Shown one piece after another: positions 1-64,000 of a stretch of 64,000 nt of DNA. Source of the DNA: Hyphococcus sp. Its GTDB lineage: Bacteria; Pseudomonadota; Alphaproteobacteria; Caulobacterales; Parvularculaceae. Location of the stretch: positions 744,001-808,000 of the forward strand of contig JANQRY010000003.1 in NCBI GenBank assembly GCA_028284345.1, written 5' to 3'. Each line of letters opens with the position of its first letter. Positions within the stretch are counted from its first letter, which is position 1. The position numbers and the translations under genes are program-made. Under the pieces are notes generated by a model. It saw nothing but the letters and a program-made list of their open reading frames with translations, was not told the origin of the DNA and searched no databases.

Positions 1-587
1 CGAGCCTCGTCCGCCGCAAGCCCCATGACGTCGGCGTCAAAGATCATGATGAGATCGATGTCGCTTGAATAGTTGAGTTCAAACGCCCCGAGCTTGCCCA
101 TGGCGATGGAAACAAGCCCCGCGCATTCATTCGCCAGCCCGTTCTTTCTGGCGGCGGCGATCATCGCCGCATGGGTGGCGGCGTCAGCGAATTGCGAAAC
201 CCATTCCGCGGCCTGCATGGCGTCCGCGACGCCGGCGATATCGGCGAGCGCGGCGCAAAGCGCCGCGTCGTCTTTCGCCGCGCGCAGAGCGCCCATGACG
301 TCCTCGCGGCTTTCCAGCGCGCCAGCCGCACGGGCGGCGGCGCAAGCCTTTTCGACGGTCGCCGCAGGCGGCGCGCGCAAGATCTCCAAGACCCGCGCCG
401 GCGCGCGACGCATCATGCGCCGAAGATAAGGCGAGCAGCCCGCGGCACCCTCGACCAGCGCCGCCTCGTCCGCCGACAGGGCCGACCACTCGGCCCCCCA
501 GGCCTCGCGCAGTTGTTCCGCGGCGCCCTGGCTGAAAGGCCGGGGCGCCTGTCGAATATCCTTACCGAGCGGCGCCGATGCGGTCAT
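1..587 (-). CDS. glnE: Bifunctional glutamine synthetase adenylyltransferase/deadenylase, N-terminal part (cut by window edge)
   Basis: GlnE adds AMP to, or removes it from, a tyrosine of glutamine synthetase according to nitrogen status. The frame begins at the ATG at 587 and runs open for 195 codons off the left edge. Near the edge it reads MGKLGAFELNYSSDIDLIMI, the nucleotidyltransferase signature of GlnE (family form GKLGGRELNYSSDIDLI) containing the metal-binding D-x-D aspartates. The preceding ~150 residues are an Ala/Arg-rich helical stretch, as usual before this motif in GlnE. In other alphaproteobacteria glnE often follows a degP / regulator / kinase operon, as here, but a HU gene intervenes. 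The identification is firm; the rest of the protein is not visible. Confidence 0.9.
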   Translation of the reverse strand, partial: MTASAPLGKDIRQAPRPFSQGAAEQLREAWGAEWSALSADEAALVEGAAGCSPYLRRMMRRAPARVLEILRAPPAATVEKACAAARAAGALESREDVMGALRAAKDDAALCAALADIAGVADAMQAAEWVSQFADAATHAAMIAAARKNGLANECAGLVSIAMGKLGAFELNYSSDIDLIMIFDADVMGLAADEA

Positions 588-666
588 GGGCTTAAGACTT
601 GATCACGGTCCGGGCGCCGACGCCAGAGGAAGAAAACGGGGGCGAAAAAGGGCGCGAAAACCGGGC

Positions 667-706
667 GTAAAAAAACCGCCGCGGAAGCGCGCCCCCGCAG
701 CGGTTT
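667..706 (-). terminator. Rho-independent terminator of the HU gene
   Basis: Read on the minus strand, an AAACCGCTGCGG arm is followed by a GC-rich loop and a CCGCGGCGGTTT arm, ending in a run of seven T. It starts about 25 bases beyond the HU stop codon, so it closes the HU transcript before glnE begins. Confidence 0.75.
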
Positions 707-731
707 GTCAATCAGCGAAAGGCGACGTCGT

Positions 732-1016
732 TCAACAGCCCGCCGCGCTCTTGAGACTTGAAGACGGGCGGAAGCGCAGGGACTTCGACGCCTTGATCTT
801 GATTTCTTCCCCGGTGCGCGGGTTGCGACCCTTGCGGGCGGCGCGCTTTGATACGGTAAAGGTGCCGAACGTGCCGATAGTAAACTTGCCGTCCTTCTTG
901 GCGCGCTTCAGGCCCGCTTCGATTTCGCCGAAGACGAGTTCGACGACGCGTTTGGCTTCCGCGTTGCTCATGTCGCCGGCGTCGGCGACGTTGGCGATAA
1001 ATTCTGCTTTGCTCAT
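732..1016 (-). CDS. hup: HU-type histone-like DNA-binding protein
   Basis: This is a 94-residue HU family protein, the usual length, which bends and compacts DNA as a dimer. The N-terminal helices (MSKAEFIANVADAG...) are followed by the beta core GKFTIGTFGTFTVSKRAARK and the DNA-binding arm signature GRNPRTGEEIKIKASK at about residues 63-78. The start at 1016 is chosen because a GAAGGAA ribosome site lies just upstream and the family begins at this methionine; the open frame extends further upstream without homology. The C-terminal tail (SSSLKSAAGC) is slightly longer than in many HU proteins and ends in Cys. It is a single-gene unit with its own terminator, between a sensor kinase gene and glnE. 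Confidence 0.95.
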   Translation of the reverse strand: MSKAEFIANVADAGDMSNAEAKRVVELVFGEIEAGLKRAKKDGKFTIGTFGTFTVSKRAARKGRNPRTGEEIKIKASKSLRFRPSSSLKSAAGC

Positions 1017-1167
1017 TTTCTGTTCCTTCAGGCTTTGATCGCAATCGCAAGCGTCCACTGACACGGGCGCTTTCCAGTTCGAAAAGCAGGTGATTTGCCG
1101 CCCATGGCAAGCCTTACCTTGCAAGAATCGGCTTGCCCGCGCGGAAAAACGTAAAATCCGCGCCGAC

Positions 1168-2697
1168 TCACTCGACGGTTGCGGAGGGAAAGCGCAGAAC
1201 CATGCGCAGCCCTGCGCCGCCATCGGCGCGGGGCAGTCCGTCTTCGAGCTTGAGATGCGCGTTGTGCGCGCGTGCAATCGCCGCGACGAGACTAAGGCCG
1301 AGACCGCTGCCGGGCGTCGACCGGCTTTCTTCAAGGCGAACGAATCGCTCCAGCACGCGCGCGCGGTCTTCCTTGGCGATCCCGGCGCCGTCGTCGGCGA
1401 CGCTGATGACCGCGCCGCCGGCCGCGTCCGGTCCCGCCTTCACTTCAATGCGCGCGCCGCCCGCGGCGTATTTCAGCGCATTGTCGAGGAAGTTGGCGAC
1501 GGCCTGGCTGACCAGTTCGCGCGATCCCTTAACCGGCGGCGTCGGCGCCGTGATCAGCACCAGTTCGAAGCCGGCGTCCTGGGCGGCCGGTTCATAAAGT
1601 TCGGCCATTTCCTCAGCCACCGCCACAAGGTCGATGGGAACCATCTTGCGCGCGCTTTCGCCCGATCCGATGCGCGCAATGGAAAGAAGCGCGTTGAAGG
1701 TGGAAAGCATCCTTTCGGAGTCTTCAAGCGTCGCCTGGAGCGCGGCTTCCTTTTCCTCGGGCCCGCTTTTCATGGCGTCGGTGAGACGGTTGCGAATGCG
1801 CGTCAGCGGCGAGCGCAAATCATGGGCGATATTGTCAGAGACGTCGTGCATCCCGGTCATCAGCCGCTCGATCTGATCGAGCATGGAATTCAGATTCTCG
1901 CTTAGGTGGTCGAGTTCGTCGCCGGCGCCGGTGCGCGGAATGCGCCGCGACAGATCGCCGGCGCGGATGGCGCGCGCCGTCTTGTTGACGGTCTCGACCC
2001 GGGCGAGCAGCGACCGCGAAAATAAAAGGCCGACAATGATGCCGAGAATGATGGTCGCAATAATGATGCGCTGAAACACTTCCGCAAGACGGTCGCGCAG
2101 GAATTCGCGCGTCGAGACGTCGCGCGCGACAACCACCAGAAACGACTGCTCCGTATCGGGCGAGGCGCGAAACCGCACGAGCTTGCCGCGGGCTGGGCGC
2201 AACTGAACGCCGGCCTCGCGACCGGCCGCGTCGAGCACCGGGCGTTCGTAAACGAAATCAAAAAACGCCCCTTCCGCCGTCAGCGCTTCCGGCGGCAGGG
2301 CGGTGAGATTGCCGGCGAGGGAAACGCCCGACGGCGCGCCGATCAGCATGTAAATCGAATCATCACGCCAGGCCGTCCGCTGCCGGATCACCCGGGTCAG
2401 CATGCCCGGCCCGTCGTCGCCGAAAAGCTTGGCGAGAACGGAAAGCTCCGCGTCAATGATAACGTCGGTCTGCTCCGACGCGGCGCCAAAGGAGGCGCGG
2501 TATACAAAGGCGCCGAGCACGCCCACGGCCCAGGTGAACAGCAAAACGAAAAAGAGGGTGAATCGAAAGGACGTCGTGCGGAAAAGCCGCAACACGCCGC
2601 CGGCGGCGCGCCGTCGGCGCGATTTCGCCCGCGCCAGCTTCTTCTTGCGCGGACGCGCCTCCCGCGCGCTTTCGACCAGATTGGCGTCCGCGGTCAA
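1168..2697 (-). CDS. HAMP-domain sensor histidine kinase
   Basis: An inner-membrane kinase of 509 residues. It has a basic N-terminus, TM1 at about 45-67, a periplasmic sensing region at about 70-205, TM2 at about 211-228, HAMP at about 230-285 and a HisKA dimerisation domain with the phospho-accepting His at about 292 (NIAHDLRSPLTR). A HATPase_c domain with N-box (NFLDNALKYA), G1 (DDGAGI) and G2 (GSGLGLSL) motifs follows. The start is a TTG whose TG is shared with the TGA stop of the upstream regulator (TTGA), so the pair is translationally coupled. With the OmpR-type regulator and DegP-like protease just upstream it probably senses envelope stress, which is inference from context. Confidence 0.93.
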   Translation of the reverse strand: MTADANLVESAREARPRKKKLARAKSRRRRAAGGVLRLFRTTSFRFTLFFVLLFTWAVGVLGAFVYRASFGAASEQTDVIIDAELSVLAKLFGDDGPGMLTRVIRQRTAWRDDSIYMLIGAPSGVSLAGNLTALPPEALTAEGAFFDFVYERPVLDAAGREAGVQLRPARGKLVRFRASPDTEQSFLVVVARDVSTREFLRDRLAEVFQRIIIATIILGIIVGLLFSRSLLARVETVNKTARAIRAGDLSRRIPRTGAGDELDHLSENLNSMLDQIERLMTGMHDVSDNIAHDLRSPLTRIRNRLTDAMKSGPEEKEAALQATLEDSERMLSTFNALLSIARIGSGESARKMVPIDLVAVAEEMAELYEPAAQDAGFELVLITAPTPPVKGSRELVSQAVANFLDNALKYAAGGARIEVKAGPDAAGGAVISVADDGAGIAKEDRARVLERFVRLEESRSTPGSGLGLSLVAAIARAHNAHLKLEDGLPRADGGAGLRMVLRFPSATVE

Positions 2698-3377
2698 TCT
2701 TCGTCGGAGATGGTGTAGCCCGCGCCGCGCACCGTCTTCAACAAGGGCTGATCGAAGTCCTTGTCGATCTTCGAGCGCAGCCGCGAGATATGAACGTCGA
2801 TAACATTCGTCTGCGGATCAAAATGATACTCCCACACATTTTCCAGGAGCATGGTCCGCGTCACCACCTGGCCCGCGTGACGCATCAGATATTCAAGCAG
2901 CCGGAATTCGCGGGGCTGCAGGTCAATCTTCTGCGAGGCGCGGCGCACCGTGCGCGAGAGGAGGTCGATCTCGAGATCGCCGACCTGATAGCGCGTGGTG
3001 ACCGATGCGGGCTCGATAGAGCGGCGCCGGCCAAGGGCCTCAACCCGGGCCAGCAGTTCCGGCATGGCGTAAGGCTTGACGAGATAGTCGTCGCCGCCGG
3101 CCTTGAGGCCCGATACGCGGTCGTCAACTTCTCCGAGGGCGGATAAAAAGAGCGCCGGCGTTTCGTCGCCCTGATTGCGCCGCGCGGCGAGCAGGCTGAG
3201 CCCGTCGCTTTTCGGCAGCATGCGGTCGATAATGTAGGCGTCATAGTCACCGACGCCCGCCATATCGAGGCCGGCGTCGCCGTCAAGCGCATGTTCGACC
3301 ACATGGCCCGCCTCGCGCAGGCCCTTGGCCGCATAGGCCGCGGCTTCCGCGTCGTCTTCGATCAGCAATATTCTCAT
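2694..3377 (-). CDS. OmpR/PhoB-type response regulator
   Basis: A 227-residue two-domain regulator. The receiver domain (1-115) has the acidic pair EDD at 7-9, phospho-acceptor Asp at about 51 (YIIDRMLP) and the conserved Lys of YLVKPYA near 102. The C-terminal winged helix (about 130-225) ends in the family pattern TNVIDVHISRLRSKI...VRGAGYTI. The frame is open for nine further codons upstream, but MRILLIEDD is the standard family start. The downstream kinase overlaps it by four bases. It probably controls the adjacent degP-like gene, which is transcribed in the same direction; that is inference. Confidence 0.93.
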   Translation of the reverse strand: MRILLIEDDAEAAAYAAKGLREAGHVVEHALDGDAGLDMAGVGDYDAYIIDRMLPKSDGLSLLAARRNQGDETPALFLSALGEVDDRVSGLKAGGDDYLVKPYAMPELLARVEALGRRRSIEPASVTTRYQVGDLEIDLLSRTVRRASQKIDLQPREFRLLEYLMRHAGQVVTRTMLLENVWEYHFDPQTNVIDVHISRLRSKIDKDFDQPLLKTVRGAGYTISDED

Positions 3378-3467
3378 GATCTCGCCACTTGGGTTACTTA
3401 TCATAATGGCGGCGGCGTCGCAGCGTTTGCCGCGAAGCCGCCGAAAGATGCCGCCTGCGGCAGGCCG

Positions 3468-4931
3468 CTAGTCCGTCAGCGACAGCGCCCCGAACTGCCG
3501 GTTCTGGCCGAACTGCATGCGCATCAGGATCGCTTCCTTGCCGTCCTCTTTCGCGTTTTCGATCTTATCACGCAATTCGTCCGCATTGCGAACGTCCTGG
3601 CCTTCAACCTCCAAAATCACCGCGCCAGGCCGGAGGCCCGCGCTTTCCGCGGGGCTACCCGGACGCACGCCGGTGACGATCACGCCGCTGACGTCGTTGG
3701 GGACGCGGAACTGCTGGCGCAGGGAATCGTTCAATTCCGAAACGCGCAGCCCCACCTCGGACGACAGCGTATCATTGTCGTTCGCCGCCGGCGCGTCTTC
3801 GTCGGCGACGGCCTCATCGTCGCGCAGACCGAGCGTTACGTTGAGGGTCTTGGCCTTGCCGTCGCGCAGGACCTTGACGCGCACCTTGTCGCCCGGCGCG
3901 TAAGAAGCGACGCGGCGCGACAATTCATTCGGCGTATCGACTTTTTCACCGCCGATTTCGACGATGACGTCGCCGTCTTCAAGACCCGCTTTCGCCGCCG
4001 GTTCGCCGTCAATGACGCTGTTCACCAAAACGCCGTTGCGCGACTTCAGCTCCATGGCGGCGGCGATCTCCGTCGTCACTTCCTGAAGCTGAATGCCGAG
4101 CCAACCGCGGGTGACGGAGCCGTTGGCGATCAGTTGGGAAACCGTTTCGCGGGCGACTTTCGCCGGGATCGCAAAGCCGATGCCGACGCTGCCGCCATTG
4201 GGCGAAAAGATCGCCGTGTTGACGCCGACGACGCGGCCCTTGAGGTCAAAGGTCGGGCCGCCGGAATTGCCGCGATTGATCGGCGCGTCGATCTGAATGA
4301 AATCGAGATACTGGTTTTCCCGGTTCTGGCCGCCAATGGCCGACACGATGCCGCTGGTCACCGTGCCGCCAAGGCCGAAAGGGTTGCCGACCGCGACGAC
4401 CCAATCGCCGACGCGCAGGTTCACGCCTTCGGCGAATTCGACGAACGGATATTTCTTGTCCGCATCGACTTTGAGGACCGCGAGGTCCGTAAGCGGATCG
4501 GTTCCGATAATTTCGGCGTCGACCTCATCGCCATTGGCGAGGCGGACGCGGACCTTGTCGGCGTCCTCGACCACATGGTTGTTGGTGACGATGTGGCCCT
4601 CATCGTCAATGAAGAAACCGGAGCCTTCCGCCTGCAGCCGGCGCGACCCGTCGTCGAACGGATCGCCCTGGCGCTCCGGCGAGCCGAACCGGAAATTAAA
4701 GAACTCCTCGAACTGGCTCGGCAGGGCTCGCGACTGCACCTCGCGCTCCACAAGAACGCTCACGACCGCGGGGCTCACGCGCTCGACGAGATCAGCGAAG
4801 GAGAGCGTGCCGTCTGCAGCGACGGGCGGCGCCATCAATCTCGGGGCCTGCGCATTGAGGGCGCCGCCGACGCTTAAAGACACGGCGGCCACACTCGCCA
4901 GTAGAACTCCGGAACGGAAACTTTTCATCAT
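3468..4931 (-). CDS. degP: Do/HtrA-family periplasmic serine endoprotease
   Basis: A 487-residue periplasmic protease and chaperone that degrades misfolded envelope proteins. It has an N-terminal signal peptide ending near LNAQA (about 1-29), a trypsin-like domain with the triad His (TNNHVVEDA, about 119), Asp (LTDLAVLKV, about 149) and Ser (RGNSGGPTF, about 223), then PDZ1 (about 260-350) and PDZ2 (about 395-480). GTG at 4934 and ATGs at 4931 and 4928 are consecutive codons, so the exact start is uncertain by a residue or two. It sits upstream of the regulator/kinase pair, the arrangement seen for envelope-stress modules. DegP versus DegQ cannot be separated from sequence alone. Confidence 0.93.
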   Translation of the reverse strand: MMKSFRSGVLLASVAAVSLSVGGALNAQAPRLMAPPVAADGTLSFADLVERVSPAVVSVLVEREVQSRALPSQFEEFFNFRFGSPERQGDPFDDGSRRLQAEGSGFFIDDEGHIVTNNHVVEDADKVRVRLANGDEVDAEIIGTDPLTDLAVLKVDADKKYPFVEFAEGVNLRVGDWVVAVGNPFGLGGTVTSGIVSAIGGQNRENQYLDFIQIDAPINRGNSGGPTFDLKGRVVGVNTAIFSPNGGSVGIGFAIPAKVARETVSQLIANGSVTRGWLGIQLQEVTTEIAAAMELKSRNGVLVNSVIDGEPAAKAGLEDGDVIVEIGGEKVDTPNELSRRVASYAPGDKVRVKVLRDGKAKTLNVTLGLRDDEAVADEDAPAANDNDTLSSEVGLRVSELNDSLRQQFRVPNDVSGVIVTGVRPGSPAESAGLRPGAVILEVEGQDVRNADELRDKIENAKEDGKEAILMRMQFGQNRQFGALSLTD

Positions 4932-5060
4932 CACTTACCCATTTTCTTTACGTTACGACTTTGCGCCGCTGCTTTAGAATCGCCCGTCGTCGATATAAGC
5001 CAGATAGGCGTAACGCGGCGTATCGCAAAGCCGATCTTTCCCATTAAAAATTGTTAAAAA

Positions 5061-6263
5061 TCAGACCATTTTCGAGCGAATTTCGACACCCTCCGCCAGC
5101 ATGCGGTGGACGGGACATTTCCCTGCAATTTCATGGAGTCGCGCCGTTTGCGCCTCGTCGAGATCGCCGCTGACTTCGAGCGATTTTTCGAGCACCCGGG
5201 AGAGGTGCGAGTCCTCGTCTTGCGCCCGGGTCACGGTGACCTTGAGAGCGTCGATGGGCCAGTTCTTGCGCCGGGCGTACATGCGCACGGTCATCGCCGA
5301 ACAGGCGGCGAGCGCGGCTTCCACAAGGCGCGTCGGATTGGGGCCGAGACCGTCGCCGCCGTCTTCCTTGTCCGCGTCGATGACGATGGGGTGGTCGCCG
5401 GCGGACGCGGAAACGGCGAATTTTTTGTCCGCGAGAATTTCCGCAACGCCGCCGTCAACGGCGTCGACGCGCCGGGTCTCAACCGGATCGGCGGGCGCGG
5501 CGGGAAGATAGCGCGCGCTCCACGCAGCGATGACGCTCGCCGCATAGCGGGCGTCTTCGGCATTGGAGAGCAGGTGATCGGCGGTGTCGAGGCTTACGAA
5601 ACTTTTCGGATGTTTTGCGGCGACGAATATTTTCGTCGCATTGTCGACGCCCACGGTTTCGTCCCGCGGCGCGTGCAGGATCAAGAGCGGTTTTTTCAAA
5701 GACGCTGCGCACTCGGTCACGGTCTGGTTTTTGAGATCGTCCAAGAACTGCGACTTAATTTTGAACGGCCGGCCGGCGAGATTTACGACCGCCGCGCCCT
5801 TGTCGCGAATGTCGTTTTCGCTTTCTTTCAATTGCAGCGCCACGTGATCGGCTTCCGCCGGCGCGCCGATGACAGCGACGCCCCTTGTTTCCGGAATTTG
5901 CGTGGCGGCGACAATGGCCGCGGCGCCGCCGAGGGAATGACCGATGACGATGGACGGGGCTTCAAACTCCCGGCGCAGAAAATCCGCCGCCGCCACAAGG
6001 TCGTCCACATTGGACGTAAAGTTGGTGTTGGCGAAATCGCCGTCGGAGCCGCCGAGACCGGTGAAGTCAAACCGCAACACCGCAAAGCCCCGCGCGCGCA
6101 GGGCCCGGGCGACTTCCCGCGCCGCCTTGATGTCCTTTGAACAGGTAAAGCAATGGGCGAACAGCGCATAGGCCCGCGGGGGACCGGCCGGAAGCTCCAG
6201 TGCGGCGGCCAGTTTCGCCCCCGTCGATCCGTCAAACTCAGTCTTGCGTGTTTCGCCCGTCAT
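5061..6263 (-). CDS. Fused alpha/beta hydrolase - OsmC-family peroxidase-like protein
   Basis: A 400-residue two-domain protein. Residues about 1-255 are an alpha/beta hydrolase with nucleophile elbow GHSLGG (Ser about 110), an acid-loop candidate HAPRDETVGVDNA and a terminal His in TADHLLSN. Residues about 265-400 are an OsmC/Ohr-like domain with both characteristic cysteines, in AACSAMTVRMYARR and KCPVHRML. OsmC proteins reduce organic hydroperoxides through such a Cys pair. This fusion is a known bacterial domain architecture whose substrate is unknown; an ester or thioester hydrolysed by one domain and a peroxide reduced by the other is possible. It is transcribed alone, about 120 bases from degP. 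Confidence 0.9.
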   Translation of the reverse strand: MTGETRKTEFDGSTGAKLAAALELPAGPPRAYALFAHCFTCSKDIKAAREVARALRARGFAVLRFDFTGLGGSDGDFANTNFTSNVDDLVAAADFLRREFEAPSIVIGHSLGGAAAIVAATQIPETRGVAVIGAPAEADHVALQLKESENDIRDKGAAVVNLAGRPFKIKSQFLDDLKNQTVTECAASLKKPLLILHAPRDETVGVDNATKIFVAAKHPKSFVSLDTADHLLSNAEDARYAASVIAAWSARYLPAAPADPVETRRVDAVDGGVAEILADKKFAVSASAGDHPIVIDADKEDGGDGLGPNPTRLVEAALAACSAMTVRMYARRKNWPIDALKVTVTRAQDEDSHLSRVLEKSLEVSGDLDEAQTARLHEIAGKCPVHRMLAEGVEIRSKMV

Positions 6264-6322
6264 GCCCTGCTCCTTCGGCCGCTGCGCCGATGATGTCCGG
6301 CGTTGTCGAGCGGGATATAGGC

Positions 6323-7750
6323 TTAAACGGCCACCGCCGCAGCCTTGGCCCGATCACGAATGAGGCCCGCCTCCTCACGATCGAGCAAGGGCTCGGCGAT
6401 GTCGAGGGTCTGATCGAGCATGCGCTCGGCGGCCTTGCGCTCGGCGCCTTCGGCGGCGCGAATTTCCGTCACGAGATCATTGGCGAAGGTCGACATCTTT
6501 TCGCGGGCCTCGCGGGCGATGTCCGCGGCAAGGTCGGCGGCGGCGCCGAGCCGGTCGGCGAAGCTTGTCGCAGAGGCGATCAGCATCGCCCCCTCCTTCG
6601 CCTGCTCGACGGCGCGGGGCGACGGCGGCGCGGCATAGTCCGGCCGTTGCGCCATCAGGAAACTCGACCCGCCCGACTGGCGCGCCGGCGTCGCCTCGCG
6701 CAGGGCGCCAAGCGCCAGTTCGCAAAAACGCTCAAAGGCTTCCGCCGCAACCTCGCGGCAGGCTTCGATGCGATTGACCGATACATTGTCGCCGGCCTTT
6801 TCCGCCTGGCGCGCAAGACCGTCGGCGTAATCGGCGAACCAGCCGACGCGCAAGCGCCCGGCCTGAGCGTCAAACTTTTCCGCCGCCAAGCCGTCCCGTT
6901 CGAGCCCCCGCGCCATGGCTTCAAGGTCTTCAAACAACGCTTCAGGCAGAGCCGCAATTTCATCGCGCGCCGCCTCAAGGCGTTCATCGGCGCTGCGCGC
7001 AAGATGATAGTAAAAGGCGAGCGCGCGCCAGGGCTTTTCAAGCCGGCCTTTTACCGCCAGCAACAGGAAAGCCGCGAGCTTCGGCGACTGATCGTGTGCG
7101 GATAAAAAGGCGGACCGCAAAGCATAGAGGTCGTCTTCGGACGACGCCCCGGCGCCGGCGGGAAGGATCCGCTGCATCTGTTTGAAATGTTCAACGCCCG
7201 CGAGCAGCCGGCGCAGTTCCTGAAGATCGGCGAAGGCCGCCTCGCCGCCGAGCATGTCGCCGATATGCGCCCGCGCGCCGCTTTCCACCATGGCGGCGTC
7301 GAGAACGCGGCCAAGCCCCGCTTCGGCCGCAATGAAAAGCGCCCGCTCAAGGTCGTCGGTGTCCCGTCCGGCCCGGATCGCCTCGTCGAGACTGGCGGCG
7401 GCGAAGGCCGCTTCGGAGAGCGCCGTTTCGCGCATCATCAGTCGCCATATGGGCGCGAGCGAGGCGCGCGGAATAACGCCGGGGCGCTTGCGGCCCTGGC
7501 GCTCGCCGACGAAAAAATCCTCAAACGGGGTAAAGAACAGCCGTCTCGCGTCGGCGCGCCGGGACGGCAGCACGGCGCCGCGGTCAAGCAGGCGCTTACG
7601 CAGGCCGTTCAGAATCTCATTATGCGGAAGATGATCGCCGCCGCTGGCGCGATCGGCCTCAATCGCCGCGAACAGCTTTACGGCCGTCGCAGTCGGCAAG
7701 CCCCCGAGAAAGGCGGTCAGTTGTTCGCGTTTGCGCTCGCTCAGCGCCAT
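6323..7750 (-). CDS. Conserved alpha-helical protein of unknown function
   Basis: A 475-residue protein that I do not recognise as a named family. It is almost wholly helical, rich in Ala, Glu and Arg, with no signal peptide, membrane span or catalytic motif seen, so it is probably cytosolic. The N-terminus (MALSERKREQLTAFLGG) is taken at 7750; the frame is open 27 codons further up but those codons are Arg/His-rich and look non-coding. It lies between a DnaJ-like cochaperone and an OsmC fusion, all on one strand. The long stretches of amphipathic helix suggest a scaffold or protein-interaction role (inference). Confidence 0.7.
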   Translation of the reverse strand: MALSERKREQLTAFLGGLPTATAVKLFAAIEADRASGGDHLPHNEILNGLRKRLLDRGAVLPSRRADARRLFFTPFEDFFVGERQGRKRPGVIPRASLAPIWRLMMRETALSEAAFAAASLDEAIRAGRDTDDLERALFIAAEAGLGRVLDAAMVESGARAHIGDMLGGEAAFADLQELRRLLAGVEHFKQMQRILPAGAGASSEDDLYALRSAFLSAHDQSPKLAAFLLLAVKGRLEKPWRALAFYYHLARSADERLEAARDEIAALPEALFEDLEAMARGLERDGLAAEKFDAQAGRLRVGWFADYADGLARQAEKAGDNVSVNRIEACREVAAEAFERFCELALGALREATPARQSGGSSFLMAQRPDYAAPPSPRAVEQAKEGAMLIASATSFADRLGAAADLAADIAREAREKMSTFANDLVTEIRAAEGAERKAAERMLDQTLDIAEPLLDREEAGLIRDRAKAAAVAV

Positions 7751-7864
7751 CGGGCTATGTCTCGCTGATTGGTATGGATACGGAACAAAGTGCGACGCTG
7801 TCTTTTCGCGCCCCGCCCGGACGCCGCGCAACTATAGTCGAGAGCCGCCGCCGGCGCCAGCCGG

Positions 7865-8812
7865 TCAGACGTCGGCGAAATCCTTGCGCGCCGGCGCGTC
7901 GGCGCCCTTCCAGCCCCGCACAAAGTCTTCCAGTTCCCGGTCGCCGCCTTCGGGCAGCACGATCTTCAAGCGGACATATTGATCGCCCGCCGGCCTGTTC
8001 TTGCCGCGGGCGACGCCGCGTCCGCGCAGGCGCAGAATGGCGCCGGAACTTGAATTTTTCGGCACGGCGAGGGCGACCTCGCCGGCGATGGTCGGCGCGG
8101 TGATCTTGCCGCCGAGCACCGCTTCCTTGAGCGAGATCGGCAGTTCGATGTGAATGTCGTCGCCGCGCCGTTCAAAGCGCTTATGGGGGCGCACCTTGAT
8201 GTCCACATAAACGTCGCCGGGGCCGCCGGCGCCCGCCTCGCCCTGACCTTTGAGGCGGAGCGACTGGCCGTCTTCAAGCCCGGCGGGAATGGAGAGATCG
8301 AGGGTGCGCCCATCCGGCATGGTGACGCGTTTCTTGGCGCCGAGGGCGGCGTCGAGGAAATCGACCTCTAGCCGGTAGCGCACGTCGCGGCCGCGGCCCT
8401 GGGGCCGCGGGCCGGCACCGCTGCGTCCGCCGCGGGCGCCGAAGAGATCGGAGAAAATATCGGAGAGATCTTCAAACGAAGCGCCGGCGCCGGGCCCGCC
8501 CGGATCGAAGCCGCCGCGAAAGGCGCCGCCCGTATGACCGCCCGCGCCCTGACGGCTCGACCACTGGCCGAAGGGATGGGCCTTTTCCTTGCCCTCCTCG
8601 TCGATTTCGCCGCGGTCGAATTTCTTGCGCCGTTCCGGATCGCCGACGACGTCGAAGGCGGCGGAGATTTCCTTGAACTTCTCTTCCGCCTTTTTGTCGT
8701 CCGGATTGCGGTCCGGGTGATATTGCTTGGCGAGCTTGCGGAACGCCGAGCGAATATCGGAGTCGCTCGCCGTCGGGCTCAGGCCCAGAACAATATAGGG
8801 GTTCCTCGCCAA
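7865..8812 (-). CDS. DnaJ-like cochaperone without zinc finger (CbpA type)
   Basis: A 315-residue class B Hsp40 that stimulates DnaK ATPase. The J domain spans 1-70 with the HPD motif at 32-34 (YHPDRNP). A Gly/Phe-rich linker (about 85-140, GGAFRGGFDPGGPG) follows, then two C-terminal beta-barrel substrate domains (about 145-300) including ADGQSLRLKGQG-like and GAILRLRGRGVARG segments. No CxxCxGxG zinc repeats are present, so it is not canonical DnaJ. A possible CtrA-like site lies about 50 bases upstream. It appears to be a single gene. Confidence 0.92.
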   Translation of the reverse strand: MARNPYIVLGLSPTASDSDIRSAFRKLAKQYHPDRNPDDKKAEEKFKEISAAFDVVGDPERRKKFDRGEIDEEGKEKAHPFGQWSSRQGAGGHTGGAFRGGFDPGGPGAGASFEDLSDIFSDLFGARGGRSGAGPRPQGRGRDVRYRLEVDFLDAALGAKKRVTMPDGRTLDLSIPAGLEDGQSLRLKGQGEAGAGGPGDVYVDIKVRPHKRFERRGDDIHIELPISLKEAVLGGKITAPTIAGEVALAVPKNSSSGAILRLRGRGVARGKNRPAGDQYVRLKIVLPEGGDRELEDFVRGWKGADAPARKDFADV

Positions 8813-8858
8813 GATCGCTTTCCCGTCCGTCTCTCAATCGGTTTTAGGCCGCCATTGG

Positions 8859-8873
8859 GTAACGCTTCGTTAA
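8859..8873 (-). promoter_or_regulatory. Possible CtrA-like site upstream of the DnaJ-like gene
   Basis: On the minus strand the bases read TTAA, seven bases, TTAC. This is one mismatch from the CtrA consensus TTAA-N7-TTAA known in Caulobacter and relatives. It is 47 bases upstream of the cochaperone start. A single short match can occur by chance, so confidence is low. Confidence 0.25.
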
Positions 8874-9017
8874 CCGCGCCCCGCCGGCCGCCAAGTCTCC
8901 GGAAGAGATAGGCGATTTCGCCGGGATTTGAAGGGCTTGGGGTGTGGGAAAGTCTGCGCCGCGAACTAGCGCGCAGGCAAAAACACCTCGCAACGCCAAA
9001 ACTCAGCTTGTCCCTAC

Positions 9018-12000
9018 TCATTCTTGTATCGAAGTATTCGCCTTTACCGCCGCCCCCGCCCCCACGACGTCGGAAATCTGCGCCACGGAAAACGTGATTG
9101 TCGCGCCGGGCCCCGAGGGGCCGAAATCGGCGAGGATGTCGGCGGCGGCGTAGAGGTAGTCGGGCGTTGTCGTTTCAATCTCGCGCGCGATTTCGGCGCC
9201 GTTATGGATAGTCAGCGCGTAGCGTTCGGACTGTTCGCTCAAGGGAACCTCGCCCTCCCAACTGTCGCCGCCCTCCCGCGTGCGGCGGATCCAGGAGAGG
9301 CGCAAATCCGCGCCTTCCCGGCTCGCGCGCAGATGCACCGGCGACAATGGTTTCAGCCCGCGCGCTTCGAAGGTCAGCGTCTCAGCGGTGAAATTCTCCG
9401 TATCGGGAATATCTTTTTCGGGGCCGGCCTGCCAATCGAAGGAAAGACCGCGCAAATCCGTTGCGAAGGCGCCTTGCGTCACGGCGCGGGTCATCAGGAC
9501 GAAGCGTTGCCCGGCGGCGGCGCCCGCCGCCGCTTGCGCCTCGCTTCCCGCTTGTCCGCGCAACAACCCGGAAAGGCGCCAGCTTCCGTCAGGCTGCAAG
9601 GCGGCGTCCTGAAACTGCGCCAGTTCCCAGCCGCCGCCGTCGCTTTCAATGGCGCAGAGATTGGCACCGGCGAGCACATCCTCCGCGGCGCGCGAGGATA
9701 AGGTTCCAAAGAAGAGATCGACATCAACGCTATGGTCGATCCATCGCCCGGCGCCCGCCGGCGCCAGCGCGGTTTTGAGCCGGCCCATGACGGCCCGGGC
9801 GGGCGCAAGGCCGGCGAGGATCGGCGCGGTTTCGCCGCCGCCGCGATAAAGGGCGACGCCCCCTGGCCAGGGATCGGCGAAGGCCACGAACCAGGGCGCG
9901 GCCGGCTCCGCGCCCTCGATCATGGGCAGGTCGAACAGGGCCCAGACCGGAGCGCCGTAGACGCTGACGGGCGCGGGCGCAGAAAACTCAGACGGACCGA
10001 CAGGGCTTTCATAGACCGACGGCGCGACGCGCACGAGATCGGCCCGGCGCTCGGCGCCGTCCTCGATGTCGACAATGCGGTAGAGGCGATCCGTACCAAG
10101 ATCGTTAAGCGCCACTGCATCGCCCGGTTCCAGCGCCAGGGCCGAAGGCGGCAGGGAAAGAACAAGCTGTTCGCGCATGACCCAGGCGTCGGCGAGAATG
10201 GACCGCGCCCGCGCCTCGGCCTCCGCCGCGGGGATAGCGGCGGCGACGTCGACGCCGACCTCTCGCGCGGGCTGCGCGCCCGGGTCGCGCGCTTCGGCGA
10301 CGGCCGGCGCAAAGTCCTCCGCTTCGTCAAAAAAGCCGAGCCGGAACGCCGCCGGCAAGTCGGTCTCCTGCCCCAGCGACAGGGAGAAGGCGCCGTCGTC
10401 TCGTTCGACGAGATCACTCGTATCAATCGTCAGGAGCTTGTCGGTGTTGCGCGGCTGACAGCGCAAAGTCCCTTCCGCCTCCACCACGTCGAACTGAAAA
10501 ACATCCGCCAGCGGATCAATCATCTCCCGCGGGGAGAGCGGGCGGTCGACCAGATAGCCGGTGACGACGCCGGAAAGCGCCGAGGCGTCGATATCGGTGA
10601 AATCCGCTTCGCCGGCCAGCGCCTCGATAAGCAGATCAAGCGGCGCGCGGCCCAGTCGCCCGTTCAGCCAGTGGCCCGTCTCCCAGTTGGCTGCATCGCC
10701 CCAGACGTCTGTTCTTGCGGGAAAATCCGGAAACGGCCGGGCGTCATAGGCGTAGACATAGCGCCGGTCCGCATCGACCATGGGCGCACTGTAGACGGAG
10801 GAAATCGGGTTGTTCGCCACATCCGACCAGAATGCGCTTTGCGCCTCCAGAAAGCGCCGTTGCGCCATGTCGTCGCGTCGGCCGTTGGAATAATAAGGGA
10901 CCGCGCTTTCGGAACTTTTCGGGTCGACAAACACATTCGGCTGGTTCGCCCCCTTGTCGACGGCGGGACATCCGGTTTCGGTAAAGACAAAGGGCTTTGA
11001 CTGCGGAACCCAGCTTGTGGGCGATGCGTCGCGCACGCCGCCCGGGCGATTGTGGTGCGCATTCGACCACCAGCTCCAAAGGTCTTTGTACCGATAAACC
11101 CAAGGTTCGCTGTAAGTCGAATCGATAATCGGCGTGCGCGTCTGCGCGTCGCGGTCGGCGGCGCTGGCGTAATACCAGTCGAATCCTTCGCCGCTATCGA
11201 TGTTCGATTTGAGATAGTCGACATCGTGCTGGCTTTGGGCGCCGGCGAGGGCGTCGAGATGGGCAAAGCCGTCGCGCCAGTCGGCGGCCGGCATATAGTT
11301 GTCGATGCCGATAAAATCTATGTTCGGATCGGACCAAAGCGCATCCAGATGAAAGAACACGTCGCCGGATCCATCCGCTGGCTGATGACCGAAATATTCC
11401 GACCAGTCGGCGCCGTAGGAAATGTCGACGCCAGCGCCCATGACGGACCGCACGTCGGCGGCAAGCGACTTCATCTGCGCAATCGCCGGATAGCTCGTCG
11501 CACTGTCGCGGGTCGTGGTGATCCCGCGTAATTCCGAGCCAAGAAGAAAACCGTCGACGCCCCCCGCCGCAACGCAGAGATGGGCGTAGTGGAGGATCAT
11601 GCGCCGGAACGACCATTCCGCCGGGCCGGCGTAAACGACCTCTCCGTTGACGATGGAAAAGTCGGCAGGCGTGGCTGTCCCGAAAAAGGACGCGATGTCG
11701 GCCGCCGCCGCCGCGGTTTTGTCGTTGGCGCCGGCGTCGATGCGCCCGCGCCAGGGAAAGCCGCTCGTGTCCATGAGGATAAAAGGATGGAACAGGACGG
11801 TGTAATTGCTCGCCTTTAAGGATGCGATGGCTTCGACGACGGCGGCGTCCGCCGGCGTGCCGCCATAGGCCGGGGCGCCGTCGATTTCGCTGATGAGATG
11901 GGCGCCGGCACGCGCAACGCCGCCGGCTTTCCACGCATAAGGCGTCGTCGTCTTGGTCGCGGCGTCGACGCCGGGGCGAAGCTGACAGGCGCCGGCGGCG

Positions 12001-12863
12001 AGGGAATCCCCGAACCAGGAAACGACCAGCGAGACATGACCGAGATTGGGCGCCGCATCGGCGAGCGCATCGACAGCGGCGGCGAAATCCGTGGCGCCGG
12101 ACGTGTTGTGGACGTTCTCCGCCGCGGTGACGCCCTCCCCCGCCTCGCGCAAAACCTTTGTCGTTCCATAGACGAACTCGCCGGAGCCCGGGATCATGGT
12201 GACGGCGGTCAGCGTATTTTCAAGGGCGTTCGGGTCGGCGTCTTTCAGGCTGTTTTCGATTTCGAACGATAGTTGCGGAATGCGGTTGCCGAAATCCTTA
12301 AGCGGCAAATCTTCGAACACGATATAGGCGAGCCCGCGAAAGCCCGGCGCGTTCCCGGCACCCTCGACCGATTCAATGAGCGCGTCGGGCGGTTGTGTTT
12401 CGCTGCCGCGATAGACGCGCACATTGTGCTGTGAAATATCGAACGGCTTGCCGTCGGCCCAGACGCGCCCGATGCGGTCGATCGCCCCTTCGCACAAGCC
12501 CACCGCGAAGGAGATGGAATAGAGATATTCCGTAAACGTAGTTTGTGAGGCGGGGCGTCCGCCCTTGCCGCCGGAGGATTCGGTTGTCTCCGACGTCGTC
12601 TCTTTAAAGTTCGCCGCCCAGATCAGTTGTCCGGCGATGCGCCCGCGACCGAAAACGCGGGGGACGCCCGCACCCTCCTGGCTCGCCTGCACAGTGAAGC
12701 TTTCAAGGCGCGGGCCTTCGACGGCGCGCTTGCGCGGGCCGAAGATCAGCCGGTCCACATAGCCGGCCGCATAGGCCGCCGCCGTCGTCGCCACGGTGCG
12801 CACGAGAAACCCGCCAAACCCGCCGCCGACGGCGGTTGCGGCGGTGAGGATCAATTGAGCCAT
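9018..12863 (-). CDS. GTA/phage host-specificity (baseplate hub) protein, RcGTA g15-like
   Basis: A very large protein of 1281 residues, equivalent to RcGTA g15, forming the tail-tip and fibre-bearing hub. The N-terminus MAQLILTAATAVGGGFGGFL is typical of the family. A TIM-barrel-like domain at about 400-740 contains LLGSELRGITTTRD and FTETGCPAVDKGANQPN, as in GTA TIM-barrel proteins. It is followed by a phage tail protein region (about 780-950) and C-terminal beta domains ending in a fibronectin-like segment near PVHLRASREGADLRLSWIR. The start ATG shares its A with the TAA of the g14 gene (TAATG). It is the last gene of the cluster. Confidence 0.93.
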   Translation of the reverse strand: MAQLILTAATAVGGGFGGFLVRTVATTAAAYAAGYVDRLIFGPRKRAVEGPRLESFTVQASQEGAGVPRVFGRGRIAGQLIWAANFKETTSETTESSGGKGGRPASQTTFTEYLYSISFAVGLCEGAIDRIGRVWADGKPFDISQHNVRVYRGSETQPPDALIESVEGAGNAPGFRGLAYIVFEDLPLKDFGNRIPQLSFEIENSLKDADPNALENTLTAVTMIPGSGEFVYGTTKVLREAGEGVTAAENVHNTSGATDFAAAVDALADAAPNLGHVSLVVSWFGDSLAAGACQLRPGVDAATKTTTPYAWKAGGVARAGAHLISEIDGAPAYGGTPADAAVVEAIASLKASNYTVLFHPFILMDTSGFPWRGRIDAGANDKTAAAAADIASFFGTATPADFSIVNGEVVYAGPAEWSFRRMILHYAHLCVAAGGVDGFLLGSELRGITTTRDSATSYPAIAQMKSLAADVRSVMGAGVDISYGADWSEYFGHQPADGSGDVFFHLDALWSDPNIDFIGIDNYMPAADWRDGFAHLDALAGAQSQHDVDYLKSNIDSGEGFDWYYASAADRDAQTRTPIIDSTYSEPWVYRYKDLWSWWSNAHHNRPGGVRDASPTSWVPQSKPFVFTETGCPAVDKGANQPNVFVDPKSSESAVPYYSNGRRDDMAQRRFLEAQSAFWSDVANNPISSVYSAPMVDADRRYVYAYDARPFPDFPARTDVWGDAANWETGHWLNGRLGRAPLDLLIEALAGEADFTDIDASALSGVVTGYLVDRPLSPREMIDPLADVFQFDVVEAEGTLRCQPRNTDKLLTIDTSDLVERDDGAFSLSLGQETDLPAAFRLGFFDEAEDFAPAVAEARDPGAQPAREVGVDVAAAIPAAEAEARARSILADAWVMREQLVLSLPPSALALEPGDAVALNDLGTDRLYRIVDIEDGAERRADLVRVAPSVYESPVGPSEFSAPAPVSVYGAPVWALFDLPMIEGAEPAAPWFVAFADPWPGGVALYRGGGETAPILAGLAPARAVMGRLKTALAPAGAGRWIDHSVDVDLFFGTLSSRAAEDVLAGANLCAIESDGGGWELAQFQDAALQPDGSWRLSGLLRGQAGSEAQAAAGAAAGQRFVLMTRAVTQGAFATDLRGLSFDWQAGPEKDIPDTENFTAETLTFEARGLKPLSPVHLRASREGADLRLSWIRRTREGGDSWEGEVPLSEQSERYALTIHNGAEIAREIETTTPDYLYAAADILADFGPSGPGATITFSVAQISDVVGAGAAVKANTSIQE

Positions 12864-13333
12864 TACTCCGCTCCCGGAAAGATGAAGACGCCGGCGAGGC
12901 GCTCGCGCCACCAGCGCGACAGCCAGCTTTCAATGACCGCGCGGCCCGCATAGGCGTGGATGAACCGGCCCGGCGCGACGGCGAGGCCGCAATGTTTCGC
13001 CGGGCCGTCGGCGCAGACGCGAAAGATCAGAACGTCGCCGGGTTCGAAGGACCGGTCGGCGCGCGCGGTCATGTTGCGCCGCGCCGCATCGAGCAGGGGC
13101 TCCGCCGCGCCGTTTTTCCAGCGTCGTTCGTTCCAGTCCGGCGTATAGGCCGGCGGCGCCTCCGGTTCGCCCCCGTAAAGCTCGCGCCAGACCCCGCGAA
13201 CAAGCCCCAGACAGTCGCAGCCGGCGCCCATCGCGCTCGCCTGATGCACGTAAGGCGTCCCCAGCCAGCCGCGCGCTGCGTCGATGATCTGTATACGGGA
13301 GATTGTGGATGCGAAACTTGGTATTTTACTCAT
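12863..13333 (-). CDS. GTA NlpC/P60 cell-wall peptidase, RcGTA g14-like
   Basis: A 156-residue NlpC/P60 cysteine peptidase, probably the tail-associated enzyme that opens peptidoglycan during DNA entry. The catalytic Cys is at about 41 in GAGCDCLGLVRGVW. The His is about 114 (PAKHCGLAV), with a further His in GRFIHAY at about 126. It has no signal peptide, as expected for a particle component. Its stop overlaps the next start (TAATG). In RcGTA this gene directly follows g13; here about 475 bases with an opposite-strand gene intervene, so it may need its own promoter. Confidence 0.9.
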   Translation of the reverse strand: MSKIPSFASTISRIQIIDAARGWLGTPYVHQASAMGAGCDCLGLVRGVWRELYGGEPEAPPAYTPDWNERRWKNGAAEPLLDAARRNMTARADRSFEPGDVLIFRVCADGPAKHCGLAVAPGRFIHAYAGRAVIESWLSRWWRERLAGVFIFPGAE

Positions 13334-13356
13334 ACGCTAAATGATTTCGTGTCGGG

Positions 13357-13386
13357 GATTAGAGATTAGGTTTTAGGGATTAGCGG
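13357..13386. repeat. Short GATTAG-type direct repeat upstream of g14
   Basis: The plus strand holds GATTAG / AGATTAG / TTTTAGGGATTAG in close succession, a degenerate 6-7 base tandem array. It lies in the gap between the opposite-strand membrane gene and the g14 start. No function is evident. Confidence 0.4.
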
Positions 13387-13488
13387 GAGCACGCCCCCCC
13401 TAGTCCCTGTTCGTCGCTCTTGCTCATTCAGTTGCACGGAGTCTGTCCCTTGCCTAAAGTGGCGATGCTCCGCTTTAACGGAGGAACG

Positions 13489-13803
13489 ATGCGAGGACCG
13501 CCAACGATGAACCGCTTTCGGAACATAGTGCTTGTCGTTTCCTGGGCGGGGTTTCTCTGGGGCGTTTACTATATTGCCGTCGACAAGCCTGTATCCGACA
13601 TATTCTGGATCAATCTCGCCTATGTCGCCGCGACAATCACCATTGCAATTGTTCTTCTTTTTTTTTCGTATTGGGGTATCGCCAGTGCGTTGCGGCCACG
13701 ACCTGCGGGCGCAATCGCCATAGGCATCGGCCTGATACTGGCGATTGCCGCGATCGAGGTGTTTTTTCTGCGCGACGCAATTGCGGGCTGGCTTTCCATG
13801 TAA
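13489..13803 (+). CDS. Small three-helix membrane protein inside the GTA cluster
   Basis: A 104-residue frame on the plus strand, opposite to every GTA gene around it. Three hydrophobic segments are visible: IVLVVSWAGFLWGVYYIAV, IFWINLAYVAATITIAIVLLFFSYW and AIAIGIGLILAIAAIEVFFL. The start at 13489 follows a strong GGAGGA with short spacing; ATG at 13507, giving MNRFRNIV, is also served by a GAGGA nine bases upstream, so either may be used. The reading is real-looking because the hydrophobic pattern is regular. I recognise no family. It ends 5 bases before the convergent g13 stop. Confidence 0.7.
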   Translation: MRGPPTMNRFRNIVLVVSWAGFLWGVYYIAVDKPVSDIFWINLAYVAATITIAIVLLFFSYWGIASALRPRPAGAIAIGIGLILAIAAIEVFFLRDAIAGWLSM

Positions 13804-13808
13804 ACGCC

Positions 13809-14687
13809 TCACCCCAACTTCCCCCCGTCGTTCTGTTCCCCGCGCAAGGGATAGGACACGGCGAAATCATTCCCCGGCATCAGGTGAAAGCCGCGGAAGT
13901 TGACGCCGTTGGAAAACTTGTCGCGACAGGTGGAAAAGCGTTTGTCGCAGCCGGCAGTGGCGGCGAACTGATCGCCGATGGCGAGGCTCGCGCCCGCGGG
14001 CAGCCACAGCGCCACCGCGCCGGCCGCCGTTTGCGATTTGATATGCGCGCTCGCCCCAGCGTTGGCGCCGGTGGTCCAGGACAATAGTCCGTGGTCGAAC
14101 CAGCGGTCTTCGAAGGCGGCGAACCCCGACGCGATGAAACTCTGATCATCGCGCAGGGCGGTGACAGCGCCCGTCGTCTTGTAGGCCGGGTCGTCCAGGT
14201 CGACGCCGCATTTGGCGGACCCGAGATTGACGTCGCAAAGGCGCTGAAACACCCGCCCCGCAGGCTGATCGAGGACCGAAGAAAGCCCCCTCAGTTCCGC
14301 CTTGAACGCCTCGCCGGCGCGGGAGATCTCGCCGATGACGCCGGTCTTTAACAACGCGCGCTGGTCCGGCGCGGCCCAGTTGACGCGAAAGACCTCGACC
14401 CGCGCGCCGTCATAGCGGCCCGCGGCGAGGTCGTCGGCGGAGAGCGCCGCATCGTTGAGCGCCCCTTCGATATCGGCGTTATCGACAGCGAGGTCGGCGC
14501 TCGACGCCAGCGCCGAGCCGTCGGCGCCGCTTTCCGGCGAGAAGGTCGTGCCGTCAAAGGAAAGCGCGCGGTCATGGTCGGTGAACCCGAGGACGACCCC
14601 GTAGCGCCGCGTGACGCGCCAGCAGGTCGCCAACGTCGTCGCGCCGGTTGCAAGATGAGTTGCGAAATCGGGATCGAAACTGCGCAT
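13809..14687 (-). CDS. GTA DUF2163 tail protein, RcGTA g13-like
   Basis: A 292-residue DUF2163/phage BR0599-type protein, a hub component of the GTA tail tip. The N-terminus RSFDPDFATHLATGATTLATCWRVTRRYGVVLGFTDHD is characteristic. The C-terminus holds the cysteines of the family in GCDKRFSTCRDKFSNGVNFRGFHLMPGND, which in RcGTA bind an iron-sulfur cluster. Its start is one base from overlapping the g12 stop (adjacent frames share base 14687). It is followed not by g14 but by a convergent plus-strand gene. Confidence 0.92.
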   Translation of the reverse strand: MRSFDPDFATHLATGATTLATCWRVTRRYGVVLGFTDHDRALSFDGTTFSPESGADGSALASSADLAVDNADIEGALNDAALSADDLAAGRYDGARVEVFRVNWAAPDQRALLKTGVIGEISRAGEAFKAELRGLSSVLDQPAGRVFQRLCDVNLGSAKCGVDLDDPAYKTTGAVTALRDDQSFIASGFAAFEDRWFDHGLLSWTTGANAGASAHIKSQTAAGAVALWLPAGASLAIGDQFAATAGCDKRFSTCRDKFSNGVNFRGFHLMPGNDFAVSYPLRGEQNDGGKLG

Positions 14688-15322
14688 CAGACCAGCACCT
14701 CGATCAGCGGGATCGAGGGAATGTCCCCGGCCTTGAACGCGGCAAGGTTGATGCGCAACTCGTCCGTATCAAAACGAACTGGCGTATCGAACAGGAACCC
14801 CGCTGTGACAGCGACGCCGGCGCCCGGCGGCGATGTGAAGGAGACAAGCCCGGTCGCGTCGTCGACCGTGAAGTCCACGCCAACCGTCTTCACCACGCCG
14901 TCAAGGGCGGCGAGCACCGACCCGGCCACGGGCTTTTTGATGTCGCGAGCATAGGACGCGCCGCCGGACGCATAGCGTTTGACAAGCTGAAAGTCGGTCG
15001 CGGCGCCGTCGCCGGTTCCGAGAAGCTGATCCTCCGCCCCCGGCGTTTCGGCGACGCGGCAGCTTTTGTAGTCAAACGGATCGCGAAAGCGGAACCCGTA
15101 AAGCCGGCCGTGGCGCGCTTCGAAAAACGCAATGACGTCTTCAATGTCGTCAATGGATTTGACGCCGTAGCCGGCGTTGAAGCGCCGGCGCGAGCCGGCC
15201 CAGGGAGAGTTGCGCTCCTCATGACCGGAAACGAGGGCGACAATATCCGTCCGCCGCGCCGGCCCGCCCTCGGAGTTCAGGGAGATGTCGACGGGGAAGA
15301 GGGTGTCGTGGAAGTTGGTCAT
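14687..15322 (-). CDS. GTA DUF2460 distal tail protein, RcGTA g12-like
   Basis: A 211-residue DUF2460 protein, the distal tail protein joining tube to baseplate. Recognisable parts are FHDTLFPVDISLNSEGGPARRTDIVALVSGHEERNSPWAGSRR at the N-terminus (read at positions 15200-15320) and FFEARHGRLYGFRFRDPFDYKS at about 68-90. Its stop and the g13 start overlap, showing coupling. It is separated from the preceding tape measure gene by about 190 bases of palindromic repeat. Confidence 0.92.
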   Translation of the reverse strand: MTNFHDTLFPVDISLNSEGGPARRTDIVALVSGHEERNSPWAGSRRRFNAGYGVKSIDDIEDVIAFFEARHGRLYGFRFRDPFDYKSCRVAETPGAEDQLLGTGDGAATDFQLVKRYASGGASYARDIKKPVAGSVLAALDGVVKTVGVDFTVDDATGLVSFTSPPGAGVAVTAGFLFDTPVRFDTDELRINLAAFKAGDIPSIPLIEVLV

Positions 15323-15352
15323 CGCGCAGTGCTCGAATTAATGAACGGCCCT

Positions 15353-15502
15353 ACCTCCCCCTTGAGGGGAGGTCGAAATCTTTGATTTCGGGAGGGGGAC
15401 GTCGCCGCCGGACGACAAGCAACATCGCTATCGGAACGGAGAACCCTACCCCCACCCAAAACAGCTTCGCTGTTTTGACCTCCCCTCAAGGGGGAGGTGG
15501 GG
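15353..15502. repeat. Palindromic repeat family A, copy 1 (inverted pair)
   Basis: Two arms face each other. The left arm (15353-15399) has CCTCCCCCTTGAGGGGAGG followed by TCGAAATC...GATTTCGGGAGGGGG. The right arm (15445-15502) is its inverted relative with ACAGC-TTC-GCTGT and CCTCCCCTCAAGGGGGAGG. It lies between g12 and g11 inside the GTA operon and could form a large hairpin in the transcript. Confidence 0.85.
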
Positions 15503-15512
15503 CGTCGCGCGC

Positions 15513-16073
15513 TCACAAATTTCTCCGTCCACGGCCCACCGCTCGCGCTAACGCTGCGGCGATCTGGGTTTCGGAGCGTCGAAAACTTTCCGTATCCGTG
15601 ACGCCTGGCAGGGTGATGTTGACCGTGACGGGCGCGGCGCCCATGGGCGAGATGGCGCCGCTCGCTCCGGGGGTGAAAAGTTCCGGACCCCGTTCGCCGA
15701 CAAGGTAACGCTGCCCGGCGGCGACGGCGCCGCCCGCCGCTCTTGATCCGCCGAACCCCGCGCCGCCCAAGGGCGCGGTGAGCGCATTGGTGATGAGGTT
15801 TTCAATGGGGCGGCGGACGAGACTGTCGATGGCGAAGCGGCGGAGATCCTGCGCCAGGGCCCGGGTCAGTTTTTTTAACGACAGCTCGCCCCGTTCGGCG
15901 GCGCGGGCGAGGTTCGACTGGATGGAAAGGGCCGCCCGGTCGAACGCGTCTTCGATGAGTTGAGCCGCCGGCGCGATCTGGTCGCGAGCAACGCGCTCGA
16001 TTTCTGCGCCCGCGGCGCCAAGCCCGGCGGCGAGGCCGCCGGCGTCATAGGTGATGTTCACGCGATCGGTCAT
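15513..16073 (-). CDS. GTA tape measure protein, RcGTA g11-like
   Basis: A 186-residue tape measure protein that sets tail length. It is very short compared with phage tape measures, as in RcGTA, where it is about 220 residues. The pattern is an alpha-helical N-terminal half (AEIERVARDQIAPAAQLIEDAF...) and a Gly/Ala-rich C-terminal half with GAVAAGQRYLVGERGPELF, a motif common at tape measure C-termini. The slightly shorter length predicts an equally short tail (inference). The start overlaps the end of the g10.1-like gene by four bases. Confidence 0.88.
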   Translation of the reverse strand: MTDRVNITYDAGGLAAGLGAAGAEIERVARDQIAPAAQLIEDAFDRAALSIQSNLARAAERGELSLKKLTRALAQDLRRFAIDSLVRRPIENLITNALTAPLGGAGFGGSRAAGGAVAAGQRYLVGERGPELFTPGASGAISPMGAAPVTVNITLPGVTDTESFRRSETQIAAALARAVGRGRRNL

Positions 16074-16324
16074 GAGCGTTCATCCGGATACTGACGGGTT
16101 AAGGATTTGAGCGCCGCGCCGTCGAGGGCCTCGCCGCCGCCCAAGGCCGCCTCCAGCAGCCAGCGCCATTCGGAAAGCCCAAGCGCCCAGAACGCCGCCG
16201 GCGAAAGCCCGAGCCGCAGGACGGCGAAAGAAAACCAGTGCGCCCATTTTTCTACGCCGCCCCCGATGAGGCCGGCGGTTCCGGCGCCGGATGCTTTCCC
16301 GGCGCCTCCAACCCTTGAAAACAT
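16070..16324 (-). CDS. GTA tail assembly chaperone partner, RcGTA g10.1-like
   Basis: An 84-residue protein carrying LRLGLSPAAFWALGLSEWRWLLEAA, the conserved core of the small protein that follows the tail chaperone gene in GTA clusters (usually about 60 residues). The only ATG in frame is at 16324, inside the g10 gene and 72 bases upstream of its stop. The first 25 residues are Gly/Ala-rich and probably incidental, so a programmed frameshift from g10 or re-initiation is possible, as in tail-chaperone pairs of many siphophages. Confidence 0.75.
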   Translation of the reverse strand: MFSRVGGAGKASGAGTAGLIGGGVEKWAHWFSFAVLRLGLSPAAFWALGLSEWRWLLEAALGGGEALDGAALKSLTRQYPDERS

Positions 16325-16578
16325 TTCGCGATGGCGTCCGCCGCAGCGGCGAGGTCGATCTCGGCCGCCTTCAGCGTCTCAAGCGACAGGCTCGCGCCGC
16401 CGCCGCGCAGGAGCGCGGTGAGGATGAGGAGAAGATCGCCGACGCGGGGGGTCGCCAGGCGGCGCTTCAGGCTCCCGAGATCGCCGCCAAGGGTGTCCTC
16501 GATCTCCGCAAGAGCGCCGAGGGTGAGGCGCAGGGGTTTTTCCTCGCCGTTGATCTCTATGCTGACGGGCTGGATCAC
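16252..16578 (-). CDS. GTA tail assembly chaperone, RcGTA g10-like
   Basis: A 108-residue protein of the 'gene transfer agent family' chaperone type. It begins IQPVSIEINGEEKPLRLTLGALAEIEDTLGG and continues LGSLKRRLATPRVGDLLLILTALLRGGG, resembling tail tape-measure chaperones that bind helical repeats of the tape measure. It overlaps the major tail protein stop by four bases and the downstream small partner by 73 bases. The start is ATG at 16578. Confidence 0.85.
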   Translation of the reverse strand: MIQPVSIEINGEEKPLRLTLGALAEIEDTLGGDLGSLKRRLATPRVGDLLLILTALLRGGGASLSLETLKAAEIDLAAAADAIAKCFQGLEAPGKHPAPEPPASSGAA

Positions 16579-16997
16579 GCGCCCTCCGGCGTGAAGGCGA
16601 GAACGCCCGCGGACTCAAGCGCGAGGCCGACCGTTGCTTCCGCGTCAAAGTCGCCGGCGTAATCGAGATTGCCGATCTGGAACGGGCCTTCCATGGTTCC
16701 AAAGCCGGGAACGATGACCTGCCAGTTGACGACGTCACCGTTGAAGAACGCCGCGCGTGTCGTCTCGGCGCCCGTTTCATTGAGGAAAACGCCGGCGCCC
16801 GAAACGCTCGCCTGTTTAACGCCGGCGCCGGCGAGCAGTTCGCGCCAGCCGCCCATGGAGTTGGCGTGGGTGACCTCGACGGTCTGCGCGTTGAGCGACA
16901 GCGTGCGCGTGCGCAAACCGCCGATGGTCGTAAATGTTTCCGGCGCGCCGCCGTCGCCGATTTTCAGCAGTAAGTCTTTGCCGCGTTGTGCGGGCAT
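16575..16997 (-). CDS. GTA major tail protein (TP901-1 family), RcGTA g9-like
   Basis: A 140-residue tail tube subunit. It shows the TP901-1/GTA pattern PAQRGKDLLLKIGDGGAP at the start, then RTRTLSLNAQTVEVTHANSMGGWRELLAGAGVKQASVSGAG and the C-terminal FQIGNLDYAGDFDAEATVGLALESAG. It stacks in rings to form the tail tube. It lies 11 bases after the g8-like gene and overlaps the chaperone start. Confidence 0.93.
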   Translation of the reverse strand: MPAQRGKDLLLKIGDGGAPETFTTIGGLRTRTLSLNAQTVEVTHANSMGGWRELLAGAGVKQASVSGAGVFLNETGAETTRAAFFNGDVVNWQVIVPGFGTMEGPFQIGNLDYAGDFDAEATVGLALESAGVLAFTPEGA

Positions 16998-17008
16998 GAT
17001 GAACTCTC

Positions 17009-17416
17009 CTAAACGGGTTGCGTCACCGCGCGGAAGCGCGACACGGCTTGATAGGTCTCGCCGTCATTGCGCCGGAAGGCGTCGTTGAAGACGAACCGTA
17101 TGCTGACAAGCTGATGGTCCTGGGGCATGAGCGGCGCGTCGTGCAGCGCATCGTGTACGGCGCCCATAATGCGCTTGATTTCGAGTCGGCCGGCGTATTT
17201 CGAATAGGCGTAGAGGCGGACCTCGTGTTCGACCGCGCCCTCAACGCCGGCGAGCGCGCGGGCTCGGGATTCGCCGAGGGTGAGATAGGGAAAGGCGGCC
17301 TCCGCCGGCGGGTCGTCGTAGATACGCGCCGGGTCGCCGATTTCCGCCTTCAGCGCCGCGTCGGCCATGAGCCAAGCGTAGATCGCCTTTTGTAAGGAAA
17401 GGGACGCGTCGGTCAT
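17009..17416 (-). CDS. GTA DUF3168 protein (tail terminator), RcGTA g8-like
   Basis: A 135-residue DUF3168 protein, placed at the head-tail junction as tail terminator. Typical segments are SLQKAIYAWLMADAALKAEIGDPARIYDDPPAEAAFPYLTLGE and the tail VSRFRAVTQPV. It overlaps the head-closure gene by four bases at the ATGA junction, so the two are translated together. Confidence 0.9.
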   Translation of the reverse strand: MTDASLSLQKAIYAWLMADAALKAEIGDPARIYDDPPAEAAFPYLTLGESRARALAGVEGAVEHEVRLYAYSKYAGRLEIKRIMGAVHDALHDAPLMPQDHQLVSIRFVFNDAFRRNDGETYQAVSRFRAVTQPV

Positions 17417-17730
17417 GTAAGCACCTGTTCGCAGACAAGGGTAATGCGCCGCGCGCGGGGGTCGTCGCTCTCGATACTGACGACTTCGTAATTGTCGCCG
17501 TCGAACTTCACCTGCTGGCCGAGCACGATGTCGCTGCGGTGGCGAATGACCGCCGCGATGCGTTTCAGACGCCGCGTGCGGTCGCCGGCGACGTCGCGGG
17601 CCGCGGTAAGGCGGGTCACCTCGGCCCAGATTTCCGGGCCGGGCAGCCAGACGACGGCGCCGCCGCCGGCGTCGTCGTCAAACCGCGTGAACGTCAAAAG
17701 CTCGATACGATTGCGAAGGGCGCCGATCAC
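17413..17730 (-). CDS. GTA head closure protein, RcGTA g7-like
   Basis: A 105-residue phage head-tail adaptor of the SPP1 gp16 type. It starts MIGALRNRIELLTFTRFDDDAGGG, continues VWLPGPEIWAEVTRLTA and ends RARRITLVCEQVLT, as usual for the family. It closes the connector after DNA packaging. It overlaps both neighbours by four bases. Confidence 0.92.
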   Translation of the reverse strand: MIGALRNRIELLTFTRFDDDAGGGAVVWLPGPEIWAEVTRLTAARDVAGDRTRRLKRIAAVIRHRSDIVLGQQVKFDGDNYEVVSIESDDPRARRITLVCEQVLT

Positions 17731-18272
17731 AGGCGGAACTCCCGGTAGGGGGCGATCAGCGCATCGACGCTGCGCGGCACGGAATAGACCCGGGCCTCGC
17801 CCGCCGATTCGCGGTTCTCGTAAAAATGCGCCGCCAGCATCAGGACGGCGTGCTTCAGTGGGCCCGGCACATCCGCCGCCGCGGCGTAACCGGCGGTGAA
17901 GTCAATCGCCACGTCGTCGATGGCGCGCGCCGGCGTCGGCCAGGGCGCGGCAACGCGCAGCCGGCTGGGGGCGCCGAGGGCCACTTCGTATGCGGATGGA
18001 TCGACGGCCGCCGCCGAGACGGTGACCGCGTCCACTGACTGCACCGGGGCAAGGGGCAGGATCAGCGTTTCGTCGGGCGCCGCATCGAGGGTCAGCCGCC
18101 AGCCCTGGGTCATCAGGGCGAGGCCGCCGCGCGCCTCAACCGCGCGCACGGCCGCAGCGAGCACGCCAGCGATGAACGCATCGTCCGCGGCGTCCGTCAC
18201 CCGGAGGTGCTCTTTCGTTTCAGCCAGCGTCACCGGTTCGGCGGCGGCGGGGGAGAGTAACGTGAGGGACAT
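17727..18272 (-). CDS. GTA head-tail connector (adaptor) protein, RcGTA g6-like
   Basis: A 181-residue phage gp6/phiE125 gp8-type connector. It starts MSLTLLSPAAAEPVTLAETKEHLRVTDAADDAFI, a recognisable connector N-terminus, and ends VPRSVDALIAPYREFRL. The frame is open ten codons further up, but MSLTLLSP fits the family. A family A palindromic repeat fills the 158 bases before it, so the capsid gene and this gene are separated. Confidence 0.92.
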   Translation of the reverse strand: MSLTLLSPAAAEPVTLAETKEHLRVTDAADDAFIAGVLAAAVRAVEARGGLALMTQGWRLTLDAAPDETLILPLAPVQSVDAVTVSAAAVDPSAYEVALGAPSRLRVAAPWPTPARAIDDVAIDFTAGYAAAADVPGPLKHAVLMLAAHFYENRESAGEARVYSVPRSVDALIAPYREFRL

Positions 18273-18298
18273 TACGCAACAGGGTCCTTTGGGGCTGT

Positions 18299-18421
18299 CC
18301 ACCTCTCCCCTTTGGGGAGAGGTCGAAATCGCGACAGCGATTTCGGGTGAGGGGGAAGAGACGGGGGCGTAACTTGCGGCCCCGCCCCCTCACCCTAACC
18401 CTCTCCCCAAAGGGGAGAGGG
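18299..18421. repeat. Palindromic repeat family A, copy 2 (inverted pair)
   Basis: The left arm has CTCTCCCCTTTGGGGAGAGG followed by TCGAAATCGCGACAGCGATTTCGGGTGAGGGGG. The right arm carries CCCCCTCACCC and CTCTCCCCAAAGGGGAGAGG in inverted order. It occupies the gap between the capsid gene (g5) and g6. Its architecture matches the copies at 15353 and 46194. Confidence 0.85.
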
Positions 18422-18430
18422 AACCGGTCG

Positions 18431-19681
18431 TCAGCTCAACGAAAACTTCAGGAACTTGACAGCGTCGAAATCCTGCACGCCGCCGCCGACGCGCTTCGTC
18501 GTGTAGAAGAGGACGAAAGGTTTCGCGGAATAAGGATCGCGCAAGACGCGCACGCCGACGCGGTCGACGATGAGATAGGCGCGGCGGAAGTCGCCAAAGG
18601 CAATCGAATGACTGTTCGACGCGATGTCCGGCATGTCTTCGGCTTCCGTCACCGGATAGCCGAGGAGCCGCGCCGGTTCGCCGGCCTCGGCCGAGGGCTG
18701 CCAGAGATAGTTGCCGTCGGCGTCCTTGAACTTGCGCAATTGTCCGAGAACGGATCGATTGAGCACGAAGCGGCCATTGGCCCGGAACGCCTGTTTCGGC
18801 GTGTAGATGAGGTCGAGCAACACATCGGACGGGTCCGCGGCGGGGAAGGCGCCGTCAACGCCCGTCGCCACATAGCCGAGCTGACCGGCGGCGCGCACGG
18901 ACTCTTCCGCGATCGTATAGCTCAAGAACCCTTTCGGCTGGTTCACCCCGTCGCCATTGACGAAGGCCGCCGATTCCTGGATCGCGAACTCGCCCTGCAC
19001 TTCATCGGCGAGCCACTGCTCGATATCGACGACGGAATCGTCCAGCAGCGTCTGCGTCGCCGCCGGCATGGCGTAAAGCTCCATGGTCGGGAAGTCGATG
19101 GCGGTGATGGTCGGCGCGGCGGTTTCGACCCGGGCGCCGGTTTCGCCGACCCAGCCCGTCGCCGCGTCGCCGTTGGACACGGGCTTGCGGAAAACATTGG
19201 CGCCGATCTCGCGCACCGATGCAATCTGGCGAATAGGCGAAATGTCCTTCACCGCCTGGGTGATCATGCGCTCAGTCTGTTCCGGCGCGAGATAGCCGCC
19301 CTCGGCGTCCGTGCCGACATTGAGGGACTTTTGCTCCAGCGTCGCAATCGATGTTGCATCGCCGACGCGCATATAATGCTGGAACGCGGCCTTGCGTTCG
19401 TCGGGGGCGGCGACGGCGCCGGCCTGCAGCGCCGGGCGCTTCGATTTCAGCGCCAGGGCGTCGACCCGCGCCTTCTGTTCGGTGACGGCCGCGTTGATGC
19501 GATCGATCTTCTCGGTCAGCACCACATCTTCGCCGCGCTTTTCTTCAAGAGCCTCAAGGCGAGCGTCATTGGCGTCCTTGAACTGTTCAAAGGCGCACAG
19601 AAACTCGCGCATGGCGCCGCGCACTTCGTGGTTGTCAGCAGGCCCGTCGCCCGCCTTGGTTTCGATACTCATGTTACTCAT
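18431..19681 (-). CDS. GTA major capsid protein (HK97 fold), RcGTA g5-like
   Basis: A capsid protein of 416 residues. The N-terminal delta domain is a coiled coil (about 15-95, REFLCAFEQFKDANDARLEALEEKRGED...), removed by the prohead protease in HK97-type capsids. The core follows, beginning near LNVGTDAEGGYLAPEQTERMI and ending in DPYSAKPFVLFYTTKRVGGGVQDFDAVKFLKFS. The ATG at 19681 overlaps the protease stop; ATG at 19672 (MSIETK) is an alternative. A repeat follows the stop codon. Confidence 0.95.
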   Translation of the reverse strand: MSNMSIETKAGDGPADNHEVRGAMREFLCAFEQFKDANDARLEALEEKRGEDVVLTEKIDRINAAVTEQKARVDALALKSKRPALQAGAVAAPDERKAAFQHYMRVGDATSIATLEQKSLNVGTDAEGGYLAPEQTERMITQAVKDISPIRQIASVREIGANVFRKPVSNGDAATGWVGETGARVETAAPTITAIDFPTMELYAMPAATQTLLDDSVVDIEQWLADEVQGEFAIQESAAFVNGDGVNQPKGFLSYTIAEESVRAAGQLGYVATGVDGAFPAADPSDVLLDLIYTPKQAFRANGRFVLNRSVLGQLRKFKDADGNYLWQPSAEAGEPARLLGYPVTEAEDMPDIASNSHSIAFGDFRRAYLIVDRVGVRVLRDPYSAKPFVLFYTTKRVGGGVQDFDAVKFLKFSLS

Positions 19682-20429
19682 GTACTCCGTTTACTGATAG
19701 AATGGACGCCGCATCCCGAACGGCGGAGGCGAAATGGCGGGCGTTCAGGAGGGGAGGACTGAACGCCCGCCGGCCGGACGTGGGACGAACCCCCGAGATC
19801 ACGCGGCGCCCGGCGCGGGCAAGCGCCGCCTCGGGGGATGACGCGCGCGCGATCCGCGCCTCGGGGGAAGAGGCGCCGGGCTGTGCGGGGGAGATGCGCG
19901 GGGGTTCCGTCCCGTCCGAACTGATATGGGTGATGCGCGCGGCCGCAGCCATGGGGAAGGTCACAACGGAGACCTCCCAAAGCTCGGCTTCGAGAATGCG
20001 CCGCCCCTTGCCGCTTCGCTCCTTACGGGCGCGGATGGCGCGGAAGCCGATGGAAAGACCGTCAAGGGCGCCGCCGGCGATGAGCGCAAAAACCTCGCGC
20101 GCTTTTTGCGAGGCCAGCAGAATTTCGCCCGTCGCGACCAGCCCGGCGGCCGTATCGCGAAAACCGGTCCAGCGGCCGATGGGCGTCTCGCTCGCATGTT
20201 GATAGAGCATGCGCACCGGCGCCGTGCGGTGTTTAAGGGTTCTGGCAAAGGCCCCCGGCGCGATGACGTCGCCGTTGAGATCCGGCTCGTTGTAGCGCGC
20301 GGCGAAGCCTTCGATGCGGGCGACCCAACCTCCGTCTTCCCCGGCGAAAGCCGGGGTCCATGGCGCTGACGTCTCTGGATCCCGGCTTTCGCCGGGAAGA
20401 ACGGGATATGGAATATTGCGCGCAGCCAC
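19674..20429 (-). CDS. GTA prohead protease (HK97 family), RcGTA g4-like
   Basis: A 251-residue serine protease that matures the capsid. It has the U35 pattern GFAARYNEPDLNGDVIAPGAFARTL, MLYQHASETPIGRW with the catalytic-His segment (QH), and LSIGFRAIRARKE with the catalytic Ser of the family. The start is a GTG sharing its G with the TAG of the portal gene (TAGTG). Residues about 11-31 are encoded by a family B palindromic repeat (PGESRDPET...PAFAGED), foreign to the protease fold. The C-terminal 70 residues are Arg/Ala/Ser-rich and low in similarity to anything recognised. Confidence 0.9.
   Translation of the reverse strand: MAARNIPYPVLPGESRDPETSAPWTPAFAGEDGGWVARIEGFAARYNEPDLNGDVIAPGAFARTLKHRTAPVRMLYQHASETPIGRWTGFRDTAAGLVATGEILLASQKAREVFALIAGGALDGLSIGFRAIRARKERSGKGRRILEAELWEVSVVTFPMAAAARITHISSDGTEPPRISPAQPGASSPEARIARASSPEAALARAGRRVISGVRPTSGRRAFSPPLLNARHFASAVRDAASILSVNGVHE
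20337..20398. repeat. Palindromic repeat family B, copy 1, inside the prohead protease reading frame
   Basis: CCCCGGCGAAAGCCGGGG and CCCGGCTTTCGCCGGG are separated by about 26 bases with TCCATGG and TCTGGATCC. This is the common alphaproteobacterial palindromic repeat that encodes PGESRDP...WTPAFAGED when read through. It is translated here as protease residues about 11-31. Confidence 0.85.
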
Positions 20430-21592
20430 TAGTCAGTGTCCTCGCGCGGGGGCAATCCCAGCAGCGCGCGCTTTTCATCGTCGCTCAGAAAATCCGCGCG
20501 GGTAACTCGCGACCACATGGCGTCGCGGTCCGCCGACAGGGCGTCAATGTCCGAGGTCTGACACATGATCGCCGCATCGGGGAAAGCGGGCTTCATCCAT
20601 GCGGTGAGCGCCGCGGCGGTTTTTTTGACCAGCGGCAGCACCGTCTGTTTCCAGAAAGCAAGATTTGCCTCGCGATAATTGGAATAGGTGTTGTCGCCCG
20701 GGATGCCGAGGAGCATGGGCGGCACGCCAAAGGCAAGCGCAATTTCCCGCGCCGCGTTGTTCTTGGCGTCGAGGAAATCCATTTCCGCCGGCGAGAGCGA
20801 CATGGCCCGCCATTCAAGGCCGCCGTCGAGGACCAGCGGCCGACCCGCATGGGCCGCGCCCTGATAGGCGCCCTCAAGCTCGGACTTCAACCGGTCGAAC
20901 TGCTCGCCTGTGAGGTTTTCCGCGCCTTCCGGGCCCTTATAGACAAGGGCGCCGGAGGGCCGGGCCGCATTGTCGAGGAGCGCCTTGTTCCAGGCCGAGG
21001 CCGCATTGTGGAGATCGACCGAAGACGCCGCCGCCTCCAGCGGCGAGAGGCCGTAATGATCATTGGTCGGATGAAAGAGTTTCAAATGCAGGATCGGCGA
21101 CATTTCATCGGCGGCTTTGCGGAAGGTCACCATGCGCCCGCCGACCGAATAGTCCCACGCTTCCGGCCAGCCGCCCGCGCCCAATCGCGCCTTCATGCGG
21201 TCGGGCCGCAACACGTAAAGTTCGCGGGGGGACCCGTCGATGGCCGCCGCCTCCATATAGCCGTTGCCCGCGGTCTGCAGAAAGCCGTAGAAACTTTCCA
21301 GAAGCTCCGCCCCCGATTGTTCCGGGTTGGGCGCCGCCAATAAATCCGCCAGCGGATGATCGCTCATCACCGCCCCGCCTTCGACAACGCCAAGGGGCGC
21401 GGACGCCGCCGCCTCGGCGACAAGACGCACGCAGCGATAGGCGATGACGTTTTTCTCAAAACCGGCGCGCGCAAGGGAGGCGTAATCCCGCGGCGTCCAG
21501 GCCGGCCGGCCGAGGCGGTAAAGGGAGATCAGCGCCTTGGCGGCGGAGGCTTTGGCTTCCGGCGCGCGGCGGAGGAAGGAGGGCAGCTTCAT
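20429..21592 (-). CDS. GTA portal protein, RcGTA g3-like
   Basis: A 387-residue HK97-type portal protein forming the dodecameric DNA gate. It starts MKLPSFLRRAPEAKASAAKAL, then shows RDYASLARAGFEKNVIAYRCVRLVAEAAASAPL, GNGYMEA...ELYVLRPDRM and FGVPPMLLGIPGDNTYSNYREANLAFWKQTVLPL, all standard portal motifs. The open frame upstream of 21592 runs through a palindromic repeat and is not accepted as coding. The stop overlaps the protease GTG, indicating coupling. Confidence 0.94.
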   Translation of the reverse strand: MKLPSFLRRAPEAKASAAKALISLYRLGRPAWTPRDYASLARAGFEKNVIAYRCVRLVAEAAASAPLGVVEGGAVMSDHPLADLLAAPNPEQSGAELLESFYGFLQTAGNGYMEAAAIDGSPRELYVLRPDRMKARLGAGGWPEAWDYSVGGRMVTFRKAADEMSPILHLKLFHPTNDHYGLSPLEAAASSVDLHNAASAWNKALLDNAARPSGALVYKGPEGAENLTGEQFDRLKSELEGAYQGAAHAGRPLVLDGGLEWRAMSLSPAEMDFLDAKNNAAREIALAFGVPPMLLGIPGDNTYSNYREANLAFWKQTVLPLVKKTAAALTAWMKPAFPDAAIMCQTSDIDALSADRDAMWSRVTRADFLSDDEKRALLGLPPREDTD

Positions 21593-21634
21593 TGCACGCA
21601 CCCCTTGCCGCGTCTTCCGAGTAATTGGCGGTTT

Positions 21635-21713
21635 GTCATTACCGGGCTTGCCCCGGTAATCCAGAAGGGCTGCGCGTTCATTCCTGGATTGCCGGAACAA
21701 GTCCGGCAATGAC
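21635..21713. repeat. Palindromic repeat family B, copy 2
   Basis: TCATTACCGGGCTTGCCCCGGTAATCC and its partner GGATTGCCGGAACAAGTCCGGCAATGAC flank a 23-base spacer. Each arm is itself a hairpin. It lies between the large terminase and portal genes (gap 21593-21770), with a further A/T-richer stretch that shows nothing else. Confidence 0.85.
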
Positions 21714-21770
21714 CGCGTTCTTTTCGTTCTGGATGGGGGATTGGGAGGAAACGCAACACCTTCATCACTC

Positions 21771-23072
21771 CTAATCGAGTCGCTTGACGCCGGGGCGCGG
21801 CGCGCGGGGGGACAACATCAAATCCGTCAGGGCCCAGACGAGCGCGTCGAGGCGGTCCGGCGACTTTCCGTTGCCCGTGTAGCTCGTCATCTGTTCTTCA
21901 AGCTGCGGGAAGGCGCCCACATGGCGCACGCGGGCGCGTTCATAGAGGGCGGCCACGGGCTCGGCGCGCAGCTTCTTGCCGCGGCTTGCATAGACGCCGC
22001 GCACGGGCGCGCCCGCATCGGCCTGGGCGATCACGGCTTTGGCCATGTCGCCGCCCTGATTGACTTCGACGACGATGCGGTCGGCCTCGAATTCGTGAAA
22101 GGCGGCGACGGTTCTGTCCGCCCACTGACGGGGGGACAGTCCCGCCGCCGACCGGTCGGCGAGCACATACGCAACACGGCTCTCCGAGTCTGTCGATGCG
22201 GCGCCCGCAACGATGATGCCGCATTCGTCGGCGCCCTCCCCGGCGCTCGCCGGCGGATCGACGGCGACAACGATGCGCGACAGCGGCGGGTAATGGGCAA
22301 TGCGCGCCGCCTCGATCATGGCCCAGTTCCAGAGGGCGCCGGCGACGTCGTCGATGATTTCGCCGAGCAGTTCCTGCCGGCCGAGGGCCGTGCCTTCGTA
22401 AGCCGCAGCGATTTCGGTGAAGAAGGCTTCGGACAGGTTAGCGCGATTGTCGTAGGTCGTCGCCCTTGTCACCGCGGTTGTCTTCGCCGCCATCAGCCGC
22501 TTGATCAGCCCGATGGGGCGCGGCGTCGTCGTCGCGATCTGGCGCGGACGGGGCCCGAGACGCAAAGCGAGTTGCAGGTTCGACCAGGTTTCCTCCGCAT
22601 ACCGCCATTTGGCGAGTTCATCGCTCCAGGCCGCATCGAACTGATAGCCGCGAATGCCGTCCGGGTCCTCGGCGGAAAAGCAATGGGCGACGGCGCCGTT
22701 GGGCCAGACGAGGCGCCGGCGCGAGGCTTCATAGGCCGGCCGGGAGGGCGCGGGCGCGCAAGCGACAATGCCGGAGGGGCCGTCGATCATGACTTCCCTC
22801 GCGTCGGCGTATGTTTCAGCGACCAGCGCGATGGCGCCGGCCTTGTGCGCGGCGTTGTCGTTGGCGCGGCCATACGCCATGGCGCGGACCCACTCGGCGC
22901 CGGCGCGGGTTTTTCCGGCGCCGCGGCCGCCGAGAATGAGCCAGGTCGTCCAGTCGTCGCCCGGAGGTTGTTGCTGATGATCAAGCGCATTGATCCGCCA
23001 TTCCCGTTTCGCGTCGGCTTGCAGAACGTCGAGCAGCATGGCGTCGCGGATCCGGCGCAGCCGCGTCGCCAT
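21771..23072 (-). CDS. GTA large terminase (packaging ATPase/nuclease), RcGTA g2-like
   Basis: A 433-residue DNA packaging motor. Walker A is LILGGRGAGKTRAGAEWV at about 46-62, and the adjacent ATPase segment contains LVAETYADAREVMIDGPSGI. Walker B-like acids are in QFDAAWSDELAKW. The C-terminal RNase H-like nuclease starts RIVVAVDPPASAGEGADECGIIVAG with its first catalytic Asp. The start is ambiguous: ATG at 23072 (MATRLRR) or ATG at 23039 (MLLDVLQ); either overlaps the g1-like gene by about 60-90 bases. GTA terminases package random host DNA headfuls. Confidence 0.94.
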   Translation of the reverse strand: MATRLRRIRDAMLLDVLQADAKREWRINALDHQQQPPGDDWTTWLILGGRGAGKTRAGAEWVRAMAYGRANDNAAHKAGAIALVAETYADAREVMIDGPSGIVACAPAPSRPAYEASRRRLVWPNGAVAHCFSAEDPDGIRGYQFDAAWSDELAKWRYAEETWSNLQLALRLGPRPRQIATTTPRPIGLIKRLMAAKTTAVTRATTYDNRANLSEAFFTEIAAAYEGTALGRQELLGEIIDDVAGALWNWAMIEAARIAHYPPLSRIVVAVDPPASAGEGADECGIIVAGAASTDSESRVAYVLADRSAAGLSPRQWADRTVAAFHEFEADRIVVEVNQGGDMAKAVIAQADAGAPVRGVYASRGKKLRAEPVAALYERARVRHVGAFPQLEEQMTSYTGNGKSPDRLDALVWALTDLMLSPRAPRPGVKRLD

Positions 23073-23436
23073 TTCGCGCCCGCTCGTCGGCGTCGAGCCC
23101 GTCGACGCGGGCGACGACGCGGTTGAAGATGTCGTCGAGTTCTTCTTCGGTGCGTTCGCGCGGGGGCGCTTGATCGTCATGCGGGCGGCGGTCCTTCTCA
23201 TTCTGCCGGTTCATGCGGTCGGCGATCTCAGCCGAACTCATCAGCAGGCGCAGATCGCGGGCGTCGCGATCGAAGGCCGCGTCGTCGACGCATTCCTCGC
23301 CGATCATCCGTTCGGATTTGCCGAGCGCCAGCGTCAGGATGTTGTCCGAGAGCTGTCGCCAGCTCCGTTCATCCGCGGGCGCCAGGTCTTTTGACGAAGC
23401 CGTTTTGCGATCTGAATTCATCATGGGGGAGAGCAT
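22981..23436 (-). CDS. Probable GTA small terminase, RcGTA g1-like
   Basis: A 151-residue acidic, helical protein at the head of the cluster. The visible parts are SWRQLSDNILTLALGKSERMIGEECVDDAAFDRDARDLRLLMSSAEIADRMNRQNEKD and a charged PPRERTEEELDDIFNRVVARVDGL coiled stretch. RcGTA g1 occupies the same place and acts as small terminase; the assignment here rests mainly on position and general character. The start at 23436 (MLSPMMNS) is the first plausible ATG; 23424 is an alternative, and neither has a strong ribosome site. The C-terminus overlaps the terminase start. Confidence 0.75.
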   Translation of the reverse strand: MLSPMMNSDRKTASSKDLAPADERSWRQLSDNILTLALGKSERMIGEECVDDAAFDRDARDLRLLMSSAEIADRMNRQNEKDRRPHDDQAPPRERTEEELDDIFNRVVARVDGLDADERARNGDAAAPDPRRHAARRSASRRETGMADQCA

Positions 23437-23591
23437 AGGGCCGCCCCGAGAGACGTTGATACGTGTGCACCAAATGCGGGATTCGTGAAAGAATTTACGG
23501 TTATTGGGGTGAGCGCGCCCGCGATTCAACTTATTGGTGTGTCGGTTTTTGAGGGAATTCGGAGGCCTTTTCATGCGCCTTCGCCAAAGGC

Positions 23592-23721
23592 TGTCATTCC
23601 GGACTAGCGAGCTTCAGCTCGCGCAGATCCGGGATCCATGCCTCAACCTTGCGGGTCTCACTGCGTTTCAGCGTCTATCCATGGATTCCGGGTTCGACCT
23701 ACCGGTCGCCCCGGAATGACA
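23592..23721. repeat. Palindromic repeat family B, copy 3
   Basis: TGTCATTCCGGAC...GATCCGGGATCCATG on the left is answered by CCATGGATTCCGGG...CCCCGGAATGACA on the right, about 130 bases in all with an inner AGCGAGCTTCAGCTCGC hairpin. It fills most of the gap between the g1 start and the YcgN-type gene (23437-23741), so the GTA promoter should lie in 23437-23590; no sure promoter was seen there. Confidence 0.8.
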
Positions 23722-23741
23722 ATAACGGCTCGAACTTGCTT

Positions 23742-24185
23742 CTATCGCGCCTTCGTAATCCGCGACTCAAGAAGATCGTCGTCAATCTCTTCCTCGGGGA
23801 TGAGGTCCGGCGGGACGGCGACGCCGGCGCGGGCGACGGTTTCCGGATCGCCGGTGATCAGCGGGTGCCAGTCAGGCAATCCCTCGCCGTTTGCGAGGCG
23901 TCGATAGGCGCACGTCTTCGGCATCCAGGACAATTTCTCGGCGTTCGCCGGCGTGAGCGCCACGCAGTCGGGGACGCGCTTCGTGCGGTTCGCATAATCG
24001 GTGCAGCGGCGTTTCTTGGCGTCGAACAGCCGGCAGGCGACGTCGGTTTCAAAGACGTCGCCCGTTTCCTCATTATGCAGAATATAAAGGCAGCACCGCC
24101 CGCAGCCGTCGCAGAGGGATTCCCATTCCTCGGCGGTCATGGCACTAAGGGGCTTCGTCTCCCAGAAGGGTTCATCGGCTTTCAC
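23742..24185 (-). CDS. YcgN-type Cys-cluster protein (UPF0260)
   Basis: A 147-residue YcgN/UPF0260 protein. It carries the family cysteines CDGCGRCCLYILHNEETGD, then ACRLFDAKKRRCTDY, VPDCVALTP and PKTCAYRRLANGEGLPDWHPL. The cluster resembles a metal or Fe-S binding site (the related CxxCxxCC Pfam group is proposed to bind Zn or Fe-S), but its function is unknown. It lies upstream of the GTA cluster in the same direction, with a repeat between, so co-transcription is unlikely. Confidence 0.92.
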   Translation of the reverse strand: MKADEPFWETKPLSAMTAEEWESLCDGCGRCCLYILHNEETGDVFETDVACRLFDAKKRRCTDYANRTKRVPDCVALTPANAEKLSWMPKTCAYRRLANGEGLPDWHPLITGDPETVARAGVAVPPDLIPEEEIDDDLLESRITKAR

Positions 24186-24255
24186 GAAGCAGAGCCTAGC
24201 AGAAAAACGGCGGCGCGGTGAGCGCCGCCGTCAACATGGAAATCCGAGCAAGACG

Positions 24256-26895
24256 TCAGGCGTCGAGCCGGGCCAGGATGCGCTTGATCTGCGCGCGGTG
24301 GGCCTTGGTTTCCGCCGACAGACCGAACGCCACGGCGCCGCCGAACAGCCCGAGCCGGCCGCGCACGTTTTCCGCCCCGGCGAGCGCCGCAGCCCGCGCC
24401 GTCGGGTCATAGGCCGGATCGTCGGCGATGGCGACCAGCCGTTCGAGATAGGCAGTCTGGATGTTGCGGCGGAAGGCGTTGGGATTGCCAGTGAGATCGC
24501 CGCCGAAGATCGCATCCGTCAGATCACGGATCATCGCCGCCGGCGGGTATTCGCCGCCATAAAGCCGCGCATCGGTCATGCGCTGCAGGACCACCGGATG
24601 CAGCAGATGATCAAGCGCCATAAGCTGTATGCCGAGGGCGCGGGCGTGAATTTTCGGGTCCTCCGTGCCGCCGTAGAAATTAAAGCCGCGCCGCTGCGCC
24701 TGCAGGTGCCGCACCAGTTCCTCCGGCGCATCGAACGCATCGGCCGCAAAGATGTAGGTCTTGAGCGCGTCCATGGCCGCCTTCTGGCGCGCCAGGGGAA
24801 CCGGCGTAAACGGCGCGTCCATGACGCCGTCCTGACCGGGCGCCGTGCGATCGACGTAAACGCCGCCGATCTGGCGGGAGATCACCTGCCCCATCACCGC
24901 CTGCTGGCTGGTGGCGAAGAAAAACCCGCGCAACAGGGTCTGCCAGCTCGCTTCGTCGTCATATTTGTCGACGAGTTTCGGCAGCGTCGCTTTCAAAAGC
25001 TCCAGCCGGTCGGCGCCGTATTGCACGGGGTCCGCCGACAGATCGTTGATCATGACGCGCGGGTCGATGCCGGCGCCGGGGCTGCGCATGTCGTCGGCGT
25101 CATTGCCGAACATATGGCCCGGGTCGGTCGATTGCGCGAGATGAGCTTCGCGCGCATCGCCTTCAATGTCGGGCGAATAGCCGAAGACAATCGCCCAGTC
25201 GTCATAGGCGCCTGTCCGCGTATGATAATAATCACCCTGTTCAACGCCCGGCGGCGCGATGTTGATGGCAGGGTAATCCATCACCGAGGCAGTCGGCGCG
25301 CCGTTCGTGACGCTTTCATCATGCACCGCCGCCGGTCCGTGCAGGATCGAGGCTTTCATATTGTGGTTGAGGCCGAGCGTGTGGCCGACCTCGTGCAGCA
25401 TCAGATAGTAGAGGCTTTCCTTGACCAGTTCGTTGAGGGTGACGTCGTTGGCGCCGAGGGCGCGCAGCATCGTCAGACCGAACTGATTGTTCGCATAAAG
25501 ATGAGACGCCGCCGAACACATATGGCGCGCATTGGCGCTGACGGGCGTCTTGAAATGGTCATGGGTTGCAAGCGCCGCATCTTCGAACACATCGCCAAAG
25601 ATCCAGCGATTGGTGATGAAGGAATATTCAAGCATGATGTCCGCGCCGATAATCTCGCCGGTGCGCGGATTGGTGAAGCTCGGCCCGTAGCCGCCAAAGG
25701 GCGGGACCGGCGAGGACGTCCAGCGCAAGACGTTGTAGCGAATGTCGCCGGCGTCCCACTCGGCGTCGTCGGGCTGGACCTTGACCTCGATGGCGTTTGA
25801 AAAGCCGGCTTTCTCAAAGGCCGGGTTCCACGCCAGCACCGCGTCGCGAATGGTGTCGCGATAAACGTCCGGCGTCGTGTTTTCGATCCACCAGGTGATG
25901 GGCTTGATCGGATCGGAGACCGCCGCGTCCGGGTCCTTTTTCTCAAGACGCCAGCGCGTGATCATGTCGCGAAAGGGCGCAGCCTTGTCCGAGGTGAGAT
26001 CGGTCACCTGGTCGAAAAAATAGCCGACCCGATAATCGTCAAGGCGCGGCTCGTAGCCTTCCTCGGGCATGGCGATCAGGGAATGCTGCACCTTGACGGT
26101 GATGGCGCGCGGATCGGTGACGGCGCCGGAACCGCCATTCATCGGATATTTGCTCTCAAACACATAGTCGACAATGATGTCGCTGTTCTGCGGATAGTTG
26201 CGAATGTCGGCGAATTTGGTCTTGTCGCCGGAAAGCTCGCCCACGGCAAAAGCGTCGGGCGGCGCCTCCGGATTGGGCGAGGGTTTTACCTGGTGCAGGG
26301 CCTCGGACAGGAAGAGGTCGTTGACCTGCACGAGATAGCGGGTTTCGCTTTCCACGCCTGCTTCATCGGCGCCCTCTTCATTTGCACCCTGTTCATCCGC
26401 ACCCTCTTCATCCGCACCAGGGGTTGTCGCCGCAATGGCGGCCGTGGCGAGAACCGCCGGCGAAATATTGGCGTCGCTGGCGCGTGAAATCGCATTGTTC
26501 TCGTCAAAATAATAGGCGGTGTTCTCTTCGATGAATTCCAGTTTTTCGTAATGACGGTTGATGGAAATCACGCGGTTGTCGCGATAGGCGCCGCGAAACG
26601 TCCCCGCTTCGAGAACGCCGTTCTCGGAATAGGAAAAGGCGATGAATTCATCGTCGAGCTGGCTTTCGGCGACTTCCATATAGACGTCGCCGGACTTGGG
26701 ATCGGTGTAGAAGGTAAAGAGCCCTTCGGCCTTTTCGAAGTCCTTGGTTTTCTCTTCGATGGTCGGCGGGCTCTTGTCATCGTCTTTGTCGCCGGCGTCT
26801 TCATCCTGCGCTCCCGCGGCGCCGGCGAAGAAAAGGCCCCCGGCGACCAACGCGGTCGTCATCGCCTTTTCAAAGGCGGTCGTTTTTTTGATCAT
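24256..26895 (-). CDS. Secreted zinc-dependent metalloprotease (DUF4953/DUF5117 family)
   Basis: An 879-residue exported protein. It has a signal peptide with Ala-rich core ending near AGAQDED (about 1-30), an acidic linker (DEDAGDKDDDKSPP), a DUF5117-like beta domain (about 45-320), then the metalloprotease domain with LHEVGHTLGLNHN at about 495-508. That is the HExxHxxGxxH zinc motif of metzincins. The C-terminal half (about 620-870) is helical. The frame contains an Ala-Asp/Asn-Glu-Glu-Gly pentapeptide repeat at about 159-180. Periplasmic or extracellular proteolysis is likely; no partner genes are adjacent. Confidence 0.92.
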   Translation of the reverse strand: MIKKTTAFEKAMTTALVAGGLFFAGAAGAQDEDAGDKDDDKSPPTIEEKTKDFEKAEGLFTFYTDPKSGDVYMEVAESQLDDEFIAFSYSENGVLEAGTFRGAYRDNRVISINRHYEKLEFIEENTAYYFDENNAISRASDANISPAVLATAAIAATTPGADEEGADEQGANEEGADEAGVESETRYLVQVNDLFLSEALHQVKPSPNPEAPPDAFAVGELSGDKTKFADIRNYPQNSDIIVDYVFESKYPMNGGSGAVTDPRAITVKVQHSLIAMPEEGYEPRLDDYRVGYFFDQVTDLTSDKAAPFRDMITRWRLEKKDPDAAVSDPIKPITWWIENTTPDVYRDTIRDAVLAWNPAFEKAGFSNAIEVKVQPDDAEWDAGDIRYNVLRWTSSPVPPFGGYGPSFTNPRTGEIIGADIMLEYSFITNRWIFGDVFEDAALATHDHFKTPVSANARHMCSAASHLYANNQFGLTMLRALGANDVTLNELVKESLYYLMLHEVGHTLGLNHNMKASILHGPAAVHDESVTNGAPTASVMDYPAINIAPPGVEQGDYYHTRTGAYDDWAIVFGYSPDIEGDAREAHLAQSTDPGHMFGNDADDMRSPGAGIDPRVMINDLSADPVQYGADRLELLKATLPKLVDKYDDEASWQTLLRGFFFATSQQAVMGQVISRQIGGVYVDRTAPGQDGVMDAPFTPVPLARQKAAMDALKTYIFAADAFDAPEELVRHLQAQRRGFNFYGGTEDPKIHARALGIQLMALDHLLHPVVLQRMTDARLYGGEYPPAAMIRDLTDAIFGGDLTGNPNAFRRNIQTAYLERLVAIADDPAYDPTARAAALAGAENVRGRLGLFGGAVAFGLSAETKAHRAQIKRILARLDA

Positions 26896-27075
26896 GATGG
26901 AATCTCTCTTTGCCCGGTCTTGAAGCGGGCGAGAGGCGCGCCCCGCGCCGTCGGCGCAAAACCGCGCCGTTCGCCCTTTTCGCCACTATGCCAGCCTCGC
27001 CGCGCCCGGCAAGATCGAATGACCGCGGCAGAGGCTCGCCTGATCGCGGATTTGGGCGCAAAACCGCCGCGTCCA

Positions 27076-27112
27076 AAAAGGAAAAGCCCCGCCGGGGTGT
27101 AGCGGCGGGGCT
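27076..27112 (-). terminator. Rho-independent terminator after the 25-codon gene
   Basis: On the minus strand AGCCCCGCCG and CGGCGGGGCT form a perfect 10-bp stem with an eight-base loop. They are followed by TTTTCCTTTTT. It starts about 38 bases after the stop of the small gene at 27150. Confidence 0.8.
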
Positions 27113-27149
27113 CCTCCGACCGGTTACGGCCGCCTGCGGCTCGGGGAGG

Positions 27150-27227
27150 TTAAAGTAAAGCCGCAAGTGCGCTCAAGTAACCGGCAAATAAAAGAACGAC
27201 TGCGCCGGCGCCAATTGTGCGAACCAT
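27150..27227 (-). CDS. 25-residue single-span membrane peptide
   Basis: The frame reads ATG-GTT-CGC to TAA and gives MVRTIGAGAVVLLFAGYL then SALAALL. It is one hydrophobic helix with a positive N-terminus, hence probably an inner-membrane microprotein. Support is unusually good for its size: an AAAAGGAG site six bases before the ATG, a promoter-like TTGACG-N18-TTTACA just upstream and a strong hairpin terminator just downstream. The FxGYL pattern recalls the KdpF subunit, but no kdp genes are present. The function is unknown; it is the only gene between the LysR regulator and the metalloprotease. Confidence 0.65.
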   Translation of the reverse strand: MVRTIGAGAVVLLFAGYLSALAALL

Positions 27228-27250
27228 TATATTCTCCTTTTCTGTTTTGT

Positions 27251-27280
27251 TGTAAAGGAGGTAGGATTACGCGCCGTCAA
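27251..27280 (-). promoter_or_regulatory. Candidate sigma-70 promoter for the 25-codon gene
   Basis: TTGACG at 27275-27280 and TTTACA at 27251-27256 on the minus strand are 18 bases apart. Transcription would start near 27244 and give a leader of about 17-20 bases ending in the AAAAGGAG ribosome site. Confidence 0.4.
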
Positions 27281-27299
27281 AACAATGGCGAACGCGGCC

Positions 27300-28259
27300 T
27301 CACTTTGATCGTCTTTTCCGATCAGAAGCGTCGTCCTGCACCGCAACATCCTTAAAATAGCGGCGCGCCACGGCCCGCATGATTTCGGCGAGCTTGCGAT
27401 AGGCTTCCCCGGCGCCGGCCGATTTGCGCCACAGCAACCCGATCGGCCGCGCAATGTTGCGGCCTTTCAGCCTGCGCGCCACCACCTCGCTTCCCGCGCC
27501 GATTTCCGAGCGCGCATAAAGCGCCGGCAGAAAGGTCGCGCCCATGCCCATGCCGGTCATCTGCCGGATGGCGTCAAGGCTGGTGCCTTCATAATCGCGC
27601 ATCAGCCGGGCGCCGAACTGTTCGCAAAGAAGGTGCACCTGATCGTGAAGATGAAAGGCGGGGGTCAGGGAAAGCACCTCGAGCCCTTTAAGCGCCTTGA
27701 CGGAAATGTCCTCGCGCTTTGCCAGTTCATGGTCGGAGGCGACAGCGAGATAAAGCGGCTCCTGAAAGAGCGGCTCTTCGACAATGTCGGTGGAGGCCGC
27801 GGGCAATTGCGTCAGGACCACGTCGTGCATCCCGCCTAAGAGTTCCTGTTCGAGATGGCGCGGTTCGCTTTCGCGAATGTAGAGTTTCAAATCGGGATAT
27901 TCCCGGTGCAAGGTCGAAACGACCCGCGGCAACAGATAGGGCCCGAGCGTCGGTTTGGAGCCGAGCCGGATCGTCCCCTGCAATCCCCGCCGGGCGCCGG
28001 CGGAAAAGTCGACGATCCCCTGCAACTCGTCGGTGATGCGGCGCGCCCGCAAGGTCACCTCGCGCCCTTCCGGCGTCATGGCGACGCCGGCGCGGCTGCG
28101 CTCCACAAGACGCACGCCGAGGGCTTCCTCCAGATTGGCGATCTGCGCGCTCAACGAGGGCTGGGTAATGCCGCAGCGCTCGGCCGCGCGGCGGAAATGC
28201 TCAGTCTGTTCAATCGCCAGTAAACACTGCAATTGCTTGATCGTTACGTTTCCGGTCAT
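27300..28259 (-). CDS. LysR-type regulator related to OxyR, without the peroxidatic cysteine
   Basis: A 319-residue LysR regulator. The winged helix-turn-helix (TIKQLQCLLAIEQTEHFRRAAERCGITQPSLSAQIANLE, about 6-45) and LysR substrate domain (about 90-300) are standard, and the overall sequence is OxyR-like (LGPYLLPRVV, IREGxTxxL-like segment). At the redox site E. coli has C199-LRDQ and C208; here the segment is FHLHDQVHLLCEQF, with His at about 203 where Cys199 would be and Cys retained at about 212. A peroxide disulfide switch is therefore not expected. It is divergent from the gene at 28371 and probably controls it and itself. Confidence 0.88.
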   Translation of the reverse strand: MTGNVTIKQLQCLLAIEQTEHFRRAAERCGITQPSLSAQIANLEEALGVRLVERSRAGVAMTPEGREVTLRARRITDELQGIVDFSAGARRGLQGTIRLGSKPTLGPYLLPRVVSTLHREYPDLKLYIRESEPRHLEQELLGGMHDVVLTQLPAASTDIVEEPLFQEPLYLAVASDHELAKREDISVKALKGLEVLSLTPAFHLHDQVHLLCEQFGARLMRDYEGTSLDAIRQMTGMGMGATFLPALYARSEIGAGSEVVARRLKGRNIARPIGLLWRKSAGAGEAYRKLAEIMRAVARRYFKDVAVQDDASDRKRRSK

Positions 28260-28280
28260 GTCCGCGTCGGCCCTCTAATT

Positions 28281-28304
28281 GGAATTTCCGATCAAGATAA
28301 TTCC
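28281..28304. promoter_or_regulatory. Inverted repeat between the LysR regulator and its divergent neighbour
   Basis: GGAATT (28281-28286) and AATTCC (28299-28304) are perfect 6-base arms around a 12-base centre. The spot is 22 bases upstream of the regulator start and about 70 from the divergent gene, as usual for LysR autoregulatory operators. This is pattern and position only. Confidence 0.4.
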
Positions 28305-28370
28305 TTTAATCCGGTTTTCAATCCCTGATTTTCAGCCATATTGGGTCGGTAAAGAAAAGGACCAAGGCGC

Positions 28371-28823
28371 ATGTATGATTCAACGCCGTTAAAAACGATC
28401 CGTTCGGATGAATACCAGGACGGACGCTATCTCGGACGAGATGAAAACGTCCGCGCGACGCGCGTCGCCACTCGTCGCCGATCCGCAAACGGCCTCTTGA
28501 TCAATGAGGCCGCGCGCCGGGACGACGATCACATCTTCGACGTGCTCGCCGTATGGGACGATTCCGTGAGCGCCTTGCGCGAACAGGTCGACATTGTCAG
28601 CGGCTGGGGTCCTTACGAACTTTTCGAAAGCATTCCCCTGTTTGAAGGCAAGGACGGACGACAGCGCGTCCTGTGCCGGTTTGTCTATCACGGCGCGAAG
28701 AACGATCATCTCTCTCCAGGCTCGCAGGCGCAGTTTAAATACGCGTTGCTGAACTGCCTGCGCCAGATCACCGAGTGGGAAGACGTCGCCGGTCAACGTC
28801 ACGTAGACGCCGAGCCGGGATAG
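28371..28823 (+). CDS. Hypothetical protein divergent from the LysR regulator
   Basis: A 150-residue soluble protein, not recognised. The ATG at 28371 follows AAAAGG about nine bases upstream. The first 45 residues are rich in Arg and Asp (RYLGRDENVRATRVATRRRSANG); the rest is a compact mixed alpha/beta sequence with DIVSGWGPYELFESIPLFEGKDGRQRVLCRFVYHG. No membrane span or signal is seen. Divergence from an OxyR-like gene suggests it is a regulatory target. Confidence 0.65.
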   Translation: MYDSTPLKTIRSDEYQDGRYLGRDENVRATRVATRRRSANGLLINEAARRDDDHIFDVLAVWDDSVSALREQVDIVSGWGPYELFESIPLFEGKDGRQRVLCRFVYHGAKNDHLSPGSQAQFKYALLNCLRQITEWEDVAGQRHVDAEPG

Positions 28824-28891
28824 CGCACGGAAAAAACCCGCCGGCGAAACGGAAAAGACGCATTCGCAGCGCCAGCGGCCTGATAAAGCGA

Positions 28892-29025
28892 AGGATCATC
28901 GCCAGACAACGGCGTTTGGCGATCCGGGAAGACCGGTGATCCGTATACGCTGCAAGTACTGAAATTTTCGCGCCGCAAGGCGCAATTCTGGGTGTACCGG
29001 ATCCCTCGCGTTTTAACGGCGCGAG
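28892..29025 (+). ncRNA. Structured 5' leader of nhaA (candidate riboswitch or cis-regulatory RNA)
   Basis: Several helices can be drawn in the 238-base gap before nhaA. ATCGCCA (28898-28904) pairs TGGCGAT (28917-28923). GATCCGTATAC (28938-28948) pairs GTGTACCGGATC (28992-29003) with one bulge. Inside that domain GCGCC-GCAA-GGCGC (28970-28983) is a perfect stem capped by a GNRA tetraloop. CTCGCG (29005-29010) pairs CGCGAG (29020-29025). The ribosome site lies about 20 bases beyond. Leader RNAs before nhaA are known in several proteobacteria (nhaA-I and nhaA-II motifs); I cannot match the consensus from memory. Confidence 0.5.
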
Positions 29026-29061
29026 CGATCCAGCGAGAAAGAGAAAGGGAAGGTAAGACCG

Positions 29062-30264
29062 ATGGCCAAGATTGTCGCCCGCATGCAGGATTTTCTCCGG
29101 CTCGAATCGAGCGCGGGCCTGCTTTTGATTCTGGCGGCGGCGCTGGCGATGATCGCCAGCAACACGGCCCTCGCCGCCGGTTATGACGGCCTTTTGTCGA
29201 CCATGGTGTCGATCCAGGTCGGCGCCTATGACATCACCAAACCGCTGCTCCTGTGGATCAATGACGGCCTGATGGCGGTCTTTTTCTTCCTCGTCGGCCT
29301 TGAGATCAAACGCGAGGTGCTGGAAGGCGAGTTGTCGACCTTCGACAAAGCCTCCCTGCCCATCTTTGCGGCGATCGGCGGCATGGCGGCGCCGGCGCTT
29401 GTCTATGTCGGTTTTAACTGGGGCAATCCGGAAACCATTTCGGGCTGGGCCATCCCCGCGGCCACGGACATCGCCTTTGCCCTTGGCTTTCTGGCGCTCG
29501 CTGCTGCACGGGCGCCGGTCAGCCTTAAAATTCTGCTGCTGGCGATCGCCATTATCGACGATCTCGGCGCCATTGCGATTATCGCGCTGTTCTACACCGC
29601 CAACCTGTCGCTGACGGCGTTGACCCTCGCCGCGATCGGCATCGTCGCCTTGTTTGCGCTCAACAGAATGGGCGTCAAATCGGTCACGCCCTATGTGCTG
29701 GTCGGCGCCGTCGTCTGGGTGTTCGTGTTGAAGTCTGGCGTGCACGCCACCTTGGCCGGCGTCGTCACGGCGCTCTTCATTCCCATGGCCGGGAAATCCG
29801 CCAAGGCGCAATCGCCCCTGCACGGGCTTGAGCATTCCCTGCACCCCTGGGTCGCGTTCATGGTGCTGCCGGTTTTCGCCTTCGCCAACGCCGGCCTTTC
29901 CTTTGACGGCATTACGGTGGAGGCGATGCTGTCGCCGGTGCCGCTCGGCATTGCGCTCGGGCTGTTCGTCGGCAAGCCGGTCGGCGTCCTCGCCATGTCG
30001 TACCTGGCGACCAAGACGGGCCTGGCCCGCCTGCCGGCCGACGTCAGTTGGGCGCAGCTTGCCGGCGTCGCCTGGCTCACCGGCATCGGCTTTACCATGA
30101 GCCTCTTCATCGGCGGCCTCGCCTTCGACAGCGCGGCGCTCCTCAACGAAGTGCGCCTCGGCGTCATCGCCGGATCGATCGCCTCGGCCATCGCCGGCTG
30201 CTCGATCATCGCCGCGGCGACCAAAAGCACCAGATCCCGCTCCCCCGCGCCCGCCCCGGCCTGA
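29062..30264 (+). CDS. nhaA: Na+/H+ antiporter NhaA
   Basis: A 400-residue inner-membrane antiporter that expels Na+ in exchange for 2 H+. Twelve hydrophobic segments are visible. Key residues are the paired aspartates of IIDDLGAIAIIA (about 166-167, equal to E. coli D163/D164), Asp in PAATDIAFALGF (about 136, equal to D133) and the family opening FLRLESSAGLLLILAAALAMIASN. A MAVFFFLVGLEIKREVLEGEL segment is standard too. The ATG at 29062 has AAGG upstream. Its leader is strongly structured, so ion- or metabolite-dependent control is plausible. It is a single gene followed by a hairpin. Confidence 0.97.
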   Translation: MAKIVARMQDFLRLESSAGLLLILAAALAMIASNTALAAGYDGLLSTMVSIQVGAYDITKPLLLWINDGLMAVFFFLVGLEIKREVLEGELSTFDKASLPIFAAIGGMAAPALVYVGFNWGNPETISGWAIPAATDIAFALGFLALAAARAPVSLKILLLAIAIIDDLGAIAIIALFYTANLSLTALTLAAIGIVALFALNRMGVKSVTPYVLVGAVVWVFVLKSGVHATLAGVVTALFIPMAGKSAKAQSPLHGLEHSLHPWVAFMVLPVFAFANAGLSFDGITVEAMLSPVPLGIALGLFVGKPVGVLAMSYLATKTGLARLPADVSWAQLAGVAWLTGIGFTMSLFIGGLAFDSAALLNEVRLGVIAGSIASAIAGCSIIAAATKSTRSRSPAPAPA

Positions 30265-30281
30265 TCGGGACGGGCCCCCCC

Positions 30282-30319
30282 GGGGAGGACGCGCGCTGCG
30301 TTTAAGCGCCGTCCTCCCC
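30282..30319 (+). terminator. GC-rich hairpin after nhaA
   Basis: GGGGAGGACG (30282-30291) and CGTCCTCCCC (30310-30319) form a perfect 10-bp stem around an 18-base loop. A long T run is absent, so termination may be weak or Rho-assisted. Confidence 0.5.
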
Positions 30320-30434
30320 GCCCCTTCTCACCAGTGAAAGCCGCTATTCAAGCGCCCCATTATTGCGGCGCTTGCGCCATGCCTCGGCCCCAATTATCGA
30401 CCAAGGGAGCCGAGTATTGGCGTGAGGCCCCGCG

Positions 30435-32549
30435 TTGAACACCGAGAGCGAAAAAAACGACGACGGCAACAAGCCGCAATATGACCCGTCGGGACTGAAG
30501 GCGATCGTCCTCGGGCTCGCCGCCGGCCTGCGCTGGCGCGCCGACGCCGTGCGCCAACGGCTGTTCGGCGCCAAGCCACCGTCCAAGCCTTCGCCTTACG
30601 CGGAAACGGCGAAATACAAAAAAGAGCCCGGCGAGGGGCGCGCCTGGCGGGATTTATGGGGCGGGCTCGCCGCCGCCGCCCTGTCGCTGGCGATGCTCGG
30701 CGCCGCCGGCGGCCTCGCCTTCGCCTTTGTCGTCATGGCGCCGCGGGCGCCGGACAATGTGGATTTGTGGAACGTCAACCGCCAGTCGGCGATCATCGTC
30801 CTTGACCGCAATGGCGAGGAGATCGCCTCACGCGGCGCCCGCTACGGCGCCCAGGTCGATCCGATCGAATTGCCCGACTATTTCATCGACGCCATTCTGG
30901 CGACGGAGGACCGGCGCTTTTACGATCATGCCGGCGTCGACATTCGCGGCGCCCTGCGCGCGGCGACGGCGAATGCGAAATCGGGCGCCGTCGTCGAGGG
31001 CGGCTCGACCATCACCCAGCAGCTTGCGAAAAACCTGTTCCTGTCGCCGGAGCAGACCTATACGCGCAAGATCCGCGAAGCGCTGCTCGCCCTGTGGCTC
31101 GAAGGGCATTTTTCAAAAGACGAAATCATCTCGCTCTACGTCAACCGGATCTATCTCGGCGCCGGCGCTTATGGGGTTGAGTCTGCGGCGCTGACCTATT
31201 TCGGCAAGTCGGCCCGCGACGTGACGCTGGCCGAAGCGGCGATGCTCGCCGGCCTGCCGAAAGCGCCCTCGACCTATGCGCCGACGCAGAACCCCAAAGG
31301 CGCCGAGCGGCGCGCCGGCGAGGTGCTCGACAACCTTCTCGAAGCGGACGCCATCGCCCCCTTTGACGCCCGCGAGGCGCGGCTCAACCCGGCCCAGGTG
31401 ATTGTTCAGAATACGGACAATGATCTCGGCTATTTCTTCGATTACGTCGCGGCCAAAGCCAAGGACCTCGCTCCCGCCGTCGCCGGCGACATCATCGTCA
31501 AGACGACCATCGACCAGAAGCTGCAGCGCGACGCGGAAGCGGCCGTCAAAGCCGGCCTCACCGTGGAGGCGCGCCTTAAAGGCGCGGAACAGGCCGCCCT
31601 CGTCGCCTATGATGCGGGCGGCGCCCTGCGCGCCATGGTCGGCGGACGCTCCTACAAGGACAGCCAGTTCAACCGCGCCGCGCAAGCAACGCGCCAGCCG
31701 GGCTCGGCGTTCAAACCCTTTGTCTATGTGGCCGCCATGGAAGCGGGCCTCCGGCCCGGCTCGCGCTTCGTCGACCGCCCGGTGCAGTTCGGCGACTGGG
31801 CCCCGACCAATTACACCGACCGCTATCGCGGACCGGTGCGCCTTACCGAAGCCATGGCGCAGTCGATCAACACCGTCGCCGCGCAGGTGACCCAGCGCGT
31901 CGGCGCGAAAAAAGTTGCGGAAGCGGCGATGCGGTTCGGGGTCGAGGACGTGCCGGCGTTCCGCGCCATCGCCCTCGGCGCGGTCGACGTGCGGCTCGAA
32001 GCGTTCACCGCCGCGTATCTCCCGTTCGCCGCCGGGGGCGTCAAACCGGAACCCTACGCCATTGCATGGATCGAAACCCGCGACGGCGAGAAGCTCTACG
32101 AGCACAAGCCCGCCGCGCCGCAGCGGGTGATGAGCCCGGCGGTTTCGAAAAACATGACGCACATGCTCTATCAGGTCATTCATTCCGGCACCGGCCGGCG
32201 CGCCTCCCTCGGCCGGCGGCCCGCGGCCGGCAAGACCGGCACCACCAATGACTGGCGCGACGCCTGGTTTATGGGGTACACGGCGCAACTCACCGCCGGG
32301 GTCTGGGTCGGCAATGACGACTATCGCCCTATGGACAAGGTGACCGGCGGCTCGACGCCGGCGGAAATCTGGAAAAATTTCATGACCGCCGCCCATCAGG
32401 GCCTTCCCGCCCAGCGCCTCGACGGCGCCTACCCCGCGGCGACCTATGCGGAGGAAAGCGCCCTTCTCGGGTTCTATAACGACGTCGCCCGGGGGCTCTC
32501 CCGCGTCGTCCGCGACGGCAATCCGCGCCGCGGCCGGTATCGGGATTAG
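30435..32549 (+). CDS. Class A penicillin-binding protein (glycosyltransferase/transpeptidase)
   Basis: A 704-residue bifunctional peptidoglycan synthase. It has a cytoplasmic N-terminus, TM at about 78-102, the GT51 domain with catalytic Glu in ATEDRRFYDHAGVD (about 158) and GGSTITQQLAKNLFLSPEQT. The transpeptidase follows with SxxK at about 424-427 (GSAFKPFVY), SIN at about 477-479 and KTGT at about 600-603. It matches the PBP1C/2A-like shorter class. The start is a TTG at 30435 with only a weak upstream site, so it is uncertain by some codons. It stands alone after nhaA. Confidence 0.94.
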   Translation: MNTESEKNDDGNKPQYDPSGLKAIVLGLAAGLRWRADAVRQRLFGAKPPSKPSPYAETAKYKKEPGEGRAWRDLWGGLAAAALSLAMLGAAGGLAFAFVVMAPRAPDNVDLWNVNRQSAIIVLDRNGEEIASRGARYGAQVDPIELPDYFIDAILATEDRRFYDHAGVDIRGALRAATANAKSGAVVEGGSTITQQLAKNLFLSPEQTYTRKIREALLALWLEGHFSKDEIISLYVNRIYLGAGAYGVESAALTYFGKSARDVTLAEAAMLAGLPKAPSTYAPTQNPKGAERRAGEVLDNLLEADAIAPFDAREARLNPAQVIVQNTDNDLGYFFDYVAAKAKDLAPAVAGDIIVKTTIDQKLQRDAEAAVKAGLTVEARLKGAEQAALVAYDAGGALRAMVGGRSYKDSQFNRAAQATRQPGSAFKPFVYVAAMEAGLRPGSRFVDRPVQFGDWAPTNYTDRYRGPVRLTEAMAQSINTVAAQVTQRVGAKKVAEAAMRFGVEDVPAFRAIALGAVDVRLEAFTAAYLPFAAGGVKPEPYAIAWIETRDGEKLYEHKPAAPQRVMSPAVSKNMTHMLYQVIHSGTGRRASLGRRPAAGKTGTTNDWRDAWFMGYTAQLTAGVWVGNDDYRPMDKVTGGSTPAEIWKNFMTAAHQGLPAQRLDGAYPAATYAEESALLGFYNDVARGLSRVVRDGNPRRGRYRD

Positions 32550-32606
32550 GGGCGCCGGTCCGCGAGCCTCACGGCAAATTTATCGTTAACGCGGCGGTGA
32601 CAAAAT

Positions 32607-32623
32607 TTAACCATTTGTTGAAC
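32607..32623 (+). promoter_or_regulatory. Candidate CtrA-binding site before the 71-residue protein gene
   Basis: TTAACCAT begins at 32607 and the sequence reads TTAA, seven bases, TTGAAC. Both the short TTAACCAT form and the TTAA-N7-TTAA form are documented for CtrA in Caulobacter; here the second half site has one mismatch. It is 79 bases before the ATG at 32686. Confidence 0.35.
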
Positions 32624-32685
32624 CAAATCGTCGCCTATTTAGTGTCTAGTCACCAATCGTAAAGCCTTGGAAAAGAGTGCGAGTC

Positions 32686-32901
32686 ATGGGGATGCATACC
32701 GGCCCGAAAGCCATCGTCAGAGAGAAAATCCACTACGGCTCGAGCGACGGACGCAGCATGGCGCCGCGCGGCGAATACACGATCGAAGCCCGCGGCAGTT
32801 GCATTGGCCTGTGCGAATGCGACGGCGCCTGCGACTTCACCCTGTCCTTCGACGCGTTCCAGCAGCACGTGGTTGAAGGGCGTATTGCCATCAGGGCGTA
32901 A
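32686..32901 (+). CDS. Small Cys-containing hypothetical protein
   Basis: A 71-residue protein, not recognised. It has a basic first half (MGMHTGPKAIVREKIHYGSS) and a Cys group in RGSCIGLCECDGACDF (four Cys within about 12 residues), then SFDAFQQHVVEGRIAIRA. The cysteines suggest a metal site or a disulfide-stabilised fold. The ATG at 32686 is preferred over the in-frame GTG at 32677. No signal peptide is seen. A repeat follows about 35 bases after the stop. Confidence 0.6.
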   Translation: MGMHTGPKAIVREKIHYGSSDGRSMAPRGEYTIEARGSCIGLCECDGACDFTLSFDAFQQHVVEGRIAIRA

Positions 32902-32935
32902 AGCGGTTTGCTGGAAGCAGACATTTCTTGTCCGT

Positions 32936-33031
32936 CCATTCCCGCGAAAGCGGGAATCCATGCATATTAAAAAGTCGGGCTTTGCCCGCCATTTTTCATT
33001 TACTGGATCCCCGCCTTCGCGGGGATGGGCG
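32936..33031. repeat. Palindromic repeat family B, copy 4
   Basis: CCATTCCCGCGAAAGCGGGAATCC and GGATCCCCGCCTTCGCGGGGATGG enclose a spacer with AAGTCGGGCTTTGCCCGCC. This is the same two-hairpin layout as copies 1-3. It separates the small Cys protein from the convergent SH3 lipoprotein gene. Confidence 0.8.
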
Positions 33032-33068
33032 GTGGAAAAGCCTGCAGCTCAAATTAAAACCCGAGCCC

Positions 33069-33800
33069 CTAATCCAACAACAACGCCGCCTCGTCCTCCT
33101 TGGGCGCCGGTTCGGCCGCGAGGCGCCAGTCGCCGTTTCGGTCCTTGCAGGCCGCGCCGCGCCATTCGTCCTTTTCCGCGCCGAAGGCGAGGCGTTGCAC
33201 AAATTCCCGGCACAGCACCGCGCGCCGGCGCGGGCCGCCGGCGAGTTCAAGCTCCGTTCCCGGCGCCTTGATCATCAGCGTTTCGGACACAAAACCGCGC
33301 ACGACGCCCTCATGAGCGACCAGCATCCACTTGTCCCTGACCGTGCGGCCGACAATGGCGACGCCGGCGCCCGACGGCAGCCGCTCCGCAACGCCATGAT
33401 CCGTACCCGGACCTAACCGCACATTGGCGTTGCGGGTGAGGACGTAGAGCCCGAGATCGGTTTCGAGAACCGGCGTCAGATCCATATTGGCGCGGGCGGC
33501 GGGCAGGCGCGCGGCTGGGTCCGATTTGAGATTGGCGAGCGACCATTCGGCCGGCGTCACGGCGCCGGCGGCGCGCGCGCCGCGCCAGCTTTGCGCCGTT
33601 CCCGTATCCATCGCCGCAACAAACGCCGCATCAAGGGCGCGCGCGTCGGCGGGCCGCAAATCATAAGCCAGCCGCGAGCCGGCGGCGAAATGTTCAGCCT
33701 CCCGCGACGAAAAATCGCCGCCGACAAGCGGCAGGCTTTCGCACGCCGAAAGCGCAACAGCGCCAAGCGCCAAGATCGTTAATCGAAGATAACCCGCCAT
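33069..33800 (-). CDS. SH3-domain lipoprotein
   Basis: A 243-residue protein with an N-terminal lipoprotein signal (TILALGAVALSAC, lipobox ending at Cys about 19). A helical region (about 25-100) follows, then a bacterial SH3b fold at about 110-175 (YVLTRNANVRLGPGTDHGVAERLPSGAGVAIVGRTVRDKWMLV). SH3b domains often bind cell-wall peptides or act as anchoring modules. The C-terminus (about 185-243) has GPRRRAVLCREFVQRLAFG. It is probably anchored in the inner or outer membrane facing the periplasm, and is divergent from the DUF2336 gene. Confidence 0.88.
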   Translation of the reverse strand: MAGYLRLTILALGAVALSACESLPLVGGDFSSREAEHFAAGSRLAYDLRPADARALDAAFVAAMDTGTAQSWRGARAAGAVTPAEWSLANLKSDPAARLPAARANMDLTPVLETDLGLYVLTRNANVRLGPGTDHGVAERLPSGAGVAIVGRTVRDKWMLVAHEGVVRGFVSETLMIKAPGTELELAGGPRRRAVLCREFVQRLAFGAEKDEWRGAACKDRNGDWRLAAEPAPKEDEAALLLD

Positions 33801-33896
33801 GCCAAACTCCTGTACGACTTACGGAAATCGTCTCCGGCGACGATTTCTTTACCTCTCCTAAGCATACTCTACCGCGCATGTGGAGGGCTTGACCAA

Positions 33897-35057
33897 ATGA
33901 CCGCCGGCGCGTCGCGTCTCAAGCAGCTTATTGCCGTCGCAAAAGAAGGATCGAGCGAAAAACGCCGCGATCTGTTGCGCGAAATCACCGACGTCTTCAT
34001 GACGACGCCGGACCGGTTCACCTCGTCGGAAATGCAGCATTTCGACGTCATCATGTCCCGCGTCACCGAACAGGTCGAGACGGCCCTGCGCCGGGAGCTT
34101 GCCGAAAAGCTCGCCGACGTCGCCAACGCGCCGGCGGGGCTGGTGCGCCAGCTCGCCCGCGACGAGATTTCCGTCGCCGAGCCGGTGCTCAAGCGATCCG
34201 AAGCGCTGACCGAGGAAGACCTGCTCAGCATTGTCCGCCAGCGCGGCCAGGAGCACATGCGCGCCATCACCAAGCGCCGCGAAGTGCCGGAGAAGCTGAC
34301 GGCGGAACTGGTCGCCCGCGGCGACGAGGAAGTGCTGGTCAGCCTTGCGGAAAATCAGGGCGCCAAGTTTTCGTCCGACTCCATGGAAAAACTGGTCAAC
34401 CATGCGCGCTCGGTGAAAACCCTGCAAAAGCCGATGACGGAGCGCTTCGACCTGCCCCCGAAACTGCTCACAAAGATGTATTTCTTTGTTTCCTCGGCGC
34501 TGAAGAAAGAAATTCTCAAACGCTCCGACATGCTCGATCCGGCGCTGATCGACGAGGCCGTCAACGCGAACCGCAAAAAGATCCTGAAAACCGCCGTGCG
34601 CGACGCCAAGTCGGAAGTGACCGCCGCGCACCAGTTCGTGCAGGAAAAGGCGACCGCCAACCAGATCAATGAGAGCCTTTTAAAGGAACTCATGGAGATG
34701 AAACGGTCGACGGAGTTTCTGCTGGCGTTCTCTCACGTCACCGGCGTCGACACCTCGACGGCCCAGGCGATCCTCAAGGACAAGAGCTGGGAATCGCTGG
34801 CCATTGCGAGCCGCGCCGCGGGGCTTGAGCGGGCCACTTTCGCCAAGATCGTTTTCGGCCTGCAGCGCGACAACGCCGAACAGAACAAGGCGCTTCGAAT
34901 TCTCGATCTCTACCTCAAGATCCCGCAGGAAGCGGCCGAACGGGTGATGCGCTTCTGGCGCGTGCGCTCGCAGTCGGCCGCGGCCGCAACGGCGGAAGAA
35001 ACCCCGGCCAGGCGCCGCCCGAAACTGCACGAAATCGGCCAGCGCGCGGCGGGGTAG
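33897..35057 (+). CDS. DUF2336 protein (first of two in the window)
   Basis: A 386-residue protein of the alphaproteobacterial DUF2336 family. Its helical repeats resemble HEAT-type solenoids (TDVFMTTPDRFTSSEMQHFDVIMSRVTEQVETALRRELAEKLAD, LARDEISVAEPVLKRSEALTEEDLLSIVRQRGQEHMRAITKR). No catalytic motif, signal or membrane span is visible. The function is unknown; members commonly sit near envelope or cell-cycle genes. The ATG at 33897 is 96 bases from the divergent SH3 lipoprotein gene. A paralogue lies at 54122-55345. Confidence 0.88.
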   Translation: MTAGASRLKQLIAVAKEGSSEKRRDLLREITDVFMTTPDRFTSSEMQHFDVIMSRVTEQVETALRRELAEKLADVANAPAGLVRQLARDEISVAEPVLKRSEALTEEDLLSIVRQRGQEHMRAITKRREVPEKLTAELVARGDEEVLVSLAENQGAKFSSDSMEKLVNHARSVKTLQKPMTERFDLPPKLLTKMYFFVSSALKKEILKRSDMLDPALIDEAVNANRKKILKTAVRDAKSEVTAAHQFVQEKATANQINESLLKELMEMKRSTEFLLAFSHVTGVDTSTAQAILKDKSWESLAIASRAAGLERATFAKIVFGLQRDNAEQNKALRILDLYLKIPQEAAERVMRFWRVRSQSAAAATAEETPARRRPKLHEIGQRAAG

Positions 35058-35083
35058 CCGCGAACCCCACAGCCGCGCGTCGA

Positions 35084-36136
35084 TCAGGACTCCTCGGAGC
35101 TCGGGGTCGTTTTCTCTTCAAGATCGACGCAATGGTCGAGAAATTGCTCGAACCGTTTTTCGAGGTCGTTTTCCTCAAACCAGCGGTCGAGATCCCGAGG
35201 GTGGATGAATTCTGCGCCGAACCAGGGAAACTGCTGGGCGCTGAAACACAAGGTGATAAAATCAAGCGCCGCGTTGATGCGCCCGATTTCTCTCGAGCCC
35301 TTTGAAAAACTGAGCCAGATCTCGCGGCGCAGGCGAAAGCCGATGTCAATCGGCTGTATCCGCCTTGAAATCGCCCGATAGTATGTGGGCAGCAATCCGA
35401 TCCCGGCGCCCTTCGCGATGGACCAGAAATGCGCGGCGCTTGTATTTGTTCGGACCGCCGCGGCAAGGCGTGCGGCGTCGTCGGCGGCCGGGTGATCGCC
35501 GGCGTCGAAACCGAACTGCTCGTTCGTCTGTTCAACAATCCGATGCTGATGAAGCTCCTCAATCGATGTCGGCGCGCCATGAGCCTCAATATATTCATCA
35601 GAGGCAAAGGGCATGACATGAAGATAGCCCAATCGCCGCGCAATCAGATTGGGGGTATCCGGACGATTCAGCGAAATCGATACGTCGCAATCGCCGCGCT
35701 CGGGATTGCCGACTTCGGCGTCGGCGCGAACATAGACCGTCAACTCGGTATTGCGTCCGAGGAAATTGGCGAAACGCGGGCACAGCCAGAACGTTCCCAG
35801 CCCCTCATTGATGGAGATAACAACTTCGCCGCGCGGCGCCCCGCCGGCTTCCGAGATCTTTTTGACGGCGGCGGCGGAAACGCGCCAGAAATCGTCTAAA
35901 TCCCGGTACAACGCCTGCCCCTCGACCGTCAGGAGCGCGCCAACCTGCGTGCGCTTGAACAGCGCAACGCCCGCGCGCGCTTCAAGACTTGTCACGCGAC
36001 GCTTTAGCGTTTGGGGCGAAAGCTTCAGTCTCGTCGCCGCGGCGCGGAAACTGTTCAGTTCACCTACAACATGAAAGCATGCAAGCTCTGAAAGGGGTTC
36101 CAAAATCTCAGTGTCGTCAGCGCGCTTGCGCGTCAT
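35084..36136 (-). CDS. LysR-family transcriptional regulator
   Basis: A 350-residue LysR regulator. The helix-turn-helix is near the N-terminus (LSELACFHVVGELNSFRAAATRLKLSPQTLKRRVTSLEA, about 14-52), and the effector domain spans about 100-310. It is about 50 residues longer than average owing to a charged C-terminal tail (RWFEENDLEKRFEQFLDHCVDLEEKTTPSSEES). It is convergent with the first DUF2336 gene and divergent, across an AT-rich gap, from the gene at 36280. The ligand is unknown. Confidence 0.9.
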   Translation of the reverse strand: MTRKRADDTEILEPLSELACFHVVGELNSFRAAATRLKLSPQTLKRRVTSLEARAGVALFKRTQVGALLTVEGQALYRDLDDFWRVSAAAVKKISEAGGAPRGEVVISINEGLGTFWLCPRFANFLGRNTELTVYVRADAEVGNPERGDCDVSISLNRPDTPNLIARRLGYLHVMPFASDEYIEAHGAPTSIEELHQHRIVEQTNEQFGFDAGDHPAADDAARLAAAVRTNTSAAHFWSIAKGAGIGLLPTYYRAISRRIQPIDIGFRLRREIWLSFSKGSREIGRINAALDFITLCFSAQQFPWFGAEFIHPRDLDRWFEENDLEKRFEQFLDHCVDLEEKTTPSSEES

Positions 36137-36279
36137 TTTTTTATCCCGCCTGGTCCAAATTGTTCTCGCCGAATCACAGCACTTTTAAATCGTGCAGCAT
36201 TAGCGAAAAATTTTAAAGATGTATTTCGAACACGACGCGCAAAACAAAAAAATACGTCCAAGGAGTATTTTGTAACACC

Positions 36280-36684
36280 GTGCCTCGCCCCGCAAATCGA
36301 AAGACAATAAAAAAGAGTGGAGATCGAACCCGCTTTGTTTCATCGGAAGCATTCGGACATTATTTGTCGATGAAACGCAAAGCAGACAGTCAGCGCTTTG
36401 ACAAAACCATCTCAGTTGAAGATATGGCCAGAATGCGCGCCGAGCGCATGAGCCTCGCCTTGTCGATCGTCACGAGCGGCGGCCAATGCGTGGAGCGCGT
36501 ATTGGAGAAACTGCATATCTGGCGCGCTGAATGCCTGGACGCCGCCGCCATCAATCGCATGCGCATCAATACGCTTATTCCGCTTTCCGCCTATCTGGAT
36601 CTGATCGATCTTCTCAACGCCGGCGGCCTGTCGCAGCCGGAGGACGACGAATTGCGGGCGCGCATCCAAAGCTGGTCGCTGTAA
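36280..36684 (+). CDS. Hypothetical protein divergent from a LysR regulator
   Basis: A 134-residue basic, helical protein, not recognised (KKSGDRTRFVSSEAFGHYLSMKRKADSQRFD...VEKLHIWRAECLDAAAINRMRINTLIPL). The frame begins at GTG 36280; an AAGGAG site ends about 14 bases before it, a longer spacing than usual, so the start may be misplaced. The 144-base upstream gap (36137-36279) is markedly A/T-rich with runs of A and T, unlike the rest of the window. The gene could be a target of the adjacent LysR protein. Confidence 0.65.
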   Translation: MPRPANRKTIKKSGDRTRFVSSEAFGHYLSMKRKADSQRFDKTISVEDMARMRAERMSLALSIVTSGGQCVERVLEKLHIWRAECLDAAAINRMRINTLIPLSAYLDLIDLLNAGGLSQPEDDELRARIQSWSL

Positions 36685-36757
36685 GGCGGCTTGCCCATTG
36701 AGGAAGCCGCGCCGGCTGGGATCAATCGATTTTCGGCATGACTCAACGAAAAACCCG

Positions 36758-37099
36758 TCAGTTTTCGTCCAGAAACGCCCGCCCCTCGCGGTCCTCGATC
36801 TCGACGATCCATAGATCCGGGTCGATGGCGACTTCCCTTTCGAGCCATCTGTCGACGCGGGCCTCGGTTTCCTCGCCGCCCGCATCCTCCTCGAAGGGGT
36901 CGCGCCAGATGAGATGGCCGTCGAGGTCGCGGCTCTGGACAAAAAGCCGCGCCGCGCCGGGCCCGAGATAAACCTTCACCGCCACGGCGCCGGCGTCCGG
37001 GTCGCCCTTGCGCGCCACCGTGGCAAAGGCGCCGGCACCGCGCGCCCGGAGCATATGAGCGCCGACGCGGATTTCGGTTTTAAGGCGCGGTTCCGTCAT
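36758..37099 (-). CDS. DUF1491 family protein
   Basis: A 113-residue protein matching the alphaproteobacterial DUF1491 pattern: LKTEIRVGAHMLRARGAGAFATVARKGDPDAGAVAVKVYLG at the N-terminus and LWIVEIEDREGRAFLDEN at the end. It is a small soluble alpha/beta protein of unknown function. It is 18 bases downstream of the dihaem lipoprotein gene and could be read through from it. Confidence 0.85.
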   Translation of the reverse strand: MTEPRLKTEIRVGAHMLRARGAGAFATVARKGDPDAGAVAVKVYLGPGAARLFVQSRDLDGHLIWRDPFEEDAGGEETEARVDRWLEREVAIDPDLWIVEIEDREGRAFLDEN

Positions 37100-37117
37100 C
37101 TCGCCGCGGGGCGCGCC

Positions 37118-37771
37118 TTACCCTTCAGGACAATGACCGCCGGCCTCGGCCCAGGCCGCCGTCAGCGCGCCGAAGGTTTCCTGATCGCCCGGCGCGGGGC
37201 TGCGTCCCTCGCCCGGATGCCACGCCCAGTTGACGAGATGGTCCTCGCTATTGTGGAAGACGAGATCGTCAAGGGTTCGCCCGCCGTTCAACTCCGTGTC
37301 TTTAATCTGTGCACAGAGTTCGGCGGCGCTGGCGCCGGCCCAGCCCATGGACGCGGGCGCCAGCATCCACGGTTCGGCGCCGGGGATCGACCCGGTCATG
37401 CTGGCGAATTCCACATTGACGGACCCGTGACAGGTCGAGCATTCCATGCCCGCCGCGCCCATGCCGAAACCCCGCACCACCGGCGGGTTATGGGGAAGCA
37501 TATCGTCCCCTTGCGTCGGTCCGCCTTCGCGCGGATGGCAATTGGCGCAGCGCGGATGCAGCATGACCTTGGATATTTCCGTAAACAGCGCTGCGGCGCG
37601 CGCCTCGTCGCCGGCGATCGAGGAAAAGGCCGCCGGCGTCATCAGGCCGTTGACCGCACCCTCGCCCGCCCCGGCGGCCTCCGTTTCCGGCGCACGCTCT
37701 CCGCATGCCGATAAAAGCGCCGCCATCGCGGCCAGAACAGCCGCGGAACCTGTCACCCTGAAATCGCCCAT
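37118..37771 (-). CDS. Dihaem c-type cytochrome lipoprotein, partner of the molybdoenzyme
   Basis: A 217-residue lipoprotein with signal AVLAAMAALLSAC (Cys about 23) and two haem c motifs, HPRCANCHPREGG and MECSTCHGS, each followed by His. The ligand Met may be among MLAPASMGW. It lies 9 bases after the IorB-like gene in the same direction and would take electrons from that enzyme to the respiratory chain. Such cytochrome partners of isoquinoline-oxidoreductase-like enzymes are known. Confidence 0.88.
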   Translation of the reverse strand: MGDFRVTGSAAVLAAMAALLSACGERAPETEAAGAGEGAVNGLMTPAAFSSIAGDEARAAALFTEISKVMLHPRCANCHPREGGPTQGDDMLPHNPPVVRGFGMGAAGMECSTCHGSVNVEFASMTGSIPGAEPWMLAPASMGWAGASAAELCAQIKDTELNGGRTLDDLVFHNSEDHLVNWAWHPGEGRSPAPGDQETFGALTAAWAEAGGHCPEG

Positions 37772-37780
37772 CGAAACCCC

Positions 37781-39970
37781 TCAAGCCTGAAAGTCGTTGC
37801 GGATCATTGGCAAACGTCGAGGCGCGGCGCCGGTCAGCCTGCGCACGGCGTTCGCCACCGCCGGCCCCAGGGGCGGCACGCCGGGCTCGCCGACGCCGGT
37901 CGGCGCTTCATCGGAGGCGATGATCGCCACCTCCACCTCCGGCATTTCGCTGATGCGCAGGGAGCGGTAGTCATGGAAATTCGACTGCTCGACCGCGCCC
38001 GTCTCATCAAGGGTGATTTCGTTGAAGAGGATGGCGCTCAGCGCATAGCCGATGCCGCCTTCCATCTGCGCCCGGATGATTTCCGGGTTGACCGCGACGC
38101 CGCAATCGACCGCGCACCAGACCTTGTGGACGCGGGGGACGCCGCCCTCGATCGAGACCTCCGCCACTTGCGAGACATAGGAGTTGAACGATTTGACCGA
38201 GGCGACGCCCAGGGCGCGGCCTTCGGGCATGTCGCGGCCCCAGCCGGCGATCTCCGCGGCTTTTTCAAGCGTTCCGGCGAGGCGCGCATAGTCGTCGGTC
38301 ATCAGGGCGAGCCGGCCGGCGACGGGGTCCTTGCCGCCCGCCTCCAGCAACTCGTCGATAAAGCATTCGACGGCGTAGCCCGTGTGGGTGTGACCGACCG
38401 AACGCCACCACAATGTGGAGACCGGGTTTTGGATGATGTGCGCGCTGACGGCGTTGTTCGCCACGGCGTAGGGCGTCTCGCTGGCGCCTTCGACCATCAT
38501 GATATCGACGCCGTTGCGCACCATGAACGCTTCAAAGGGCGTGCCCGCGGCAAAGGACTGACCGGCGACGGTCTGCTCCCAGGCGATGATCTCGCCGTCG
38601 GCGTCGAGGCCGCCGCGCAGATGATGCACCGTCACCGGGCGATAATAGCCGCCGCGAATATCGTCTTCGCGCGTCCACATGAGTTTCACCGCCCTGTCGC
38701 CGCCGGCGGCCATGAAAATTTCCGCCGCTTCCTGCGCTAGATGCGACGTCATCTGCGCGCGCCGTCCGAAACTGCCGCCGGCGAGCATGACGTGGAGCTT
38801 CACCTGCGCCAGGTCGACGCCGCAGACATTGGCGATCATCTGATGATCGAGGGTCGTGCCCTGACTACCGATCCAGGCTTCGACGCCGCCGTCGGCGGAC
38901 CGTTCGATCACCGCATCAAGCGGCTCCATGGGCGCATGGGCGAGATAGGGAAAGAGGAAATCCGCCTCCAGCACCGTCTCGGCGTTGGCCAGGGCGTCGT
39001 CCACATCCCCGGCCTCATGGGCGATCGCGCCGCGCGCCTGCGCCGCCGCTTCGCACTCACTGAGGATCGTTTCCGTATCACGGCTTTCCGCCGCGCTTTC
39101 ATCCCATTCAACGCTCAGCGCCTTGCGGCCTTTAAGGGCGGCATAGGTGTTTTCCGCCAGCACCGCGACGCCGGCGCTCACCTGTTTGACGTCGACGACG
39201 CCCGGGACGGCGCGCGCCGCGCTGTCGTCGAACGAGGCGACCGTCGCGCCGAATCTGTTCGGATGGGCGACGACCGCGGTCAGCATGCCCCCGCGATAAA
39301 CATCAAGCGTGAATTCCGCCGCGCCGTTGGATTTCTCGGCGGTGTCGAGCTTCGGCAATTTTTCGTCGCCGATAAACGTGAATTGATCGGCGGTTTTTAA
39401 GGGCGGGTCTTCCGGCGCCGTTTCGTCCGCGGCCGCTTCGGCGAAGTCGCCGAACGATCCCTGATGGCCGGCCGGGTGCGAAAGGACGCCCTTGTCGACG
39501 GCGATCTCGCCGGCGGGAACGCCCCAGGCTTTCGCCGCCGCCGCGACCAGCATGGCGCGCGCCGTCGCGCCGGCCTTGCGCATAAGGTCGTAAGAGGTCG
39601 CCATGGAGGCCGAGCCGCCGGTGAGCTGCATCCCCAGCATGGGATCGCTGTAAAGCGCCGGGTTGGAGGGCGCGTGTTCGGCGCGGATCTGCCCCCAGTC
39701 GGCGTCCATTTCCTCTGCGACAAGGGTCGCAAGGCCCGTCCACGGCCCCTGGCCGAACTCGATATTTTTGATCAGCACCGTGATGATATTGTCGGGCGCC
39801 ACGCGAACGAAGGCGTTGGGCGCGAAGGCGGCGCGCGACGGCCCGTGCCCACCCTTATGCGCCCGCGCCCGAACAGGCAGCGAGACAGCGATGACAAGGC
39901 CCGCGGCGCCGGCGAGAAAATCGCGACGCGAGGCGATGATTGGGGTTTCCGGTTTGTCGTATGGCGCCAT
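37781..39970 (-). CDS. iorB: Molybdopterin-binding subunit, isoquinoline 1-oxidoreductase-like
   Basis: A 729-residue periplasmic subunit of the xanthine-oxidase superfamily. It has a Tat signal, SRRDFLAGAAGLVIAVSLP (about 13-32). The body contains ADQFTFIGDEKLPKLDTAEKSNGAAEFTLDV, a substrate-domain segment FGRRAQMTSHLAQEAAE and a C-terminal GVGEPGVPPLGPAVANAVRRLTG, the Mo-cofactor contact typical of IorB. It hydroxylates N-heteroaromatics or oxidises aldehydes in related enzymes; the substrate here is unknown. It follows the 2Fe-2S subunit gene by 3 bases. Confidence 0.9.
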   Translation of the reverse strand: MAPYDKPETPIIASRRDFLAGAAGLVIAVSLPVRARAHKGGHGPSRAAFAPNAFVRVAPDNIITVLIKNIEFGQGPWTGLATLVAEEMDADWGQIRAEHAPSNPALYSDPMLGMQLTGGSASMATSYDLMRKAGATARAMLVAAAAKAWGVPAGEIAVDKGVLSHPAGHQGSFGDFAEAAADETAPEDPPLKTADQFTFIGDEKLPKLDTAEKSNGAAEFTLDVYRGGMLTAVVAHPNRFGATVASFDDSAARAVPGVVDVKQVSAGVAVLAENTYAALKGRKALSVEWDESAAESRDTETILSECEAAAQARGAIAHEAGDVDDALANAETVLEADFLFPYLAHAPMEPLDAVIERSADGGVEAWIGSQGTTLDHQMIANVCGVDLAQVKLHVMLAGGSFGRRAQMTSHLAQEAAEIFMAAGGDRAVKLMWTREDDIRGGYYRPVTVHHLRGGLDADGEIIAWEQTVAGQSFAAGTPFEAFMVRNGVDIMMVEGASETPYAVANNAVSAHIIQNPVSTLWWRSVGHTHTGYAVECFIDELLEAGGKDPVAGRLALMTDDYARLAGTLEKAAEIAGWGRDMPEGRALGVASVKSFNSYVSQVAEVSIEGGVPRVHKVWCAVDCGVAVNPEIIRAQMEGGIGYALSAILFNEITLDETGAVEQSNFHDYRSLRISEMPEVEVAIIASDEAPTGVGEPGVPPLGPAVANAVRRLTGAAPRRLPMIRNDFQA

Positions 39971-39973
39971 CGG

Positions 39974-40435
39974 TCAGCCCTCCAGTCTTTCGCCGGCGGC
40001 TTTCACAGCCTTCCGGATACGGACATAAGTGGCGCAACGGCAGATATTGCCGGCAAGCGCATTGTCGATGTCCTCGTCCGTGGGGTTCGGGTTTCGCTGC
40101 AACAGCGCCGCGGCGGTCATGATCTGTCCGGACTGGCAATAGCCGCATTGGGGCGTGTCGTATTCGGCCCAGGCCGCGCGCACCGCATCGGCTTCGCGCC
40201 CTTCAAGACCTTCGATGGTCGTCACCTCCGCGCCCTCCAGCGTCTCGACGGGCGTCACGCAAGACCGGCGCGGCTGGCCGTTCACATAGACGGTGCAGGC
40301 GCCGCACTGAGCAACGCCGCAGCCGAATTTCGTGCCCGTGAGGCGCAGATCGTCGCGCAGCACCCACAGGAGCGGCGTCTCGCCATCCACATCCACATTG
40401 CGGTCTTTCCCGTTGATTTTGAGCGTTAGCGCCAT
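39974..40435 (-). CDS. iorA: 2Fe-2S ferredoxin subunit, isoquinoline 1-oxidoreductase-like
   Basis: A 153-residue protein with a plant-type 2Fe-2S motif CGVAQCGACTVYVNGQPRRSC and a second 2Fe-2S in CGYCQSGQIMTAAALL...CRCATYVRIRKAV. It is the electron-transfer subunit of the molybdoenzyme. It has no signal peptide and is expected to be exported folded with the Tat-bearing subunit. The start at 40435 (MALTLKINGKD) is chosen for its ribosome site GAGAGG; the frame is open further up. Confidence 0.92.
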   Translation of the reverse strand: MALTLKINGKDRNVDVDGETPLLWVLRDDLRLTGTKFGCGVAQCGACTVYVNGQPRRSCVTPVETLEGAEVTTIEGLEGREADAVRAAWAEYDTPQCGYCQSGQIMTAAALLQRNPNPTDEDIDNALAGNICRCATYVRIRKAVKAAGERLEG

Positions 40436-40563
40436 GAGCCTCTCGCCTCCTGTTGCTGCCTCGGACGACATGGGCGGATTGTGCACCCGCGGCGGGCGCC
40501 ATGTCTACAGCGCCGGGATTTCGCGTGCAGCGTCGGCGTTCTTCAGGATAAAAGCCCGGCGAC

Positions 40564-41823
40564 CTACGCCGCGTTGGCGGCGCGGGCGCGCTCGGCCCGG
40601 AAGGCGTTGACGCGATCGAGCTGGCTTTGAATGTCGCCCATAGGCGCGGCGGCGGCGGTCTTTTCCGAAATCGGCGTGGTCAGCCGCGCGGTGGTGCCGA
40701 CGCCCTCTTCTGACTCAATATGCAGCGCGCCCCCATGGAGCCGCGCCAACTCGAACGCCAGGGAAAGGCCGAGTCCCGACCCGCCGGCGCCGCGCACGCC
40801 GGTGCGATGGGTGTCGGAATAGCGCCCGCCGAGTTTGGCCAGCACGACCTTGTTCATGCCGACGCCGGTGTCCTTGACGACAAATTCAAGATCGCCGCCT
40901 TTCGCGCCGACGGACAGCGCCACCTCCCCCTGATCGGTGAACTTCACCGCATTGGAGAGAAGATTGACGAGGATCTGCTTGACAGCGCGGGCGTCGAGCA
41001 TCGCTTCGGGCAGATCATCGTCGATCGCGACCTTGAAGGCGAGGCCGGCCTTGTCGGCGGCGCCGCGGATCATCGCCGCGCATTCCTCGACGATGACCGC
41101 CGGATTCGTGCGCGCGGGACTTATGCGATAGCGGCCGGCTTTGGTTTTTGCGTAATCCTGGGCGGCGCTGATGAGAGCGCTGAGATGCGCGCCGGAAGCG
41201 TGAATGTGCCCCACATATTCAGCGTATTTCCGGGCCCCGAGCACATCCGCGCCCAACGGCCCGTAGGTTTCCGACCGCATGGCGTCGGCAAAACCGATAA
41301 TGGCGTTGAGGGGCGTTTTCAGCTCATGGGCGAGATCGCCAATGAGATCGGCGTCGAGGCTGGTTTGCGGCGCCCTCTCCTCGGGCTGAGGTCTTGCCGG
41401 CTGGGGCTTGGCGGCGGCCTCTTCCACGCGGCGCCCCGCGCGCTGGCGGATCAGAACCGCGAGACGGCCCCGCCCGAGGGGCCGGATGGCGATTTCCGCC
41501 GGGACCGCGGCGCGGCGCACCCGCAGCAGGGTGAAGTCCACCGAAAGCTGCGCCGGATCGGCGTAGATATCACGCGACACCGCGTGTTCCACCGCCGCGC
41601 GCACCGCCGCCCGGTCGTCCCGGGCGATGAAATCGTAGATCGAACGCCCGGCCAGATTGCCCGCTGCGCCGATGATCTCCGCCGCGCTCGGGGACACGGC
41701 GACCACCACGCCGTCCTCATAAAGCGTCGCCACGATATCGGACGGCCCGCCGCGCCAGACAGGCCCGCTAGCGAAGCGGCCGGCCAGTCGGCGCATCGGC
41801 GAAAAGGGACGAAAGGCGGGCAA
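40564..41823 (-). CDS. PAS-domain sensor histidine kinase
   Basis: A 419-residue kinase without membrane spans. It has a PAS domain at about 25-125 (DIVATLYEDGVVVAVSPSAAEIIG), then a HisKA domain with the phospho-His at about 166 (GDLAHELKTPLNAIIGFADAM). The HATPase_c domain contains NLLSNAVKF, DTGVGM and GGSGLGLSLAFELARLHGG, with complete G1/G2 boxes. The cytosolic kinase is orphan here: no regulator is adjacent. Alphaproteobacterial PleC/DivJ-like kinases share this domain order; that equivalence is not shown. Confidence 0.9.
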   Translation of the reverse strand: MPAFRPFSPMRRLAGRFASGPVWRGGPSDIVATLYEDGVVVAVSPSAAEIIGAAGNLAGRSIYDFIARDDRAAVRAAVEHAVSRDIYADPAQLSVDFTLLRVRRAAVPAEIAIRPLGRGRLAVLIRQRAGRRVEEAAAKPQPARPQPEERAPQTSLDADLIGDLAHELKTPLNAIIGFADAMRSETYGPLGADVLGARKYAEYVGHIHASGAHLSALISAAQDYAKTKAGRYRISPARTNPAVIVEECAAMIRGAADKAGLAFKVAIDDDLPEAMLDARAVKQILVNLLSNAVKFTDQGEVALSVGAKGGDLEFVVKDTGVGMNKVVLAKLGGRYSDTHRTGVRGAGGSGLGLSLAFELARLHGGALHIESEEGVGTTARLTTPISEKTAAAAPMGDIQSQLDRVNAFRAERARAANAA

Positions 41824-42085
41824 TTGCGGTATGAGTCCTGCTTAAAATCCGAGGCGAAAATTTACGAGATCGATAGATTCGTTAACGCCCCTTCACCTTG
41901 CTCCGATTGTCGTTAATAAATGCTAAAGACCAAAAAATGGCGGAAACTGGCGGTTTCAGCAGCGGCGTCGCTCGCTTTTATATCGAAATTAGCCATACTC
42001 TTTGACGACGGGTTAAAAGATGCGGCGTTACCGTGGCGGGGCCTTTCTGACGGGGCCTAAAGGGAACACTCGGGAGACTTTGCCA

Positions 42086-43090
42086 ATGTTGCGTACCGCA
42101 ATTGCTCTAACGCCGCGCCGTAAATCCGGATTCGCCGTCGCCGCGGCGATCGTCGCCGGTTTCGCCGCCACGACCGTGTCCGCCGACACGCTGGCGCAAC
42201 CGAAAGACACTTCGCTCGAACGGGCCGCCGCCGACTATATTCGCTTCCGCGAAGACGTAGCCGCGGTCGAGGCCATGCCGTTCGACAACGCCAATGTCAC
42301 GCGCGAGGCCCATCGGCGCTTCGCGGCCCACGATCCGGCGGGCATCGCCGGGGGCTGGGTCGCCTATGCGGCTCTCGTCGCCGCCGATACGCCGGAATTT
42401 GCCGCGGCGCTGAAGAAAGAACTGAAGAAAAAACCGAACCGCCGCAAAGGCGAACTTGGCGGCCAGCAGGGGCTCTTGTCCAACCTGGCGCAGGATCCGA
42501 GCTTCGCCAGGAAGCTGCCGGGCGCCAACAAGGCCATCGCCTCGGTGCTTTCCATGACCGCCCGCGACGGCGCCCGCATCACGGCGCTGGGCGAGGCGTT
42601 CAAGTCGCAGGCCTACGCCATGCAGAAGACGAAATGGGGCAAGCAGCGCATTTCGTCGAGCCAGGACCGCCTCAAGGAAGCGGCGAAATTCAGCCGCGGC
42701 CGCGGCGACGCGCCGGCGCCCGCCTTTGATCACAGGGCTGACGGCGGCGTCATCGCGCCGGCGCTTGCGAGCGCCTCGGGCGAGTGGTCCGCCGACTGGG
42801 GCAAATCCGCGCCGGCCGGCCGCATGAGCGAAGCCAACGCCGAAGTCATCATGGACCGCATCCTCAACCTCGCGGCGCGCTATTCGACCAACTCGCTGAA
42901 CCCGAAAATCGTCAAGGTCTACGCCAAGAACAATAAGTCCCAGCGCTGCCTTGAGATGTCGAAGCTCACCCTCGACCAGTGCATCGCGGCGACGCGGACG
43001 CCCTATGAAGAAGCCTTCTGCCTCGGCGAGCACGCGCTTAACGACATCGCGTCCTGCACCGGCTGGGTCGGCGGTCCGTCGTCGAGCTAA
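42086..43090 (+). CDS. Exported hypothetical protein
   Basis: A 334-residue protein with a signal peptide (TPRRKSGFAVAAAIVAGFAATTVSA, cleavage near ADT). The mature part is helical and basic, with ARDGARITALGEAFKSQAYAMQKTKWGKQRIS and a C-terminal region with three Cys (SQRCLEMSKLTLDQCIAATRTPYEEAFCLGEHALNDIASC). It is periplasmic and possibly disulfide-bonded. ATG at 42086 has GGGAGA upstream. A strong terminator follows. I recognise no family. Confidence 0.8.
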   Translation: MLRTAIALTPRRKSGFAVAAAIVAGFAATTVSADTLAQPKDTSLERAAADYIRFREDVAAVEAMPFDNANVTREAHRRFAAHDPAGIAGGWVAYAALVAADTPEFAAALKKELKKKPNRRKGELGGQQGLLSNLAQDPSFARKLPGANKAIASVLSMTARDGARITALGEAFKSQAYAMQKTKWGKQRISSSQDRLKEAAKFSRGRGDAPAPAFDHRADGGVIAPALASASGEWSADWGKSAPAGRMSEANAEVIMDRILNLAARYSTNSLNPKIVKVYAKNNKSQRCLEMSKLTLDQCIAATRTPYEEAFCLGEHALNDIASCTGWVGGPSSS

Positions 43091-43122
43091 GCTTCACCGC
43101 TGAGAGAGCAAACCAACGAAGG

Positions 43123-43152
43123 AAAGCCCGGCGCAACGCCGGGCTTTTTTTT
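43123..43152 (+). terminator. Rho-independent terminator
   Basis: GCCCGGCG-CAA-CGCCGGGC forms a perfect 8-bp stem preceded by GGAAA and followed by eight T. It ends the transcript of the exported protein gene 33 bases after its stop. Confidence 0.92.
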
Positions 43153-43206
43153 CTCGGCGTCATCGCGGGCTTGTTCCGCCGCCGTTTCACAACTATTTCC
43201 CACCCG

Positions 43207-43620
43207 ATGTCTGACTTTGAAACCATTCGCGCCGATTTTGCGTTTCTCGACGACTGGGACGAGCGGTACAAATATCTGATCGATCTCGGCCGCAGCCTCG
43301 CGCCCTATCCCGACGCGCTTCGGGACGAGGCGCACAAGGTCAAGGGGTGCGCCAGCCAGGTCTGGCTGCATGCGGACCGCGAAAACGGCGCCCTCGCCTT
43401 TCAGGGGGATTCCGACGCCCATATCGTCAAGGGGCTCGTGGCGCTGCTGATCGCGCTTTATTCCGGCAAATCGCCGGCGGACATCGCCGGGCTTGACCCG
43501 GCCGCGGCGCTCAAGCCCTTCGATCTTGAAAACCATCTGACGCCGCAGCGCTCAAACGGGCTGCATGCGATGGTTAAGCGCATCCGCGCCATGGCCGCCG
43601 AAGACGCGAGCCAGCGTTAA
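43207..43620 (+). CDS. sufE: SufE-family cysteine desulfurase activator
   Basis: A 137-residue SufE protein that accepts sulfur from SufS for Fe-S cluster assembly. The acceptor Cys lies in [39 protein letters not shown], the classic SufE block. The N-terminus [28 protein letters not shown] is typical. The frame is open 12 codons upstream, but ATG at 43207 matches the family. Its stop overlaps the convergent DnaA-like gene by four bases. Confidence 0.94.
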
Positions 43621-44018
43621 CGCCCGCGGGAAAAAATATCCGACGCAGCGAGGGTTTTTCTTTCCGCCGCCTCGCCGGAGCGGAATTCGTTGATCCGTTC
43701 GCGCAGCCGTTTTTCCATGAATTCAAGCTGCAGATCGAATAGCGGACTGTCCCGGCGGTCTTCGATATTGGTGCAGGAATGACTGATCGTGGTCCGGTTT
43801 TTCTTGAAGCAGGTTGCGACCTCGTTGAGCGTCAACTGGCCGACCACATGGGCGAGATACATGGCGATCTGCCGGGAGAGCGCCAGATGCGTGTCCCCCC
43901 GCGGTGCGTCGAGCAAGGCCGCGTGGGACAGCCCGTTGGCTTCGCAAACCACCTCCTTGGCGAGCCGCGCAATGACCCGGCATGCCCGACTGGAAAACGC
44001 GTCCTCTTTGAACGACAT
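43617..44018 (-). CDS. Stand-alone DnaA domain IV-like DNA-binding protein
   Basis: A 133-residue protein resembling only the C-terminal DNA-binding domain of DnaA. It shows [66 protein letters not shown], where NRTTISHSC parallels the DnaA signature DHTTVxHA. No AAA+ ATPase domain is present. It could bind DnaA boxes and either modulate initiation or act as a regulator. A GANTC site (GATTC) lies upstream near 44091, a CcrM target in this class (inference). It is convergent with sufE. Confidence 0.85.
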
Positions 44019-44166
44019 TTTTGCCTCCCTGGCGCACTTCTCGCGACCGGCGGAGAAACCCTCCGTACGCCATGCATCATAAGGCTTGAATCAAAGTTGC
44101 GGAAAAGTTTGCAAACGCCGTTGACGGTCCTTTAACGCGTAACCTTAACCCTCGCGCGGGCGGGCG

Positions 44167-45894
44167 TTACGCAAAGAACGCGACGGCGAGAACGAACCCA
44201 AGCAAAATCGCGGTCCACAAGGCCATGAAGCCGATGGGCCAGGATTTCGCCATCTGTCCTTCGGGTCCGTGCACGGCGTAGATGCGCGCCATTATGGCGT
44301 GCATGCGGGCGGTAAAAATCGCCCATAAGGCGTTAAATGTTGCGCCGGACGCACCAACGACCCAACCGCCAAACGCCCGTCCCGGCACGCGATAGAACCA
44401 GTCCGTGTCGAGATTCGTCGACGGCACCTCGGGCGGATACCAGCGGATGAGAATGAGCACGGCGAAAGCGAGCACCGCCCATAGAAGAAGCTGCAACTGT
44501 TCGACCACGTGATAGGCCGAATAGGGGTGATAATCGGCGATCGCATCTTGGTCCGGCAGGAGCGCGTAAAGCGGGTCCGGATAAACGCCGATGCCGATAC
44601 AGAGTGCGCCGGCCAGCCCCATGGCGATCAGCATTTGCGGCGGCGCCTCTTGCGGACGCTTGCCTGAGTCATGGGCGAAGAAGGTGAAATAGGGAATCTT
44701 GATGCCGGCGTGTTCAAGAACGCCCGCGGAGGCGAACAGCAGCACGAGCCAGATCCAGAACAGATGGCTGTACCCGGCGGCGTCGATGATCAGCCCCTTG
44801 GTGACGAAGCCGAGGGTGCCTGGAAAGGCGGAGATTGACATCGCGCCGATAATGCAGAGCCCCATGGTGATCGGCATGGTCCGGTAAAGCCCGCCGAGTT
44901 CGGTGGCCTTTGAGGTCCCTGTTCGGAACATCGCCGCGCCCAGCGCCATGAACAACAGCCCTTCGAAGATGATGTTGCCGAAGGCGTAGCCCGCCGCGCC
45001 GTTGATCGTGCCGAGGCCGATGGCGCAGACCATGAAGCCCACCTGGTTGTTGATGGAGTAAGTGAGAACTTTTCGGAGGTCGTTTTCGATCAGCGCGAAG
45101 AAGATCGGGAAGATCGTCATTACCGCGCCGACGTAAATCAGCTCGCTCTGGCCCGGAAAGCCGCGGGCGAGGGAATAAACCGCGAGCTTCGTCGTGAAGA
45201 TCGAAAGGATGATGGCGCCGGTGATGGTCGATTTGGGGTAAGCGTCCTGCACCCAGTTATGCAGGAGCGGAAACGCCGCCTTGATGCCGAAGGCCAGCAA
45301 CATAATGAGGGCGGAGAATTTGACCGCACCGTCGGCGTCGCGCAGGCCGATAAAGTCAAAGGCGAGCGATCCGGTTTCGCGATAGAGGAGGACAACGCCG
45401 CCGAGGAGCAACACGCCCGAGAGCACCTGAATGGAAAGGTAACGCATGCCGGCGAGATAGGTGACGCGGGTTCCCGGCGCCCAGACGAGGAAGACCGAGG
45501 TAATGGCGGCGATTTCCCACCAGATGAAGAGCGTGATGAGGTCGCCGGCGAGCACGCCGCCCAGCGCCGCGGCCGGATAAGCGAGCGTTGCGAAGTTCTG
45601 CGCCCGGTCCCGCTGGCCCCAGGCGTAGATGATGTTGAGGGCCGCGGCGATGTGAAAGACGACGGCGAAAATGCGCGACAGGGGATCGATGCGTAATGTC
45701 GTCAGCGTTTCGCCGAAGACGGCAATGCGGCCATATTCGCCGACCCCCAACGTATAGAGTTTGATGGCGGAAAGCGCCGTCGCGATGAGGAGAATAAGGC
45801 TCGCCAGATGGCGCGGCGCCGCCACCGTGATCAACGCGCCGACGGTGAGGATCACCGCCGGGTTCTGAACAAAGACGTCAACGAGCGCCGTCAT
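44167..45894 (-). CDS. Mrp-type antiporter subunit D homologue, third copy in operon
   Basis: A 575-residue proton-channel protein of the MrpD/NuoM/NuoN family, about 14 membrane segments. The family Glu lies in TLFIWWEIAAITSVF at about 127, and a Lys-bearing helix is in ITFGIKAAFPLLHNW-like sequence. It is longer than copies 1 and 2 because of a C-terminal extension after residue 490 with extra helices and a polar loop. It is the last gene of the Mrp operon and lies 2 bases after a small membrane protein gene. Confidence 0.9.
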   Translation of the reverse strand: MTALVDVFVQNPAVILTVGALITVAAPRHLASLILLIATALSAIKLYTLGVGEYGRIAVFGETLTTLRIDPLSRIFAVVFHIAAALNIIYAWGQRDRAQNFATLAYPAAALGGVLAGDLITLFIWWEIAAITSVFLVWAPGTRVTYLAGMRYLSIQVLSGVLLLGGVVLLYRETGSLAFDFIGLRDADGAVKFSALIMLLAFGIKAAFPLLHNWVQDAYPKSTITGAIILSIFTTKLAVYSLARGFPGQSELIYVGAVMTIFPIFFALIENDLRKVLTYSINNQVGFMVCAIGLGTINGAAGYAFGNIIFEGLLFMALGAAMFRTGTSKATELGGLYRTMPITMGLCIIGAMSISAFPGTLGFVTKGLIIDAAGYSHLFWIWLVLLFASAGVLEHAGIKIPYFTFFAHDSGKRPQEAPPQMLIAMGLAGALCIGIGVYPDPLYALLPDQDAIADYHPYSAYHVVEQLQLLLWAVLAFAVLILIRWYPPEVPSTNLDTDWFYRVPGRAFGGWVVGASGATFNALWAIFTARMHAIMARIYAVHGPEGQMAKSWPIGFMALWTAILLGFVLAVAFFA

Positions 45895-45896
45895 CC

Positions 45897-46181
45897 CTAT
45901 TCGCGCTCCTCATAATAATCTTCCTTGCGGCCGACGAGCTTGCGCAGGTGCTGGCCCGCAAGGACGATGAACATGAAGGCGGCGAAGCCCCATAGCGCGA
46001 AGAAGACGGGAAACCCTTCCGCGGCGAAATGCGGCTTTTCCTTCTGGAAAGCGGGCACGAACCCGGCGAGCGCTGAGAGCACCGCCGCAACGATCAGGAC
46101 GCCGAGAAACACGTTGCGGAAGCCTTTGGTATCGGCCCAGCCAGGTTTTTCGTCAGGGTTCTTGTGGTGGTCGTCAGACAT
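45897..46181 (-). CDS. Small two-span membrane protein in the Mrp operon
   Basis: A 94-residue protein with a polar start (SDDHHKNPDEKPGWADTKG), two hydrophobic segments (NVFLGVLIVAAVLSALAGFV and VFFALWGFAAFMFIVLAGQHL) and a charged tail (RKLVGRKEDYYEERE). It is not one of the standard Mrp subunits and I recognise no family. Tight spacing to the third MrpD copy suggests they work together, perhaps as an accessory spacer subunit. Confidence 0.8.
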   Translation of the reverse strand: MSDDHHKNPDEKPGWADTKGFRNVFLGVLIVAAVLSALAGFVPAFQKEKPHFAAEGFPVFFALWGFAAFMFIVLAGQHLRKLVGRKEDYYEERE

Positions 46182-46193
46182 AAGCGCCGCCTT

Positions 46194-46320
46194 TCACCTC
46201 CCCTTGGAAAGGGGAGGTCGAAAATTTCGCAGAAATTTTCGGGTGGGGATCAATATGCAAATGAACTATTGCAAGGTCGGGCTGATCCCCCCCTAGCCCC
46301 CCCTTTTCAAGGGGGGGAAC
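46194..46320. repeat. Palindromic repeat family A, copy 3
   Basis: CACCTCCCCTTGGAAAGGGGAGG followed by TCGAAAATTTCGCAGAAATTTTCGGGTGGGG is answered by GATCCCCCCCTAGCCCCCCC and TTCAAGGGGGGG. The layout matches copies at 15353 and 18299. It sits inside the Mrp operon between D copy 2 and the small protein gene. Confidence 0.8.
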
Positions 46321-46352
46321 GATCGACGCAGGAATGAGCGGATAAGTGTCCA

Positions 46353-47864
46353 TCACCCCGCCTCCGCAATCAACGGCGCCAGATAGTTGAACAGCGGATC
46401 GGCGCAGAAGAAGAGAATGAACGCTCCCGCCGCGGTGAGCATGGGCGGCAGGACGCAGAGGAGCGGGGCTTCTTTCAAATTCCCCCACTCAATGCCCTTG
46501 CCTCTCGCCCCTTGCGCTTTCGCGCCGTTGATGGCGGGCTCCATGTAAAACGCGCGCACGGGGATCGACAGCAAATAGATGACGTTGAGGATCGACGAAA
46601 TCATCAGCACCGCGATGATCGCGATCTCACCGGCGTCGGCGGCGCCGAGCATCAAAAAGAATTTGGGCCAACTCCCGCCCATGGGCGGCAGGCCGATGAT
46701 CGACATGGCGCCGAGGAAAAACGCGCCGAAAGTCCATGGCATGACCCGGCCCAAACCATTGAGTTCGGAAACCAGCGTTTTGTGATGGGCGACGTAAACG
46801 GCGCCGGCGCACATGAAGAGGGTCATCTTGCCCAACGCATGGGCGGCGATCTGCGTCGCCCCGCCCATAACGCCCATGGATGTCGCGAGCATGGCGCCCA
46901 AGGTCACGTAAGATAGCTGCGACACGGTCGAATAGGCGAGCCGGGCTTTTAAGTTGTCCTGGTTCATGGCGATGAGGGACGCCAGCAGGATCGAGCCCGC
47001 GGCGATCCACATGAAAGGAACGCCGGCGCCGGTGTCGCGCAACAGGTCGACGCCGAAGACATAGACCGCGACCTTGAGGATCGAAAAGACGCCGGCCTTC
47101 ACCACCGCGACCGCGTGGAGGAACGCGGAAACCGGCGTCGGCGCCACCATGGCGTTGGGGAGCCAGGGATGAACCGGCATCAGCGCCGCCTTGCCGATGC
47201 CGAAGGCGTAGAGCCCGAGGAGCACGCCGACCAAAGGCCCGGCCGCATCGACGTGTTGCGACAGGATTCCGCCGGCGGCGAACTCCGTTGTCTCGGCGAT
47301 GGCGTACGTCCAGACGATCGCCGGCAGGAGCAGCCCGATCGACGTCGCCATCAACACGCCGAGATAGATGCGCCCGCCGTTCCGCGCCTTGTCGTCGCCG
47401 TAATGGGTGACGAGCGGAAAGGTCGAGAGGGTCAGGACTTCATAAAAGATAAACAGCGTGAACAGGTTCGACGCATAGGCGACGCCCATGGCCGCGGAAA
47501 TCGCCACGGCGAAGGACATGTAAAACCGCGTCTGGTGTTGCTCGTCGTGCCCGCGCATATAGCCGATGGAATAGAGCGAATTGATAAACCACAAGCCGCT
47601 GGCGATGACGCCGAACATGGCGCCCAGAGGCTCGGCGCGGAAGGCGAGCGGCAGGCCGGCGATCACTTCAAAGACGAGGATCTGCGGCGTCTCGCCATTG
47701 CCGACGGCGAGGAAGACCGTGATGCTCAGTATCATGAGCACTGTCGCAGTGATCAGCGTCACGCCCTCGCGCAGGTTCGGCGATTTATCGGAGAGCCAGA
47801 TGCCGAGGCAGCCGAGCAGCGGCGCGCCGACGGCGGCGGCGAGAGCGATAGAGGGAGAGATCAT
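46353..47864 (-). CDS. Mrp-type antiporter subunit D homologue, second copy
   Basis: A 503-residue MrpD/NuoM-like membrane protein. The conserved Glu lies in FTLFIFYEVLTLSTFPLV (about 142), and a Lys-bearing helix with the broken-helix Pro in AFLHAVAVVKAGVFSILKV follows. The start at 47864 (MISPSIALAAAV) overlaps the previous D stop by four bases; the frame is open 37 codons upstream but reads as Arg-rich noise. A repeat follows the gene. Confidence 0.92.
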   Translation of the reverse strand: MISPSIALAAAVGAPLLGCLGIWLSDKSPNLREGVTLITATVLMILSITVFLAVGNGETPQILVFEVIAGLPLAFRAEPLGAMFGVIASGLWFINSLYSIGYMRGHDEQHQTRFYMSFAVAISAAMGVAYASNLFTLFIFYEVLTLSTFPLVTHYGDDKARNGGRIYLGVLMATSIGLLLPAIVWTYAIAETTEFAAGGILSQHVDAAGPLVGVLLGLYAFGIGKAALMPVHPWLPNAMVAPTPVSAFLHAVAVVKAGVFSILKVAVYVFGVDLLRDTGAGVPFMWIAAGSILLASLIAMNQDNLKARLAYSTVSQLSYVTLGAMLATSMGVMGGATQIAAHALGKMTLFMCAGAVYVAHHKTLVSELNGLGRVMPWTFGAFFLGAMSIIGLPPMGGSWPKFFLMLGAADAGEIAIIAVLMISSILNVIYLLSIPVRAFYMEPAINGAKAQGARGKGIEWGNLKEAPLLCVLPPMLTAAGAFILFFCADPLFNYLAPLIAEAG

Positions 47865-49369
47865 GGCGCGCCCGCTCCCGCCATCACCATCAGCGCCTCG
47901 GCCGCCCGGTTTGCAATGCCGCCGGTGAGTTCGGTGTTGAGGCCGAAATAGACGTTCATCGCGACCAGGAACCACATGGGGATGAGCATCGACAGCGGCG
48001 CGTCCTTGGCCGGAATGGCGTAAGGCCCCTCCTCCGCCGGTTCGCGGAGCAGCATCAGCTCAACGATGCGGCCGATATAAAGAACGGCGATGAGCGACGA
48101 GGCGACGATGAGGAAACCCGCATACCAGAAGCCGGCCGCAAACGAGGCCTGCAAGAGATACCATTTGGAAACGAAGCCCACGGTGAGCGGCACGCCGACC
48201 AGCGACAGGCCGGAAATAATGAACGCCCAGGTGGTGTAGGGCATGCGTTTGGAAAGCCCGGCGAAGGCCTGGATCGAATGGGATCCGGCGCGCAGGACGA
48301 CGCAGGCGACGGCCATGAACAAGGCGCCCTTCATCAGCGCGTGGTTGAACATGTGAACGAGGCTCGCCGACAGACCCTCGACCGTGCCGAAGGAAATGCC
48401 GAGGAGCATGTAGCCGATCTGGCCGACCGAGGAATAGGCGAGCATGCGTTTGATGTCGTCCTGAAAGACGGCGACGAGCGAGGCGATGAACATGCCGGCG
48501 AGACCGAGCGGCAGGAACACCCAGGTGAAGGCGGCGCCCAGAAACTCGAACTGAAACCCGAACACCGTGTCGATGAAGCGGATCAGCACATAGACCGCGA
48601 CCTTCGTCGCCGTCGCCGCAAGAAACGCCGAAACCGCCGACGGCGCGTAGGTGTAGGCGCCGGGCAGCCACAGATGCATGGGGAACATGGCGAGCTTCAA
48701 CCCGATGCCGACGACGATGAAGGCGAAGCCCGCATCGACGACGCGGTTTGACTGTCCCAACAGCCGGTCGTGGAGGTCCGCCATGTTGAGGGTGCCCGTC
48801 GCCTGATAGAGCAGCCCGACGCCGATGACGAAGAAGGTCGCGCCGATCGTGCCCATGATGAGGTAGTTGAAGGCGGCGGTGAGCGCGCGCCGGTCGCGCC
48901 GCGCGCCCATGGCGATCAGCGCGTAGGCGGAAAGCGAGGAGATTTCGAGAAAGACGAAGACGTTGAAGGCGTCGCCGGTGATGGTGACGCCGAGAAGCCC
49001 CGTCAGGCAGATCAGGAGCGCGCAGTAAAAGAACGACGACTGGCGTTCGTCGATTTCAAGTCGCACCGAAGCGTAGGCGAAGGGAAAGACCACCGCCGCA
49101 ATGCCGGAGACGAGAAACAGCACCAGCGCATTGGCGAGATCGACGCGATATTCAATGCCAAGCGGCGGCGCCCAGTCGCCCAGTTGATAGGAGATGACGC
49201 CGGCGTCGTTCACCGCGGCCAGCAGGAAGGCGCAGGCGGCGAAGGTCAGCCAACTGACGAAGGTGGCCCAGGCATGGGGCGCCCGGCCGTTGGGCATCAG
49301 CATGGCGAACGGCGCCAGGACGAGCGGGATGATGACCGGCAGAACCGGCAATTGCGCCGCAAAGTTCAT
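47861..49369 (-). CDS. mrpD: Mrp antiporter subunit D (MnhD/MrpD)
   Basis: A 502-residue MrpD, the proton-translocating core. It has about 14 membrane segments with the functional Glu at about 142 (FVFLEISSLSAYALIAMG) and a Lys/His-rich central helix region (GLKLAMFPMHLWLPGAYTYAPSAVSAFLAATATKVAVYV). The start overlaps the mrpC stop by four bases. It is the first of three D-type genes. Confidence 0.95.
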   Translation of the reverse strand: MNFAAQLPVLPVIIPLVLAPFAMLMPNGRAPHAWATFVSWLTFAACAFLLAAVNDAGVISYQLGDWAPPLGIEYRVDLANALVLFLVSGIAAVVFPFAYASVRLEIDERQSSFFYCALLICLTGLLGVTITGDAFNVFVFLEISSLSAYALIAMGARRDRRALTAAFNYLIMGTIGATFFVIGVGLLYQATGTLNMADLHDRLLGQSNRVVDAGFAFIVVGIGLKLAMFPMHLWLPGAYTYAPSAVSAFLAATATKVAVYVLIRFIDTVFGFQFEFLGAAFTWVFLPLGLAGMFIASLVAVFQDDIKRMLAYSSVGQIGYMLLGISFGTVEGLSASLVHMFNHALMKGALFMAVACVVLRAGSHSIQAFAGLSKRMPYTTWAFIISGLSLVGVPLTVGFVSKWYLLQASFAAGFWYAGFLIVASSLIAVLYIGRIVELMLLREPAEEGPYAIPAKDAPLSMLIPMWFLVAMNVYFGLNTELTGGIANRAAEALMVMAGAGAP

Positions 49370-50112
49370 CCGCGCGTCCCCGTCGCTTCGGCCGCGGCGC
49401 CGAACTCGGCCACATTGTCCATGGCTTCCAGTTCGTCTTCCTCGATCGTGCCGTAGGCTTCGCGGATGCGCACGGCGAGGGCGAGCCCCACCGCCGTGCC
49501 GGCGACGCCGACGACAATGGCCGTAAGGATCAGCACATGAGGCAGCGGGTTGGTGTAGATGACTTCCGAATGATAGGCCGCCGCCTCGACGGCGCCGTGG
49601 GCGGCGTCGGCGGCGATGTCGAAGCCTTGCGACGCGGATTTGCCGGCGTCGATCAGCTGTTCATTGGCGATCTTGGCCGCGTCGTCGGGCGCGGTATGGA
49701 GCGACGCGGCGTCATGACCGCCTTCCCCGGCGATGACGCCTTCATCGAGTGTCAGGTCGTTCGCCGCGGCTTTGAGGTCGTTGGCGCCGAGATCGTTTTC
49801 GATCTTTGCATGGAGCGAGGCGCCGGCGTCTGCGCCGTGGTCCGCCGCCGCGCCGTGCGGCTCGTCGCCATGCCCATCCCCGTGACCGTCCCCATGGTAA
49901 AGCTCGTCGCCGATATAGATCGGCGCCGTGCCGCCGGCGACCTTGCCGATGGTGATGTAGAAAATGAACACGCTGGTCTGGAAGATGTTGAGCCCGACGA
50001 TTTTCTTGACGAGATTGCCGCGGGCGAAGACCGTGTAGAGGCCGATCATCATCAGGACAATGACGATCCAGTAGTTGTAACGCGCAATGACGAATTCAGT
50101 CCAGCTTTCCAC
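49366..50112 (-). CDS. mrpC: Mrp antiporter subunit C with a large acidic/His-rich insert
   Basis: A 248-residue MrpC/NuoK-like protein; normal MrpC is about 115-125 residues. TM1 (about 13-30) and TM2 (about 38-58, KKIVGLNIFQTSVFIFYITIGK) are canonical, as is TM3 (about 190-215, LPHVLILTAIVVGVAGTAVGLALAV). Between them residues about 67-186 form an insert with HGDGHGDGHGDEPHGAAADHG and long Ala/Asp/His stretches. By NuoK topology it would face the periplasm. The start is GTG at 50112, 8 bases after the mrpB stop; upstream in-frame codons are Arg-rich and not accepted. Confidence 0.9.
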   Translation of the reverse strand: MESWTEFVIARYNYWIVIVLMMIGLYTVFARGNLVKKIVGLNIFQTSVFIFYITIGKVAGGTAPIYIGDELYHGDGHGDGHGDEPHGAAADHGADAGASLHAKIENDLGANDLKAAANDLTLDEGVIAGEGGHDAASLHTAPDDAAKIANEQLIDAGKSASQGFDIAADAAHGAVEAAAYHSEVIYTNPLPHVLILTAIVVGVAGTAVGLALAVRIREAYGTIEEDELEAMDNVAEFGAAAEATGTRG

Positions 50113-50120
50113 GGGGCGCC

Positions 50121-50561
50121 CTACCAGTCTTCCTGATCGATGTCGGGCTCGCGGCCGGTGAATTGGTAAAAGATGGTCAGCATGGTCGACGCGACGGCGA
50201 CGCCGACGCCCCACTCGACCAGCAGAATGCCGTAATGCTGACCGGCGTGATGGGTTGATTCCGGATCGATCTGATCGTAGCCGAGGAAATTGCCGCCAAG
50301 CAGCATGGTTGCGACCCCGGTGCCGGCGTAGAACAGAACGCCAATCACCATCGCAACGATAAGCGCGCGCGGCGGCAGCACTTTCTTCGTTTCCTCAAGG
50401 CCGAAACAGAAAGCGTGCAGGATGAACGCGACGGCGAAAATGACGCCGGCCTGAAAGCCGCCGCCCGGCCCGTAGTCCCCGTGAAACTGCACATAAAGCG
50501 CAAACAGGATGATCGGCGCGAAGAAGATCTTCGTCGTTACTTTGAGGATGAGGCGATCCAT
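50121..50561 (-). CDS. mrpB: Mrp antiporter subunit B (MnhB domain)
   Basis: A 146-residue four-span protein of the MnhB family. Typical blocks are FAPIILFALYVQFHGDYGPGGGFQAGVIFAVAFILHAFCFGLEE and the C-terminal HHAGQHYGILLVEWGVGVAVASTMLTIFYQF. The GPGGGFQAG motif is diagnostic. ATG at 50561 adjoins the stop of the previous gene. Confidence 0.95.
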   Translation of the reverse strand: MDRLILKVTTKIFFAPIILFALYVQFHGDYGPGGGFQAGVIFAVAFILHAFCFGLEETKKVLPPRALIVAMVIGVLFYAGTGVATMLLGGNFLGYDQIDPESTHHAGQHYGILLVEWGVGVAVASTMLTIFYQFTGREPDIDQEDW

Positions 50562-51161
50562 CTAGGGGCTCTCCTCATCGACGTCGGAGACTTCGCGCCC
50601 GCCCCGGGCTGAACCAACGCCAAGCAAGAGGAGAACGGCGAGCCCCGCGGTGAACACCACCAGCACCTCGCCCAGCGTATCGAAGCCGCGATAGCTCGCC
50701 AGAACGGCGGTGACGATGTTGGGCACGGCGATGTCGCTCGGCGTCCGCTCCACATAAGCCTGGCCCACATAGGCGTTCGCCGGGGCGTTGGGATCGCCGA
50801 AACCCGGCATGTCGATGGTCGCGTAGATGAGCGCCGCGCCGGTGGCGAAGACCGCGATGCGCGCCACCGGCACGCGGCGGGACTCAAACGGCTTTTCGCG
50901 CCGGGCCGTCAACAGCATCCCCGCCAGCATCAGGACGGTGGAGACGCCCGCCCCGACCGCAGCTTCGGTGAACGCCACATCGACCGCATCGAGGGAAACG
51001 AAAAACGCCGCCGACAGCAGCGAATAGATCCCCGACAGCATGACGACGGCGAATAAGTGCCGTGAACGGAGCATGGCGATGGCGACGACCAGCAGCATGG
51101 TCAACAGCGACAGATCGACCAAGAGGATCGGGGAGACTTCGTATTCGTACCCGTTCGTCAC
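50562..51161 (-). CDS. MbhD/MbhE-like fused antiporter subunit (DUF4040; MrpA C-terminal region)
   Basis: A 199-residue protein equal to the C-terminal part of MrpA. The DUF4040/MbhD half (about 15-95) has SGIYSLLSAAFFVSLDAVDVAFTEAAVGAGVSTVLMLAGM, the MbhD signature. The MbhE half (about 100-190) has NIVTAVLASYRGFDTLGEVLVVFTAGLAVLLLLG. In archaeal Mbh these are two genes; here they are one. Full-length MrpA with its antiporter half is absent. It overlaps the mrpG stop by four bases. Confidence 0.9.
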   Translation of the reverse strand: MTNGYEYEVSPILLVDLSLLTMLLVVAIAMLRSRHLFAVVMLSGIYSLLSAAFFVSLDAVDVAFTEAAVGAGVSTVLMLAGMLLTARREKPFESRRVPVARIAVFATGAALIYATIDMPGFGDPNAPANAYVGQAYVERTPSDIAVPNIVTAVLASYRGFDTLGEVLVVFTAGLAVLLLLGVGSARGGREVSDVDEESP

Positions 51162-51529
51162 TTGCCGTCCCCGTCATAGCGAAGATCGGGCCCTTCCATG
51201 GGACGGAAACCGGTCATCCAAGCGGCATGCGCGACGGCGTGGGTCGAGACCGGCGAGGTGAACCCCAGAAAGATCGCGATGAAGACGAGCTTGGAGAAGA
51301 TCAACCAGCTATTCTCATACTCCGGACTGAAAGCCTGCAGCATCATGGCGAAGATCATGAGTTCGGCGCCCGCCGTGTCGGTGACGCCAACGCCATGGAG
51401 GCGGGTGTAGAAATCGGGAAAGCGCACGATGCCGAGGGCGCCGATAACAACGGCCGCGCCGCCGACGAGGAACAGCGCCCAGGACAGGGTGTCGCGCGCC
51501 AGATCGAGCATGACCGGATCAATGCTCAT
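51158..51529 (-). CDS. mrpG: Mrp antiporter subunit G
   Basis: A 123-residue MnhG/MrpG protein with three hydrophobic segments, GGAAVVIGALGIVRFPDFYTRLHGVGVTDTAGAELMIFAMM being diagnostic (RFPDFYTRLHG). It overlaps mrpF and the MbhDE-like gene by four bases each. Confidence 0.95.
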   Translation of the reverse strand: MSIDPVMLDLARDTLSWALFLVGGAAVVIGALGIVRFPDFYTRLHGVGVTDTAGAELMIFAMMLQAFSPEYENSWLIFSKLVFIAIFLGFTSPVSTHAVAHAAWMTGFRPMEGPDLRYDGDGK

Positions 51530-51831
51530 GAGGCCTCGCTTCCCGAAGGCTTCACGGGCCGCGGTTCGGCCGGCGCGCCTTTCGGCTGGCGGTAGGAGAA
51601 GAACCGCAGGATGGCGATGGTCGCGGCGAAATTGATCAGCGCGTAAAGCAGCGCGATGTCGAGAAAGTCCGGCCGGCCGGTGAGAAAGCCCATGATGCCG
51701 ATCAGCAAGACGGTTTTCGTGCCGAAGGAATTGCCGGCGAGCACGCGGTCGTAAAGGGACGGTCCGGAAAAAGCGCGCACGAGGGCCAGCACCATGGCGA
51801 TGATGACGGCGACGGTGGCGGTTGCAAACAT
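51526..51831 (-). CDS. mrpF: Mrp antiporter subunit F
   Basis: A 101-residue MnhF protein, three spans. It contains LALVRAFSGPSLYDRVLAGNSFGTKTVLLIG, the family block GPSLYDRVLA, and ends ALINFAATIAILRFFSYRQPKGAPAEPRPVKP. ATG at 51831 is chosen because the longer open frame upstream lies within mrpE. It is 4 bases after the mrpE stop. Confidence 0.93.
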   Translation of the reverse strand: MFATATVAVIIAMVLALVRAFSGPSLYDRVLAGNSFGTKTVLLIGIMGFLTGRPDFLDIALLYALINFAATIAILRFFSYRQPKGAPAEPRPVKPSGSEAS

Positions 51832-51835
51832 CGCC

Positions 51836-52315
51836 TCAGCCCCCTCGCTCGGCTCTGGCGACGCGCTCGCCCATGTCGCGAATGCTCTCCACATCAGCGA
51901 GGTCTTCGGTAAGACCGTGGACGAGGATTTCATCTTCCCTGAGATCCACCGTCACCGTGCCCGGCGTCATCGTGATGGAGTTGGCGAAGGTGACTTTGCC
52001 GACGGCGGTGCGCGGCGGGTTCGGGACGAGAAACAGTTTCGGGGACAGTTTCGGCTCCACCGCAAGCGCCTCGCGGGCGACGATGAGATTGGCCTTGCCG
52101 ATTTCTGTAATCAGCCAGATCCAGTACCCGAAGATCCCGGGGATAACGCCGCCGGGAACGCCCTCGGCGTCCAGCACGCGGGCGCGATGGGCGAGCCACG
52201 TAGCAAGCGCCACCGAGCCGCCGCCGAACGCGAGCAGCAGCGGTTTGTCAAAATAGCCTGAAAGCAACAGCCAGAGCGCCGACAGCGCCGCGACCATAAC
52301 GAGAATACGCCCCAT
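51836..52315 (-). CDS. mrpE: Mrp antiporter subunit E
   Basis: A 159-residue MnhE protein with two or three N-terminal spans (LVMVAALSALWLLLSG, FGGGSVALATWLAHRARVL). The conserved cytosolic region is KANLIVAREALAVEPKLSPKLFLVPNPPRTAVGKVTFANSITMTPGTVTVDL. It is the first gene of the operon; the promoter should lie in 52316-52574. Confidence 0.93.
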   Translation of the reverse strand: MGRILVMVAALSALWLLLSGYFDKPLLLAFGGGSVALATWLAHRARVLDAEGVPGGVIPGIFGYWIWLITEIGKANLIVAREALAVEPKLSPKLFLVPNPPRTAVGKVTFANSITMTPGTVTVDLREDEILVHGLTEDLADVESIRDMGERVARAERGG

Positions 52316-52574
52316 CGCCTTCTTTCACACCCTGTCCGGCGGCCGACGGAGCGGCGGCGCACGGCGTCATCATCGCGGCAAACGCCCGCATTGTCAGCAA
52401 TCGCCGCAAACCGGAAACAGCGCCGCAGCCCGGCGCCGGTCCGCCCGCTAGACATGACAAGGCGCGGGCGCGGCACGTTTTGTATCGCGGCTGCATAGCG
52501 CAGAATTTGCGTCTGAATCAACGGATTGGTTGCCGAAAAGTCGCCGCAGGCGGCGTCTTTTCGCGCGGGCGGCG

Positions 52575-53198
52575 TCAGCCCGGCCGGCGGCCCCGCGACA
52601 GGCGCGCGGCTTCCCGGCGCGCGGTTTCCTCGTCCACGGGCTCGACCTCGTTGGCGTCGAGATAGGCGGCGATGGCGTCGATGATGATGACCTGGCAGGA
52701 CTCCCGCATGGCGCGCGAGGCGGCGCGAAGGCGGATGAAATCCGTCGCCGGCATGCGGAATTTCACGGTCGCGCGCAGCGACCCCTGCACCCCTTGCGTT
52801 GTCGCACCGGCGCGCGAAGGCCGGCGGCGCGCATGCGCGCGCTGCGATGCGTCGTCCGCCGCGATGGTCCAGTTGTCCGGCGTGGCGTCGAGGGTGATCG
52901 CCGGGCGCCGCGGGGGTTCGACGCCGGTCCAGCGCCCGTCGTCCGATCGCGCCGGCGTAAACGCCTCGCCATGATGATCGTAACCCGGCGCTTCGGGATA
53001 AAGCGTTTCGATGGCGCCTTCCTCGACGACCTTGCGCCGCGGCCTGGCGGCGAAGTTGGTGTTGAGATCAACGTCGACGCCTTCATGGGCGACCGCGTCA
53101 ACGGCGGGCGTCGCCTGTCCCTTGCGCGCCAGCAGCCCCGACGTGAGGGAGGCTGCGGCGTTTTCGGGAGCGGTCGGGTTTGGCGCGTAACCCGTCAT
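52575..53198 (-). CDS. ParA-associated protein with a C-terminal ribbon-helix-helix-like segment
   Basis: A 207-residue protein that follows the ParA-like gene with overlapping stop/start (TAATG). The N-terminal 130 residues are disordered-looking, rich in Ala, Pro, Arg. The C-terminus (about 140-195) reads RATVKFRMPATDFIRLRAASRAMRESCQVIIIDAIAAYLDA, which fits a ribbon-helix-helix fold (beta strand then two helices). That would make it a DNA- or cargo-binding partner of the ATPase. I recognise no named family. Confidence 0.7.
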   Translation of the reverse strand: MTGYAPNPTAPENAAASLTSGLLARKGQATPAVDAVAHEGVDVDLNTNFAARPRRKVVEEGAIETLYPEAPGYDHHGEAFTPARSDDGRWTGVEPPRRPAITLDATPDNWTIAADDASQRAHARRRPSRAGATTQGVQGSLRATVKFRMPATDFIRLRAASRAMRESCQVIIIDAIAAYLDANEVEPVDEETARREAARLSRGRRPG

Positions 53199-53914
53199 TA
53201 CACCGCCCGGCGACCGAAGACACGATTATGGGGGCTGGCTATGTTGGCGCCCGGCTCTTCCTGGGCGCGGTAGGCGCCGTCCGCCCGTTGCAACCGGTCA
53301 TGCAGGTAGCTCCAGAGGGCGGAAATTTCCTGCGCCGACTGACAGAACGGATCGATCTCCATCACCGTGCGGCCGTCGATCATGGAGGCGGCGAAGTCGA
53401 CGCGATGGTGAATGGTCGTCGGCGCGACGGTGCCGTGCTGGGAAAGGGCGATAGCCGCTTCGGAGGTGATGCGCGCGCGCTGGGTCGCCGCGTTGACGAC
53501 GAAAATCAACGGCTTGCCGCGGGCCTCGGCGATGTCGACCGTCGGGCCGACGGCGCGCAGATCATGCGGGCTCGGCCGCGTCGGCGCGACGACGATGTCG
53601 GCAAAGCTGACCACTTCGGAAATGGCGCGGGTGACGGCGGGCGGCGTGTCGATAACGACGAGCTTGAAGCCTTCGTCGCGGGCGCTGTCGAGATCGTAAA
53701 ACAGATTGGAGAAAACCGATTGGATAAACGCAGGCTGCGGGTCCTTGCGCACGTTCCACCATTTCGCGAGCGAGCCCTGCGGGTCCGTATCAATGAGCGC
53801 CACGGGCCCCGCGCCCTGACGCTCGGCCTCAACCGCAATATGGCCGGATATTGTGGTTTTGCCGGATCCGCCCTTTTGCGAGGCGAAAACGATAACACGC
53901 ATTGACGGGAACAT
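53198..53914 (-). CDS. ParA-family ATPase
   Basis: A 238-residue deviant Walker ATPase. It has the P-loop KGGSGKTT at about 14-21 and ALIDTDPQGSLAKWW (Walker A' and B acids), with VVIDTPPAVTRAISEVVSFADIVVAPTRPSPHDLRA following. It lacks a DNA-binding N-terminal domain, so it is the short type used for positioning or plasmid/cluster segregation. ATG at 53914 has GGAGG four bases upstream; ATG at 53902 has none. It is translationally coupled to the protein after it. No parB gene or parS array was seen. Confidence 0.92.
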   Translation of the reverse strand: MFPSMRVIVFASQKGGSGKTTISGHIAVEAERQGAGPVALIDTDPQGSLAKWWNVRKDPQPAFIQSVFSNLFYDLDSARDEGFKLVVIDTPPAVTRAISEVVSFADIVVAPTRPSPHDLRAVGPTVDIAEARGKPLIFVVNAATQRARITSEAAIALSQHGTVAPTTIHHRVDFAASMIDGRTVMEIDPFCQSAQEISALWSYLHDRLQRADGAYRAQEEPGANIASPHNRVFGRRAV

Positions 53915-54121
53915 GCGCCCTCCGAGACTCCATAAGGCCGCCAGTGCGGCGACGGCGATCCTGCCATATGGGGCGTTAACGCGCGGCGTGATCGCCCGCG
54001 AAAATTTTTCCTAACCCGTTAAGGAAGCTTTCAGCGCCGCATAAAAAAACCGGCGACAGCCTAGATACGCAAGGCCGCCGCCGGCTGTCGACATCGATAC
54101 AGGAAACGCCTTAAGCGAGGC

Positions 54122-55345
54122 TTAAGCCGCGTGCGGATCAATGGAAAAATCTTCGTCGAGACCGAGCAGCCGCGAGATATGGGCGATGCGCGGATTGGCG
54201 TCCCAGTCCCAGTAGCGCAGGATCGCCCGGGAAAAGTCGCGGGCGAGACCGTCGAACACGCTGAGGAGATATTCCGCCTGTTCCGGTCCGATAGGGCCTT
54301 CCTCGCTCTCAATATCGAACAGGGCGAAAAACTGATCGCGCGGCACCGACAGGCTCTTGCACATGACGGCGAAGGGCTCGCCCGTCGGGTCGCGTAAGAT
54401 TCGTGCGGCGAGATCGCGGCTGACGCCGGCGATCATGCCGATGGCGTGAATGATTTCCTGGCTCGGATAGCGCCGCGCCGCGGTCAGGGTGCGCAGCACT
54501 ACGTCCAGCGACACCGGTTCGCCATTGGCGCCGCGCGGCCGGTGACGGCGTTCGGCGAGGATAAGGATATCGCGCACAAACGGATCGGGATCGTGATTGG
54601 CGCGGAAGATCTTGGGATAAAGATCTTCGAGCGCGTCCTGGATCACGCGGCGGTCGAGCGCAAAGCGCGACAGAATGCGCCGGCGCTGTTCGCTTTCGAC
54701 CCACCAGAACATCATGAAGCCATGGGCCGGCTCCAATTCGCGCCGGCGAAGGAGCGCGACCTGCAACTCCGGATGGGTCGCCGACAAGGCGACGCATTTG
54801 TTGACGGCGTTCGGCGACAAAAGACATTCGTCCCGCCGCAGCACCGCCTTGTAGACCTCGATTTCGTCAAACTGGATGAGCGCGTCGGCGATTGCGGTCG
54901 ACAGATCGACGCGCTGGGCGATCATCAGGCGGTGCGCCGCTTCGCCTTCGCGCGCCGCCTCGATCAGCAAGGCCTCCGGAATAAGCTCGGCGCCGCGGAG
55001 AATTTTTTCCGCCACCGGCGGCGCGTCCAATACCAGCATGCGCGTCAGCGCCGGCGGGCTTTCCGGAACCCGCGCCACCCGCGTCGCCACTTCAACGCGC
55101 AGTTCGACCTCCACCTTGTCGACGATCTGCAGGAGAATGTCGGCGACCAGCGAGCGTTCATTGGCGGAGATGCGCCCCGCCGGCAGGACGACGATATCGG
55201 CGAGCTTGCGCACCATTTGCGCGCGCGGCGTCACGCCGATGCGCGTGATCGGCGTCAGCATGGTTTCCGCGTCCGGCTCCGGCTCGTTCGACCCGGCGCC
55301 CAACTCTCCGGCCCCTATGTCTCCGGCGATGTCAAAATCAGCCAT
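54122..55345 (-). CDS. DUF2336 protein (second of two in the window)
   Basis: A 407-residue DUF2336 protein with helical repeats like the one at 33897-35057: MVRKLADIVVLPAGRISANERSLVADILLQIVDKVEVELRVEVATRVARV and LQVALLRRRELEPAHGFMMFWWVESEQRRRILSRFALDRRVIQDALED. It also has an acidic N-terminal tail of about 35 residues. No catalytic motif, signal or span is visible. It lies upstream of the ParA pair in the same direction with about 200 bases between. Confidence 0.88.
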   Translation of the reverse strand: MADFDIAGDIGAGELGAGSNEPEPDAETMLTPITRIGVTPRAQMVRKLADIVVLPAGRISANERSLVADILLQIVDKVEVELRVEVATRVARVPESPPALTRMLVLDAPPVAEKILRGAELIPEALLIEAAREGEAAHRLMIAQRVDLSTAIADALIQFDEIEVYKAVLRRDECLLSPNAVNKCVALSATHPELQVALLRRRELEPAHGFMMFWWVESEQRRRILSRFALDRRVIQDALEDLYPKIFRANHDPDPFVRDILILAERRHRPRGANGEPVSLDVVLRTLTAARRYPSQEIIHAIGMIAGVSRDLAARILRDPTGEPFAVMCKSLSVPRDQFFALFDIESEEGPIGPEQAEYLLSVFDGLARDFSRAILRYWDWDANPRIAHISRLLGLDEDFSIDPHAA

Positions 55346-55513
55346 AGATGCGTAAATTCCGGCGTTTCTGGAAGCGCCGTTGTAAACGGAACACCGTTAA
55401 CGGGGGATTTCATTCCAGCGGCGGTTTTTCAAAGACCTCGCCGCGCCGCTTTGCTAAGGTCCGCCCCGACGGCGGACCGGAAAGGCGTGAGGCGCGTGGA
55501 AATTTCAGGAAAA

Positions 55514-55837
55514 ATGTCGGGTCTTCACGGCGTCGCCAATGTGCTGACGAGGGCGCTAACGGGGGCGCTGGCGGCGATCACGGCGGCGGGCTGCGCCAGC
55601 GGCGACTTCTATGAGCTGAGCGAACAGCCGAGCTTTCATGCGGGCTTCAGCGACGGCTGCGCCACGTCGAACGAGGAAGACAAAAGCTTTTCCACGAAAT
55701 CCGTGCGCGACAAATACGCCTTCGACAATGACGAGGCCTATCGCGCCGGCTGGCGTCAGGGCTGGCTTGAATGCAACGCCCGCACGCCCGACGCCATCGA
55801 CGGCGGACGCATTTTAGGCGAACGCAACGAATATTGA
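55514..55837 (+). CDS. Small lipoprotein
   Basis: A 107-residue protein. ATG at 55514 follows AGGAAAA. The N-terminus is hydrophobic, ending ALAAITAAGCAS, a plausible lipobox with Cys near 29. The mature part is short and acidic, with GFSDGCATSNEEDKSFSTKSVRDKYAFDNDEAYRAGWRQGWLECN and two further Cys. The function is unknown. The gene is convergent with the TPR gene; the longer open frame upstream of 55514 is a shadow of the DUF2336 gene. Confidence 0.75.
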   Translation: MSGLHGVANVLTRALTGALAAITAAGCASGDFYELSEQPSFHAGFSDGCATSNEEDKSFSTKSVRDKYAFDNDEAYRAGWRQGWLECNARTPDAIDGGRILGERNEY

Positions 55838-55849
55838 CAGCGCGTTAAC

Positions 55850-55875
55850 GCCGGGCGCGAAAGCGCCGGGCTTAT
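55850..55875. terminator. Probable bidirectional terminator between convergent genes
   Basis: GCCGGGCGC-GAAA-GCGCCGGGC forms a stem with one G-G mismatch and a GAAA loop, followed on the plus strand by TTATTCTT. It lies between the lipoprotein stop and the TPR stop. Confidence 0.55.
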
Positions 55876-57431
55876 TCTTCGGTTTCGCCGTCGTCGCCGC
55901 CGACCGCCGCGTCTTCCTCAGCCGGCGCGTCGTCCGCGTCGTCAAGGCCAAGCGGACCGGTGCAAGTTTGCAGGAACTCCGCTTCAAAGGCGCGCTCTTC
56001 GTCAGTCATGCCGCGGTTTTGCAAATCACGAATACGTTGCTGTGTATCAAGACGATCCTGATCCGCCTGACAGCGTTCAAGAATTTGCAGCCGTTCAAGG
56101 CGTTTCCCGTCGCGGAAGGTCTGTGCGACCGCGTCGATATAGGCGATCCATTGCGAGGCGCGCTGGGCCGATTTGCGATAGCGCTGGGCGTTGACGAAGG
56201 CCTCGCGCGCGCTCGCCCAGATGGCGGTGTCTTCCGGCCCGGCCTGGCTGAACCGCGCCGTGCCGAGCAGGAGCCACGCGTCGCCCGTATCGTCCCGGTC
56301 CATGCCGCCCTTGCGGATCGCCTGTTCGAGGGCGCGCTGGGAGGCGGCGTATTGTTCGTCCGCAAGCAGCACCATGCCGAGACGATAAGACAGCTCGCCC
56401 CGCGCAGAATTGCCGGCCGCTTCGCGCAGGATCGGGATCGACTTCTTGTGTTCGCGCGACTGGCTCCACAATTGCGACAGGAGCACGAGATTGTCCTGGG
56501 TCCGCCGAATGTTGCCGGCGTTCATTTCCCGTTCCAGCATCTTGGCGCCGCGATAGGGATTGTCGAAATAGGAGTAGTACTGAACAACCGTCTTCAGTTC
56601 CGCTTCCGTCGTCAGAAGGCCGGCGCGATAGGCGACCTCGATCACAGAGAACGCATCCTGATCGCGCCCGGTCTGGGAATAAAGACCGGACAATTGCGTC
56701 CAATAGCTTTTCTCGCCGGGCCAGATATTGACCATCCGCTCAAGCAGCGAACCGCGCTTCGTGCTTTCGTTCAACTCCGAATAAATCAGGTTGAGCAGGT
56801 CGAAATAGGACTTGTTCGGATTGGCCGCGTCCAGTCCGTTGACGGCGTTTTCCGCTGGCCCCATAGCCTGGCGCCATTGCGGCGGCGTCACCTGCGTATA
56901 GGCGGCGCCGAGGAGATACCAGGCGCTGTTGTCGACCGGCACGTTGCACCGGCGCGCGAGCGCGATCCAGCCATTAAGACCCTGGATCGCCGCCTGATAG
57001 TTTCTGTCCTGAAACTGAAGCTGCGCGATGAAATAGCGAAGCTGATTGTTGCGGTTGGGCGGCAAGCCGTTGGCGTTCAGGGCGCCCTGAAAGTCGCGCA
57101 GCGCGCCGGCGAAATTTTCCATCTGGGCGTTCGCCGAGCCGCGAATTTCAAGAACCGTCGAGCGCTCATAGGCGCTCATGGAATCGCCGCGGCTATTGAG
57201 AAGCTGGGTCAGGCCGGAGATCGCCGCCTGCTGCTGATCGTTCTGCAACAGCTCGTAAAGTTTCTGCAGTTCCTGTCCGACGCGCGGCGACAGGGTCGCG
57301 GCCGGGCCGCTGTCTTCGCCGGGACATTCCTGCGCCAGCGCCGCTGACGGCGCGACAAGGACGCCCGCGGCCATCGCCGCCGCCGAGGCTGAAAGGAATA
57401 CTTTAACCGATTTCCAGCGCATCTTCATCAT
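55872..57431 (-). CDS. Periplasmic TPR protein of the TonB system
   Basis: A 519-residue protein with a signal peptide (LSASAAAMAAGVLVAPSAALAQ). It contains about eight tetratricopeptide-like helical hairpins across about 60-430, such as EIRGSANAQMENFAGALRDFQGALNANGL and LYSQTGRDQDAFSVIEVAYRAGL. The tail is acidic (DDADDAPAEEDAAVGGDDGETEE). TPR proteins of this type are the last gene of TonB2/TtpC clusters and are thought to support the energy-transduction complex. It is 43 bases after tonB. Confidence 0.9.
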   Translation of the reverse strand: MMKMRWKSVKVFLSASAAAMAAGVLVAPSAALAQECPGEDSGPAATLSPRVGQELQKLYELLQNDQQQAAISGLTQLLNSRGDSMSAYERSTVLEIRGSANAQMENFAGALRDFQGALNANGLPPNRNNQLRYFIAQLQFQDRNYQAAIQGLNGWIALARRCNVPVDNSAWYLLGAAYTQVTPPQWRQAMGPAENAVNGLDAANPNKSYFDLLNLIYSELNESTKRGSLLERMVNIWPGEKSYWTQLSGLYSQTGRDQDAFSVIEVAYRAGLLTTEAELKTVVQYYSYFDNPYRGAKMLEREMNAGNIRRTQDNLVLLSQLWSQSREHKKSIPILREAAGNSARGELSYRLGMVLLADEQYAASQRALEQAIRKGGMDRDDTGDAWLLLGTARFSQAGPEDTAIWASAREAFVNAQRYRKSAQRASQWIAYIDAVAQTFRDGKRLERLQILERCQADQDRLDTQQRIRDLQNRGMTDEERAFEAEFLQTCTGPLGLDDADDAPAEEDAAVGGDDGETEE

Positions 57432-57474
57432 GTCGTCGCCTTATGCCTTATCCTGACCCGTGCCGGACGTAAGA

Positions 57475-58077
57475 TTATTCCGTCAGTTCGAAGCGAATTT
57501 GCGTGACGACGCCGCGCCGCCATTGCGCTTCATTGTCGACGATTTTCGGCTGATACTTCCAGCGCTCGACCGAGCGCTCGGCGGCGCGGTTAAAGCAGCT
57601 GTTGGTGGAGTCGATGGTTTCGATATTCGTCGTCTGACCGTCCGGCGTCACGTCGAACTGAACCACAATCACCTCGCCGGAATCGCTGGCGCGGCCCTGG
57701 CAGCGCTCCGGATATTGCGGCGGAATGCGCACCAAGGGTTGGGCGTCGCGGTCGGGGTTGAAGCCGGAGCCGATATTGAGATCGGCGTTGATTTCCGGGA
57801 TCGCCGCAGCGACGCCGTCAAGGGCCGGACGGTTCGACGGGTCGTTGACCGCCGGGGGCGGCGGCGGCGGCGCGTCGAGGGTCGGCCGTTTGAATTCCTT
57901 GTTGATGGACGTGAGATCGGTATCCTGAATCTGGGCCGTGATGGAAATGTTCACCGCGTTCTGTTCTTCATCGAGACGAACCTGCTGGCGGATCATCGCC
58001 GACATGAACAGGAACAGGAGGCCCGTAACGAGGGCCGCGGCCGGAACGCCGACGAAAAGCCTGACTGCTGATCCCAT
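57475..58077 (-). CDS. tonB: TonB energy transducer
   Basis: A 200-residue TonB protein. It has an N-terminal anchor (LFVGVPAAALVTGLLFLFMSAMI, about 6-28), a periplasmic linker with a short Pro run (APPPPPPAVNDPSNRP) and a C-terminal TonB domain (about 110-200) with LVRIPPQYPERCQGRASDSGEVIVVQFDVTPDGQTTNIET and RWKYQPKIVDNEA. It is shorter in Pro-rich linker than E. coli TonB, like TonB2 types. It follows ExbD copy 1 by about 11 bases. Confidence 0.94.
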   Translation of the reverse strand: MGSAVRLFVGVPAAALVTGLLFLFMSAMIRQQVRLDEEQNAVNISITAQIQDTDLTSINKEFKRPTLDAPPPPPPAVNDPSNRPALDGVAAAIPEINADLNIGSGFNPDRDAQPLVRIPPQYPERCQGRASDSGEVIVVQFDVTPDGQTTNIETIDSTNSCFNRAAERSVERWKYQPKIVDNEAQWRRGVVTQIRFELTE

Positions 58078-58088
58078 GGCCGCTCTCC

Positions 58089-58496
58089 TTACGTTCTTTC
58101 CGTCGACACGGCGACGTCGCTGATGCCGGTGGCGCGGATCTGATTGACGACCTCGACGAGATATTTCGATTTCGAGCCCTTGTCGGCCTGCACGACGGCG
58201 GTCGAGCGCGGGTTCTGCCGTAGAAGCTCTTCAACGCGAATGCGCACTTCCGGCAGTTCCACCTCTTCCTTGTTGATCCAGATCTCATCCTCAGCGGAGA
58301 TCGCGACAATGATCTTGGCGAATTTCCGGTCCGAGGCCGTAACGGCTTCGGGACGCTCGACCTCGATGCCCGGCTCGCGCACGAAGGTCGACGTCACGAT
58401 GAAGAAGATCAGCATGATGAAGACAATATCGAGCAGCGGCGTGACGTTGACGTCTTCCTCGTCCGCCGGTGGCTGTAATGAACTGCGTCTCGCCAT
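58089..58496 (-). CDS. exbD: ExbD/TolR biopolymer transport protein, second in order
   Basis: A 135-residue single-span protein. The transmembrane Asp is at about 23 in VNVTPLLDIVFIMLIFFIVTSTF, the key proton-path residue of ExbD. The C-terminal periplasmic domain ends GISDVAVSTERT. It lies about 75 bases after the other ExbD. Confidence 0.94.
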   Translation of the reverse strand: MARRSSLQPPADEEDVNVTPLLDIVFIMLIFFIVTSTFVREPGIEVERPEAVTASDRKFAKIIVAISAEDEIWINKEEVELPEVRIRVEELLRQNPRSTAVVQADKGSKSKYLVEVVNQIRATGISDVAVSTERT

Positions 58497-58571
58497 TTGG
58501 TTCGCCTACAAATTATCTGCCGTCAAAAACTCTTGTCGGGGCGCATGCGGGGGACAAGCGCCCCGATGCGC

Positions 58572-58985
58572 CTATTGTTGCGTCTGCAGGGCCAGAGACA
58601 CCGCGGCCGCGCCGCCGTCCTGGGCCTGGTCCATCACTTCCACCGCGACGCCGGATTCTGAATCCGGCGCGGCGCTGACGAGGACGACGCCGTTCGGTTC
58701 GCGCGCCATGAATTCCTGCACCGTGGGTTTGACCGAACCCGGATCGATCTGGCGCAGATTGTTGACGCGCACGAAACCGTCTTCCTGGATCGCCAGCACC
58801 AGCGCGGGCGGCGGGGTCGTATCCGGCTCGTCTTCGTTGTCTTCCGGCGTGCGGACATCAATGCCCTTTTCCCGCAGGAAGGTCGCCGTGACGATGAAGA
58901 AGATGAGCAGGATAAAGACGATATCGAGAAGCGGCGTAATGTTGACGTCCGCCGCCTGATCCTGATGGGTTGCGCGTTTTCTCAT
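58572..58985 (-). CDS. exbD: ExbD/TolR biopolymer transport protein, first in order
   Basis: A 137-residue ExbD with transmembrane Asp at about 21 (VNITPLLDIVFILLIFFIVTATF). It has an acidic linker with EDNEDEPDTTPPPA and a small periplasmic domain. It overlaps the ExbB stop by four bases. Two ExbDs with one ExbB and one TtpC-like protein match TonB2-type clusters. Confidence 0.94.
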   Translation of the reverse strand: MRKRATHQDQAADVNITPLLDIVFILLIFFIVTATFLREKGIDVRTPEDNEDEPDTTPPPALVLAIQEDGFVRVNNLRQIDPGSVKPTVQEFMAREPNGVVLVSAAPDSESGVAVEVMDQAQDGGAAAVSLALQTQQ

Positions 58986-59530
58986 GCGCGCCCCCTGTCG
59001 GATTCAACGAGCAGATTGTCGCTGATCCGGTGCTGGGCCTTCTGCACGTTGCGGTCGAAGGTGTTGATGAAAATCAGTCCCGACAGCGAGGCGACGAGGC
59101 CGGCCATGGTCGGGATCGTCGCTTTGGAAATGCCGGCGGCCATCAAGCGGGCGTTCGACGAGCCGGTGACGGCCATGACGTCGAACACCTGGACCATGCC
59201 GGTCACCGTGCCGAGCAGGCCGAGCAGCGGCGTCACCGCCACCAGGGCGCGGATGACGTTGTTGAAGCGCGAGGCTTCCTGCATCGCCTCGGAGATGAGG
59301 CGTTCGCGGATCGCATGGGCGTACCAGGACTGATGGTCAGACCGGGCGCTCCAGGCGCGCTGGGCGCGTTTGACGACGCCGGCGTGGGCGCCCGACCAGT
59401 ACATCAGCCGCTCGACAATCAGGGCCCACATGAAAAACGTGACCACCATAATGATCGCGAGGACCTGGCCGCCGGCTCCAAGAAAGTCGCGGATCGCATC
59501 GAAGGCGATGGCGGGGTTTAACAACTCCAT
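58982..59530 (-). CDS. exbB: ExbB/MotA-family proton channel, short form
   Basis: A 182-residue three-span ExbB. The family block is EASRFNNVIRALVAVTPLLGLLGTVTGMVQVFDVM (about 85-120), and TPLLGLLGTVTGM is diagnostic. It forms the pentamer around ExbD. It lies 44 bases after the TtpC-like gene. Confidence 0.94.
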   Translation of the reverse strand: MELLNPAIAFDAIRDFLGAGGQVLAIIMVVTFFMWALIVERLMYWSGAHAGVVKRAQRAWSARSDHQSWYAHAIRERLISEAMQEASRFNNVIRALVAVTPLLGLLGTVTGMVQVFDVMAVTGSSNARLMAAGISKATIPTMAGLVASLSGLIFINTFDRNVQKAQHRISDNLLVESDRGRA

Positions 59531-59574
59531 AACGGACCTGTTTCCTTTACCTGGGTTCGAAGCGAACCGGGGCC

Positions 59575-60954
59575 TTAGCCCCGTCCGCTTTCCGCATGTT
59601 CAGCGATAATGCCGGCCGCCTGCTCTTCAAGGATCTGCGAAACGCGCTTGGACGCGCCGGACGCAAAAGCATGGAGGAGCAGAAGCGGGATCGCCGCAAT
59701 AAGACCAAGCACCGTGGTCACGAGAGCCTCGGAGATGCCGCCGGCCATGATCTGCGGATCGCCGGTGCCGAAGAGCGTGATCGCCTGGAAGGTGTTGATC
59801 ATGCCGATGACCGTGCCGAGGAGGCCAAGGAGCGGCGCCGTGGCGGCCAGCACCTTGACGAGATTGAGGCCGGATTCGAGTTTCGGCACTTCTTTCAGGA
59901 TGGCGTCGTCAAGTTTGAGCGCCACCGTTTCAACGTCCGCCGACTGGGTGTTTTCATACGCCATCATGACGCGGCCCAGCGGGTTCGACTTGGACGGCTT
60001 CTTGCGGCGCACCTGACCGCGCACCGCGCCGGCGGTCATGGTCAGGGTGACCCATTTGTAGATGCCGAGGGCGACGCCAAAGAGCGCGGCGACAATGATC
60101 ACCTTACCGATGAACCGGCCCTGATCGATGCGTTCCTGCAGCGTCGGGCTTTCGACGATGAGACCTAAGAGCGTGCCAAGCGACGGGTCGATAGCGCCGC
60201 GCACGAAGCCGTCGCCGGAGGCGTTGGCGACCCGGCTCGCCGCCGCGGTCACGTCGCCGGCCGGCTGGCGCGCGAGGAATTTGAGATTGCCGTCCGTATA
60301 AGTGAGGTAGCGGCCGTTGGAAAAGGCGACGTAAGGACCGATGCGCGTCACCTGCGCTTCCGCCGCTTCGCCGTTCGCCTGCACGACCGGGGCCGCATAG
60401 GTCGACGTCTTTGCCTGTTCGGCGATCTGCTGGACCATGATTTCCCACAAATCGCGAAGCTGCGATTCAGAGGGAAGCTTTTCCGTTTGCGCCAGTTCCG
60501 TCAGCGTCTCGCCGCGTCCGGGAAACTCCGTGGAAATGATCGAACGCTCAACCTGGGCGTTCAGATCCGCCGCCGCCGACCGCGCGGCGCCGAACAGTTC
60601 CTGGAACTCGCCCTGTTTCGAGGCAAGCTCGGCGTCGAGTTCTTCGATGGCGTCCTGATTGTCTGCCATGACGCCTTCAAGACGGGTCGATTCCGCTTCG
60701 GCCGCGGCGACCTGCGCGCGGACGCGGTTGAGCGCGGCCTGCTGCTGATTGCGCTGCTGCAGGAACTGCTGCTCGCGCTGGCGGTTTTCAGCGCTGACTT
60801 CGGTGCGCTCGCGACGGATCGCCTGCAACACCTGATCGAGCGTCACCGCGTTCTGCGCGTGGGCGCCCGCAATCAGCGTGTCGCCGGAAAGGTTGAGCCC
60901 CAAAGCCGCCACGCCGGCGATCAGAGACAGACCTGCAAGTTTCATGCTTTTCAT
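59575..60954 (-). CDS. TtpC-like ExbB-family protein with N-terminal periplasmic coiled coil
   Basis: A 459-residue protein. It has a signal peptide (LAGLSLIAGVAALGLNLSGDTLIAGAHAQ), a long coiled coil (about 38-140, ENRQREQQFLQQRNQQQAALNRVRAQVAAAEAESTRLEG) and a C-terminal ExbB-type channel with ATAPLLGLLGTVIGMINTFQAITLFGTGDPQIMAGGISEALVTTVLGL. Vibrio TtpC in the TonB2 system has the same architecture and is required for its function. It is 29 bases after the DUF3450 gene. Confidence 0.92.
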   Translation of the reverse strand: MKSMKLAGLSLIAGVAALGLNLSGDTLIAGAHAQNAVTLDQVLQAIRRERTEVSAENRQREQQFLQQRNQQQAALNRVRAQVAAAEAESTRLEGVMADNQDAIEELDAELASKQGEFQELFGAARSAAADLNAQVERSIISTEFPGRGETLTELAQTEKLPSESQLRDLWEIMVQQIAEQAKTSTYAAPVVQANGEAAEAQVTRIGPYVAFSNGRYLTYTDGNLKFLARQPAGDVTAAASRVANASGDGFVRGAIDPSLGTLLGLIVESPTLQERIDQGRFIGKVIIVAALFGVALGIYKWVTLTMTAGAVRGQVRRKKPSKSNPLGRVMMAYENTQSADVETVALKLDDAILKEVPKLESGLNLVKVLAATAPLLGLLGTVIGMINTFQAITLFGTGDPQIMAGGISEALVTTVLGLIAAIPLLLLHAFASGASKRVSQILEEQAAGIIAEHAESGRG

Positions 60955-60983
60955 GTCGTTTAATCCTCTATCTCAGATGGCCG

Positions 60984-61745
60984 TTACTGGGCGGCCGGCG
61001 GTTTCACCGGCACGAAGAAAACGTCCGGCGCGGTTTGTTCTTTCGCCATCCGGAGCCCGAATTTCACGTCCGGCAGGTAGCTGCGGTTGAGGTTGACGAA
61101 ATCGCCCTGCGCCGTGTCGTAAATGCGCAAGACCGAATCGTCAGGCGTCTTGAAGATCAGCGCAATGCGTCCCACACGGAGGAATTCGCCGGTGAGCGTC
61201 TCTTCGCCCGAGCCGATCGCGCCGGAATAGGCGCCGATGGTGCGGCCATATTCGTTTTCGATCTGATAGGCCTCGACGATCAGGCGGTATTTCTGCGCCG
61301 CGGACATGGACGGGTTGTCGAGAACGCCCTGCAGCCGCGCCGCGCGCGAGGAACGCTCCTCGACGAGGAAGGGAAGATCCGCCGCAACGACGTCGCTGAA
61401 GCGCGCAATCATGTCTTCCATCAAGGGCTGCGTCGCGCGCTGCAAGCCTTCGACATTGTCGATGTCTTCGCGCAAACGCTGGATTTCCGTTTCCTGCGCC
61501 TCGATGTTCCGCTGCAGCGACGCATTATAACGTCGCGCCGCTTCGAGCTGTTTCAAATTGGCGCGGTAATCGTTCAGCAACACGGCTGTTTGATCATCAA
61601 GCTGATCAATGCGTTGCTGCGACCTGGCGGTGTCTTTCGCCGTTTGTTCGCTCGTGTCGAGCGCCGGCTTGAACTGCGCCTGCGCGGGCGCGCTGATCGC
61701 GGCGAGCATCACCGCTGCTGATCCCAAAATAGCTGCTTTTTTCAT
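60984..61745 (-). CDS. DUF3450 periplasmic protein of the TonB system
   Basis: A 253-residue protein with a signal peptide (AAILGSAAVMLAAISAPAQAQ) and a coiled-coil N-terminal half (SEQTAKDTARSQQRIDQLDDQTAVLLNDYRANLKQLEAARRYNASLQRNIEAQETEIQRL), then the DUF3450 core with SMSAAQKYRLIVEAYQIENEYGRTIGAY. It is the standard first gene of DUF3450-TtpC-ExbB-ExbD-TonB-TPR clusters. The open frame upstream of 61745 is rejected since MKKAAILGS gives a proper signal. Confidence 0.92.
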   Translation of the reverse strand: MKKAAILGSAAVMLAAISAPAQAQFKPALDTSEQTAKDTARSQQRIDQLDDQTAVLLNDYRANLKQLEAARRYNASLQRNIEAQETEIQRLREDIDNVEGLQRATQPLMEDMIARFSDVVAADLPFLVEERSSRAARLQGVLDNPSMSAAQKYRLIVEAYQIENEYGRTIGAYSGAIGSGEETLTGEFLRVGRIALIFKTPDDSVLRIYDTAQGDFVNLNRSYLPDVKFGLRMAKEQTAPDVFFVPVKPPAAQ

Positions 61746-62273
61746 AAGTGCCTCACCTACCGGTCTGTTGCGGCTGATTGAAACGGCGCTGTGGCCGACG
61801 GATTTGCGCCAGTCGACTCTATAATAGTCGGCGCCGTGACGAACGCGCCTGCGTTCGAAACCAAAAAAATTCTCAACGTGAATCGCGGACCCGATTTCTT
61901 CACCCTGCTTCCACCCCATACTCGCTCATCTTTCGTTGAGCGTTTTGATGCCTTTACACACCCGCAACTTCAAGCGACATCAGGATATTATTGAACATCC
62001 GTTTTTGCCGTGAAGTCAAATACGCGCTTTTTGCGCTATGCCGTTGAAGATGCGATTACCCTTAAGATACGCCCCGAAAAACCCGCCTTTTGCGACACGC
62101 CTGCGCGCCTTGCCCGAAAAACGCCGCATGCTTCGCCGCAAGCCGCCACTCCCCGGCGGCTACGCCAACACCCTGCCTGAAGTTAGTTTGTAACAACTGA
62201 ACGGCCCTGTTGCAACGCAGAATATGAGTTCGGCGCCATGCAATTTGGTTGCCGGAGCGGCGCTGTGCGAAAT
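61746..62273. other. 528-base gap before the TonB operon; no gene seen
   Basis: This gap between the DUF3450 start and tRNA-Gln should hold the promoter of the TonB operon. Open frames here are short and without homology. I saw no convincing Fur box or sigma-70 promoter by eye. Confidence 0.5.
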
Positions 62274-62348
62274 TGGCTGGGGCGCCAGGATTCGAACCTG
62301 GGAATGTCGATACCAAAAACCGATGCCTTACCACTTGGCGACGCCCCA
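62274..62348 (-). tRNA. tRNA-Gln (anticodon TTG)
   Basis: A full cloverleaf reads on the minus strand. The acceptor stem is TGGGGCG/CGCCCCA, the D-arm GCCAAGTGGTAAGGC, the anticodon stem TCGGT/ATCGA with loop TTTTGGT (anticodon TTG) and the T-arm CCAGGTTCGAATCCTGG. Discriminator G and an encoded CCA end at 62274. Confidence 0.97.
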
Positions 62349-62671
62349 ATATTGCTCCGTTGCCGGGCCGTCCGCGAGGCCGCCTGAACCGGCGGCGCGG
62401 ATTTCCCGATATCGGATTTCCCGATCCGGCGACGGGCCCGGAACGCCGGAATCGGCGAGCGGTCCGCGCGCTGGGAGCGCGGGCAATAGCGCTTTCGCCC
62501 GCGCCGCGCAATGCCCGGCGCGATCGCGCGGTGAAATTTCCGGGCGCCGGCCCCGCGCCGCCAAAACGCCCTTGCGCGCGCCTTCGCGCGCCCCATTGCG
62601 CGTCTCCGCCGGCGCCGCTATAGGGAGCGCCCTCGCCGCTGGGGACGTTCCCCATATGGCGGGCAATCCGT
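62349..62671. other. GC-rich spacer between tRNA-Gln and tRNA-Pro with a 13-base direct repeat
   Basis: The 323 bases hold no credible gene; minus-strand open frames give Arg/Ala/Gly-rich noise. CGGATTTCCCGAT occurs twice at 62398-62410 and 62413-62425, two bases apart. Confidence 0.5.
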
Positions 62672-62748
62672 CGGAGTGTAGCTCAGCCTGGTAGAGCACT
62701 GTCTTCGGGAGGCAGGGGCCGGGTGTTCGAATCACCCCACTCCGACCA
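62672..62748 (+). tRNA. tRNA-Pro (anticodon CGG)
   Basis: Acceptor stem CGGAGTG/CACTCCG, D-arm GCTCAGCCTGGTAGAGC, anticodon stem CTGTC/GGCAG with loop TTCGGGA (anticodon CGG) and T-arm GGGTGTTCGAATCACCC. Discriminator A and encoded CCA end at 62748. A run of seven T follows, probably the terminator. Confidence 0.97.
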
Positions 62749-63073
62749 CTTATTTTTTTCCCGAATAGTCTCCGCGGTCGCGTGAATACCCGCGACGATA
62801 TTCAGTGTCTCGGCGCCGCACCCGCGAAGGTCGGGCGCGCGCAGGCCGGACAGGCGAAAGACAAGCCTATCGTCTGCCTACGGACTTTTATGGAGCCGTC
62901 GGATTCCCCCGGCGCCCTTCCGCAATGCGCCCGTCACGGATTTCGAAAGGCGGAATGCGCCGAGATCCGCGACACGCAACGGTGTAGACATGCTATACTG
63001 CGCACTCCGCACTGTTCGCCGCAAACACTGGGAGTTCAGCGACGCCGCTTTGCGCCGCTGTGAGGGAGATCAT
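62749..63073. other. 325-base gap before the aldo/keto reductase gene
   Basis: An open frame at 62782-63063 is Arg/Cys-rich without homology and is rejected. TATACT at 62994-62999 is a good -10 element about 75 bases before the reductase ATG, but no clear -35 was found. Confidence 0.35.
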
Positions 63074-64000
63074 ATGGCGCTGCCCGCCCGTCAAATTGGA
63101 CCTTTCACCCTGTCGGCCGTCGGTTACGGCTGCATGAGCCTCAGCGCCAATTACGGGGCCCCGCCGCCGCGCGAGGACGCGATCCGGCTCCTCAACCGCG
63201 CGCTCGATCTCGGCGTGACGATCCTCGACACGGCGGCGGTCTATGGCAATGGAGAGAACGAGCGTCTTGTCAGCGATGCGGTCGGCCATCGACGCGGCGA
63301 GTTTACCCTCGCCTCCAAAGGCGTGCTGCACAGCGTCAACGGCGCGAGGACGCTCGACGGGTCGCCTGAAGCGCTGGCCAGAACGCTCGATGAAAGCCTC
63401 ACCCGTCTGCATACGGATCATATCGACCTCTACTACCTGCACCGTCTCGACGCCCGCGTTCCCATCGAAGACTCGGTCGGGGCGCTCGTGCGGGCGCGCG
63501 AAGCCGGCAAGATCGGCGCAATCGGTTTGTCGGAAATGAGCGCGGCGACGCTGCGGCGCGCCCATGCGGTGCACCCGATCGCCGTCATGCAGAGCGAATA
63601 CTCGCCGACGGTGCGCAATCCGGAAATCGCCGTGCTCGAAACGTGCCGCGAGTTAGGGGTCGGCTTCGTCGCCTTTTCGCCGACCGCCCGCGGTTTGCTT
63701 GCGGGCCGAATTGAGGGCGAGGATTACGCCGACGACGACATCCGCAGAGCCATGCCCCGCTATGTGGGCGAAAACCTAACGCGTAATCTCGCGCTGGCGG
63801 CGCGGTTCGCGGCGCTCGCCCGCGAGCATGAGTTGACGCCGGCGCAGCTTTCGATCGGATGGGTGCTGCGCGGCGGCGACCATGTCATGCCCCTGTTCGG
63901 AACGACCGATGCGGCGCACCTCGAAGAGAACGTCGCCGCCGCCGAGACCGAACTGGCGCCGGCCCTCATTTCCGAGATCAACGCGATGTTCGACGGCGCC
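63074..64000 (+). CDS. Aldo/keto reductase (cut by window edge)
   Basis: An NADPH-dependent oxidoreductase of the AKR superfamily, open for 309 codons to the right edge; nearly complete, since the family is about 320-335 residues. It shows ALDLGVTILDTAAVYGNGENERL (catalytic Asp and Tyr), TLASKGVL (catalytic Lys) and DHIDLYYLHRLDARVPIEDSVGALVRAREAGKIGAIGLSE (His of the tetrad). It is of the IolS/YajO-like AKR group. ATG at 63074 has GAGGGAG upstream. Confidence 0.93.
   Translation, partial: MALPARQIGPFTLSAVGYGCMSLSANYGAPPPREDAIRLLNRALDLGVTILDTAAVYGNGENERLVSDAVGHRRGEFTLASKGVLHSVNGARTLDGSPEALARTLDESLTRLHTDHIDLYYLHRLDARVPIEDSVGALVRAREAGKIGAIGLSEMSAATLRRAHAVHPIAVMQSEYSPTVRNPEIAVLETCRELGVGFVAFSPTARGLLAGRIEGEDYADDDIRRAMPRYVGENLTRNLALAARFAALAREHELTPAQLSIGWVLRGGDHVMPLFGTTDAAHLEENVAAAETELAPALISEINAMFDGA

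Follow-up and report, generated by a model that had tools for sequence, protein, structure and literature searches.

A lineage-specific acidic insert, predicted to be periplasmic and disordered, in the MrpC subunit of a Mbh-type antiporter operon of Parvularculaceae

The window, a 64,000-nucleotide stretch of the genome of a Hyphococcus sp. (Parvularculaceae, a family of marine bacteria), carries an antiporter operon in which one small membrane subunit, MrpC, is interrupted by a long insert between its second and third transmembrane helices; the question is whether this insert is an inherited part of the protein, and what it could do at that place. The initial annotation had described the gene as an mrpC in which a His/Asp-rich insert, about 120 residues long, separates TM2 from TM3 and by NuoK topology would face the periplasm near the cation mouth, and these points stand. 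The protein matches PF00420 (Oxidored_q2) with 76.7 bits at a cut-off of 26.1, in two stretches on either side of the insert, and NCBIfam NF005624 ("cation:proton antiporter subunit C") with 117.5 bits at a cut-off of 95. Its best PDB match is 6u8y_G (E 6e-16), and the PDB sequence ranking places subunit G of MBS and MBH first, followed by the MrpC of Bacillus and Anoxybacillus. A fold search with the MrpC model gave nothing below E 0.001, the top hit being the same MBS homologue of MrpC, 6u8y_G (E 0.69, probability 0.97). The reading frame (VESWTEF...GTRG) is open without stops, its GTG start matches the position of the ATG start in close relatives by alignment, and the gene sits between mnhB and mnhD of the antiporter operon in 14 of 14 loci compared. 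Three transmembrane helices (residues 12–30, 34–56 and 189–220) are predicted by AlphaFold2. The coordinates are collected in Table 1.

Table 1. Positions in the window of the antiporter genes and of the segments of MrpC
Feature	Position	Strand	Basis or remark
mnhE/mrpE	51836..52315	minus	PF01899
mnhF/mrpF	51526..51831	minus	PF04066; internal ATG start inferred
mnhG/mrpG	51158..51529	minus	PF03334
MbhD+MbhE fusion, equivalent of MrpA C-terminal part	50562..51161	minus	PF13244, PF20501
mnhB/mrpB	50121..50561	minus	PF04039, NF009162
mrpC (MnhC/MbhG-like, NuoK family)	49366..50112	minus	248 aa, GTG start at 50112
TM1 (aa 12-30), cytoplasmic loop K36/K37, TM2 (aa 34-56)	49945..50079	minus	AlphaFold2, pLDDT ~88-94 mostly
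Insert, predicted periplasmic, aa 66-185, 120 residues	49558..49917	minus	charge ~-20, predicted disordered
HGDGHGDGHGDEPHG, aa 73-87, motif of the initial annotation	49852..49896	minus	conserved in part
Conserved unit 1: SLHAKIENDLGANDLK, aa 99-114	49771..49818	minus	K103, N106, K114 invariant in genus
Conserved unit 2: SLHTAPDDAAKIANEQL, aa 137-153	49654..49704	minus	L138, H139, K147, N150 invariant in genus
NPLPH segment + TM3 (aa 188-220)	49453..49551	minus	start = B. pseudofirmus MrpC 66-82
mrpD-like subunit 1 (MbhH position)	47861..49369	minus	PF00361; synteny
mrpD-like subunit 2	46353..47861	minus	PF00361; synteny
94-aa small membrane protein	45897..46181	minus	synteny across phyla
mrpD-like subunit 3	44167..45894	minus	NF009310, 628.7 vs cut-off 564 bits

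The side of the membrane is indicated by the TM1–TM2 loop, whose K36 corresponds in the alignment to Arg27 of B. pseudofirmus MrpC, a residue described as lying near a cytosolic opening (PMC9568556); the TM2–TM3 loop, and with it the insert, would therefore lie on the periplasmic side. Residues 66–82 of the same B. pseudofirmus protein lie around the tunnel proposed for Na+ exit (PMC9568556) and align with the Hyphococcus MrpC from N188 on, so that the insert stops two to three residues ahead of the proposed Na+-exit segment, just before NPLPH, whose N188, P189 and P191 are invariant across 58 MrpC sequences. Both the side and the exit-site placement are by homology, from aligned sequences rather than a solved complex. 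Steiner and Sazanov likewise route their Na+ path to the periplasm by way of TM3 of MrpC, and in their description the small subunits present a positive periplasmic face, which suits ion release (PMC7419157). T46 and F49 in TM2 occupy the canonical Mrp His37 and His40 sites, T46 being invariant in the 58 sequences.

The insert is flanked by GGTAPI and YTNPLPH and contains 10 His and 24 Asp or Glu, with four Lys or Arg and no Cys. Its computed net charge is about −20 at pH 8, −12 at pH 6 and −8 at pH 5, and from these values His buffering counts only below about pH 7.5; the pH sensing suggested by the initial annotation is thus unlikely above pH 7.5 if His is its only source, since the computed charge hardly shifts in that range. 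In the AlphaFold2 prediction (58 aligned sequences), the transmembrane helices are confident and the insert has a pLDDT of about 42–68, with short helices at residues 112–119 and 151–161, which fall at the conserved units, and at 168–180. By this prediction the insert would be intrinsically disordered, a call taken from one AlphaFold2 monomer model with the other subunits left out. TRF gave one weak 26-bp array only and no notable tandem array, and tandem-repeat slippage was rejected on this ground as the sole origin. A search of the same genome for a second source found no convincing copy of the segment.

The check in related bacteria, set beforehand, relied on a query lacking the insert. The insert is present in each of the 60 Parvularculaceae genomes that gave a match, and none matched without interruption: the matches fall into two separated pieces, with one partial piece in three genomes (G001, G011 and G640), located at contig ends in G001 and G011; two incomplete Parvularculaceae genomes gave no match. 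The nearest named matches to the window are from uncultured Parvularculaceae, Marinicaulis and Parvularcula oceani, and the search of the window's own genus covered another 27 genomes. The complete loops of Parvularculaceae are 89–234 residues long (median 137), with a net charge of −8 to −34 (median −19). In two other families of the order the loop is 13–127 residues long, is acidic too and often contains HGxGH, and some genomes of family f5 gave a single-piece match with a short loop. Outside the order, where the TM2–TM3 loop has mostly 7–16 residues, 99 alphaproteobacterial genomes gave a strong match in one contiguous piece (class-wide survey of 385 genomes), and a thinner phylum survey was consistent with the insert-free MrpC of the class-wide survey. 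The insert is confirmed as real, inherited and specific to the Parvularculaceae lineage.

A His-rich MrpC loop of about 50 residues was also observed at the same site in Rhodopirellula europaea (L101, ~5965–6561). This loop belongs to a planctomycete, is shorter and has no SLHxxP units; it is probably independent of the Parvularculaceae insert, and suggests that the insertion site is tolerated or repeatedly used.

Around the insert and within it, conservation is unevenly distributed. In the genus alignment (25 sequences), the mean identity to the window sequence is 46% in the loop versus 87% in the transmembrane part. Pairwise dN/dS of the loop is approximately 0.1–0.25 in the least saturated pairs and mostly below 0.08 in the transmembrane part, the loop values being rough because dS is high in many pairs. 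The conserved loop positions are clustered: L100, H101, K103, I104 and N106; N111, D112, L113 and K114; and S137, L138, H139, P142, K147, I148, N150, L153 and K158. K103, N106, K114, L138, H139, K147 and N150 are 100% conserved in the 25 genus sequences, and the four loop Lys have a mean conservation of 97%. Among the His residues, H139 is conserved in 100%, H86 in 92%, H101 in 84%, H73 in 76% and H77 in 64% of the genus; the remaining ones reach 12–28% (H81 24% and H92 20%, for example), and the HGDGHGDGH run includes several variable His. The most conserved part of the insert is therefore not the eye-catching His run but a recurring unit that the initial annotation had overlooked, in which SLHxxP or SLHxKIxN is followed, within a short segment, by N[DE]xL or NDLK.

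The window MrpC has two such units, and relatives have as many as four. Counted over 26 distinct loops of the genus, LHxxP is present 38 times against a shuffled mean of 0.9, and KIxN 59 times against 2.2. In 29 loops from other genera of Parvularculaceae, LHxxP occurs 22 times against 1.1 after shuffling and N[DES]L 39 times against 5.7, and KIxN has five matches in two of the 29 loops. LHxxP and N[DES]L are thus family-wide and the full unit is not, since KIxN hardly occurs outside the genus; LHxxP has no occurrence in 24 loops of related families. The shuffle tests ignore the kinship of the sequences, although the excess is very large and extends across several genera. In the genome, no other exact copy of LHxKIxN and no other protein with a convincing copy of the units was found.

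The operon has the order mnhE-F-G-(MbhD/E)-B-C-D1-D2-(94 aa)-D3, which extends the mbhA-H order by a small protein and two MrpD-like genes. These ten genes were observed in the same order in 14 loci from Alphaproteobacteria, Gammaproteobacteria, Gemmatimonadota, Planctomycetes and Nitrospirota, with additional MrpD-like genes in one of the Gemmatimonadota loci, and across these 14 loci only MrpC among the operon subunits has a large insert. As a Mbh-type Mrp operon (44167–52315, minus) with three MrpD-like subunits and without MrpA, it lies outside the group 1 and 2 layouts defined in PMC5703873 and may fall under the irregular group 3 of that scheme. The 94-aa protein has no Pfam or NCBIfam match; it shows the pattern FYxxxGFxxxxxLVLxxxxLRKxxxRxEDYYD, is encoded between mrpD2 and mrpD3 in every phylum compared, and is probably a tenth, unnamed member of the Mrp-like operon. 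In MnhB, the loop THHAGQHYG keeps GQH in nearly all compared sequences, and Parvularculaceae have extra His. In addition, a 407-aa protein (54122–55345, minus) with a partial SpbR family match below the cut-off precedes the operon, as it also does in some relatives, and a 133-aa protein (43617–44018, minus) resembling the C-terminal part of DnaA lies downstream, likewise in some relatives.

Compared with known systems, the MrpC/MnhC of Mrp antiporters (B. pseudofirmus 7qru_C and A. flavithermus 6z16_C) share the three-TM NuoK-like fold, the TM3 start (DPLPQ/NPLPH) and the operon place, but they have no insert and carry His37/His40 in TM2 where the Hyphococcus protein has Thr46/Phe49. The canonical group 1/2 Mrp has one full-length MrpA, whereas the Hyphococcus operon has the MbhD/E fusion and three MrpD-like genes. 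The closest solved sequences are MbsG of the archaeal MBS (6u8y_G) and MbhG of MBH (6cfw_G, E 4.5e-9), and the gene order E-F-G-D/E-B-C-D agrees with mbhA-H; however, both archaeal subunits lack the insert, and the MBS and MBH complexes have a redox module that is absent from the Hyphococcus ten-gene cluster. NuoK of complex I belongs to the same Pfam family, and the other PF00420 match above the cut-off in the genome, presumably NuoK, is in one piece.

The conservation pattern of the insert favours docking. The most likely reading, to which we give about an even chance, is that the insert forms a polyanionic arm in the periplasm, disordered and carrying docking motifs next to the cation exit, the docking and any effect of it on transport being guesses. 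An ancestor of Parvularculaceae would have grown this arm into the TM2–TM3 loop of the MrpC of a Mbh-type multi-subunit cation/H+ antiporter. The SLHxxP/SLHxKIxN elements, together with the mini-helix at N[DE]xL that comes after them and may be N-capped, would most likely act as the docking motifs, with either the antiporter's own periplasmic face or a periplasmic partner as the target, and the polyanionic His/Asp spacer would hold cations near the exit mouth. The low predicted order and the short conserved motifs fit such an arm. A more tentative and, on balance, doubtful step is that cation exit is regulated through the SLHxxP/KIxN units, either by recruitment of a dedicated periplasmic protein or by their binding to the exit gate of the antiporter itself. 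A family-specific extra operon gene as the partner was rejected: no partner was found in the operon, because the identical set of ten genes occurs in other phyla.

Alternatively, a partnerless acidic arm dotted with His could act by charge alone, concentrating Na+/H+ at the mouth or buffering the local pH. The computed charges at pH 8 and pH 6 agree with this, and so does the acidic composition kept in Parvularculaceae and related families although the sequence diverges. Since the small-subunit periplasmic face is described as positive (PMC7419157), an arm of charge −20 would alter the local field, and the cation gathering proposed by the initial annotation is electrostatically conceivable. 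However, pure charge leaves the invariant L, K, N and SLH positions and the few, near-fully conserved Lys unexplained, and His contributes almost no charge change above pH 7.5; this alternative is considered unlikely.

Still less probable is a transition-metal loop that senses or buffers Zn, Cu or Ni. The ZnT/CDF and ZIP zinc transporters are likewise cation transporters with a long hydrophilic loop that contains His, and their loops are known for (HX)n tracts. His makes up 7% of the Parvularculaceae loops on average, and HxxxH and HxxxxH are approximately twofold enriched over shuffled sequences in 55 family loops (68 and 67, respectively, against 35 expected). Nevertheless, HxH, the spacing of (HX)n tracts, is depleted about twelvefold (3 against 36 expected) and HxxH occurs 4 times against 36 in the same loops, related families are likewise short of both, two Cys occur in the 55 loops, and several His are poorly conserved. 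The His/Asp metal-binding segment of the initial annotation is thus not upheld by these patterns; weak or multivalent metal binding by the insert is possible.

Equally improbable is a largely neutral low-complexity expansion, tolerated as a periplasmic loop outside any tight interface. The variable length of 89–234 residues, the many Ala/Gly/Asp/His stretches and the indels are in line with it, but the loop codons are under purifying selection, which argues against neutral filler as well as against assembly error; moreover, the motifs are far above the shuffled level and the insert is kept in every matching Parvularculaceae genome. An assembly error, a frameshift or a wrong gene start is refuted by the open frame and by the fact that the insert recurs across dozens of independent genomes, some of them assembled as a single contig.

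In the open-access literature searched, with most subscription papers outside its scope, no description of a long or His-rich MrpC loop was found, and the Parvularculaceae insert is on this basis an accessory arm on a known protein family. If the SLHxxP/KIxN units do regulate cation exit, the complex would be an antiporter of the Mrp type whose regulatory arm is built in and periplasmic, and no description of such a feature was found in the same literature. Cation release by Mrp complexes on the periplasmic side is disputed in structural papers, and a lineage-wide appendage at the exit mouth with invariant residues would offer a way into the exit step and into the question whether such antiporters can be controlled from outside.
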